Shown piece after piece: positions 1 to 36,853 of a DNA stretch of 36,853 bases. The notes under the pieces are model-generated. The model had not been told where the DNA came from and searched no databases. It worked only from the letters and a program-made list of their open reading frames with translations. The DNA comes from a virus. The translations under genes and the position numbers were made by a program. Each line of letters starts with the position of its first letter. Position 1 is the first letter of the stretch. The DNA lies in the IMG/VR virus record IMGVR_UViG_3300020084_000042, positions 1-36,853 of that record; one strand, given 5' to 3'.

Positions 1-570
1 TTAGAGAATAAGGCTATAAGAAACTCTCTTCTTGCCCTGACTGAGTTTCTAGAGAAATCTAACTACATCGGCCCAATTCAAATTAAATGCCTTCTTACAG
101 AAGAAGATATTTACTTCCTCTCCTTGTATTCAAACTTCCATTATGATACCTTCCAGGCTCTATGTGAACTTTTAAAGGGAGACCTTTATAGTTTTCTATT
201 TAACATAGCTATAGGTTCTCAACAGCAAAGCATTTTTAGTTCAAAATATTCAATCTCAATTCGCCTCCTTATTCCTGGGGAGGTAGTTCAATTAGCAAAT
301 CTTAAAGCCTTTGAAGTGCCCATTCCAGCAGAAAATCATATCTGGCTTTCAGACTCTATTTATAAAGATAACATACCCCTTCTTTCAGGCATAAAAAATA
401 CCTTAGGGTGTGTAACAGCTTGGGGAGAGGATCCTCGGGAGGCAAGGAGGAGGGTATACAGGACAATTTCAAATATGAATCTTATAAAAGATATCCATTA
501 CAGAATGGATATAGGTAAAGATTTTGAAGAAAAAGAGGCCCAGTTAAAAACTTGGGGGTGGGTGGAATGA
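1..570 (+). CDS. PurD-like (GARS) protein, C-terminal part, 5' end off window
   Basis: The reading frame is open from base 1, so 189 C-terminal residues are visible and the start is outside the window. The last 40 residues match the end of phosphoribosylamine-glycine ligase (PurD): LGCVTAWGEDPREA, then an RxDIG motif (RMDIG). SISIRLLIPG fits the PurD ASxxVVxAxxGYPG strand. In PurD the ATP-grasp domain ends with E-F-N-x-R-F-G-D, where Glu and Asn bind Mg-ATP; here the aligned stretch reads SLYSNFHYD, so these residues are lost. The protein is therefore either a pseudoenzyme or a repurposed ligase. Its stop overlaps the next ATG (ATGA), so it is phage-encoded rather than flanking host DNA. Family assignment is good; function is unknown. 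Confidence 0.7.
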   Translation, partial: LENKAIRNSLLALTEFLEKSNYIGPIQIKCLLTEEDIYFLSLYSNFHYDTFQALCELLKGDLYSFLFNIAIGSQQQSIFSSKYSISIRLLIPGEVVQLANLKAFEVPIPAENHIWLSDSIYKDNIPLLSGIKNTLGCVTAWGEDPREARRRVYRTISNMNLIKDIHYRMDIGKDFEEKEAQLKTWGWVE

Positions 571-3215
571 GCATTTGGGATATATTTTCTCCTGATGAGG
601 CTGAAGCAGCATTCAGGGGCAAAATTGTAACAGACCTTTTAAAACAAAAAGGACTTCAAGCAGGGGGGTGGATGCCAACCAGAGAGCTTCAGGAGGTTTT
701 ACAGGAGAAGTTTCTAGACCTTAGAAGTGTTTATAAGGCTGGGGGAAGGAAAGAAACAGTCTTGGGTGTACCTGGTTATAGGTTCGCTGATTTTCCTTTA
801 AAGAAATACCAGTTTATCCAAAAAGAATCTGACGAACCTCTTCGATATGGATATGGGAGTGAAGTTCTAAAAAATTGGGGAAACTTAGGGCAGGAGAGGA
901 CCCTCCCTGAACTAAAAGCTCTAATGGAGAAGGTACAAACTACTAGGAGGACAACTTTGAGTCCTAAGGCAGTAAAGGAGAGTTTATCCTATCTAGGAAA
1001 ATACGGTATTAAAGAGGTAAGTCCAGGAAAATATCAATGGGCGGTGCCTCTTAGAAAGATATATGAAGACGTTCTATCTTCTGCTAGGTCCTATAATTAT
1101 GTAACTAGTAAGAAAAATGTCCAGGACCCATTCAATGAGTTCGTCTTTATAGACACTGAATTAGATTCTAGATTTGCCCAGGCGAACCTAGAAGACTTTA
1201 TAAGGGAGGAGGCGGTTATAGCTCCTACTCTTAGACACCTTTTAAGGAGTAAGGTAAGCCCCTTAATTAGAAGGCATGAGGCTAGGTATCTAAAAGACCC
1301 TAAGGTGAAGGAGGCTATTGAGAGGTATGGAAACTCTCTTTATATAGCAGGGGAACAGAAAATTCAGTCTGGGCAAGTGATTAGAACACCCCTTGACATT
1401 CCCCAAATAACTGTGCCCGACAAAATATATGGTTCTCTAGAACAGAGAATTAGGCGTGAAGTCTGGGGGGAGTTAGCGGCTGCCTACCCCCAATTTGTTG
1501 GGAGTAAGATTACCCCTCCTGCCTCAGTACCTTATTCCACTCTTCCTCCTGCAACTTCACCTCTTGAAGATACTTATTATAGGCTTTTACACTATATGGG
1601 AGATAGGGAGTCTTTACCCTATAAAGAAGCTGCAAAAACCTTTCCTGGACCTTTTGTAAAGTATCCTCAAGTACTTAGTGAGGTCTTTAATAAAGGAACT
1701 ATTGCTTCAAAAGCTGATATTCTTCAGGGAATACAAAAAAGTGTTGAACCTCGGTACAGGTATGAACTAACAGGTAATCCTTTCTCACAACAGTACTTGC
1801 AGGTAAAAATGGATCCTAAAGAAATTCCTGAAAAGATGGTGGAGTCTTTTGGCCTACACGAAACTATGGGCATAAAAGGTAAGAATACTATAGGTTGGTT
1901 AGATGTTATACATCACCCATCAGAAAATGCTTGGGTAGTTAGAGAGATACAGAGTGACCCTATTGCAGTAGCTAGAAGAGCTATAAAAAATGTAGAAGTA
2001 GAAAAACTTACTGATATTATTCTTAATTATCGCCCTGATACGACATTACTTGATAAAATCATTACTAATGCAGCCAACGCTTCTTCCCCAACCAAGAAGG
2101 GTTTCAGGTTTAGTATAACCTCTCCTGCTTTGGAGGTTAAGGCTTCATCCATAGAGGGTATAAAACAGAAGTTAGAAAAGGTTTTTTTAACAGGGTCTCC
2201 TAGATTCAAAGACGCTATACTAGAAAAGTATGGAGAGTTTGCACTAAGGGGATGTGCAGAAAACGACCCAAGAGTTATAGCTCTTCGTAACTTCATTCAT
2301 CAACACCAAGATTGGGGGGAATATGGGATTGCTAGTTTAGCTTCTGAGGCAAGGAAGCAAGGAGTAGATAAACTCTATATTTATACTTCTGAAGCAGTTA
2401 AAAAAGAACAAGGCGTTGGAGTTGCAAAGGCTAAGACCTATTATGATGATTTACCTAGGAAAATGGGCTTTGTTGAGGTAAGCCCAATTAGTATAATAGA
2501 TAGAGAGGCTAGAATGCGCCTTCCTGCCTGGGTTCTACCTCTTACAGGAGGTCTTATAGGAGGTGGGATGGAGTTAATTACTCCCTCTGAGGCTGAGGCT
2601 CAAATGCCTAAAAAACCAGGTTGGATGCCTTTTTCTCCTAAGGAACAAATTCCTTTCGACATTCAACCTAAGGCTTCTAGAGAATACTTCAAAACCCACT
2701 ATCCCAGGATATCCTCTGCTACAGCAGAATTAGCAGGTAAGACAATAAGAGGTCAGACTGTAAGAGAGGTTAGGTCTGGTCCAGACAAATGGAGGGTTAT
2801 TGTTTTTGAAAATGGGAAATATATAACCCTGGATAAAGACCATTTAACTAATACAATGGCTGCTACAGGAAGGAAGAAATACCTTGAACAATTTGAAAGA
2901 TGGGGGCAGGTTAGGCCTAAATTTTTAAAGGAAGCTGAAACAGCGAAAGTTCTCCAATCTCTATATTCTGCTGAAATGAGGAAGGGGTGGATGAAAGAGC
3001 AAATCAAACCAAGGGATATACTAAAGGATTGGATGAAAACCTATGAACTTCAGGTTTCTAAAGTAGACCCTGAACTGGTACCTAGAGACCAAGTCCTATT
3101 CCGTTACGGAGGGAGGACATTTCAAATACCAAAGGCTTATGCAGAAACTTTAGAAAAATATTTCTCTGGGAAGGGGCAACCTAGAAGGGGCTTTATTTTA
3201 AAGGAGTTTAAGTGA
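567..3215 (+). CDS. Large polyvalent-type virion protein, possibly ejected
   Basis: The protein has 882 residues. I chose the ATG at 567 because it overlaps the previous stop as ATGA and follows a G-rich site; an upstream in-frame TTG is less likely. Around residues 455-465 there is a VREIQSD motif, and about 200 residues further a segment ending YYDDLPRKMGFVEV; this pairing is seen in large polyvalent phage proteins that enter the cell with DNA. A glycine-rich hydrophobic stretch (about residues 654-670, LPLTGGLIGGGME) is followed by PSEAEA, echoing SPDEAEAAF at the N terminus. The catalytic role, if any, is not clear from sequence. Position directly before the portal is unusual for an ejection protein. 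Confidence 0.5.
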   Translation: MSIWDIFSPDEAEAAFRGKIVTDLLKQKGLQAGGWMPTRELQEVLQEKFLDLRSVYKAGGRKETVLGVPGYRFADFPLKKYQFIQKESDEPLRYGYGSEVLKNWGNLGQERTLPELKALMEKVQTTRRTTLSPKAVKESLSYLGKYGIKEVSPGKYQWAVPLRKIYEDVLSSARSYNYVTSKKNVQDPFNEFVFIDTELDSRFAQANLEDFIREEAVIAPTLRHLLRSKVSPLIRRHEARYLKDPKVKEAIERYGNSLYIAGEQKIQSGQVIRTPLDIPQITVPDKIYGSLEQRIRREVWGELAAAYPQFVGSKITPPASVPYSTLPPATSPLEDTYYRLLHYMGDRESLPYKEAAKTFPGPFVKYPQVLSEVFNKGTIASKADILQGIQKSVEPRYRYELTGNPFSQQYLQVKMDPKEIPEKMVESFGLHETMGIKGKNTIGWLDVIHHPSENAWVVREIQSDPIAVARRAIKNVEVEKLTDIILNYRPDTTLLDKIITNAANASSPTKKGFRFSITSPALEVKASSIEGIKQKLEKVFLTGSPRFKDAILEKYGEFALRGCAENDPRVIALRNFIHQHQDWGEYGIASLASEARKQGVDKLYIYTSEAVKKEQGVGVAKAKTYYDDLPRKMGFVEVSPISIIDREARMRLPAWVLPLTGGLIGGGMELITPSEAEAQMPKKPGWMPFSPKEQIPFDIQPKASREYFKTHYPRISSATAELAGKTIRGQTVREVRSGPDKWRVIVFENGKYITLDKDHLTNTMAATGRKKYLEQFERWGQVRPKFLKEAETAKVLQSLYSAEMRKGWMKEQIKPRDILKDWMKTYELQVSKVDPELVPRDQVLFRYGGRTFQIPKAYAETLEKYFSGKGQPRRGFILKEFK

Positions 3216-3216
3216 A

Positions 3217-4920
3217 ATGAGTAAAAAAGAACAGGAAACTATTGTTAAATACTGGGAGAAAGAATTAAGTGCTGGTACAAAATATAAAGAGCAATTTGCT
3301 AAACCTGAGGATTGGGAGAAATACAAACAATACTATAGAGGGGACTGGAAGGAAGGTCTTGTACCAGTTAATAAAATCTTCTCTTTTGGTAAATCCCTTG
3401 TTCCGAGGACATATTTTAAAAGTCCTACTGTAACTGTAACTGCCTTAAGACCTGAATTTGAATGGCATGCTAGAGTTGTAGAAGCAGTAGACAATTATCT
3501 TATAAAGGAACTAAACTTGAAATACCAGTTAAAAAGAGCTATCCTGGATACCTACCTGTGTGGAACTGGGCCTATTAAACTTGGGTATGATTCTGAGTTT
3601 GGATTCCTACCTGAGCAGGCAGTAGGTCCAGATTCTTCAACTGCTACTCAGGTACACACAGAAGATGCAGAAGCAATAGAGTATAGGGTAAATATAAAAA
3701 GTGGTATGCCTTGGGCAATTAGTGTCCCTCCTAGTGATGTAGTAACTCCTGCAGGTTATTCTTCTTCAGAGGAGTTTCCTTGGATTGGGCATTGTATCTT
3801 TAGGCCTCTTGAAGATGTTAAAGGTGACCAGAAGTATAGGAATGTAAAAGATTTAAAAGGTGGGTATAAGTTAAGGGATAAAAATAAAGATAAACTTTAT
3901 TTATGGTCTAAGAGTACTGGAGAAAACCTCTGCCTTTTAAAAGAGATACGTGACTATAAAAGAAAAAGAATTTATGTCATCTCTGAAGGAAACCTACTCC
4001 TGGAGGCAGAGGATGCCCTTCAAATTGAGGGTTTCCCCTGGGAATTTATAATCTTTAACCAGGATCCAGACTACTTTTGGGGAATACCAGATGTAAGGAT
4101 TGGAGAACCCCAACAACTAGAACTTAATGAGGTTAAACTTCAACAGTCAAAACATAGAAGGCTAACCTTACTTAAATTCCTCTTTGAAAAAGACACTATT
4201 AAAAAGGAAGATTTAGAAAGGCTATTATCTGAAGATGCAGGAGCAGCTATACCTGTTTCAAGTTCTCCTGGAGCGGCTGTATTTCCTTTTCAACCTCATA
4301 TGCCCCCAGAACTTTGGAGAGAGGCTCAGGAAATTTTAATGGATTTCAGAGAAACTTTGGGTTACTCTCGTAATCAAGCAGGAGAATTTGTTGCACCAGT
4401 ATCTCCCAGGACTGCAACAGAGGTTATGGCTGTAAGGGAGGCGACAGAAATTCGGGGAGATGAAAGGCGGGATATAGTTGCAGACACCTTTATAAATATT
4501 ATGAAGAAATGGAATCAGTATATTTTTAGTTTTTGGACAGGAGAAAGAGTTATAAAGGTTGTTGGGCCCGATGGTGCTCAGCAATGGATAAAATATAAGG
4601 GAGATGAAATTAAAGGGGAATATAGTTTGCAGTTAGACCCAGACTCAGGTTTACCTGTTTCCAGACAGTTGAGATACCAGCAGGCTAGAGAATTATATGG
4701 AATGCTTAGAGGAAATCCTTATATAGACCAAACCCTTTTATTAAAACTCCTTCTTAGGCAATATGAATGGATTGACCCAACTTGGAGTATGATTATTAAC
4801 CCTCAAATACCTCAGGTTCCTCCTATTATGCCAGGGATGCAGGGAGGCCCGCAAATGCCAGGCCTTGGGTCTATAAAAGAACCTTTAAGTATAGAAAACT
4901 TTGTTAAACAGGGTGGGTAA
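3217..4920 (+). CDS. Portal protein (head-tail connector)
   Basis: The 567-residue product fits podovirus-type portals in length and layout. The N terminus is charged (W-E-K-Y-K-x-Y-Y-R-G-D-W near residue 30), followed by a wing region and a stretch IPDVRIGEPQQLELNE typical of the portal stem and clip region. The C-terminal end is rich in Pro, Met and Gly, as in many portal tails. Portals form a dodecameric ring at one capsid vertex through which DNA is packaged and ejected. The order portal, scaffold, major capsid supports the call. The start ATG lies two bases after the previous stop. The expected upstream terminase is not in the window. Confidence 0.85.
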   Translation: MSKKEQETIVKYWEKELSAGTKYKEQFAKPEDWEKYKQYYRGDWKEGLVPVNKIFSFGKSLVPRTYFKSPTVTVTALRPEFEWHARVVEAVDNYLIKELNLKYQLKRAILDTYLCGTGPIKLGYDSEFGFLPEQAVGPDSSTATQVHTEDAEAIEYRVNIKSGMPWAISVPPSDVVTPAGYSSSEEFPWIGHCIFRPLEDVKGDQKYRNVKDLKGGYKLRDKNKDKLYLWSKSTGENLCLLKEIRDYKRKRIYVISEGNLLLEAEDALQIEGFPWEFIIFNQDPDYFWGIPDVRIGEPQQLELNEVKLQQSKHRRLTLLKFLFEKDTIKKEDLERLLSEDAGAAIPVSSSPGAAVFPFQPHMPPELWREAQEILMDFRETLGYSRNQAGEFVAPVSPRTATEVMAVREATEIRGDERRDIVADTFINIMKKWNQYIFSFWTGERVIKVVGPDGAQQWIKYKGDEIKGEYSLQLDPDSGLPVSRQLRYQQARELYGMLRGNPYIDQTLLLKLLLRQYEWIDPTWSMIINPQIPQVPPIMPGMQGGPQMPGLGSIKEPLSIENFVKQGG

Positions 4921-5171
4921 TGCCTATTTATGTATATAAATGCTCCTGTGCAAAAATCTTGGAGATATTCAAACCTCTATCCTCTTTAGATTCTCCTGTA
5001 CAATGTGAATGTGGACAGATAATGAAAAGGCAGGTTGCTTCATCTAATCCCCATATTTGGAAACCAGGATTCTGGGAACATATTTCAGAGCAACCTATTT
5101 ATATAGAATCTAAAAAGCAGTTAAAAGAGGTGTGTAAAAAGAGGGGTGTTATTGCTACAGGATATATGTAA
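4920..5171 (+). CDS. FmdB-type zinc-ribbon protein
   Basis: This 83-residue protein begins MPIYVYKCSC and carries a second cysteine pair (CECG near residue 29), the single zinc-ribbon layout of the FmdB family. The C-terminal half ends with a short conserved-looking tail (KKQLKEVCKKRGVIATGYM). Such proteins are common next to phage head genes, but their role is not established. The start overlaps the portal stop as TAATG, so translation is coupled to the portal. Confidence 0.75.
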   Translation: MPIYVYKCSCAKILEIFKPLSSLDSPVQCECGQIMKRQVASSNPHIWKPGFWEHISEQPIYIESKKQLKEVCKKRGVIATGYM

Positions 5172-5190
5172 GGAGGTGTAAGGAGAAGGT

Positions 5191-5403
5191 ATGAAAGCGA
5201 AAACTGTATCTATTGAACCAGAGGAGGCTATTCTGAGAAGTATTTCAGTTACAATACTCTCAGATAAACAGAAGCCCCCAAAGGTAGAACTAACCGGCGA
5301 ATGGAAAGGTGGGCATATTGATACCCTCTTTTCTATTATTGTCAAGGCGTATAAACACTATAATCTAAATAGGAGAAGGGAGGGTCAAGATGGTAGTGAA
5401 TAG
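5191..5403 (+). CDS. Small hypothetical protein between portal and scaffold
   Basis: The ORF encodes 70 residues with no family that I recognise. It is soluble, with a basic C terminus (NLNRRREGQDGSE). Two GGAG-like sites lie in the 20 bases before the ATG, and its last 14 bases overlap the scaffold gene, so it sits in the head operon. The antisense ORFs here are shadows. Confidence 0.65.
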   Translation: MKAKTVSIEPEEAILRSISVTILSDKQKPPKVELTGEWKGGHIDTLFSIIVKAYKHYNLNRRREGQDGSE

Positions 5404-6043
5404 TGACGACAAAGGTGCAGGGGAACCAACTCCTACACCAGAAGAACAAAGTGCAAAACTTCTTGAGGTTTTAACCTCAATAGGAGACAGATTTATGTCT
5501 CTGGAACAAGATATAAAAGACTTGAAGGCAGGTAAAGATCCACCTTCTACTCCAGATATTGCATCTTTATTAGCTGAATTAGGTAAAGAAGGAGGTAAAA
5601 AAGGCTCAGAACCTAAACCAGACGATGTAGACCTTGAAGGGGTGTCTAATACTGAATTAGCAAATATTGTCTATCAAAAAATTCAAGAGACTCTTATCCA
5701 ACCTATTATTGATAGACTTGAAACCCAAAGAATGAAAGATGAGATAAAGGATTGTGAACAAAAATATCCAGATTTCTGGGACTTTAAAAAGGAAATCTGG
5801 GCTGAGGGAACAAAAAATCCTAGTCTTTCAGTAGAACAAGCTTATATAATTGTTAAAGCCCGTTCCTCTAAACAGGAAGGGGCTAAAAAAGGCGAGGTTG
5901 GTAAGGGAGGGGAAAAACCCCCTCAGGTATTTGGCGAGAAGAAAGGTCTTGCTAGTTCCTCTGCAAAAAAAGGCGAACCTAAAACTGTAAAAGAGGCTGC
6001 TTTGCAGGCTTTTGAAGAAGTTTTTAAAGAGGAACAAAAATAG
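5390..6043 (+). CDS. Capsid scaffolding protein
   Basis: The 217-residue protein is hydrophilic and rich in Glu, Lys and Pro, with predicted helical or coiled segments (residues 20-50 and 80-125) and disordered, Gly-Lys-rich linkers. It ends in a short amphipathic helix (EAALQAFEEVFKEEQK) of the kind scaffolds use to contact capsid protein. Its place between portal and major capsid protein is the standard position for scaffold. The ATG follows GGGAGGG with good spacing. The call rests on composition and context, not on a specific motif. Confidence 0.75.
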   Translation: MVVNSDDKGAGEPTPTPEEQSAKLLEVLTSIGDRFMSLEQDIKDLKAGKDPPSTPDIASLLAELGKEGGKKGSEPKPDDVDLEGVSNTELANIVYQKIQETLIQPIIDRLETQRMKDEIKDCEQKYPDFWDFKKEIWAEGTKNPSLSVEQAYIIVKARSSKQEGAKKGEVGKGGEKPPQVFGEKKGLASSSAKKGEPKTVKEAALQAFEEVFKEEQK

Positions 6044-6065
6044 CCTAGAAAAGAGGGGAAGTTAA

Positions 6066-7031
6066 ATGCCTCCAAGTTGGACACAAACAGTTGATAACTT
6101 ATTTACATCTACCTGGAGCCTAAGGCGTAAAGAAGCTATTGAACAGGCTTTCCTTAAAACCCCCTTTGCTTTCTGGTTGAAAGAAAAAGGCAGGATTGAA
6201 CATATTTCTGGTTATACAAGAATTGAAATTCCTCTTGACTATGCCTCAAATGAAACTATCCGTTGGATAGGTAAAGGTGATACTGTTCCTATTCAGGATA
6301 AGGAATTTCTCACTATGGCCTATGAAGAGTGGAAGTCTGTTGCAGTTTCAATTCCTCGTTATGGTATAGAAGACCAGAGAAATAGGGGTCAGGCACAGGT
6401 GATTCGACTTATTGAAAGTCGGATTAATGCTGCTGAAAGGGCTTTATGGGAAGACTTTGAAAGAGTCTTTTTCGCTGATGGGACAGGTGATAAAGAACCT
6501 AATGGGTTAAGGAATATAGTTGCTGACCTACCTACTTCAGGAACCCTTCATGGTATTGACAGGGCTGTTTACCCCTGGTTTAGAAACCAGTATAAGGCAG
6601 CTACAGGCTCATTTGCAATCTATGGTTTGTCTGATATGAGGACACTTTTAAATACTTGTCTAAAGTATTCAAAGGCCGAGATTCAGGATATTGTAATTGT
6701 AACTGACCAGAACTGTTATGAATATTATGAAGATGAGGTCTTGGAAATGAAGAGGAGTGTTAACCAAACTCTTGCAGATGCAGGGTTTGAGAATATCCAG
6801 TTTAAAGGTCGTCCTATATTCTGGTCCCCTTTTGCTCCTTCTGCTAAAATGTATTTTATTAATACCCAGTACCTTAAACTGATTACAGATGAAGAATACT
6901 TTATGCAGATGACAGAATGGAAACCCATTCCAGACCAGGTAAATGACAGAGTTTGTCAGATTCTTTGTACTCAGAATCTTATAAGCTCAAGACCAGTTGT
7001 TCATGGTGTGTTACATACCATAACAGCTTAG
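6066..7031 (+). CDS. Major capsid protein, HK97-fold likely
   Basis: The product has 321 residues. It follows the scaffold, and resembles HK97-fold capsid proteins that lack a long cleaved delta domain. A helix-rich segment IRLIESRINAAERALWEDFE (about residues 116-135) looks like the spine helix with the following loop FFADGTGDKEPNGLRNI, a common capsid signature. The C-terminal part contains the expected beta-rich A-domain (FKGRPIFWSPFAP, YLKLITDEEYFMQM). A strong intergenic hairpin follows. It should be the most abundant virion protein. Confidence 0.85.
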   Translation: MPPSWTQTVDNLFTSTWSLRRKEAIEQAFLKTPFAFWLKEKGRIEHISGYTRIEIPLDYASNETIRWIGKGDTVPIQDKEFLTMAYEEWKSVAVSIPRYGIEDQRNRGQAQVIRLIESRINAAERALWEDFERVFFADGTGDKEPNGLRNIVADLPTSGTLHGIDRAVYPWFRNQYKAATGSFAIYGLSDMRTLLNTCLKYSKAEIQDIVIVTDQNCYEYYEDEVLEMKRSVNQTLADAGFENIQFKGRPIFWSPFAPSAKMYFINTQYLKLITDEEYFMQMTEWKPIPDQVNDRVCQILCTQNLISSRPVVHGVLHTITA

Positions 7032-7047
7032 TATAAACCTATTAAAA

Positions 7048-7091
7048 GGGTATAAGGACTGATACTCTTTATACCCCTCCTTGAATGGAGG
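7048..7091 (+). promoter_or_regulatory. Two adjacent hairpins, second sequesters the Shine-Dalgarno of the next gene
   Basis: The first hairpin pairs GGGTATAA (7048-7055) with TTATACCC (7069-7076). The second pairs CCTCC (7076-7080) with GGAGG (7087-7091) over a six-base loop, and this GGAGG is the ribosome binding site of the gene starting at 7100. C7076 is used in both stems, so the two may compete. There is no T-tract, so these are not an ordinary intrinsic terminator. The likely role is control of translation or RNA processing between the capsid gene and the next head gene. Confidence 0.6.
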
Positions 7092-7099
7092 TAATTTAA

Positions 7100-7861
7100 A
7101 TGGCTCGTGGTGATTACACAGAGGAAAGGAAAAAGATTTATAGTCAAGGACTTTATGAGGAAAGTTCTGTGGCTAAAGAAAGAGTTGGGACTATTCGTAA
7201 GTTAGATGATGGTAGAGTATTTATCTATACTAGGGCAGGTGCTGTTGCCTTAGCAGCAGGTAAACTCTGTCAAGCAGCTATTCCTGTAGCAAACCATGTT
7301 AATAAAGCAGTAGCAGTTGCGGCTGCAGTAGGAGATAAGTCTGTAACTGTAACCTTGGGTGCTACAGCGGCTACAGTTAACCAGTATAAAGATGGGTTCT
7401 TGTATATCAATGATGCTGCTGGTGAAGGGTATATGTATAAGGTCTCTGGACACCCTGCAGCTGACGCATCTGCAAGTCTTGTAGTTCAACTCTATGATGG
7501 CATCAGATATGCTTTGACTACATCTTCAGAGTATACCTTAGTAGCAAGCCCATTTAGTGGAGCAATAATTCACGACTCTCCACCTACAGCTGTATTAATA
7601 GGAATCCCTCCTATAGCTATTACAGCAAACTATTACTACTGGAGTCAGGTTAAAGGGATGTGTATTGTTCTTTCAGACGGTACCCCTGCAATCGGGACTG
7701 TTGTTATTCCTTCTACATCTGTAGATGGGTCAGTTGCTACACCAGTTCTAACTGAAGGAACGCCAAATACTGGTCTCAACCAGCAAGGTATTGGTGCACT
7801 CCTAAACACCGGGGTAGATACAGAGTATAAGATGATTATGCTTTCTCTGCCTGGGTTCTAG
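7100..7861 (+). CDS. Head structural protein, decoration-like
   Basis: The protein has 253 residues and follows the capsid gene. The N-terminal 40 residues are charged; the rest is rich in Ala, Val and Thr with alternating hydrophobic residues, indicating beta structure. A surface or decoration protein of the capsid is the simplest reading, because the gene lies between strong hairpins directly after the major capsid gene. I recognise no catalytic motif. Confidence 0.55.
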   Translation: MARGDYTEERKKIYSQGLYEESSVAKERVGTIRKLDDGRVFIYTRAGAVALAAGKLCQAAIPVANHVNKAVAVAAAVGDKSVTVTLGATAATVNQYKDGFLYINDAAGEGYMYKVSGHPAADASASLVVQLYDGIRYALTTSSEYTLVASPFSGAIIHDSPPTAVLIGIPPIAITANYYYWSQVKGMCIVLSDGTPAIGTVVIPSTSVDGSVATPVLTEGTPNTGLNQQGIGALLNTGVDTEYKMIMLSLPGF

Positions 7862-7880
7862 TAAAACAACTTAAACTTAC

Positions 7881-7910
7881 TATTGGGCCTGGGTTCTTCT
7901 AGGCCCAATA
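7881..7910 (+). terminator. Strong 10-bp hairpin after head genes (terminator or processing site)
   Basis: TATTGGGCCT (7881-7890) pairs perfectly with AGGCCCAATA (7901-7910) across a ten-base loop. No T-run follows on the plus strand, so termination may be weak or factor-assisted; it could instead protect or process the abundant capsid transcript. It lies in the only gap between the head protein gene and the next ORF. Confidence 0.6.
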
Positions 7911-7925
7911 CTAAAGGAGGATATT

Positions 7926-8141
7926 ATGGCAGGTTCGGGTGTTAGTTATTCATTAAAAAAGAAAATCCTAAATAAAGCTTTTGAGGGTAGGAAGGAGATT
8001 TGGAGAAATATTCAGTTAAAAACTACAACAGGTGCTCCTGATACTGCTGCTCGTGTAGGAACTCTTTTATGGAATTCTTTTGATGGGGATGCTTATATCT
8101 GCACTGTTGCAAGTGGAACATGGGTAAAAATTAATGCCTAA
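7926..8141 (+). CDS. Small hypothetical structural-region protein
   Basis: The 71-residue product has a basic N-terminal half and a C-terminal segment RVGTLLWNSFDGDAYICTVASGTWVKINA that resembles short beta segments found in phage fibre and head proteins. The ATG follows AAAGGAGGATATT. No named family is recognised. Position suggests a minor virion component. Confidence 0.6.
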   Translation: MAGSGVSYSLKKKILNKAFEGRKEIWRNIQLKTTTGAPDTAARVGTLLWNSFDGDAYICTVASGTWVKINA

Positions 8142-8153
8142 AGGAGAAAGGTT

Positions 8154-8327
8154 ATGCCATACAGTATAACAAAGGTAGATGGGTATAAAGTGTTTTCTCC
8201 TCATGGGACTAAGGCTAAGAATACTTCCTTAGCAAAGGCAAAAAAGCAGGTTCGTCTCCTTCAAGGCATTGAACATGGATGGAAACCTACTGGTAGGAAA
8301 AAAGCTTTTGATAAATTTTTTAAATAA
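8154..8327 (+). CDS. Small basic protein, probable nucleic-acid binding
   Basis: This 57-residue ORF starts at ATG 8154 after AAGGAGAAAGGTT and ends ten bases before the next ATG. It is rich in Lys and Arg and carries a pattern known from many small phage and large-virus proteins: a YKVFSPHGTKAKNTS segment, then KAKKQVRLLQGIEHGWKPTG. The Lys-Ala-Lys-Lys-Gln helix followed by a Gly-Trp-Lys-Pro tail suggests binding to DNA or to a structural partner. The exact function of this family is not known to me. Confidence 0.7.
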   Translation: MPYSITKVDGYKVFSPHGTKAKNTSLAKAKKQVRLLQGIEHGWKPTGRKKAFDKFFK

Positions 8328-8336
8328 GGGGGGATT

Positions 8337-8615
8337 ATGCCTATACGCCAGGATGTAATAGGAGTCTATAAAAATATTACTACTGCAACTACAACTGTGG
8401 TTAAATCTGGGCCAGGAGTTCTTTTTGGTATTGTAGTTAATGGTACTGCAGCAGGGACTATTACTATCTATGATAATACTGCTGGGTCTGGAAATCTAAT
8501 CGGAACTTTAAAGGCCAGTATAACTGAGGGGCTATATTCTTTTGGTTGTAGGTTTTCTACTGGATTAACTATTGTAACTGCGGCTGCTAGTAATATAACA
8601 GTAATCTATTCATAG
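8337..8615 (+). CDS. Small beta-rich virion protein
   Basis: The protein has 92 residues. Motifs such as VKSGPGVLFGIVVNG, TITIYDNTAGSG and a C-terminal ITVIYS strand are typical of a widespread short phage protein with a beta-sandwich layout, usually found near capsid or fibre genes. The ATG at 8337 follows AAGGGGGGATT. I infer a decoration or fibre-associated role from pattern and position; no enzyme motif is present. Confidence 0.65.
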   Translation: MPIRQDVIGVYKNITTATTTVVKSGPGVLFGIVVNGTAAGTITIYDNTAGSGNLIGTLKASITEGLYSFGCRFSTGLTIVTAAASNITVIYS

Positions 8616-8627
8616 GAGGTTTTATGA

Positions 8628-8795
8628 ATGAATCCTATAATGAAGGAATATATGAAAGCCTCTATTGAGGAGAAGAAAGAGTTTATTATCCTCTTGTCAA
8701 AGAGAGTAGCGGGCCTTTTTAACCCAGATATACTGGAAGAGTTTAAGAAGCTCTGTAATTATAAAGATGGAGGGTCTCAAAATGGGATGGGATAA
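8628..8795 (+). CDS. Small charged hypothetical protein before holin-like gene
   Basis: The 55-residue ORF starts at the second of two close ATG codons; the ATG at 8628 has eight bases to GGAGG, while the ATG at 8624 runs into a stop after 14 codons. It is helical and charged (EEKKEFIILLSKRVAGLFN). It overlaps the following holin-like gene by 14 bases. No family recognised; coupling to lysis genes suggests a helper role, but this is only context. Confidence 0.5.
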   Translation: MNPIMKEYMKASIEEKKEFIILLSKRVAGLFNPDILEEFKKLCNYKDGGSQNGMG

Positions 8796-9048
8796 TGCTG
8801 GGTATGGTGCAGGTGGGGGCCTTATCGGAGCCTTACTTGGTGCTATTGGTAGTTGGCTTGGTTTTGATAAAAGGATAAATAGAGTTGAGGGTGAAATAGA
8901 AAAACTTTTACCCCGTACAGAACATGAAGCTCATAAACAAGCCTGTGATAAGGTAATTCAAACTATTAATGCAACTCTTCTCAGTATAAATGAGAAACAA
9001 GATGAAATGCTTGAAAAACTTGGTGAGTTAAAAGGGAAGGTTCACTAA
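8782..9048 (+). CDS. Holin-like small membrane protein
   Basis: I start this gene at ATG 8782, eight bases after GGAGG (8769-8773), rather than at ATG 8767, giving 88 residues. Residues 9-26 form one Gly-Ala-Leu-rich membrane helix (GAGGGLIGALLGAIGSWLG), followed by a coiled coil with heptad-like spacing (RINRVEGEIEKLLP, then LLSINEKQDEMLEKLGELKG). This is the layout of XhlA-type and other single-span holin-like proteins. The endolysin follows one base after its stop, which supports a lysis role. Confidence 0.65.
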   Translation: MGWDNAGYGAGGGLIGALLGAIGSWLGFDKRINRVEGEIEKLLPRTEHEAHKQACDKVIQTINATLLSINEKQDEMLEKLGELKGKVH

Positions 9049-9049
9049 G

Positions 9050-9424
9050 ATGACACTTAGGGAGAAACAGGCTGCTTTTTGGCCTTTGGTTGCTATGTTA
9101 ATTTTGAAGGCACGAGATTTGGGTACTCCTATACTTATCATAGAATGGGTAAGAACTGCGAGGCAACAACAGTTATTAGTTGCTAAAGGGGCAAGTAAAA
9201 CACTGAAATCAAGGCATTTGGATGGTTTAGCTGTTGATATAGCTTTTCTATCTGACATCCAGGATGATGGGAGGCTAAATTATGAACCAGACAAATATAA
9301 AGAGCTTGGTGAGTACTGGGAAAGCCTTGGTCAAAGGTGGGGGGGTAGGTTTGGGGATGACCCTAAGACGGAAAGAATTGAAGGTTGGGATGCTGGGCAT
9401 TTTGAGTATAAGGAGGGAGTATGA
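9050..9424 (+). CDS. Endolysin, M15 family peptidase (VanY/T5 type)
   Basis: The 124-residue protein is a compact LAS/M15 metallopeptidase. It shows the SRHLDGLAVD motif (zinc ligands His56 and Asp63) and GWDAGHFEY (catalytic Asp114 and third zinc ligand His117). Enzymes of this group cut L-Ala-D-Glu or D-Ala peptide bonds in peptidoglycan; which one cannot be read from sequence. There is no signal peptide, so release should depend on the holin-like protein encoded just upstream. The next gene overlaps its stop as ATGA. Confidence 0.9.
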   Translation: MTLREKQAAFWPLVAMLILKARDLGTPILIIEWVRTARQQQLLVAKGASKTLKSRHLDGLAVDIAFLSDIQDDGRLNYEPDKYKELGEYWESLGQRWGGRFGDDPKTERIEGWDAGHFEYKEGV

Positions 9425-9579
9425 GTAGGTTCTTAGTCTCATTATTGCTTTGCCTTGCTATCTTGATAACACAAATACCTATTGACTTTTGGGATAGTTT
9501 ACAATTACAAGAGAAACGGATTATATTAAATGCTTGTTATGCAAAATGTAAAGAGTTAATGGAAGGTAAGGCGGTCTGA
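9421..9579 (+). CDS. Small secreted or membrane-anchored protein after endolysin
   Basis: The 52-residue ORF overlaps the endolysin stop (ATGA). Residues 4-20 are a hydrophobic helix (FLVSLLLCLAILITQIP) that could be a signal anchor, and the remainder is charged with two Cys (CYAKC, residues 39-43). A spanin-like or accessory holin role is possible from position, but it is shorter than most inner-membrane spanins. The frame continues past the TGA for another 24 sense codons containing a CxC pair, which is discussed as a finding. Confidence 0.55.
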   Translation: MSRFLVSLLLCLAILITQIPIDFWDSLQLQEKRIILNACYAKCKELMEGKAV

Positions 9580-9713
9580 CTTAGGATTAAGAGGGTTGGA
9601 GACTCTCTTGAAATTTGGTGTGAGTGTAAGGATAAAGGAGAGGTTATGCTATGAACATTATTGTCTTACTAAAAGCTTATACAAGCTTTAATAAACTTAA
9701 GGAGGCATTTAAG

Positions 9714-9881
9714 ATGAAAGATTGGAAGACAACACTGGCAGCTTTTGTAGTACTTCTTGGATTTTTATTCAAGATGCTATTTAAGGCTGATATACCCCAA
9801 GAAGTATCAGATGCTATTATGTTAATTGGCACATTCTTTATTGGTTTCTTTGCAAAAGATAGTGTGAAGAAAGATGAGTAA
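9714..9881 (+). CDS. Small two-helix membrane protein, holin-like
   Basis: The start at 9714 is preferred because AAGGAGG (9699-9705) lies eight bases before it; an upstream ATG at 9651 would place this site inside the coding region. The 55-residue product begins MKDWKTTLAAFVVLLGF and has a second hydrophobic stretch (AIMLIGTFFIGFFA), with Lys-rich ends. Such short proteins are common beside phage lysis genes. It may be a second holin or an antiholin; sequence alone does not decide. Confidence 0.6.
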   Translation: MKDWKTTLAAFVVLLGFLFKMLFKADIPQEVSDAIMLIGTFFIGFFAKDSVKKDE

Positions 9882-10038
9882 AGAAGAAGGCAGGTTTGAC
9901 AAGATTGTTGAGGAACTTAGGCCTAAGAAAGAATTAAGGCTTAAGGTCCCAATTCTTGAAGTTCGCTCAGATGGTAGTATAAAACTTTTTGGAATAATTC
10001 CTATAAGGAGGAAAAGGAATGAAAAAATTACTACTTAG
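9874..10038 (+). CDS. Small basic hypothetical protein
   Basis: The 54-residue ORF overlaps both neighbours (8 bases upstream, 20 bases downstream). It is charged, with beta-like segments (LRLKVPILEVRSDGSIKLFG) and a basic end (IPIRRKRNEK). Its last codons contain the AAGGAGGAAAAGG ribosome binding site of the next gene. No family recognised. Confidence 0.5.
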   Translation: MSKEEGRFDKIVEELRPKKELRLKVPILEVRSDGSIKLFGIIPIRRKRNEKITT

Positions 10039-10414
10039 TTTAGTACTGGTGTTAGGTTTGGTTAGCTTTGCTTATGCTGAACCTATAAGTTTTTCTGGTT
10101 TAAATTTACAGGGGGATACTTTGTATCTTCCAACACTTGGTGTATTTGCAGTTGGTGTTGGTAGTGATATTGCTTCATTCTATGATTTCTTATCAATTAG
10201 AGCTGAGGCAACTGTTATCTCACAGGACAATGTTGCAAATATGGCTGGAGTTGGGCTTGGTTTAAATATTCCAAAACTAGTAGAGAAAGCTGGTGGTACT
10301 TGGCTCTTAAAAGGTTTTACATCTTCCATTGGTATTCTTGGTATGATGAGTTTTACTGCACCAGTGAAGGTTCATCCAGCTCTCTATGTAACAATCTTGA
10401 AAGTAACATTCTAA
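10019..10414 (+). CDS. Secreted protein with signal peptide
   Basis: The product has 131 residues. It starts with a classical Sec signal peptide (MKKLLLSLVLVLGLVSFAYA), likely cut before Glu-Pro. The mature part is Gly-rich with alternating hydrophobic residues (LGVFAVGVGSDIASF, GVGLGLNIP) and ends in Phe after a beta strand (YVTILKVTF), as outer-membrane or periplasmic beta proteins often do. An export role at the host envelope, for example blocking superinfection or helping lysis, is possible but not shown. The terminal aromatic residue fits a Gram-negative host. Confidence 0.65.
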   Translation: MKKLLLSLVLVLGLVSFAYAEPISFSGLNLQGDTLYLPTLGVFAVGVGSDIASFYDFLSIRAEATVISQDNVANMAGVGLGLNIPKLVEKAGGTWLLKGFTSSIGILGMMSFTAPVKVHPALYVTILKVTF

Positions 10415-10426
10415 AGGGGTTAATAG

Positions 10427-10846
10427 ATGGCAGCATACAACAAATTCCACGATTTTGTAGAGCAGTTAGGAAAAGGTGTGCATCAGCTTCACGCTGCTGG
10501 GCATACTTTGATGGTTTATCTTACAAATGATACTCCAGATGCTTCTCTTGATGCAGTGAAGGCAGACCTTGCAGGTATTACAGAACAAAATGGTTATGCC
10601 CCTGCTGATGTCCAGAATGATTATACTGAGACAGGTGGTACTGGTACAATGACAGCAGTAGACAAGACGTGGACAGCATCGGGTGGTTCATTCGGGCCTT
10701 TTAGATATGTTCCAATGTACAATGATACTCCGATATCTCCTGCTGACCCACTAATTTCGTGGTGGGATTATGGCTCAGCAATTACTATTAATGCAGGTGA
10801 GAGTTTTACAGTTGACTTTGGTGCAAGTGTGTTAACGATAGCATAA
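10427..10846 (+). CDS. Conserved phage structural protein
   Basis: This 139-residue protein matches a common phage pattern: an N-terminal helix (YNKFHDFVEQLGKGVHQL), the segment LMVYLTNDTP, a central FGPFRYVPMYNDTP strand pair, then WWDYGSAITINAGESFTVDF and a hydrophobic end VLTIA. Members are usually annotated as hypothetical or as capsid-associated proteins. The beta-rich layout and position among virion genes support a structural role. Confidence 0.65.
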   Translation: MAAYNKFHDFVEQLGKGVHQLHAAGHTLMVYLTNDTPDASLDAVKADLAGITEQNGYAPADVQNDYTETGGTGTMTAVDKTWTASGGSFGPFRYVPMYNDTPISPADPLISWWDYGSAITINAGESFTVDFGASVLTIA

Positions 10847-11211
10847 TGGAACTGTTAACGTTAAGAGAATGTCACTGTGGTAACGGGAAAATAATCCTTA
10901 GGCAGGTAACAAATACTTGTTGTGAAATTAGATGCCAGAGGTGTGCAGATTTTGTCTGGGGTAATACCTTTGATTATGCTGTGAAACGCTGGAATGAGAT
11001 GCAAGAGAAGGCTAAAGGTTATAAAGAGTCTGTATCCCAACCAGATACTGTGAAAGATTGTTGTAAATATGCGAAGAATCTTACAGAATTAAAAGATGAT
11101 AGAAAAGGTGTTAATACTAGAGTCTGCAAGATTTGTGGGTGTAAACATATTAGGTTTAAGGTAGATCCTATAGAATTGGGTCTATCAAACTACAAGAGGT
11201 TAAATGGCTAA
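10846..11211 (+). CDS. Lar-like zinc protein with C-terminal second zinc module
   Basis: The 121-residue protein has two cysteine modules. Residues 9-50 read CHCG, then CCEIRCQRCA, then a segment ending YAVKRWNEM; this is the layout of the Lar restriction-alleviation family (CPFCG, CxxC, eeAixxWN). The C-terminal half has CCKYAKNLTEL and VCKICGCKH, another zinc-binding pair found in phage proteins. Lar of the Rac prophage relieves type I restriction. An anti-restriction role fits the DNA-modification genes on the other arm but is inferred. The start overlaps the previous stop (TAATG). Confidence 0.55.
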   Translation: MELLTLRECHCGNGKIILRQVTNTCCEIRCQRCADFVWGNTFDYAVKRWNEMQEKAKGYKESVSQPDTVKDCCKYAKNLTELKDDRKGVNTRVCKICGCKHIRFKVDPIELGLSNYKRLNG

Positions 11212-13006
11212 CTGGGTCAAAGATTATTTAGAGAAGAATCCTGATAAGGTTTCCAAGATTCATTCAAGAGCAAGAGGGTCTATTACCTTCAAAGAAGGTG
11301 GTTATTTTGTTACAGAATGTCTTGGCGGGCCGATTCACTATTTTGATGGTATATGGAAACCTATTGATACCAAACTTCTCCCGATTGGGGTTGAGTATGG
11401 AGCTCCTGGGCTTAATACAAGAATTAAAAAGGATGGTTTGGTAAGAATTTCAGGCTCTACTGGGAAGACGCTTCATACACAATCTACAAATAGAATAGGA
11501 ATCTTTAATGTCTCTACTAAGAAATTCACCTCGCTTCTTACTTTTCCCATTGGTGTGGTTTCTGATGATTGTGTCATCCGAGAGAAAGGCAACTATCACC
11601 ATTGTCTGAGATTGACAGAAACAGGGTTAAGGGAATCACTCACGATTGACGTTGCTCCTTCTGGTGGCACAGATGATTGGGCTGTCATTGAGACTAACTT
11701 TGGTACTACTCAGATTTGGCCTGATGGTTGGCTTGGTGATTTCAATAAAGCAGACCATATTTTTCCTATTCCTTATGGCATAGATGCAAAAAACAAGCCT
11801 ATCCTTATGAAACGCTATGCTCGGTATGTTGGAGGTATTCAATATCTTTATACGGGTGTCTCTATTGCAGAATTGTCAAAATATACCTTCCCTGTAGTTC
11901 TTGACCCTGATTATCTTGACATGGTGGTGGATGGATTCATTTATGGAGCCTCTACCTCCTATTCTACTGCAAGGAGTACTTCTTCCACTCACGACACTAC
12001 TTATATTTCCCTTATGTGTGGGCAATACTATAACACTGGTATCTTAGTTTATGATGTTTATAGGGCTTTTACAAAGTTTGACACAACAGCTATTCCCGCT
12101 GCTGCGAGTATTAGTCAAGTTAACAAAAAGATGGTATGTATTGCAGACTATTCTGACACAGATTTTGACGTTCAAATTGTAAAACAGGATTGGTCAGCCC
12201 AAGACCCTATATCTGCTTCAAACAGAGAGGCTGCTTATGACAATTGTCTTGCTGGCACTGCCGATGATAGTATCTGGAGAAACACGAGTGGAATGGCTAT
12301 AAACACGCAGTATGCGAGTGGTAATCTCAGCACTTCGTGGGTAGTCAAGGCTGGTTACACCTATTATTCACTGAGAAGTTCAAGGGACTACAATGCCAAC
12401 CAACCTACTGGTTTAGAATATATACACATCGCTTCCCAAGAAAATGCCACCGAGTCATACAGACCGATTTTGACGGTGGTGTGGAGTGTTGCTTATATCA
12501 TATCCGCAGCAGGTGGAGGTTATGCTCTTACAGGACAGGCAGTTGACACTTTAAAAGCTTCAAAAGTTCTATCTGAGGTAGGTTCATATACTTTTACAGG
12601 CCAGGATGTAGCCCTTATAAAAGGAATAGGAATAGTTGTAGATGCAGGTGAATATATTTTAACAGGCCAAGATGTAGCAACCTTTTTTAATAGAAAAATT
12701 ATCTGTGATGATGGCTCTTATATCACCATAGGGCAAATTCTAAATTTGATAAAGGATAGCAAAATTACTCTTGAAGCAGGTTCCTTTAATTTATCAGGGC
12801 AGGTAGTTTCTTTACTTAAAACCTATCTTTTACTAGTAGAAGTAGGTGAATTTAAGTTAATTGGTAAGGAGGTAACTTTTATTGGTAAGGGTCACTTGAT
12901 TGGGTTTAGTTGCCCTGTTCCAGGTTCTATAAATGACTTTACATGTAGTATACCTAAAAGTTTAACTGGTTTAAATATCAATCCAGAAGGGAGGTTAAAA
13001 GTATGA
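11204..13006 (+). CDS. Tail fibre or appendage protein with 22-residue repeats
   Basis: The 600-residue protein has three parts. Residues 1-240 are beta-rich, with many aromatic residues. Residues about 250-420 resemble a DNRLRE/carbohydrate-binding-like beta sandwich (AFTKFDTTAIPAAASISQV, then IVKQDWSAQDPISA). Residues 440-570 hold six repeats of exactly 22 residues. The start at 11204 overlaps the previous gene by eight bases and follows AAGAGG. A host-surface-binding role is likely. Codon use in the first two-thirds is richer in C and G than in the repeat part, which suggests mosaic origin. Confidence 0.65.
   Translation: MANWVKDYLEKNPDKVSKIHSRARGSITFKEGGYFVTECLGGPIHYFDGIWKPIDTKLLPIGVEYGAPGLNTRIKKDGLVRISGSTGKTLHTQSTNRIGIFNVSTKKFTSLLTFPIGVVSDDCVIREKGNYHHCLRLTETGLRESLTIDVAPSGGTDDWAVIETNFGTTQIWPDGWLGDFNKADHIFPIPYGIDAKNKPILMKRYARYVGGIQYLYTGVSIAELSKYTFPVVLDPDYLDMVVDGFIYGASTSYSTARSTSSTHDTTYISLMCGQYYNTGILVYDVYRAFTKFDTTAIPAAASISQVNKKMVCIADYSDTDFDVQIVKQDWSAQDPISASNREAAYDNCLAGTADDSIWRNTSGMAINTQYASGNLSTSWVVKAGYTYYSLRSSRDYNANQPTGLEYIHIASQENATESYRPILTVVWSVAYIISAAGGGYALTGQAVDTLKASKVLSEVGSYTFTGQDVALIKGIGIVVDAGEYILTGQDVATFFNRKIICDDGSYITIGQILNLIKDSKITLEAGSFNLSGQVVSLLKTYLLLVEVGEFKLIGKEVTFIGKGHLIGFSCPVPGSINDFTCSIPKSLTGLNINPEGRLKV
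12521..12916 (+). repeat. Six in-frame 66-bp tandem repeats in the fibre gene
   Basis: The coding sequence contains six copies of a 22-residue unit with an aromatic residue at the same place every 66 bases (12521, 12587, 12653, 12719, 12785, 12851). The consensus is aromatic, x, Leu/Thr, Thr/Ser, Gly, Gln, then a hydrophobic run and an acidic residue before Gly (for example SYTFTGQDVALIK, EYILTGQDVATFF, SFNLSGQVVSLLK). Copies have diverged but the period is exact, so the repeat is old and held by structure, probably a beta-solenoid shaft. Confidence 0.8.
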
Positions 13007-13701
13007 GCAGCACTTATGGAGATTTAAAGCCTCAAATTCAAAGGAATATAGGGAATAGGTTAGATTCCGATTCTGGGAGTTCAATTTTATTCTTCTTTAA
13101 CTCTGCCCAAAGGTTAGCAGCTACCTTACACAACTGGTGGGAGTTGGAGAAAAAGGTTTGCCCAGTCCTTGCAAAAGATATAGCAGATTATAATATTGAG
13201 TTGGAAAGGTTTAATAAATTCTATAGCACAGTTCTAATAACTTCAACAAAAGGATATCCTTTAGATTTTATTTCTCCTTTAAAATGGGACCAAGAGATAA
13301 TTCCTTATATTCCTACAGCTACTTCAGGTAGACCTACTATTTATACAAAATGGGGGAATGTTATTTCATTATTTAGGAAACCAGATGATGCTTATTCCTT
13401 AGTAATAAGATTTCATCAATGGCCTCTTCCAGTTACAGATGATACAACAGTGATTCAATTTAAAGAATTAGATGAAGTTTTAATTCTTTTAACCACAGGT
13501 CTTTTCTTCTTTAGTATAGAAGAAATAGAAGTAGGAACTAGATGGTTTGGTTTAGCTAGCAAGTTATTAACTTCTTATAATATTTCTAAAGAACTCTTAC
13601 CAAACCTTACAGCATTACAAGGTTTTATTAAAGGGGATATTTCCAAAAACCTTTCTGGGGATTATTGGTTAAATCCTTTTATCCATTCAAAACCTAAATA
13701 A
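13003..13701 (+). CDS. Head-tail adaptor-like protein
   Basis: The product has 232 residues. It starts with a helix (YGDLKPQIQRNIGNRL) and a WWELE segment near residue 45, followed by beta strands (GRPTIYTKWGNVISLFRKP and SLVIRFHQWPLPV) and a helical C-terminal part. This resembles the short adaptor proteins that dock below the portal in podoviruses. It is followed by a propeller protein like the P22 tail gene order. The start overlaps the fibre stop (ATGA). The call depends on layout and order. Confidence 0.6.
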   Translation: MSSTYGDLKPQIQRNIGNRLDSDSGSSILFFFNSAQRLAATLHNWWELEKKVCPVLAKDIADYNIELERFNKFYSTVLITSTKGYPLDFISPLKWDQEIIPYIPTATSGRPTIYTKWGNVISLFRKPDDAYSLVIRFHQWPLPVTDDTTVIQFKELDEVLILLTTGLFFFSIEEIEVGTRWFGLASKLLTSYNISKELLPNLTALQGFIKGDISKNLSGDYWLNPFIHSKPK

Positions 13702-13711
13702 GGAGGCTATA

Positions 13712-14578
13712 ATGGCATTTACAAGGTCTTGGAATGAGGCGGACCCTGCTGATGGGGATCAAGCAAGATATGGTGGGCAGGAGATTAGGGATTTAAAAGT
13801 TGATGTCAAGGAGAGATTGAATCTTGAACATCTTTATGGGTCTTTAACTACAGACCCTTTTGGTATGCATGCCTGGAAGGTTGTAAGTAAGACTGCAGGA
13901 TATACTGCAACACTTCTTGATAATATTATCCTGGTAAATGCTTCAGGAGGAGAAGTAACTATAGGTCTTCCTACAGCTATAGGTTCTACAGGTAAACCTT
14001 ACTTAATCAAGAAGACTGATAGTTCTGAAAACAAGGTTATTATTGACCCAAATGGTTCAGAGACTATAGATGGAGTGCTTACAGTATCTTTAGTTTCTCA
14101 ATATTCCTTTATTCAAATTATAAGTAATGGAAGTAATTGGGTCCTGGTTTCTGGTACAGGAGACTTTGGGGTGAGTCAATATACTTTTAGAGCATATGGT
14201 TCTGGTTCAGACCAGTCTATTGCATCTGATACTTGGACAAAAGTTACAGTATTCAATACTGAGAGTTATGACCCCTATGGAATGTTTGCGTCTAATACTA
14301 TTACTATTCCTGCAGCTGGTAAGTATCTCTTTATATGCTCACTAGATTGTCAGTATGATATTATAGGTCGTATTCAAGCCACTTTATACTCGGGAGGCAA
14401 CTTAGGTGTAGTAAAGGCAGCTCCTGGAGTAGTTAATAGATGTAGTATACAAATAATGGATATATACCCTTGTACTGGGGGTCAGACTATAGATGTATAT
14501 ATATATCAAACAGCTATGACTAACTTTTATGTAAAGGCAGGTAGTAGTACCTGGCTTGCAGTAACAAGGATAGCTTAA
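13712..14578 (+). CDS. Tail fibre-like protein with C1q-like C-terminal domain
   Basis: The 288-residue product has an N-terminal region (RSWNEADPADGD, then QEIRDLKVDVKERLNLEH) seen at the start of many phage fibre proteins. The middle is beta-rich. Residues about 160-288 read like a C1q/TNF jelly roll: TKVTVFNTESYDPYGMF, then ITIPAAGKYLFICSL, and an end AVTRI. Such domains form trimeric receptor-binding heads. The ATG follows AGGAGG. Confidence 0.65.
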   Translation: MAFTRSWNEADPADGDQARYGGQEIRDLKVDVKERLNLEHLYGSLTTDPFGMHAWKVVSKTAGYTATLLDNIILVNASGGEVTIGLPTAIGSTGKPYLIKKTDSSENKVIIDPNGSETIDGVLTVSLVSQYSFIQIISNGSNWVLVSGTGDFGVSQYTFRAYGSGSDQSIASDTWTKVTVFNTESYDPYGMFASNTITIPAAGKYLFICSLDCQYDIIGRIQATLYSGGNLGVVKAAPGVVNRCSIQIMDIYPCTGGQTIDVYIYQTAMTNFYVKAGSSTWLAVTRIA

Positions 14579-14580
14579 AG

Positions 14581-16068
14581 ATGGAACTTAAACATTGTAT
14601 TTCATTTACTAAAGGTTACATACCAAGTGTTGATGGTCTACTACTTCCTGACGATGCTAGTCCTGATACCCAAGAGGTAGAATTTTACAAAGGTTTATTA
14701 AGGCCTGCAAGAGGTTTTTCTCTTTTTACCTCAGGTTCTATAGCCAATACTCCTTTAACCCTATACCAATTTACAAAGACTGATGGAGGCTCTTATTTTG
14801 TTTTAGCTACTTCAGCTGCTCTTTTCTATTATTCTGCAGGTACCTGGACCTCTATAGGAGTTTATACTGGAACAGATCCCAGACATGTTTCTATGACTGT
14901 TTGGCCTGGGACAGACCAATTGCTTATAAGTGACTATGAGAATGAGGTAAAAAAATGGAATGGGACTACATATGCCGCTCTTGGGGGTTTAACAAATATA
15001 AAAGCCAGATATATAAGAACCTTTTATGCCCATGTCTTATTAGGTAATACAATAGAATCAGGGACAGCCTGTCCTCATAGGATGAGATGGAGTAGTGTAG
15101 GGGCATATGAGAACTGGACTACTGGAACCTCAGGGTTCTTTGATTTGGCTGATACTCCAGGTTTTTTGAAGAGGGTTGAGTATTTAAGAGACAGGCTGTT
15201 TGCCTATAAAGAAGACTCAATTTGGGAAATAGCCTATGTAGGATATCCTAGAATATTCACGCCTGTAAAAGTGATAAGTGACACAGGCCTACTTGCTACT
15301 GACACTGTAGTTGAGATAGGTGGATTCCACTATTATATGGGCACTGATAATATTTATAGATTTAATGGAGTATCTAATGAGCCTATAGGAAATCAAATAT
15401 GGATGGAACTTTTTGGGCCTAATAGACTCTTGAATGACTCACAAGTTTCAAAATGCAAGGCAGTTTATGTTCCTGTTCTAAATGAGTATTGGTTAGCAGT
15501 TCCTACAATAGGTAGTACTGATGCGAAAACAATTTATAGATACAATATTACTACTCAAAGTTGGTGGTCTAGAAAGAGTGATAACCCAGTTTATTGCTTT
15601 GGTTCTTGGAAAGAGGCTACTAGTATTACCTGGGATGACCTTGTTGGTACATGGTTAGAGCAAGATTGGGTCTGGGGGGGTTCAGCAATAGTTTCAGATT
15701 TTCCTATAATACTTGTAGGTTCATCTACTGGTGCTACTAAATATATAAAGAAGATTGATGTTACTAAGGTATCTACAGACTTATCTAGTAAATACTGGGA
15801 TACTATAGATAAAACCTTTGAGAGGGAGAATAGGTTTCTACTTTTCTGGGTAGAGGCAGAAGGTAGTGGGTCTATTGAATTATTCTTCTCAGATAATGGG
15901 GGCCATTCTTATACTGCCTTAGGAACAGTTACTGGTTCTCTTAACATCTGGAAGTGGTTAAAATGGAGTTTTAATATTACAAGACATCAAATAAGGTTTA
16001 GATTGAGGCTAGAGGGGAATATAAGTGTAAGAAGATATATGTATGGTTATAAAGGGAGGAAGGTATAA
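14581..16068 (+). CDS. Beta-propeller tail protein, nozzle or stabilisation protein like
   Basis: The protein has 495 residues. It shows repeated propeller blades: SYFVLATSAALFYYS, DQLLISDYENEVKKW, RDRLFAYKEDSIWEIAY, YYMGTDNIYRFNG, NEYWLAVPTIGS, then YRYNITTQSWW. The C-terminal 120 residues form another beta domain. P22 gp10, a packaged-DNA stabilisation protein, also has a propeller and follows the adaptor gene, so a tail-nozzle role is likely. I see no catalytic residues. Confidence 0.65.
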   Translation: MELKHCISFTKGYIPSVDGLLLPDDASPDTQEVEFYKGLLRPARGFSLFTSGSIANTPLTLYQFTKTDGGSYFVLATSAALFYYSAGTWTSIGVYTGTDPRHVSMTVWPGTDQLLISDYENEVKKWNGTTYAALGGLTNIKARYIRTFYAHVLLGNTIESGTACPHRMRWSSVGAYENWTTGTSGFFDLADTPGFLKRVEYLRDRLFAYKEDSIWEIAYVGYPRIFTPVKVISDTGLLATDTVVEIGGFHYYMGTDNIYRFNGVSNEPIGNQIWMELFGPNRLLNDSQVSKCKAVYVPVLNEYWLAVPTIGSTDAKTIYRYNITTQSWWSRKSDNPVYCFGSWKEATSITWDDLVGTWLEQDWVWGGSAIVSDFPIILVGSSTGATKYIKKIDVTKVSTDLSSKYWDTIDKTFERENRFLLFWVEAEGSGSIELFFSDNGGHSYTALGTVTGSLNIWKWLKWSFNITRHQIRFRLRLEGNISVRRYMYGYKGRKV

Positions 16069-17754
16069 ATGTCTACAGGCAAAGTTGGGTATCTGGATCA
16101 GGGTTCTGATAAACTAGAGAAGCCTGCAAGCCTTACGGAACTGGTAGCTAATCATATTGCGACTATGAAAGCCTTAGGAACTGTTGGAGTTTGGCATGAC
16201 TGGACCTTCTTTGGATTAGCTGCCAATAGGCCTAGTTATGGGTTTCCTAACAGATTATACTATGCTACTGATACTGAGGAGTTATCCTTGGACCTTGGTA
16301 CTTCTTGGAAAACTGTAGCTGCAGGTGGAGCAGTTAATCATAACCTTCTTTCTGCAACCCACCCTGATGTTATTGCAGCCTCTCCAGTAGCAGGAGATAT
16401 AATATATGCAAATGCTACACCAAAATGGACTAAACTTGCTAAGGGAACAGATGGGCAGGTTTTGAAGTTATCGGGAGGGTTACCTATTTGGGCAGCGGAG
16501 AGTGGGGGGAGTAATCATAACCTTTTGTCTGCGATGCATACTGATACAGTTGTCGGTTCTCCAGTACAGGGTGATTTAATTGTTGCTAACTCAACTCCTG
16601 CCTGGACTAAACTTGCAAAAGGTTCTGAAGGCTATGTACTGAAAACAGTAGGTGGTGTTCCTACTTGGAGTGTAGAGTCTGGTCTACCTTCTGGAACATC
16701 CGGTCAAACATTACGCCATAGCGGGACTAGTTGGGTAGCTAGTAGTCTATTATTTAATAATAGCACCAACATTATAATTGATGCTGGAGTATCTTTGTTT
16801 GATGTTGCTGCTTGGAACCAATCATTTACACGCATTGGAAAGAATATTAATACCAACACAAACGAATTTGGATTGAACATTCAAGTACGTGTTACTGGTG
16901 ATACAGGTGCTACGGCTGATTATGAAAAGGCGGGGTTACTTGTTCAGGCAGTGACATCAGACCCTTCGGGGGCAACCTTACGGGACATTGTAGGGGCGGA
17001 TGTTAGGGGGATTATTTATGCGACAACTACTGGTAGGGCGTGGGGTCTATATGCAGAAGTGTCTACTGTGGCAGGTGGGGATGGTTATTTAACTGCTGCT
17101 GAACTAGCTGTAAGGAATCTAGGTGTGGATCAACCCTCTATGGATACGACAACTTCTAAATATGGACTTCATCTGGTAGCCATGGATAATCCATCAACCG
17201 CAGCGATTTATATCAATCGGACAGGAACAGCCGTCTGGCATAAAGGGTTGTTTAGTAAGCAAGGTGCCCTTGGAACTGGTTCTACTGACAGTTTTATTGA
17301 ACTGGAGGATAAGTTTGTGGTTAAACCAACGGGCCTTGTCGGCATCGGTTTAACAAGCCCATCCTATTGGCTTCAACTCTCAACTGATAGTGCTGCTAAA
17401 CCTTCGACAAATACATGGACAGTTGTTTCAGATGAACGACTTAAAAAAGACATTATGTTAGCAGACCTAGACCGTTGTTATGAGATTGTTAAAACTTTAC
17501 CTCTTAAAAGATTTACATGGAAAGAGGAAGTATATACAGTTGACCAAGTTAAAGATAGAAGTAAGCTTGGTTGGATTTCACAAGATGTAAGAAATTTCTT
17601 TCCAAAGGGAGTAGATGTTAAACCTTTTTCCTTGGTTCCTATTGAAGGCAGAACGGAAGAGATAGAGGATTGCTATTCACTTAATGCAGACCAGATATAT
17701 GCTGTTATGTATGGGGCAATCCAGAAGATAATAGAGAAAGTGGAGGTTTTATGA
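16069..17754 (+). CDS. Tail fibre or spike with C-terminal S74 autochaperone
   Basis: The protein has 561 residues. The N terminus is a short attachment region (residues 1-88), followed by two 59-residue repeats (residues 90-207), a central receptor-binding region of unrecognised type, and a Peptidase_S74 domain from about residue 450. The S74 core is SDERLKKDI with the likely cleavage Ser454 and Lys nearby, then LKRFTWKEE and LGWISQDV. S74 domains help trimerise fibres and then cut themselves off. Base composition in the middle (about 16690-17350) differs from the flanks, as expected for exchanged fibre tips. Confidence 0.8.
   Translation: MSTGKVGYLDQGSDKLEKPASLTELVANHIATMKALGTVGVWHDWTFFGLAANRPSYGFPNRLYYATDTEELSLDLGTSWKTVAAGGAVNHNLLSATHPDVIAASPVAGDIIYANATPKWTKLAKGTDGQVLKLSGGLPIWAAESGGSNHNLLSAMHTDTVVGSPVQGDLIVANSTPAWTKLAKGSEGYVLKTVGGVPTWSVESGLPSGTSGQTLRHSGTSWVASSLLFNNSTNIIIDAGVSLFDVAAWNQSFTRIGKNINTNTNEFGLNIQVRVTGDTGATADYEKAGLLVQAVTSDPSGATLRDIVGADVRGIIYATTTGRAWGLYAEVSTVAGGDGYLTAAELAVRNLGVDQPSMDTTTSKYGLHLVAMDNPSTAAIYINRTGTAVWHKGLFSKQGALGTGSTDSFIELEDKFVVKPTGLVGIGLTSPSYWLQLSTDSAAKPSTNTWTVVSDERLKKDIMLADLDRCYEIVKTLPLKRFTWKEEVYTVDQVKDRSKLGWISQDVRNFFPKGVDVKPFSLVPIEGRTEEIEDCYSLNADQIYAVMYGAIQKIIEKVEVL
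16336..16689 (+). repeat. Two in-frame 177-bp repeats in the S74 fibre gene
   Basis: Two copies of a 59-residue unit start with NHNLLSA at 16336 and 16513. Shared blocks are NHNLLSAxH, SPVxGDxI, ANxTPxWTKLAKG and a VLK-x(5)-P-x-W segment. This module is common in phage fibre shafts. The copies have diverged at the DNA level. Confidence 0.85.
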
Positions 17755-18056
17755 AGGTTGATTTTAGTGAAGTTTTGAAAGCGTTAGATGGTAATGATAT
17801 TTGTATATCACCAGATAGTAATGTGTCAGCTACCCTCAAGGAGGTAAGTGTCATAGCTCTTATGTCCTCTTATGAAGATGAGCGTAACCTACCAGGAGAG
17901 CAGAAGTTTGAAAGGTGGAGGCTTGCAAATAAGATCCATGGGGGTGATGTAGTAGAACTAAGTATTGAGGAAGTAGCCTTGCTCAAAAAACTTATAGGAA
18001 AAGCTTGGGGTCCATTAGTTGTAGGTCAAGCGTGGACACTATTAGAAAGGGGCTAG
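17751..18056 (+). CDS. Conserved small phage protein
   Basis: The 101-residue product overlaps the fibre stop (ATGA). Its C-terminal half contains LPGEQKFERWRLANKIHGG, a VELSIEEVALLKKLIGK helix and GPLVVGQAWTLLE, a pattern seen in many phage proteins of unknown function encoded beside tail genes. It is helical and soluble. It may be an assembly factor rather than a virion part. Confidence 0.65.
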   Translation: MKVDFSEVLKALDGNDICISPDSNVSATLKEVSVIALMSSYEDERNLPGEQKFERWRLANKIHGGDVVELSIEEVALLKKLIGKAWGPLVVGQAWTLLERG

Positions 18057-18058
18057 GC

Positions 18059-18382
18059 TTGCTTACAGAAAGAGCAGCTATACCAGATACTTGGATAGAG
18101 TCTTTCCTGAAAAAATCTGGGGATGATGAAATAATTAACCTTGATAAAGTAGTTCTTTTAGATGAAGGCTTTATGAGTTTTGAAAAGCTGGGAGATATAT
18201 TCTTTCTTCACCAACTCTTTTGGAAGGGTACAGGAAAAGAGTTAGAGGATTTAGTGAATAAGTTTGCAAAGGCGAGTCAGTGTAAATGTATAGCGTTTAT
18301 AACTAAAAGGAATTATAGGGTATTTGAGCGAAAGTACAAGTATAAATTTAAAGGTCATCTTATGTATAAGGAGGTGGTTTAG
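18059..18382 (+). CDS. Conserved small phage protein, possible fold related to acetyltransferases
   Basis: I place the start at TTG 18059, six bases after an AGGGG site, because an ATG at 18005 would overlap the previous gene by 52 bases. The 107-residue product has the pattern IPDTWIESFLKK near the N terminus, a central acidic and aromatic part, and a C-terminal strand-helix segment CKCIAFITKRNYRVFERKY with an end LMYKEVV. This end resembles the last strands of GNAT-type proteins, but no acetyl-CoA loop is clear. Function unknown. Confidence 0.55.
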   Translation: MLTERAAIPDTWIESFLKKSGDDEIINLDKVVLLDEGFMSFEKLGDIFFLHQLFWKGTGKELEDLVNKFAKASQCKCIAFITKRNYRVFERKYKYKFKGHLMYKEVV

Positions 18383-19180
18383 TTGTCAGAAGTGTTACCT
18401 TTTGTACCATTAATAGGAACTGTTTTAGGTGGTATTTTTGGAGGGGATGGCGAAGGGGGTCAGATTCAAGGTCAGCAATTTGCAAGATGGACCCCAGGGC
18501 AGACGGCTTTATTCCAAAGTCTACTGGATAAGGTAACTACAGGTTTATCTGGAGCGCAACTCCCTACTGCAGAAGAAGGCGCTTACCTAAATTGGTTACA
18601 GAACTATGCCCCTTGGGCAAGGCAGACTGCAGGTGTTTTTGACCCAAGTGTTATCCGTGACTATTATAAAGAGGCTGTTTACCCAGAATTTGAAAAGTGG
18701 GGATTACCTAAGGTTAGGGAAGCCTATGCAGGCCCAGGTTATTGGGGAGAGACCCGGGCAAAAGGAGAAAGTGAGGCAATTACAGGTATTGCTCGACAGG
18801 AGGCAAAAGATATTGCAGATGTAAGGCTAGTTGGGCAGCAAAGTTTATTTAATCTTCTAACCCAACAACCCATGATTGAACAACAGAAGGCAGGTTGGAG
18901 TAGGTATCTAAAAGACCTTGGGGGTCCTGGAAGTCCCTATTGGAATGCTGCAATCCAAATGATGGGTCTTGAACCCTATGTTACAGTTGGAGGGTATGCT
19001 CAACAACCCCCTAGCTTCTGGCAGACAATGGCCCCTGTATGGGGAAAGTCAATGTCTACCCCAGGGTTCTGGAGTGGTCTATCTAAAGATACTCCAAGTA
19101 TCTGGGATAAACTATTTGGGAGGGGAATTCCTCCAGGATATACTGATGAAATGCGTGGTTGGGATTTATTTTCATCATAA
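18383..19180 (+). CDS. Probable ejected internal virion protein
   Basis: The gene starts at TTG 18383 after AAGGAGGTGG. The 265-residue product has an N-terminal hydrophobic, Gly-rich segment (VLPFVPLIGTVLGGIFGG), then helical segments with repeated Pro-Gly-Tyr-Trp motifs (AGPGYWGETRAKGESEAI). Phage pre-injection proteins of podoviruses often start with this kind of membrane-active stretch. It opens a run of four such genes. Confidence 0.55.
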   Translation: MSEVLPFVPLIGTVLGGIFGGDGEGGQIQGQQFARWTPGQTALFQSLLDKVTTGLSGAQLPTAEEGAYLNWLQNYAPWARQTAGVFDPSVIRDYYKEAVYPEFEKWGLPKVREAYAGPGYWGETRAKGESEAITGIARQEAKDIADVRLVGQQSLFNLLTQQPMIEQQKAGWSRYLKDLGGPGSPYWNAAIQMMGLEPYVTVGGYAQQPPSFWQTMAPVWGKSMSTPGFWSGLSKDTPSIWDKLFGRGIPPGYTDEMRGWDLFSS

Positions 19181-19195
19181 GGGAGGTGAAATACA

Positions 19196-20491
19196 ATGCC
19201 ATTTATTTGGGCAGGAAAGATGCCAGGAAAGACAAATTACTGGAGCCTCTTTGGGCAAGGTTTAGGTGCAGGAATGCTGGAGGAGATGGAATTAGAAAAA
19301 CAAAGGGAGCCTGTTATTGCTTCTATGGCTACTAATTTATGGTATGCCTCAGATCCTGAGGGGCAAAGGCAGATGCTTGAATCTCCAGGTTGGAAAGAAA
19401 GAGTTGTACCTTTATTAAATAAATATGGGGTTATTACTACTCCTCAAGGAGCCTTACCTTCAAGAGAAGATAAATCCCTAGGAGAAAAGTTAGGTTTAGC
19501 CTTACAGATGATGGGTCTATCTAGACAGGTCAGTCCAGGTTTAGAAGGCTTATATGAAAAGGTTACAGGGATTGGTTGGCCTACAGAGGAAAAGGTTATT
19601 CAGGAACCTTTGACAGGCTATACTGCAAAAGAATGGGAAGAAATTGGGGGTGCGGGGATTCCTCCTATTAGTGAAACCCGTGTTACTAGGCCTTGGAGGC
19701 CTATGTCTAAAGAGGAAGAAACAGCTCAGGTATTGCAGGCTTTTGGTTTACAAGAAAGTCTAAAACTCCCATTTAAAATTCGGGAGTATGAAGAAACAAT
19801 AGGTAAAGAAAAGGCAAGGGAAAGAGCTTTTGAAGCCGGTAAGTTTAAAGTAACTACGGATATAGATTTATTAAGGCTTGATGAGCAGATAACTCAAAAT
19901 AAGTTAAGGTCTAGACAATTAGACTTTGATATTTCAAAATGGAATTCTGAACAAGCTACACAGGGGTTTAAGGACTTTTCTACAACCTTTGATAAAGGAA
20001 CAGGTGAGCTTAATAAAAATATTATGACTGGGGGTGTAGAAGATAGAAAAGGTGCTATGCAAAGATTAGAGGGGCTGTTCCAGTCCTATGTTGGGCTAAT
20101 CCCAAAACTAGAATATACTATGAGGAATAAAGTTACTGGGCAAACAGAAAAAGTAATACTGCCTAAGCTTGACCTTATTAGGGGGGCAGGTGAGAAAATG
20201 GCGGGGGCCTGGGTAACAGAATTAATTGCATTAGCTAACGATACAACCCCTACTGGAGAGGCTTATAGGAATAGCCTTCTTATTAATTTAAACAAACTCT
20301 TTAAGGCCTTACCTGATACCCCTGAGTTAAGTGAAATGGAGCAAAGAGTAGCTACTGCTCTAACTAAAACTGGGAGGTATACATATCTACCTCAGGAGGT
20401 AGAAGGGGATAGGTTTATTTATAGTCCGGAACCTAGAGGCAGGTTTGAAGGTGTATTAGAAGGTTTAAAGAATCTTTGGAAATATAGATAG
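19196..20491 (+). CDS. Probable internal virion protein, coiled-coil rich
   Basis: The 431-residue product begins with a Gly- and aromatic-rich segment (NYWSLFGQGLGAGMLEEMEL) and continues with long charged helices (residues 200-270, ending near KWNSEQATQGFKDFSTTF). It sits in the block of ejection-type genes and follows GGGAGGTG with a suitable spacing. No catalytic motif recognised. Confidence 0.5.
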   Translation: MPFIWAGKMPGKTNYWSLFGQGLGAGMLEEMELEKQREPVIASMATNLWYASDPEGQRQMLESPGWKERVVPLLNKYGVITTPQGALPSREDKSLGEKLGLALQMMGLSRQVSPGLEGLYEKVTGIGWPTEEKVIQEPLTGYTAKEWEEIGGAGIPPISETRVTRPWRPMSKEEETAQVLQAFGLQESLKLPFKIREYEETIGKEKARERAFEAGKFKVTTDIDLLRLDEQITQNKLRSRQLDFDISKWNSEQATQGFKDFSTTFDKGTGELNKNIMTGGVEDRKGAMQRLEGLFQSYVGLIPKLEYTMRNKVTGQTEKVILPKLDLIRGAGEKMAGAWVTELIALANDTTPTGEAYRNSLLINLNKLFKALPDTPELSEMEQRVATALTKTGRYTYLPQEVEGDRFIYSPEPRGRFEGVLEGLKNLWKYR

Positions 20492-20502
20492 GAGGTTAAA
20501 GG

Positions 20503-21261
20503 ATGCCACCACTACCAAAAAATATAATTAAGATTAGGACAGTGGCTACTAGAAAACAATTAATGGAAATCCTAAATAGGATAATGGGTAAGTATCCTGG
20601 AGCAAAAGAACTACCTCCTGAAGCCTTTGAGGAGGTATCTGGGGCTTTTACTGGTTTAGAACCTCCTGGAGAAAATATTATGCGAACAGGCCTTTTAAGA
20701 AATCTAACCCAAAAGTTTAGGAATGTATCCAGGTTTCCTATTGAAGAGGCAAGGCAGAAATTCTATGACAACCCTCAGATGTGGGAACCTGTATCTCCTA
20801 TGCAAGGTTTATCTTCAGTTGTTAAGCGAGGGCCTTTAGGCGGACCTTTTGATGTAGGTTATGGGGTAAATTTTTATAGAAGTCAGGATGTTTCAGTAGT
20901 TCCTCCAGCAATTAAGGAGGCAGCTGCCAGGATAACTAATATAGTTGGAACTGAGGAAGCTCCTGCTGTATTAAGGCAAGGAATTGCATTATGGAAGAAA
21001 ATGCAAGGTATGCCTCTTATAGGGGATATCTGGGAGCATCTTATGAAAACTGGTAAACCTACAACCAATAACCCCCAAGTCTGGTTTCTAGAATCCTATG
21101 CCAGAAGTAAGAAATATCCTGAATTTAGTACTTATTTTTCTAGGGAGAAAAGTGTTATTGATGTTCTTGAAGGTTCAACAACACCTAAAGCTGTATCTAC
21201 ATCAGATTTTTTAGACAAACTCCTAGTTCAACCTACTAGAAAGGGTAAAGGAGGTAAATAA
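20503..21261 (+). CDS. Hypothetical protein in ejection-protein block
   Basis: The 252-residue product is basic and helical at the N terminus and has no recognised family. Short patterns such as LPPEAFEEVSGAFTGLEPPG are Pro-rich. It is translated in tandem with both neighbours; its stop overlaps the next ATG (TAATG). A minor virion protein is the simplest guess. Confidence 0.5.
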   Translation: MPPLPKNIIKIRTVATRKQLMEILNRIMGKYPGAKELPPEAFEEVSGAFTGLEPPGENIMRTGLLRNLTQKFRNVSRFPIEEARQKFYDNPQMWEPVSPMQGLSSVVKRGPLGGPFDVGYGVNFYRSQDVSVVPPAIKEAAARITNIVGTEEAPAVLRQGIALWKKMQGMPLIGDIWEHLMKTGKPTTNNPQVWFLESYARSKKYPEFSTYFSREKSVIDVLEGSTTPKAVSTSDFLDKLLVQPTRKGKGGK

Positions 21262-24062
21262 TGCCTAGAGGTAGTTTAGAAATTATAGGAGAAGTACCTG
21301 TTGAATCTATGGGAACCCCTACTCCAGAAGGAGGGCTTATTGAAATAGTTAATAAAAAGGCTTTTATGCCTCCTCTTAAGCCTCCTCAAGAAGCAGGTTG
21401 GAGAAGGCCTGCTGGACCTGCTATTCCCCAAGAAATTTTTGAGGTAGCAAAACAGTTAACCCATTTTGGTGATTTATATACTATGCCTTTTGAAGGTAAA
21501 CCTTCTTTATCTACAGAAACCTATGGAGCCCCTTACCCCATACCTAGGTTGTCTCAAGGCGTAAAAATGCCCTCAGAATATAAATGGGAAGAAGAAACTC
21601 TTAAAGAAGGGGCAGCTGCATTTCTATCTATTCTTCCTCAAATGATTACTAAGTCAGCTACTAACCCCTGGCTTACTCTTTTATCTTTTGCTATCTATGG
21701 TGCTGCTTTAGGGGCTATTGAAAGGAAGCCTCCAGAAGAAATTCTAACTAAAGAAATCCCTGACCTCCTTACTGGAGGTATGCTTCTTATGAGTGCATTT
21801 CCAGCTGCTGGTAAGGCAAAAGATTTTCTTAAAAGATTAGGTGAGGTAGGAGCTGTTGCTACTAAGACTGCTTCAGGAGAAATATTTCTATCTCCTTCTT
21901 ATTATCATAAGTATTTTGCAACTCCTATATTAAACCTTTTAGGTAAGATTGCGAATATACCAATAATTCCTAAAGCTTTAGAAGAAAAAGGCTTAATTTA
22001 TGGTAGGTCTATAAAGGAACTTATGCAACCTGGGGTAGCAAGAGCACCTTGGTCAGGGGCAGCCACTTTAAGGAAGTCAGAGAAATCCCAGGCTATAATG
22101 AGGCAGATGACCCAAGGCCTTGTAGATGAACTAAATGCCTTAACTCCTGCGGAAAGATTCCATGTTTCCTGGTTTTGGTCCAAAGGTCAGTGGGAACCTA
22201 AAGGAGAGTTATTAAAGGAATATATGAGTCTTCCCTTAGAGTCTAAACAAAGGATTACTCGGGCTATGGGTGTTATTGGAGAGTGGCAGCAAGTTACAAG
22301 AGAAAAGAAAGAGGTTTATGAGGTTATAAGAGAGATGTCTCTTAGAGACAACCTTCAAAAGTTATTTAGAAAGGCCCTTGATGAAGGAGAGTATGGAGGT
22401 TTGGATCCTACTTTCCTAAAGGAGTTAAAACCCTATTTTACTGGGGAACCTTTTAAACCTAAGAAGTTTATGGGTATGACTTATGTACCTCAGGTTCAAG
22501 TGGGGTTAAAAAAGGTTATAGACCACCCAGGTACATCAGAAGAAACTAAGGCTTTTGCAAAAGACTTGTATAATCTAACTGCAAACTCTTTAGAGATTCT
22601 ACCTAAAATAGCCCGACAAGCAGAAGAAGCAGTTTTATTCCCTAAATTAAGGAATAACCCTATGCTTACCTCTTTGGTTAAAAAACCTGGGTTTATTCAG
22701 ATAGATAATAAGCATTTTAAAGGCCTTTGGGTTGAAGAGAATACTGCTAGAGCAATTGGGGAATTAGGGCATATAGATAGTATTTCTTCTACAATATGGA
22801 ATAAGTTTTTTATGGCCCCTTGGAAAATGGGTAAAGTTGTTCTAAGGATTCCAACTCACTTTAGGAATATTTATTCTAATATCGTTTTAAATGATTGGGG
22901 AGGTATGCCTGCATTTGATCCTACTGGAAAGTCATACAGTGCTTATATGGAAGGTATAAGAGAATTAAAGAAAGGAGGGCCTATTGCAAAAGAATTTCAA
23001 AAGAGGACTGGGTATTCTACAACTTTTTCTGATGTAGAAACGGCCCACTTTCCAAGTGCCTTAAGATATGGAGCAAATGCTTTTGATATAGGGGAGTACC
23101 TTTTTTCCAAAATTACTAGACCTTTTGCTAGGCTTTACCAGATGGAAGAATCCTGGGCAAAGTTATCTAAGTATATCTATAATACAAAATATCTTGGAAT
23201 GCCTAAAGATGCAGCTGCCTTAGATGCAGTTAAGTGGACTTTTAATTATGGAGAAACAACTCCATTTGTTAGAAGTTTAAGTAGGACAATAGTTCCTTTT
23301 GCTATCTGGCAAACAAAGTCTATTCCCTTAATGATTGAAACTGCAATTAAACATCCAGTAAGATTCTTTAAATGGGCAATGGTTCCTCCTGCTTTAACAG
23401 CCTTAGGTTTAAAAGCTGCAGGTATGAGTCCAGATGAATGGCAGGAATTAAAGACCAAGTTTCCGGATTACATTAAGGAAGGTGTCTTCTCAGTTATTCC
23501 TTGGAGAGATAGGCAGGGTAGATTGCAGTTATTTAATTGGACCTGGATGCTTCCAGGAATTGGGGATGTTGCAGATTTAAGGTCACAAGGCCTTTTTACC
23601 TTTTTACAGCACCCTGTATTAACTTGGGCAGGAAATTTAAGAGCAAATGAAACCTTTGCAGGGGCTCCAATTTGGTATGATTGGGAACCAGATACGGTTA
23701 AAGCTTGGAGAATGTTAAATCATACATACCTTCAATTTGCTCCGAGTATTATTGGAACAGACCTTAGGGATATATATAGAACTTCTAGAGAATTCTTATT
23801 TGAACCTTTAGGATTAGCTGAATTAGGTGAAAGAAAGGCTTTGACTCCTGCTCAATTATTAGCAGCTCAATTTGGAGCGAGAATTACACCTGTTTTGGAA
23901 GAAGAGGCTAAGAGGCAGCATTTTTATAAACTTAAATCGTATGAAAGAGAGATAAGAGGTAAAATTATAAGAGAGTTAAAGAATGCTAAGACTGATGCTG
24001 CTAGGAGATCTGTGGTAGAAAAATATTACCCATACTTTAGGCAGGTCCTGGAAGAGCATTAA
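21261..24062 (+). CDS. Large internal virion or DNA-ejection protein
   Basis: The 933-residue protein has a Pro-rich N terminus, a hydrophobic region (residues 110-150, MITKSATNPWLTLLSFAIYG), long charged helices, and a C-terminal region like the LPD38-type part of phage polyvalent proteins: GYSTTFSDVE, RLYQMEESWAKLSKYIYNTK, TPFVRSLSRTIVPFAIWQTK and HPVRFFKWAMVPPALTALG. These proteins usually leave the virion with DNA and cross the envelope. It is the last plus-strand gene, ending four bases before the stop of the converging minus-strand gene. Confidence 0.6.
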   Translation: MPRGSLEIIGEVPVESMGTPTPEGGLIEIVNKKAFMPPLKPPQEAGWRRPAGPAIPQEIFEVAKQLTHFGDLYTMPFEGKPSLSTETYGAPYPIPRLSQGVKMPSEYKWEEETLKEGAAAFLSILPQMITKSATNPWLTLLSFAIYGAALGAIERKPPEEILTKEIPDLLTGGMLLMSAFPAAGKAKDFLKRLGEVGAVATKTASGEIFLSPSYYHKYFATPILNLLGKIANIPIIPKALEEKGLIYGRSIKELMQPGVARAPWSGAATLRKSEKSQAIMRQMTQGLVDELNALTPAERFHVSWFWSKGQWEPKGELLKEYMSLPLESKQRITRAMGVIGEWQQVTREKKEVYEVIREMSLRDNLQKLFRKALDEGEYGGLDPTFLKELKPYFTGEPFKPKKFMGMTYVPQVQVGLKKVIDHPGTSEETKAFAKDLYNLTANSLEILPKIARQAEEAVLFPKLRNNPMLTSLVKKPGFIQIDNKHFKGLWVEENTARAIGELGHIDSISSTIWNKFFMAPWKMGKVVLRIPTHFRNIYSNIVLNDWGGMPAFDPTGKSYSAYMEGIRELKKGGPIAKEFQKRTGYSTTFSDVETAHFPSALRYGANAFDIGEYLFSKITRPFARLYQMEESWAKLSKYIYNTKYLGMPKDAAALDAVKWTFNYGETTPFVRSLSRTIVPFAIWQTKSIPLMIETAIKHPVRFFKWAMVPPALTALGLKAAGMSPDEWQELKTKFPDYIKEGVFSVIPWRDRQGRLQLFNWTWMLPGIGDVADLRSQGLFTFLQHPVLTWAGNLRANETFAGAPIWYDWEPDTVKAWRMLNHTYLQFAPSIIGTDLRDIYRTSREFLFEPLGLAELGERKALTPAQLLAAQFGARITPVLEEEAKRQHFYKLKSYEREIRGKIIRELKNAKTDAARRSVVEKYYPYFRQVLEEH

Positions 24063-24066
24063 GAAT

Positions 24067-24435
24067 TTAGGGTAAGTTAAACCTTACACCACAATTTATA
24101 TTTTTTCCTATAGTATAAAGTTCAATACCAGAAATAATCCCAAACCAATATTTTCTATATGGATTTGGAAGGATATAACCTACTGCAGAATTTACTAGAA
24201 TACTAGTTATAAAATAGGTATTCACTTTACCTATACTAGGATGCCTACCTAGTATAGGATTCTCCTCACTAAACCTTTCCGGGTGTTTAACTATATATCT
24301 TGTCTGACTCCAGTCTATAATGAGTAAAAGATTACTTGTTATCATTAGAGAGGTATCATATTTATCCCATTCTGCTTGTGCAATAGGCACTCCTAGAAAA
24401 TAAATTAAGAAAAAAGTAAAAACTATCTTTTTCAT
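24067..24435 (-). CDS. Small exported membrane protein
   Basis: The 122-residue product has an N-terminal signal sequence (KIVFTFFLIYFLGVPIAQA). A conserved block DWSQTRYIVKHPERFSEEN is followed by PILGRHPSIGKVNTYF, then more hydrophobic stretches. This block is frequent in small phage-encoded membrane proteins of unknown role. It is the last gene of the minus-strand operon, eight bases after queE, with an AGGAGG site. Confidence 0.65.
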   Translation of the reverse strand: MKKIVFTFFLIYFLGVPIAQAEWDKYDTSLMITSNLLLIIDWSQTRYIVKHPERFSEENPILGRHPSIGKVNTYFITSILVNSAVGYILPNPYRKYWFGIISGIELYTIGKNINCGVRFNLP

Positions 24436-24443
24436 ATTTCCTC

Positions 24444-25031
24444 CTATTTGAATTCTAATAGTTTATGTAACTGTACTCCCAACCTAAATCCTGGGTTTTC
24501 TTTAACAATTTTTATAGCATTCTCATAGTTTATTTTACCCCATACGGGCTGGATAAAATTCCAGGCACATAGGTGCCATAAATTTTTCTCAACTACAGAT
24601 TTCCATAACTCTTTCCCATCTCCTGTCAACCATTTTAATTCATCTATATAACACCAGTCATCAGGGTCAATTTCCTCTTTTGGAGAGCAGGTTACCCAAG
24701 GCCCGAAATGGGCGAGTTCTTTTATTTTGTCTATATAACTTCCATTTGTTTCTATATGTATAAAGAAACCTAATTTATGTAACTCAGAAACCAAAGGAAG
24801 TAAGTCTTGAAGGAAAGGCTCTCCACCTGTAATGCAGATATTCCTTATAGGGTATCCTCTAACTCGGGTAAGTATTGTACTTATTTGGAGGTTTATTTTT
24901 TCTGTATAATCTGTATCACAGAATTCACAATTATAGTTGCACCCAGCTAATCTAATAAAGACCATTGGTATTCCAGTCCAATGTCCCTCGCCTTGAATTG
25001 AGTAAAAGATTTCATTTATTTTATATTCCAT
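24444..25031 (-). CDS. queE: 7-carboxy-7-deazaguanine synthase
   Basis: QueE is a radical SAM enzyme that converts carboxy-tetrahydropterin to 7-carboxy-7-deazaguanine. The 195-residue protein begins YKINEIFYSIQGEG and has the CxxxCxxC iron-sulfur motif (CNYNCEFC, Cys31, 35, 38) and the radical-SAM ITGGEP motif at residues 67-72. Length fits short QueE forms. The ATG follows AAGGAGGGACGAAA and overlaps the CxxCxxCC gene by 16 bases. It supplies the substrate of QueC in the preQ0 pathway. Confidence 0.93.
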   Translation of the reverse strand: MEYKINEIFYSIQGEGHWTGIPMVFIRLAGCNYNCEFCDTDYTEKINLQISTILTRVRGYPIRNICITGGEPFLQDLLPLVSELHKLGFFIHIETNGSYIDKIKELAHFGPWVTCSPKEEIDPDDWCYIDELKWLTGDGKELWKSVVEKNLWHLCAWNFIQPVWGKINYENAIKIVKENPGFRLGVQLHKLLEFK

Positions 25032-25645
25032 TTTCGTCCCTCCTTAAAAAGTAGTTCTTTAATTATATCTAGTTTTGTTTTTACTTTAAAATAGTCACAC
25101 CAAGTAGATAACCTGGTAAGTTTTTCCTGAACAGTTAGGATTGAATCTGATGTCCATTTCCCAAAAGAACATTTCTGACTTGGAACATTTGAGAAAAGGT
25201 CAGTAGTTAATAAGACATAAGGAGTAGGCCAGTTAGATACAAGTGGACCCATCTGAATAAACTTTATAGGTGGGAAGTAACAGGAGAAAGGTTTTACTTT
25301 ATGGATACAGCACCTGCCATGAGAGTCTAGATAAATACATGTAGATTCATCCTTTTGAGTATATGACCAGTAGGTAAACTTTTTCTTATTAAATATAATA
25401 GTTTTAAATGAACCTAGAGATTGAAGCCAGTCTGGTAACTGGTCTACCTCCCATGGAAGATAATCTAAGGTATAGCCTTTACAGCAAACACCACAGTCTG
25501 GAGGACAGTAGAAAGTATTAAACAGGTCTGGATGGATAAATATCCTAGAAGGAGAGAAAAGTGCCTCCCGATACTCTATTATTTCTGTAGTTACTGGTAT
25601 AATATATCTTGTTATAATTTTATGAGTCGAGTCTAAATAACTCAT
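25016..25645 (-). CDS. CxxCxxCC (YkgJ/FliB-family) protein, candidate preQ1 N-methyltransferase
   Basis: The 209-residue protein has the metal-binding cysteine pattern of Pfam PF03692: Cys47, Cys51, Cys54-Cys55 (CPPDCGVCC), then Cys103, and RCCIHKVKPFSC (Cys112, Cys113, Cys122). This family includes FliB, which N-methylates flagellin lysines. The gene is coupled to queC (ATGA overlap) and overlaps queE by 16 bases, so it belongs to the 7-deazaguanine operon. The aminomethyl group of preQ1 is a primary amine, like a lysine side chain, so I infer that it may methylate preQ1 or preQ1-DNA, as proposed for the DpdM group. Alternative: an iron-sulfur accessory protein. Confidence 0.6.
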   Translation of the reverse strand: MSYLDSTHKIITRYIIPVTTEIIEYREALFSPSRIFIHPDLFNTFYCPPDCGVCCKGYTLDYLPWEVDQLPDWLQSLGSFKTIIFNKKKFTYWSYTQKDESTCIYLDSHGRCCIHKVKPFSCYFPPIKFIQMGPLVSNWPTPYVLLTTDLFSNVPSQKCSFGKWTSDSILTVQEKLTRLSTWCDYFKVKTKLDIIKELLFKEGRKWNIK

Positions 25646-26346
25646 TTAGTTCCCTCCTCCTTTGCCCTTCTAATCAATGGGTCTGTTAATCCTGCCTGCC
25701 TAAAACCCTCCGCTCTTAGTTTACAAGAATCACACTCTCCACAAGGAGGGTATAGATTATTATAACAGGTATGAGTATATGCCCAAGCTTCCCAAACCCC
25801 AGAAAGTTTTATAGCATGTCTAATCATGTTTGTCTTAGATAAAAAGAGTAGGGGAGCCCATGTAGTTATTGATGGTTTATCTAGACCTAAAGAACTTTGA
25901 ACTACCATGTCAAATTTATCTAGAAAGTCTGCTCTGCAATCAGGGTAGCCTGAATAATCTGTCTGGGATATACCTACAACTAGATGTTCTATACCCTTCT
26001 TTATTGCTAAGGCTGCTGCAAGAGAGAAGAGTATTAGGTTTCTTAGGGGAATAAAGGTTATAGGTAAATTTAAAAATTGTGGATGAAGGCCAGAATGCCA
26101 GTGACTTTCTGATTCTGCTGTTAAACTTCCCCCTGCAATTTCTTTTAAAGCTTTTATACCTAACTGGGTTAAAGGAACTTCTGCCAGTTCAGTCACCCTT
26201 CTTACTGCTTCCTTTTCTAAACTATGGGTCTGTCCATAATCAAAAGTTACAGCTTCTACTTCAAGAAAAACTTGCTTAGCCCAAAAGAGACAGAAGGTAG
26301 AATCCTGTCCCCCAGAAACACAAACCAGAGACTTTTTCCCTTTCAT
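25642..26346 (-). CDS. queC: 7-cyano-7-deazaguanine synthase
   Basis: QueC converts 7-carboxy-7-deazaguanine to preQ0 using ATP and ammonia. The 234-residue protein has the PP-loop SGGQDS (residues 11-16), the FDYGQ motif, and a C-terminal four-Cys zinc site (CYNN, then CGECDSC). I use ATG 26346, five bases after AGGAGG, rather than an upstream GTG. The stop overlaps the next gene as ATGA. It is the third step of the phage pathway after FolE and QueD, with QueE. Confidence 0.95.
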   Translation of the reverse strand: MKGKKSLVCVSGGQDSTFCLFWAKQVFLEVEAVTFDYGQTHSLEKEAVRRVTELAEVPLTQLGIKALKEIAGGSLTAESESHWHSGLHPQFLNLPITFIPLRNLILFSLAAALAIKKGIEHLVVGISQTDYSGYPDCRADFLDKFDMVVQSSLGLDKPSITTWAPLLFLSKTNMIRHAIKLSGVWEAWAYTHTCYNNLYPPCGECDSCKLRAEGFRQAGLTDPLIRRAKEEGTK

Positions 26347-26355
26347 AAACACCTC

Positions 26356-27594
26356 CTATTTTTCAATATGTTCATAGATTATTTCTTCTTTAAGAACACT
26401 TTTAATTTTTATAATTTTTGCTTTTAAAAGAAGACCTAGAATGGCTTCAAAATCTTTGGGATGGTTTAAATATCTCATTATAGAATTTAGTATCACAGAT
26501 TCAGGTAGAATTTTATGAACTCTAAATAAATCTATAACCATTTGAGTCACCCTCATTCTTGGGTCTGTTACAAGACTTTCAATTACTTTTATAGTATCTG
26601 GTTCAACTAGATTTAGAATATTAAGAGCGTCCTGTAGAGTTTGAGCTTCTAAAACTAGTTCATCCTGGGTATATGTTAATTGAAGAAGGATAGCAAGTTT
26701 TAGTAAGTGGTCCTGTTTCCTTTCTAGGTAGGCAATTACAGGCCCAGGGGCTACTTCCCTTTCCCCTAATCCCTCATACCAATTTGTAAAAAGGGCTTCA
26801 CACTCAGGTGTCCAATTTATTTTCCCATGAATTAAGGCTAATTTTTCTAATTCCGATAGAATTTCATCTCTTAACCCTGGAGGTGCAGGTGGGGGACAGG
26901 CAACCCTTTTATTCCAGTTTGGGGGTAGGGCTATTAGTATTATTCTAGACATTAATCCAGTTTTAAATAAATCCTGAGGGAGTAAGGTTTGAATTCCTTC
27001 TGGTGTAGATGCACCTAGAAAGGATAGGCAGATATTATATAAAGCTTGGTCTCCCCTCATTATTGTTTCACTTACCCATTTATCATGGCAATCATATAAT
27101 TCTGTAAGAAGACTAGATAATCCTATATTATACCTTTCCTTACCTAATAGGACACTTAATTCTGTAGATTTCAAAAGGCCTATAGCAGGTTGCTGAAAGA
27201 ATGTTTTAGGAATGTGTTTAGGTAGTTCTAGCCCAGGTTGTGGTATCTGAGATGCTAAGGCTTTTATAAGAGCCTCTGGTGTAATTTTTGAGGCAAGTAT
27301 TTTTGGCTTTAGATGGTCTGGAAGACCAGACAAAAGTTGCCCACCCATCCAGATTGAACTTGATTTATGTCCCAGACCTTGAGGCCCGACTAAGACAACC
27401 CAAGGGTTGGGATATAAAGTTGGGAAGTTTTCTGGGCTCCCTCTTTGAAAGGATACTTTTCTATTTATAATAGAACCTAGAATACAGGCTGCAACAAAAA
27501 AATGGTATCTAGGGCAGACCTCACTATTACAATCCAGGTTATAATATAAACTAAAGTATTTAGATTTCTCACAAAACTTAAACACATCATCCAT
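26356..27594 (-). CDS. DUF3987-like replication protein, helicase or primase-helicase ATPase
   Basis: The 412-residue protein resembles the DUF3987 group of phage replication ATPases. A Walker A-like loop reads VGPQGLGHKSSS (near residue 70), followed by an acidic-aspartate region around LLKSTELSVLLGK and ELYDCHDKWVSE, and FLGASTPEGIQ. The loop carries an extra His compared with GxxxxGKS, which is unusual. The C-terminal 100 residues are helical and may bind DNA or a partner. It overlaps the dpdA-like gene by eight bases. A helicase role is inferred from position after the polymerase. Confidence 0.65.
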   Translation of the reverse strand: MDDVFKFCEKSKYFSLYYNLDCNSEVCPRYHFFVAACILGSIINRKVSFQRGSPENFPTLYPNPWVVLVGPQGLGHKSSSIWMGGQLLSGLPDHLKPKILASKITPEALIKALASQIPQPGLELPKHIPKTFFQQPAIGLLKSTELSVLLGKERYNIGLSSLLTELYDCHDKWVSETIMRGDQALYNICLSFLGASTPEGIQTLLPQDLFKTGLMSRIILIALPPNWNKRVACPPPAPPGLRDEILSELEKLALIHGKINWTPECEALFTNWYEGLGEREVAPGPVIAYLERKQDHLLKLAILLQLTYTQDELVLEAQTLQDALNILNLVEPDTIKVIESLVTDPRMRVTQMVIDLFRVHKILPESVILNSIMRYLNHPKDFEAILGLLLKAKIIKIKSVLKEEIIYEHIEK

Positions 27595-28279
27595 AAGGTT
27601 CTATTCCCCGTACTAGGAATATGTTTCTTATAGTTTGACTTACCTGTTCCTTTGTAAGTTTTATAGTAAAATCTAGTAAGGGGGTTTTTGGGCGCCTTTC
27701 TCTATCTTGCAAGTCAATTCCATATAAAGCCGCTCTAATGGGCATACTAGTGTCTAAACTTTTAGGAGGAAGGATTCTAAGTTCATCTAAGGACCTAAAT
27801 CCAAAATAGTGGAATAGACCAGATTCTTCTTTATTCTTTAAATATACCCGTCTTGGTCTATCAAAAGGTAAGGCAACCTCATCACAATGGTCTAATAATC
27901 TAAACATTTCCTTCCTATGACCTTGCCAACAGCCTACAACTTTATATGAATACCCTGCCTCTTTTATCCTATTCCATAGAGAAAAGATTTGATAAAGGGT
28001 AAAATGAGCATTGTTTCTAGTTTCTGGGGCGACAATATGAGTAGCCCCTATTAGTTTAGCTGCTTCCAATAGTTGATTATCTGGTAAACATTTCCTTAAC
28101 TCATGCCATCCATTATCTAACCACACCTGCCTTCCCTTCTCACTTTGCTTCTTATAAAATTTTACATACTTTGACTTCGGGCCCTGGTCAAGGACAACCT
28201 GACCTAAGGCAAAGTCAAAGTCACACAATTTAGATAATTCCTCTAAATGATGGTACGGAATTTCCATAGCTAGTTTCAT
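27587..28279 (-). CDS. dpdA: DpdA-like DNA 7-deazaguanine transglycosylase
   Basis: DpdA enzymes are tRNA-guanine-transglycosylase relatives that swap guanine in DNA for preQ0 or a derivative. The 230-residue protein has the short barrel pattern: WLDNGWHE (Asp55, Asn56, Gly57), HIVAPETRNNAHF, YKVVGCWQG, HYFGFRSLDEL and a C-terminal KSLDTSMPIR (Asp176). The LDNG and LDTS motifs are the likely catalytic or substrate-binding aspartates. It starts at ATG 28279, overlapping the polymerase TGA, in a cluster with all preQ1 genes. It is shorter than tRNA-guanine transglycosylases, which helps argue against a tRNA role. Subfamily not assigned. Confidence 0.8.
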   Translation of the reverse strand: MKLAMEIPYHHLEELSKLCDFDFALGQVVLDQGPKSKYVKFYKKQSEKGRQVWLDNGWHELRKCLPDNQLLEAAKLIGATHIVAPETRNNAHFTLYQIFSLWNRIKEAGYSYKVVGCWQGHRKEMFRLLDHCDEVALPFDRPRRVYLKNKEESGLFHYFGFRSLDELRILPPKSLDTSMPIRAALYGIDLQDRERRPKTPLLDFTIKLTKEQVSQTIRNIFLVRGIEPYG

Positions 28280-30480
28280 TCTTTGGCCTCCTCCCATGTT
28301 AATGCTTCCCTAACTTTTACAGGGAAGACCTTAGAAAGTTCTGGGCAGGCATCATTAAAACAAGATTCAAATTCTTTAAGCCTGTCTGTTTCAAGGTCTT
28401 CTTCTACTACAATCTCATCATGAATATATAGAATAATATTAAATCCGGCTTTAAATATCTTGACTAATGCCCTATTTGCTACTTCAGATGCACAGCTTTG
28501 AACAGGGTAATTTAAAGCTTCTGTCATAGATTTACAATGTTTGATTCTCCCAAAAGGAGTTTCTAAAATACCTTTGGATTTATACTTACCTAGAAGTTCG
28601 TCTCTGAAAGAGGCAATTTTAGGAAACTCTTTAATCACCATAGATTGCAAGGTTTCTATAATTAGTGGTGGTATTTTAAACTGCTCTGAAGCTGTTCTTA
28701 CAGATAACCCATACATAGTCCCGAAGACCATAGTTTTAGCAACAACCCTAGATGTAGGAATAATTTCATTCATTTTTAATCTAATTTCCTCGTGTACATC
28801 TCTACCTAAAGTAATCGCTTTGGATAAAGAAGTTTCACCTGAGAGTATAGAAATTATTAAAAGTTCTAGTTGGGTGAAATCTCCTATTAAAAGTTTCTTC
28901 TTAGGTCCGGCTATAATCTGACCCCTAAGATGCCTTGGGATATTCTGCATATTAGGTTTATGGCAGGCCCATCTACCTGTATCTGTGCCTGTTGGTTTCC
29001 ATTCTGGGTGAATCCTTCTGTCATCTTTTATAAGTTTATAAAAACCTATTATATAGGTAGATAGGATTTTTGCAAGTTCTCTATATTCTAGAATTCTGGT
29101 TAGAATCTGCCTGTCATCTGTATAAATCCTCTTCATTAAATCTTGTAAAACAGTTTCATCTACACTTAAAGATTTTCCTTTGTATGCAGAAGGTGGGGGT
29201 GGAAGTTTTAAAGTCTCGAATAGTAAGGTAGAAACCTGTTTGGGAGAGTCTATGTCAATATAGAAATCCTTATAAAACTGTGCTTTTAAAGATTCTGCCT
29301 TGGGATTTATGTCTAGAAAATTAGTAGCAAGTTTCTCTTGATTTATATACACCCCCCTATGTTGCATATCTAAGGCTATATCATTGTAGATAAGGGTTTG
29401 TTTCTGAAGGTCTTTCAGTTTCCCAGTTATAAAAGGTTTTTGGTTTATAGAAACCTGTAAGGTAGTATCTACATCAAGGCAGTTGTAATGACCTAGGGCC
29501 TCTTTTGGAAGTTCCCAAGGTTTTTTATATTTATGTTTATATGGGGGGATGTTTGTATAGATACTTCTTAGGAAATCTAGGTCCCTAGGTGAGTCAGACT
29601 TAATTAGGTTCATAGAGTCAAATGTGTCCCAGACCATATTCTTAACTTTTATGCCCTGATGAAGAAGGAGGAAGTATCTATCAAATTGATTGTTTTGGAA
29701 TACTTTAGGGGTATTGCCTTCAAGAAAGGTTTTAATTATCTTCCACCTTTGTGGAGAGAAATTGGATAAATGAAGAGAAAGTGCGACTCCGGGTTCTCCA
29801 CAGAAGCCTATACCTATAATAGAGTCTCTATAAGGATCTGGGCCTCCGACAAAGTTTGCAGTTGTTTCTATATCTACTGCTACAGGGGAATCTTTCCATG
29901 TATCAAATAGATAATGAGTAAGGAGTTCATCAGATGGTTCGAGAATATACTCTTGTGAATATTCCTTAGGAGGGTTTTGAAGTTTACTTATATCATGAAC
30001 TACTGTAGAAATTTCTCCCCAGTTACCCCTAAGTATATAAGAAGGGTGGTAGGTTATTAGAGTGGGAAGATTAAAATATAAATCTTTAACTATCATTCCC
30101 CTCCAAGTTAAATCCTTTCCAGTTAAGGCCTGAGTAGCAGTCGAACCTAGAGCAACTAGATTAGTTGGATTTATTTCTTTAATTTCTTCTAAGAGATAAG
30201 GAAGGCAATTTTTAATCTCTTGGTCTGTTGGAGGTCTATTATTAGGGGGGCGGCATTTAATTATATTTGAGATTCTGGAAGATTTCCTTGTAGTAAATGG
30301 AACATAGAACAAAATTTTATTTAGAACTTTTCCTGCACTACCTATAAAAGGTCTACCACCTTCATCTTCTTCTCTTCCAGGAGCTTCACCTATAAACATA
30401 TAGAAGGGGTTTTTAAACCCCTCACCAGGTATTGGATTAAATTTTGGATAGCAGTTATGGGAACAATGTTTTAGTTGCAT
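28276..30480 (-). CDS. Family 4-type uracil-DNA glycosylase fused to family A DNA polymerase with proofreading
   Basis: The 734-residue protein has three parts. Residues 1-165 are a UDG of the iron-sulfur type: Cys6, 10, 76, 92, GEAPGREED (31-39) and HPSYILR (145-151). Residues 195-345 are a 3'-5' exonuclease with Asp203-x-Glu205, Asn264-x-x-Asp267 and Tyr332-x3-Asp336. Residues 400-734 are polymerase A with TGRWACHKPNMQNIP, motif A DFTQLE (Asp534), motif B KTMVFGTMYG (Lys582, Phe586, Tyr590) and motif C HDE (687-689). This is the replicative enzyme, with a uracil-reading module attached. The start overlaps queF by 26 bases, and the stop overlaps dpdA. Confidence 0.93.
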   Translation of the reverse strand: MQLKHCSHNCYPKFNPIPGEGFKNPFYMFIGEAPGREEDEGGRPFIGSAGKVLNKILFYVPFTTRKSSRISNIIKCRPPNNRPPTDQEIKNCLPYLLEEIKEINPTNLVALGSTATQALTGKDLTWRGMIVKDLYFNLPTLITYHPSYILRGNWGEISTVVHDISKLQNPPKEYSQEYILEPSDELLTHYLFDTWKDSPVAVDIETTANFVGGPDPYRDSIIGIGFCGEPGVALSLHLSNFSPQRWKIIKTFLEGNTPKVFQNNQFDRYFLLLHQGIKVKNMVWDTFDSMNLIKSDSPRDLDFLRSIYTNIPPYKHKYKKPWELPKEALGHYNCLDVDTTLQVSINQKPFITGKLKDLQKQTLIYNDIALDMQHRGVYINQEKLATNFLDINPKAESLKAQFYKDFYIDIDSPKQVSTLLFETLKLPPPPSAYKGKSLSVDETVLQDLMKRIYTDDRQILTRILEYRELAKILSTYIIGFYKLIKDDRRIHPEWKPTGTDTGRWACHKPNMQNIPRHLRGQIIAGPKKKLLIGDFTQLELLIISILSGETSLSKAITLGRDVHEEIRLKMNEIIPTSRVVAKTMVFGTMYGLSVRTASEQFKIPPLIIETLQSMVIKEFPKIASFRDELLGKYKSKGILETPFGRIKHCKSMTEALNYPVQSCASEVANRALVKIFKAGFNIILYIHDEIVVEEDLETDRLKEFESCFNDACPELSKVFPVKVREALTWEEAKE

Positions 30481-30859
30481 GGAGGTTTACTCCTCCCCTC
30501 GCTTTAAAGTAGGAATCTACTCTTATCCAGTTTGGGCGTAGGCAATTAAATAAGTCATAGGCAATTTTTGTAGTAATTGCCTCTGCAAAACCTTTGTATG
30601 ACCTATAACTTTGAAGATAGAGTTTAAGGGATTTAGATTCAAGGCATAGCCTGTTAGGCATGTATTCTATTGTAATAGAAGCCCAATCAGGTTGCCCAGT
30701 TACTGGGCAAAGAGAGGTAAATTCATCTGTCTTAAATTTTACTATAGTTATGTCTGGAGAAGGAAATGTTTCCAGAATAGAAGGCGTAACCTTATCTGGT
30801 ACAAGGACATGCCTTTTAAGAAGAGTTAAGGTTTTATTCTTTTTTGCCTGTCTAGGCAT
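30455..30859 (-). CDS. queF: preQ0 reductase
   Basis: QueF reduces the nitrile of preQ0 to the aminomethyl group of preQ1 with NADPH. The 134-residue protein is a single-domain form. It has the nucleophile in FTSLCPVTGQPDWA (Cys51, with Asp58 seven residues later as in Bacillus QueF) and the NADPH motif ESKSLKLY (74-81). The segment after SYR reads FAE where cellular QueF has FHE, a change at a substrate-pocket His. The end YFKARGG is the usual terminal signature. I use the ATG at 30859, five bases after GGAGG. The NADPH motif argues against the amidinotransferase QueF-L. Confidence 0.92.
   Translation of the reverse strand: MPRQAKKNKTLTLLKRHVLVPDKVTPSILETFPSPDITIVKFKTDEFTSLCPVTGQPDWASITIEYMPNRLCLESKSLKLYLQSYRSYKGFAEAITTKIAYDLFNCLRPNWIRVDSYFKARGGVNLHATKTLFP
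30478..30496 (-). promoter_or_regulatory. Hairpin enclosing the polymerase ribosome binding site
   Basis: On the minus strand GGAGG (30496-30492) can pair with CCTCC (30485-30481) over the loop AGTAAA, with the polymerase ATG directly after the stem. The GGAGG is the best ribosome binding site for this gene. The whole hairpin lies inside the end of queF, so ribosomes finishing queF would open it. This predicts that polymerase translation depends on queF translation. Confidence 0.5.
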
Positions 30860-31166
30860 CATTACCTCCTTTCTTTTCCTCATATAAACATCTTAAGAGG
30901 ATTAAATAGTTAATACTATCTGTTATATGTTCTACATAGGTAGAAACTTCTTTTCCTTGTTTTATACAGGTTAGAAGAGTTATTAAATGCTTTGCCCACA
31001 TACCTAGGAGGACTTGCTCAGGGGTCTGGTCTAAGAGTATTGCACCATCTTTAAACTGAGACATTGTATCTTCATTTCTATCATAAATCCCCCTTCGGTT
31101 AAGAAGAGGTCTATAGCATTCTTCAATTTGCCTCTTTATAATCTTCTTAAAAACTCTTAATGTCAT
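30852..31166 (-). CDS. Small DUF1599/Nmad1-like protein in the modification operon
   Basis: I use ATG 31166, which overlaps the folE stop (ATGA) and follows GGAGGATTTT; an upstream ATG would extend into folE. The 104-residue helical protein has QTPEQVLLGMWAKHLITLL, then a C-terminal helix EHITDSINYLILLR, similar to the last helix of DUF1599, also called nucleotide modification associated domain 1. That family is linked by context to phage base modification, with no known reaction. The match is partial. Position between folE and queF fits such a role. Confidence 0.45.
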   Translation of the reverse strand: MTLRVFKKIIKRQIEECYRPLLNRRGIYDRNEDTMSQFKDGAILLDQTPEQVLLGMWAKHLITLLTCIKQGKEVSTYVEHITDSINYLILLRCLYEEKKGGNDA

Positions 31167-31744
31167 AAAATCCTCCATTCTTTTGGGCAATAGCTTAAAA
31201 ACTCCTGCCTTGTAGCAGGGTCAAGGAAATCCCCTTTTAGGGATGCAGTTAATACAAAACCAGAAGTCTTAACTCCTCTAGCTTGCATACATTGGTGTTC
31301 CCCAAGAACGTGAACGCCTACTCCTTTGGGTTGAAGAGAGGTGTAAAGCCCTTCTGCTAGTAAATCGGTATAGTTTTCTTGAAGAACTAGGCCTTTTGCA
31401 TAAAAATCGGCTATTCTGGCTAGTTTAGATAACCCAAGGATATATCCTGCAGGGATATAGCCTACAGAAACAATTAATTTAACCCTTTCAAAATGGTGTG
31501 GACATCTTGTAAAAGTTTTATGACCTATTAAAGTTATCATTTGGTCATGGGGTTCCTCGAAGACTTGGAAAAGTTTCCTTGTAGGTTTAGGCCTATATAA
31601 TTCTTCAAGCCATAAACGGGCAACTCTTTTAGGGGTATCTTTTATATTTTCATCTTGTAAGTTATACCCTAGGGTTTCAAGGATGTTCTTTATATCTCTT
31701 TTTAAAGTTAAAAGTTTTTTCTCTTTCCACTTAGGCGATGGCAT
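31163..31744 (-). CDS. folE: GTP cyclohydrolase I
   Basis: FolE converts GTP to dihydroneopterin triphosphate, the first step to preQ0. The 193-residue protein has DTPKRVARLW (36-45), the zinc ligands Cys81 and His84 in RCPHHFE and Cys152 in GEHQCMQARGV, and LSKLARI (105-111), all signatures of type IA cyclohydrolase. The zinc motif reads CPHH instead of the common CEHH. Start ATG follows GAGGGAGG within queD, and the two genes overlap by 14 bases. A phage copy would raise pterin flux into 7-deazaguanine synthesis. Confidence 0.95.
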   Translation of the reverse strand: MPSPKWKEKKLLTLKRDIKNILETLGYNLQDENIKDTPKRVARLWLEELYRPKPTRKLFQVFEEPHDQMITLIGHKTFTRCPHHFERVKLIVSVGYIPAGYILGLSKLARIADFYAKGLVLQENYTDLLAEGLYTSLQPKGVGVHVLGEHQCMQARGVKTSGFVLTASLKGDFLDPATRQEFLSYCPKEWRIL

Positions 31745-32081
31745 AGCCTCCCTCTCCTTCTTGAACTTTTATGGTGATTATAAATTCTTTTAAAGACTTA
31801 TGCCGAGAAATTTGTTTCTTGAGGAATCTTGCAAGATTTTCACAACTTGGATAATAGAGGGGTGTCTGAGTATTTAGTAGGGTATGGTCTAGGTCCCCTA
31901 GGATAGGTTCTACTATTTCAGATAAAGATTTAAAGTCGAACATTATATCTTGAAGGGTATCTTCTCCTTTTTCAGTTAGTATAACTTCTACCCTCCAAGT
32001 GTGCCCATGGGTTTGTCCACAGGTTGCATGTCCCGGGAGATAGTGGGCAGCATCAAAAGTAAATATCTTGCCCAAAGTCAT
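31731..32081 (-). CDS. queD: 6-carboxy-tetrahydropterin synthase
   Basis: QueD makes 6-carboxy-5,6,7,8-tetrahydropterin from dihydroneopterin triphosphate. The 116-residue protein has FDAAHYLPGH with zinc ligand His13, catalytic Cys21 and HGH (25-27) in CGQTHGHTWRV, LDHTLLN (64-70) and PSCENLA (78-84). I chose ATG 32081 because GAGGAGG lies ten bases upstream; upstream codons would only add a Lys-Arg tail. The gene overlaps both folE and a small upstream ORF, so the pathway genes are tightly coupled. Confidence 0.95.
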   Translation of the reverse strand: MTLGKIFTFDAAHYLPGHATCGQTHGHTWRVEVILTEKGEDTLQDIMFDFKSLSEIVEPILGDLDHTLLNTQTPLYYPSCENLARFLKKQISRHKSLKEFIITIKVQEGEGGYAIA

Positions 32082-32178
32082 CTTTTTCGTCCTCCTCTTG
32101 GAATTCATTCCAGTACCAAGGTGGGTCTTTATGTAGTTGGCCTGGGTAGTTATAAAAATTCATTTCACTCTTCAACAT
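32053..32178 (-). CDS. Small acidic hypothetical protein overlapping queD
   Basis: The 41-residue ORF has a clear GGAGG six bases before its ATG and ends 29 bases inside queD. It is aromatic and acidic (DPPWYWNEFQEEDEKDDFG). Its end covers the queD ribosome binding site, so it may serve as a leader that couples translation to queD. No family recognised. Confidence 0.5.
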   Translation of the reverse strand: MLKSEMNFYNYPGQLHKDPPWYWNEFQEEDEKDDFGQDIYF

Positions 32179-32194
32179 TTTATACCTCCTTTTA

Positions 32195-32746
32195 TCATTT
32201 TGACTCCTGTATTCCGAAGTCTTTCTTCTTAATTTTTACCATTCGCCCATCGGGATGATGAAAGACAATACCTTCAATGTGTTGATTTTTCAACCATTCC
32301 CGAAGGTTGTTAAAATCACGTGGGCAATCTGGAAACTGTTCAGCGTTGGTGTGCTTTAAAAGGATATGTTTTCCCAACTGTTCCGGGTTCCCCTGAATTT
32401 TTGGCCCAAGAAGTTCATAAGTCCCGTTTACTTTTTCTATTAGTGCGTCAAAGGCTTCCCAATGATACTTATCGCCTGGTTCTTCACGATAACAGGGACG
32501 CCAACCTACCCAATGCCTGGTTACTGCATCCTGGTCCTGTGCTGGGATAAAATCAGCGGGAGGCTGCTTCTTAGCCTCGTACCGTTTAAACAATTTACCA
32601 TCTTGAATCATGCAACATGTCCCGTTATATTTACGGGTTGCCACTCCTTCCCCATTTATCACCCATTCTGCACCAGGCACAATTTCGTTACGTACAAGGT
32701 AGTCAGTCTCGTAGTTTCTTTGAAACAAACTTATTATCTTTTTCAT
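32195..32746 (-). CDS. RNA ligase, DUF5565-like nucleotidyltransferase
   Basis: The 183-residue protein is a compact nucleotidyltransferase. The adenylation motif is ATRKYNGT, with Lys39 as the likely AMP-bound residue (K-x-N-G instead of K-x-D-G). RYEAKK (55-60) follows as motif Ia, with YELLGP (110-115), IEGIVFHH (157-164) as motif IV and VKIKKKDFG (170-178) as motif V. It belongs to the short phage RNA ligase 1-like group. It could repair tRNAs cut by host defence. Codon and base use here are richer in G and C than in the surrounding genes, which hints at later acquisition. Confidence 0.8.
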   Translation of the reverse strand: MKKIISLFQRNYETDYLVRNEIVPGAEWVINGEGVATRKYNGTCCMIQDGKLFKRYEAKKQPPADFIPAQDQDAVTRHWVGWRPCYREEPGDKYHWEAFDALIEKVNGTYELLGPKIQGNPEQLGKHILLKHTNAEQFPDCPRDFNNLREWLKNQHIEGIVFHHPDGRMVKIKKKDFGIQESK

Positions 32747-32764
32747 GCCTTAGTTCCTTTCGTA

Positions 32765-32959
32765 TCATTCAACCTCATAGCTTTTAATACTAAACCATTT
32801 CTTTGTTTGCTTATTCTCAGCATATAAAAAATAACCCCCTACTGGAATCAGCTCGAATCCTTCTGGCATCATTGCCATTGCTTTCTCAGGTGTATTAAAA
32901 ACTCTTGTTGTATCTGCCGTATCCCAAAACTTACCTATTTCAGTAATATAACAAACCAT
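32765..32959 (-). CDS. Small hypothetical protein
   Basis: The 64-residue product has a segment MPEGFELIPVGGYFLYAEN and a C-terminal KKWFSIKSYEVE, a pattern seen in small phage proteins without known role. It adjoins the next gene (the upstream stop and its ATG share the sequence TAAATG). Soluble, with mixed charge. Confidence 0.6.
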   Translation of the reverse strand: MVCYITEIGKFWDTADTTRVFNTPEKAMAMMPEGFELIPVGGYFLYAENKQTKKWFSIKSYEVE

Positions 32960-33214
32960 TTAACTGCCTTCAGTACCTTCCCAATCTCTATCACATATTT
33001 GTATCTCTGGTCCATCAGCATCAATAATAATATTGTCATATTCCTCTGCAAATTTTACAAGCTCCTCTACAGTGTTTATTTCAACTGTAGGATGACCAAC
33101 TATCATGAAGTCTTTGTAGTCCGAAGACTTAAATGAAAATCCTAACTTCTCCAACCTATTGCGTTCTTTCTCGTTGGGATAGAAATATTTTGAAGTGCTT
33201 AATGTAAAAACCAT
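32960..33214 (-). CDS. Small acidic phage protein
   Basis: The 84-residue protein has EINTVEELVKFAEEYDNIII (about residues 46-65) and an acidic end DADGPEIQICDRDWEG. This helix-strand pattern occurs in many small phage early proteins of unknown role. The ATG follows AAAGGCGG. It may act as a host-takeover factor, but nothing shows this directly. Confidence 0.6.
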   Translation of the reverse strand: MVFTLSTSKYFYPNEKERNRLEKLGFSFKSSDYKDFMIVGHPTVEINTVEELVKFAEEYDNIIIDADGPEIQICDRDWEGTEGS

Positions 33215-33330
33215 GATAAACCGCCTTTCTTTTTATAGAGGGGGTAGGGTTTGATTGTGAGGAACATACTTTTTAAGCCTGGCTTCGGAAGTTTCAGGCC
33301 TATGTTCATAGAAAAACCCACATCAGGCAT
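33199..33330 (-). CDS. Possible 43-residue peptide in the largest gap
   Basis: A short ORF lies in the 219-base gap between two genes, with an AGGTGA site four bases before its ATG. The peptide is basic with alternating residues (VGFSMNIGLKLPKPGLK). A second mini-ORF of 21 codons starts further upstream and ends in TAG. Both may be remnants of one gene. Support is weak. Confidence 0.3.
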   Translation of the reverse strand: MPDVGFSMNIGLKLPKPGLKSMFLTIKPYPLYKKKGGLSWFLH

Positions 33331-33433
33331 TTCACCTGAACCTACAATAATTGATTGCGTCTACTTTTCATATGCACAGCTAAACCTGTTTTAACCAAAA
33401 TGGACATACGCTTCCGCCACCCCTCTAAGTAAT

Positions 33434-33835
33434 TTACACCTTCCTAAACTCTGTTACTCTGACTCTATTCTGCCCTTGGTAGGGTTCAATAGTAATCAGG
33501 ATAATTAGGTTCTTGTTCAGGATTCTTGCAGTGGAGTAAGCAACTAATTCATCTACTGTAAACTCCTGCCCTGCAGTCAGGCCTTCATTCCCTGTTGCTT
33601 TTAAAAGGGAATCTAACCTCCAAAGACTTTTCTCTGTCAAGGTCGTTTGGTCAAATACTTTCCTTCCAACAGTATTTACCTCTGTAGACGGACCTTGTGA
33701 GAGAAGAGTAAACTCCCACAGAATATAGGCATTGCCTTCTAAGGAAACCTTCACCCTGAAGCCTGAAGCGTTTGCTGAATACATGCCTCCTGGAACATCA
33801 GGTAAACTTAAGTGTTCTGGGACAACAATTCTCAT
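33434..33835 (-). CDS. DUF669-like ssDNA-binding or recombination accessory protein
   Basis: The 133-residue protein has YILWEFTLLSQGP, then KSLWRLDSLLKATGNEG, FTVDELVAYSTARILNK and a final strand pair ending NRVRVTEFRKV. This order resembles DUF669 phage proteins, which lie with annealing proteins and Cas4-like nucleases. A beta-barrel that binds single-stranded DNA is likely. The nearby Sak4-like ATPase and nuclease support this. The ATG follows GGAGGTGATAAGA. Confidence 0.6.
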   Translation of the reverse strand: MRIVVPEHLSLPDVPGGMYSANASGFRVKVSLEGNAYILWEFTLLSQGPSTEVNTVGRKVFDQTTLTEKSLWRLDSLLKATGNEGLTAGQEFTVDELVAYSTARILNKNLIILITIEPYQGQNRVRVTEFRKV

Positions 33836-33869
33836 TTCTTATCACCTCCTTTCCTTTATTCCTAGGACC

Positions 33870-34070
33870 TTATTCAGGCCTTGGAATAGGTCTTGGAATA
33901 GGTATTCTATTTTTTGCTACAGATAGATATTCTTCTTCTACTTCACTAGGGGACTCTATATACTTACCCAACTCTACAAGCATTGTGCCTAAGTCATCAA
34001 ATACAACTTTAGAACACCCGATTTCCATAATCCAACCGTTAAGAGCAGGAGAAATCGTAATAACCCTCAC
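33870..34070 (-). CDS. Small hypothetical protein with PIPRP repeat tail
   Basis: The 66-residue ORF starts with GTG after AGGAGGTG. It is acidic in the middle (ELGKYIESPSEVEEEYLS) and ends PIPRPIPRPE, from a short direct DNA repeat (ATTCCTATTCC-like units). No family recognised. The Pro-Arg tail may bind a partner. Confidence 0.5.
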   Translation of the reverse strand: MRVITISPALNGWIMEIGCSKVVFDDLGTMLVELGKYIESPSEVEEEYLSVAKNRIPIPRPIPRPE

Positions 34071-34089
34071 TCTTTTTCACCTCCTTTCC

Positions 34090-34257
34090 TTACATTAAGA
34101 ATGCTCTTTTAAGAATGGAGATTTTCTTCCTCCTGGTTTCTATTTCAATATCTAACTCGGTCTTCCTAATCTCCATTCTTTTTATTTCATCTTGCAGAGA
34201 TGAAATAGTTAACTCTGCACACTCCTCAGGACTCATTTCAATTTCTTTATTCCTCAT
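34090..34257 (-). CDS. Small coiled-coil protein
   Basis: The 55-residue ORF starts at ATG 34257, overlapping the Sak4-like gene stop by 11 bases. It is almost all helix, with heptad-like spacing (SLQDEIKRMEIRKTELDIEI). It may be a subunit or a small inhibitor, but no family is recognised. It is followed by a fresh AGGAGG site for the next gene. Confidence 0.6.
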   Translation of the reverse strand: MRNKEIEMSPEECAELTISSLQDEIKRMEIRKTELDIEIETRRKKISILKRAFLM

Positions 34258-34966
34258 TAATTAACTCCTTAAATAAGGGTTTAAGTATCTCAAAGGATGT
34301 TGGGCATTCCACAGGTAAAGTACCTGTTCTATCCTTCCCAACCCATATTTCATCTGGAGCGGAAGACATTAAGTAAGTAACTGTTTTCCTACCAGACTTG
34401 TCAAATCCAGTGCGTGTATAAAGATGTAGGGCTATATCTACAGCAGCGGGCAACTCCTGGGCAAGTTTACCTGGTAGGTTTGGGCCTCCAATTAGCTTGC
34501 CTAAAAGTTCATCTCGGATAAGTTGTTCTGTTGCAGTTATTATAAGGTGACTATTTAAAGCCCCTAGAAAGTTTACTGCAGTCCTCATCCTTTCTACACA
34601 TAGGTTCCAATCCTCAAACCTAGCAATCTCTCGACTGGTCAAAGAGAGGATACTTTTCATAATTATTTTTTGAAAAGATGTAGAGGAGTCGAGTATAAGG
34701 GTCTTAAACTCTTTACCTGCATCTTTCTCTAAGAAAGGTAAAAGGCATTGAAATTGAGAGTAGGAGGAGATTTTTACATACTTAGGTTTGAACTGTCTCG
34801 CAGATAAAACTCCTCCATACTGGCCTGTATCACAAGTTAAGAAGAGAGGCCCAGGAGTTTGGGCAGCGAGGAATGTTTTTCCCACTCCACTTTGCCCATA
34901 TAAGAGTATTGTCACCTGTGCAAGGCTTGTTTCCTCGTCAAGGATATCATATTTTTCTTCTTCCAT
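34247..34966 (-). CDS. Sak4-like RecA-fold ATPase (AAA_24)
   Basis: Sak4-like proteins are phage RecA-fold ATPases that help single-strand annealing or recombination. I use ATG 34966, after GGAGGTGAAA; 239 residues. Walker A is GQSGVGKT (24-31) and Walker B is TLILD (89-93). Later segments HLIITATEQ and a lysine- and glycine-rich region fit the family. It lies with the DUF669-like protein and nuclease, a typical recombination module. Confidence 0.8.
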   Translation of the reverse strand: MEEEKYDILDEETSLAQVTILLYGQSGVGKTFLAAQTPGPLFLTCDTGQYGGVLSARQFKPKYVKISSYSQFQCLLPFLEKDAGKEFKTLILDSSTSFQKIIMKSILSLTSREIARFEDWNLCVERMRTAVNFLGALNSHLIITATEQLIRDELLGKLIGGPNLPGKLAQELPAAVDIALHLYTRTGFDKSGRKTVTYLMSSAPDEIWVGKDRTGTLPVECPTSFEILKPLFKELINEE

Positions 34967-34998
34967 TTTCACCTCCTTTCCTAGTCTTCATTTAAACG

Positions 34999-35232
34999 TT
35001 ATAAAAGACCTTGTGCAATTGCCCGGTTCTTTGCCTCTAAAAGAGGTCCACCAGTTGCAAAGGCCAAACCAGATTTATACTCCCAGATTTCATTACCATA
35101 TCGGGCTATTACCGTTGGTAAGTTGCCGCCTTGGTCGCAAAAGTACAACTCATATTCTTGAAACTTACCAAGAGGCTTACAATTGTTACAGTCATGGGTA
35201 TAGTGCCTTTTTATGTACTGGTCTTCTATCAT
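34999..35232 (-). CDS. Small zinc-binding hypothetical protein
   Basis: The 77-residue product has His and Cys near the N terminus (HYTHDCNNCKPLG) and another Cys in YFCDQGG, a possible zinc site. The end has a helix LLEAKNRAIAQGLL. It follows a small membrane ORF by five bases and has an AGGGG site. Unknown role. Confidence 0.6.
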   Translation of the reverse strand: MIEDQYIKRHYTHDCNNCKPLGKFQEYELYFCDQGGNLPTVIARYGNEIWEYKSGLAFATGGPLLEAKNRAIAQGLL

Positions 35233-35237
35233 TGTTT

Positions 35238-35336
35238 TTATCCCCTTTTCTCTGATTTAAAGACGTAAAGTAAAAGTAGAATAGGTAAGGAAATGGCACA
35301 AAGGAGAATAATCCAGTCAATTATCCAATCAAGCAT
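35238..35336 (-). CDS. 32-residue single-span membrane peptide
   Basis: The ORF overlaps the nuclease stop by eight bases and ends five bases before the next ATG. Residues 5-25 are hydrophobic (IIDWIILLCAISLPILLLLY), then a basic tail (FKSEKRG), a good single-pass topology with the C terminus inside. Coupling at both ends makes it more than a chance ORF. Too short for a family call. Confidence 0.55.
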   Translation of the reverse strand: MLDWIIDWIILLCAISLPILLLLYVFKSEKRG

Positions 35337-36171
35337 TATCCACCCCTCCTAAATGGTTCTCTGGGTTCTGGGTTAGAAAAAGATGGGTTATTAAATCTTT
35401 TAAATATACACCACCTGTTACCTTAGGGTCACAAAGGATTATGAAAGGGCATTCTCCAAAGTTATTTATACAAGCAGCCCTATTTTTATAGAATATGCCT
35501 TTTGCCTCTATTTCCTGGATGAAGGTTATGGATTCAATTATAAAAATTCTTGCTGCCACAAAGTTTTGTGGGGTTAAAGGAATATCTTCTATATAAACAG
35601 GAACTGGTCTGTCTTTTGAAGGCCTTGTTACGATGAACATCCTTACTCCTCTAGGTTGAAGGTTTATTTTTGTAGCGGAATACAAATATATCCAAGGTTG
35701 TATTGACTTGTGGTATGCCTTAAGTAAAGTGCCTGGGGTATAACTTGAGGTTGTCTTTATTTCTCCAATCCATAACCCAGAGTCATCTTCTTCAAGCAAG
35801 TCAAGTTTGGATTTCCAGAATGTATCCTTAAAGCCTGGGACTGGAAAAGTGATAATCCTCTCACTCTCAAGTATCTTCCTAGATTTTAGGTTCTCCCAGA
35901 GGTTTAGGATGAAACCTTTGGTTAAATGTTTATGGTCAAGGGGCATAGTTTCTATTTCTTTCTCTGCTTCTATCATCGCAAAGGCAAGGGCGACATCAGG
36001 TGGATGGTTTTTCTTCAAAAGGTTTATACTAAAAGAGATAATATCATGAACTACAGCCCCTTTCCATAAGGGCAAAGCTTTTTCTTTTGGAGTCAAATTC
36101 TTGTGATATTCCCAATAGTATCTTTTTGGGCAGGTAAAGGCACTGGATACTTTGGATAAAAAATAATTCAT
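35329..36171 (-). CDS. Cas4/RecB-like iron-sulfur PD-(D/E)XK nuclease
   Basis: The 280-residue protein has the nuclease core: His42 in GAVVHDI, Asp124 in SKLDLL, Glu137-x-Lys139 in GEIKTTS, and Gln158 in QPWIYLY. Four cysteines, Cys14 (CPKRYYW) and Cys234, 241, 247 at the C terminus, fit the iron-sulfur clamp of Cas4 and AddB. It likely cuts or resects DNA ends during recombination, with the Sak4-like ATPase and DUF669-like protein. No CRISPR array or cas1 lies nearby. Confidence 0.85.
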   Translation of the reverse strand: MNYFLSKVSSAFTCPKRYYWEYHKNLTPKEKALPLWKGAVVHDIISFSINLLKKNHPPDVALAFAMIEAEKEIETMPLDHKHLTKGFILNLWENLKSRKILESERIITFPVPGFKDTFWKSKLDLLEEDDSGLWIGEIKTTSSYTPGTLLKAYHKSIQPWIYLYSATKINLQPRGVRMFIVTRPSKDRPVPVYIEDIPLTPQNFVAARIFIIESITFIQEIEAKGIFYKNRAACINNFGECPFIILCDPKVTGGVYLKDLITHLFLTQNPENHLGGVDNA

Positions 36172-36192
36172 AACCTCCTTCTTTTTTAAAAG

Positions 36193-36236
36193 TGGGTGGG
36201 TTTCAATTCATAAAGAGATGGACTAAAACCCACCCA
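36193..36236 (-). terminator. Long 11-bp hairpin before the nuclease gene (terminator or attenuator)
   Basis: TGGGTGGGTTT (36193-36203 on plus) pairs perfectly with AAACCCACCCA (36226-36236) across 22 bases. On the minus strand the stem is followed by CTTTTAAAAAAGAAGGAGG, a short T-run and then the nuclease ribosome binding site. It lies in the only gap in this part of the operon. Partial termination or an RNA-stability role is likely. Confidence 0.6.
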
Positions 36237-36245
36237 TGTTAATAC

Positions 36246-36503
36246 CTAGGTCTTAAACTTGGCATTATAGACCTTGTTTACTTCCTCGGGAGTTACTACG
36301 ATACCTGCGTCTTTAGCTTTGAGAACATACAGAGTCGTCTCGATGGTAGCCTTTCTCCCTTTCTCTGTGACCCTCGCCTTATAGACAGGGTCCTTCATTT
36401 TTTCTTTCTCCTTCTCCTGTGCTACTTTAGCCTGGTCGAGCATTTTTAATGCTCTTTCTACATCCTCAGGACTATACTTATCCGGGACTTGGACTTTCGC
36501 CAT
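36246..36503 (-). CDS. Small basic helical hypothetical protein
   Basis: The 85-residue product is charged and helical, with PEDVERALKMLDQAKVAQEK and a C-terminal helix TPEEVNKVYNAKFKT. Its start overlaps the upstream gene by 26 bases and follows GGAGG. No family recognised. It may be an early regulator. Confidence 0.6.
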   Translation of the reverse strand: MAKVQVPDKYSPEDVERALKMLDQAKVAQEKEKEKMKDPVYKARVTEKGRKATIETTLYVLKAKDAGIVVTPEEVNKVYNAKFKT

Positions 36504-36738
36504 GTTCTATTTCACCTCCTTTCTCTATCTCCATATCTAGAAGATAGTTTTGTATATTCCTTACTACTATTTCAAGGCATCTCCTTGCATAATTTACTCC
36601 TTTTAAGGCGTCACGGAGGGTGTGGGTTTGGGTTGTAGATGCCTTAAAAGAGGTTAGGAAGGTTTCTGCTCTTACAGTAGTAAGATGTGCTTTTTGTAAT
36701 TCATCTCTATGGGATCTTAGTTGCTTTCTATCTTCCAT
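36478..36738 (-). CDS. Small helical hypothetical protein
   Basis: The 86-residue product is mostly helix (HRDELQKAHLTTVRAETFL and YARRCLEIVVRNIQNYLLD). The ATG follows AAAAGGAAG and overlaps the previous ORF by 11 bases. It belongs to the small-protein end of the right arm. Unknown function. Confidence 0.6.
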   Translation of the reverse strand: MEDRKQLRSHRDELQKAHLTTVRAETFLTSFKASTTQTHTLRDALKGVNYARRCLEIVVRNIQNYLLDMEIEKGGEIEHGESPSPG

Positions 36739-36850
36739 TTGAGCTTCCTTTTAGAATACTGATTAATCTTTCTAAAAGTTTTAACGTTTTATTTAAGTCT
36801 GCCTGAATTGAGGATGTCCTGGAGTCTATGTCCTGAATCTTCTCCCACAT
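36728..36850 (-). CDS. Small coiled-coil protein at the window edge
   Basis: The 40-residue ORF starts at ATG 36850, three bases before the window end, so the true start may lie outside. It is helical with heptad-like spacing (IQADLNKTLKLLERLISIL). It overlaps the next ORF by 11 bases. Confidence 0.5.
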   Translation of the reverse strand: MWEKIQDIDSRTSSIQADLNKTLKLLERLISILKGSSNGR

Positions 36851-36853
36851 TAA

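Follow-up and report, generated by a model that had tools for sequence, protein, structure and literature searches.

A single phage operon predicted to make preQ1 and to place it in DNA through a short DpdA-like transglycosylase

Complete pathways from GTP to preQ1 accompanied by DpdA are already known in phages. The DNA of Streptococcus phage Dp-1, which has the same enzyme set as the locus described below, contains dPreQ1 at about 1.7% of G and no dG+ (PMC6884629), and the DNA of Vibrio phage 6E351A, with QueF in its cluster, contains dPreQ1 at 15% (PMC12028318). The novelty that an earlier sequence-only reading of our locus had attached to such a full route is therefore not upheld. For Campylobacter phages, dADG and not preQ1 is reported, as cited in PMC6884629.

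The window analyzed here is the whole stretch of 36,853 nucleotides of the IMG/VR virus record IMGVR_UViG_3300020084_000042. Ten abutting or overlapping genes on its minus strand form one operon, running from 32108 to 24444 (Table 1). It encodes FolE, QueD, QueE, QueC, and QueF, all five of which were matched to solved structures, together with a DpdA-like protein. The sequence-only reading had placed these products in this operon correctly but mentioned neither the YkgJ-like gene, the DUF3987 protein, and the fusion of uracil-DNA glycosylase (UDG), exonuclease, and PolA, nor the type of DpdA. We regard as sound, by inference from the gene content, that this uncultivated phage has in a single operon the means to make preQ1 from GTP and to exchange DNA guanine for it.

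Table 1. Genes of the operon, with coordinates in the window
Product	Coordinates	Strand	Evidence
QueE, radical-SAM 7-carboxy-7-deazaguanine synthase	24444..25031	-	6nhl E=4e-24; 4njg E=3e-17; CxxxCxxC
YkgJ/CxxCxxCC-family protein, probable relative of DpdM, divergent	25016..25645	-	PF03692 E=2e-5
QueC, preQ0 synthase	25642..26352	-	TIGR00364 above cut-off; 3bl5 E=2e-41
DUF3987 protein, replicative primase/helicase-like	26356..27594	-	PF13148 E=3e-9; phrog_14296 DNA primase E=1e-21; synteny
DpdA, DNA-guanine transglycosylase, short DpdA3-sister clade, 230 aa	27587..28279	-	fold, homology, invariant residues
DNA polymerase I-type fusion: family-4 uracil-DNA glycosylase + 3'-5' exonuclease + PolA	28276..30480	-	profiles
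QueF, short (type II, unimodular) preQ0 nitrile reductase -> preQ1	30455..30883	-	TIGR03139; 4f8b/5udg E~1e-23
112-aa protein, phrog_6802	30852..31190	-	phrog_6802 E=3e-17
FolE, GTP cyclohydrolase I	31163..31744	-	PF01227 E=3e-40; human 1fb1 E=2e-26 over 175 aa
QueD, 6-carboxytetrahydropterin synthase	31731..32108	-	PF01242 E=7e-23; 2oba E=8e-12; 4ntm E=1.5e-9; CGQTHGH

As in the Dp-1-type pathway, FolE, QueD, QueE, and QueC are all encoded with their catalytic motifs, for instance, C..HH and H.C in FolE, CxxxHGH in QueD, and SGGQDS with a Cys cluster in QueC. QueF has the catalytic Cys and Asp (C59 and D66), the ESK-type NADPH motif (ESKSLK, beginning at E82), and E101. The claim that all five enzymes show their catalytic or metal-binding residues thus holds for the motifs seen directly, with one exception: the His preceding E101 of QueF is replaced by Ala, at a position that is variable in other phage QueFs too. 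QueF scores 121 bits with TIGR03139, for which the cut-off is 86.9, and its match to 4f8b has E=4e-23. Given this preQ1-synthase score and the retained reductase/NADPH motif of QueF, the earlier prediction of preQ1 or a derivative as the DNA base is the right one. The start of QueD is probably at 32081, not 32108.

In the UDG-exonuclease-PolA fusion, the three domains were detected at E=7e-27, E=7e-8, and E=4e-57, respectively, with TIGR00758 above its cut-off, and the same fusion occupies the same place in the uncultivated relatives L016, L018, L022, and L028. The 112-aa protein has no reliable match beyond phrog_6802; in L018, its slot before PolA is occupied by a MazG pyrophosphohydrolase (E=1e-8).

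Searches with the DpdA-like protein gave no matches in Pfam or NCBIfam and, with phmmer, none in the PDB; its PHROG match, 19058 (E=0.002), is annotated as "unknown function." The AlphaFold (AF2) model (pLDDT 93.8, 8 strands) is a (beta/alpha)8 barrel resembling tRNA-guanine transglycosylase (TGT), and the best 50 PDB matches listed are all TGTs (E~1e-6, TM(query) about 0.5). The fold comparison suggested by the sequence-only reading, in which an unrelated fold would have spoken against DpdA, has therefore come out in its favor. Residues D55, N56, E60, H157, D176, and P180 are invariant among 48 sequences. Two of them, D176 in LDTSMP and D55 in LDNG, are the predicted nucleophile and acid/base, respectively; these Asp residues lie at strand ends, and the D-x-x-x-P motif is present. 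Profile comparison with DpdA1/2 (hhalign E=4e-6, probability 87%) aligned both of them with the invariant D58 and D217, and in a weak comparison D176 was aligned with FDCVMP of E. coli TGT. The TGT zinc site (CxCxxC...H) is absent from the sequence, as it is from phage DpdAs such as those of 9g and Dp-1, and is therefore not diagnostic for DpdA. At E86, the protein carries a substitution, since Asp occupies this position in 98% of the wider family. Judging from the model and the homologues, it is a transglycosylase-fold protein; a chance TIM barrel was ruled out by the fold ranking and the co-linearity of the motifs. A longer reading frame of this gene begins at 28297.

Among its distant full-length homologues are the DpdA3-type proteins of Campylobacter Firehammervirus phages (CP220, CPt10, and CJLB), which are about 24% identical to it and have the motifs LDN..EL, QG, H.G, and SLDTS.P in common with it. 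The closest annotated DpdA, another such homologue, is the DNA-guanine transglycosylase of Flavobacterium phage immuto (26% identity, E=4e-8), and the immuto locus, like ours, has FolE, QueD, QueE, QueF, and PolA nearby. Unlike ours, its QueF is of the long two-domain type, QueC was not seen in the stretch examined, and a formyltransferase stands in place of YkgJ. In the DpdA tree, the window falls into a 13-tip clade that is sister to, and not inside, the immuto/Campylobacter group (support 100/100), a placement to be read with caution given the long branches. DpdA3 enzymes reportedly replace G completely or nearly so.

The sister DpdAs that share this clade with the window (support 100/100) come from uncultivated phages, L016/L017 and the group L018-L022, L028, and L126-L138. 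The neighbors of DpdA in these relatives are the UDG-PolA gene and usually DUF3987, which tends to adjoin DpdA across the clade. In the close relative L016, whose DpdA is about 58% identical, the order of the operon is equal and the QueF slot is empty: in L016/L017, PolA comes directly after the 112-aa gene, whereas in the window QueF lies between them. Within the 13-tip clade, QueF and the YkgJ-like gene were detected in this phage only and were not found in the other members. Some of these have QueC with no QueF detected, and the DpdA of such relatives presumably uses preQ0.

The QueF of the window is of the short type, which elsewhere accompanies DpdA1/2; it clusters with the QueFs of DpdA1/2 phages (support 100/99) and looks like a late addition to this phage. 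The same short type, in the same tree group, occurs in Dp-1, which likewise has FolE, QueD, QueE, QueC, QueF, and a transglycosylase in one operon. However, the DpdA of Dp-1 belongs to the classic group, with no significant BLAST similarity to that of the window, and Dp-1 has QueT and lacks YkgJ. Pseudanabaena phage Pan1, Mycobacterium phage Knocker, and Cellulophaga phage phiSM combine, as the window does, a full pathway with a short QueF and, close to it, a YkgJ homologue (tblastn E=1e-17, 4e-16, and 9e-7), but their DpdAs are again of the classic group, and their YkgJ proteins keep an RVDGxRGA segment that the window protein does not. Thus, what is new in this operon appears, from sequence comparison, to be its mosaic nature, with a DpdA of a separate, unrecognised branch joined to partners that usually accompany other DpdA branches.

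We consider it likely that the operon makes preQ1, that the small DpdA writes a preQ1-level base into the phage DNA, that the YkgJ-like protein decorates this base, and that restriction is thereby escaped. In the infected cell, GTP would be converted by FolE, QueD, QueE, and QueC to preQ0 and then by QueF to preQ1. The small DpdA would exchange guanine in the phage DNA for preQ1 (or for preQ0, reduced afterwards). The reaction would pass through a covalent intermediate of the TGT type, formed on D176, and D55 would act as acid/base. The YkgJ-like protein would probably modify the aminomethyl group of preQ1, most likely by N-methylation, and the modified DNA could escape the restriction enzymes of the host.

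Supply of preQ1 for queuosine in host or phage tRNA, rather than in DNA, is improbable in our estimate: queuosine is made via the same enzymes, and this role was proposed for pathway-bearing phages without DpdA (PMC6884629), but here a transglycosylase belonging to the DNA-modifying group of phages sits mid-operon, flanked by PolA and the primase-like gene, and the operon lacks QueA and QueG. Slightly less probable still is an amidinotransferase (QueF-L) that would make the base archaeosine (dG+). Though it is difficult to tell phage QueF from QueF-L by sequence (PMC6884629), such an activity is disfavoured by the ESKSLK motif and by a preQ1-synthase score well over the cut-off, and the DNA of Dp-1, whose QueF is comparable, contains dPreQ1 but no dG+. 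The end product would be the same if DpdA inserted preQ0 and QueF then reduced the DNA-bound base. The clade members with QueC and no detected QueF point to preQ0 as the ancestral substrate, and QueF seems a late addition; on the other hand, the window QueF falls among ordinary short QueFs, and the substrate of bacterial QueF is the free base. We judge insertion of preQ0 first to be rather unlikely, the preferred order being QueF before DpdA.

The nature of the decoration bears on a refinement of the preferred preQ1 reading, in which a working DpdM would yield mdPreQ1, 2'-deoxy-7-(methylamino)methyl-7-deazaguanine, as the end product. YkgJ homologues adjoin QueF and/or DpdA in Pan1, Knocker, and phiSM, and among the 24 loci with this family that are 13 kb or longer, QueF is present in 20, FolE in 21, and a DpdA hit in 16. 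We take this family, travelling with QueF, to be probably the dPreQ1 N-methyltransferase DpdM, reportedly a new fold; in line with that description, the predicted fold of the window YkgJ had no match in the PDB (best E=0.9). The window protein retains all invariant Cys residues of the family, and the presence of a QueF-linked YkgJ gene makes methylated preQ1 possible. At the same time, the RGWxxxRVDGxRGA segment, D95, and E125, near-invariant elsewhere, are deleted or substituted in it, so methylation may be lost. Cui et al. 2023 reportedly identified DpdM as a YkgJ-family protein; literature searches on YkgJ/PF03692 and DpdM returned nothing usable. On balance, mdPreQ1 is a serious but tentative candidate. 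A more far-reaching reading, which we think unlikely, is that the minimal (about 230-aa) DpdAs beside UDG-PolA, and usually DUF3987, form an ancestrally preQ0-inserting clade, re-tooled here to preQ1 by a foreign QueF, with the divergent YkgJ making a derivative other than the known methyl and formyl forms.

A 2019 study left two possibilities for phage QueF: reduction of the free base preQ0 ahead of its insertion, or reduction of dPreQ0 once it is part of the DNA. The window and L016, with its empty QueF slot, could serve as a natural pair for finding which base the transglycosylase accepts. Moreover, an enzyme of 230 aa would be a small tool to write 7-deazaguanines into DNA. As neither Pfam nor NCBIfam detects this DpdA clade, and the PHROG close to it is labelled "unknown function," many modified phage genomes have probably been missed by annotation. 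Searches of viral contigs with single proteins (DpdA, QueF, and PolA) yielded no confirmed relative; relatives were found there only by degenerate patterns built from alignments. Of 139 loci with such DpdAs, many of them contig fragments, about half also have FolE, QueD, QueE, or QueF in the stretch that was fetched. A scan of genome contigs found no relative and hence gave no clue to a host or prophage. One record from human faeces, L005, gave a good QueF hit but was rejected as a phage locus, its gene content being bacterial.

Finally, palindrome statistics served as an indirect test, with an ambiguous outcome. GATC is depleted about five-fold over the whole record (observed to expected ratio 0.18), and 4-bp palindromes containing G reach 0.72 of expectation. 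Whatever modification is present, restriction pressure thus seems to have been at work, and the GATC depletion cautions against assuming full protection. In HVTV-1, however, with about 30% dPreQ1, the GATC ratio is 0.00.

The 36,853-base window is an entire virus record, classified as linear, in which the virion genes (portal, major head and tail fibre among others) lie on the plus strand, and ten abutting or slightly overlapping (by a few bases) minus-strand genes form the predicted modification operon. The sequence-only reading had called FolE, QueD, QueE, QueC and QueF here, and all five match solved structures of like-named enzymes, namely GTP cyclohydrolase I, 6-carboxytetrahydropterin synthase, 7-carboxy-7-deazaguanine synthase, QueC and the NADPH-dependent QueF. 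The curated NCBIfam cut-offs are passed by QueC and QueF; QueD, FolE and QueE, being short or divergent, do not reach them, but nonetheless have clear Pfam or PDB matches.

Features of the operon and its upstream flank
Feature	Position	Strand	Remarks
RNA ligase 1 (RLIG1)-like short protein	32195-32746	-	match E=5e-10
Operon: QueD, FolE, 112-aa unknown, QueF, UDG–exonuclease–PolA fusion, DpdA-like, DUF3987, QueC, YkgJ-like, QueE	32108->24444	-	in this order
112-aa protein, phrog_6802	30852-31190	-	between FolE and QueF
UDG–exonuclease–PolA fusion	28276-30480	-	

The DpdA-like protein has no match among Pfam or NCBIfam models, and none at 1e-5 by tblastn against 50,697 phage records. At E≤10, all matches but one are Campylobacter phage proteins (query coverage up to 97%) and the annotated DNA-guanine transglycosylase of Flavobacterium phage immuto, with E-values mostly around 0.01–0.1. 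Compared pairwise within a small set, the DpdA-like protein aligns with the Campylobacter proteins end-to-end and with immuto over 147 residues, at 24–26% identity and E about 2e-8 to 5e-8. Many further relatives were gathered with a profile built from these homologues, and D55, N56, E60, L61, P85, H157, G160, E166, D176, T177 and P180 are invariant in 48 sequences. In the AlphaFold model (mean pLDDT 93.8), helices alternate with strands, of which there are eight, and both D55 and D176 sit where a strand ends. The predicted fold agrees with the original DpdA-like call, as the best 50 listed PDB matches are all tRNA-guanine transglycosylases (TGT; E about 1e-6), with modest TM-scores of 0.46–0.52 and rmsd around 6 Å. 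In the viral library, uncharacterised phage proteins rank first, followed by several named queuine/queuosine tRNA-ribosyltransferase. By hhalign, the profile matches the classic DpdA1/2 group with probability 87% (E=4e-6) and both Asp aligned; the match to E. coli TGT alone is weak (probability 9.5%), but QG, the LMG/LLG block and FDCVMP/LDTSxP align co-linearly.

The Que and TGT reactions are established chemistry for these enzyme families, and we infer that they operate in this phage. FolE, QueD, QueE and QueC would convert GTP to preQ0, QueF would reduce preQ0 to preQ1, and DpdA would exchange the base in DNA via a covalent D176 intermediate; the YkgJ-like protein could possibly decorate the base, and the modified DNA would be protected from restriction.

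A complete route ending in dPreQ1 is already known from Streptococcus phage Dp-1, where dPreQ1 makes up about 1.7% of G in DNA (PMC6884629), and from Vibrio phage 6E351A (15%; PMC12028318); therefore the system in the window is a variant of it. The dPreQ1-rich DNA of another virus, HVTV-1, is resistant to all enzymes tested. In the window, GATC occurs 16 times (O/E 0.18), CGCG is absent and GCGC is at O/E 0.30, while AT-only 4-bp palindromes show no depletion across the whole window. The GATC depletion suggests restriction or other selection on G-containing sites, although the dPreQ1-rich HVTV-1 lacks GATC too; phage 9g does not lack it.

The YkgJ-like gene of the operon was absent from the sequence-only reading. 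Its homologues lie beside QueF and/or DpdA in Pseudanabaena phage Pan1, Mycobacterium phage Knocker and Cellulophaga phage phiSM (tblastn E=1e-17 to 9e-7), and are also found in Vibrio phages. Among the 24 YkgJ loci of at least 13 kb, 20 have QueF, 21 have FolE and 16 have a DpdA match. A fold search with the predicted model (pLDDT 87) gave no PDB match. This family is probably the dPreQ1 methyltransferase that Cui et al. 2023 reportedly named DpdM and described as a new fold. The window protein keeps every invariant Cys of the family; the RGWxxxRVDGxRGA segment, D95 and E125 are gone, and its activity may therefore differ.

In a tree of 88 DpdAs, where the program flags long branches, the window falls in a 13-member clade, apart from the immuto/Campylobacter group at 100/100. 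A UDG–PolA gene near DpdA is common to the clade loci, usually with a DUF3987 gene. Neither QueF nor YkgJ was found in the other clade loci. In the nearest relatives, L016 and L017, PolA comes immediately after the 112-aa gene and the QueF slot is empty; both contigs stop short of the expected YkgJ/QueE region, so these two genes may lie beyond the contig ends. Most of the larger clade records searched whole have QueC, which is missing from a few; neither YkgJ nor a QueF above cut-off was found in them, part of these searches being run without a built-in positive control and the same kind of profile detecting QueF in 75 other loci. Weak QueF-model matches were seen in five larger clade records, and in three of them (L018, L020 and L022) the frames are FolE, of the same T-fold superfamily.

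The QueF tree splits (100/99) into a short type, comprising the classic DpdA phages and the window as its only DpdA3-like row, and a long type, in which the remaining phages with DpdA3 (the immuto/Campylobacter type) fall together with part of the YkgJ phages. A DpdA3-type gene and YkgJ are clearly combined in only one other locus, L123, whose QueF is of the long type. Given these distributions, QueF and YkgJ look acquired by the window lineage, together or separately; the direction and source of such a transfer are inferred.

Two clade members, L137 (62 kb) and L138 (39 kb), have FolE, QueE and DpdA, with QueD seen only in L137, and QueC was not found in either whole record; these phages may insert 7-carboxy-7-deazaguanine or borrow the host QueC. 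Five YkgJ loci (L096, L099, L105, L112 and L114) have QueF and QueC and no DpdA1/2/3 match, except that a 449-aa frame of L114 matches DpdA3 weakly and in part; they probably carry another type of transglycosylase, perhaps that of archaeal viruses.

The RLIG1-like protein immediately upstream of the operon has a KYNG adenylation-like motif. In the window the phrog_6802 protein lies between FolE and QueF; in L018, a MazG pyrophosphohydrolase occupies the slot before PolA. The fusion protein begins with a family-4 uracil-DNA glycosylase domain (GEAPG and HPS motifs), joined N-terminally to a replicative polymerase of the PolA type; the same fusion is present in L016, L018, L022 and L028, and among the close relatives examined its gene adjoins DpdA or lies a short way from it.
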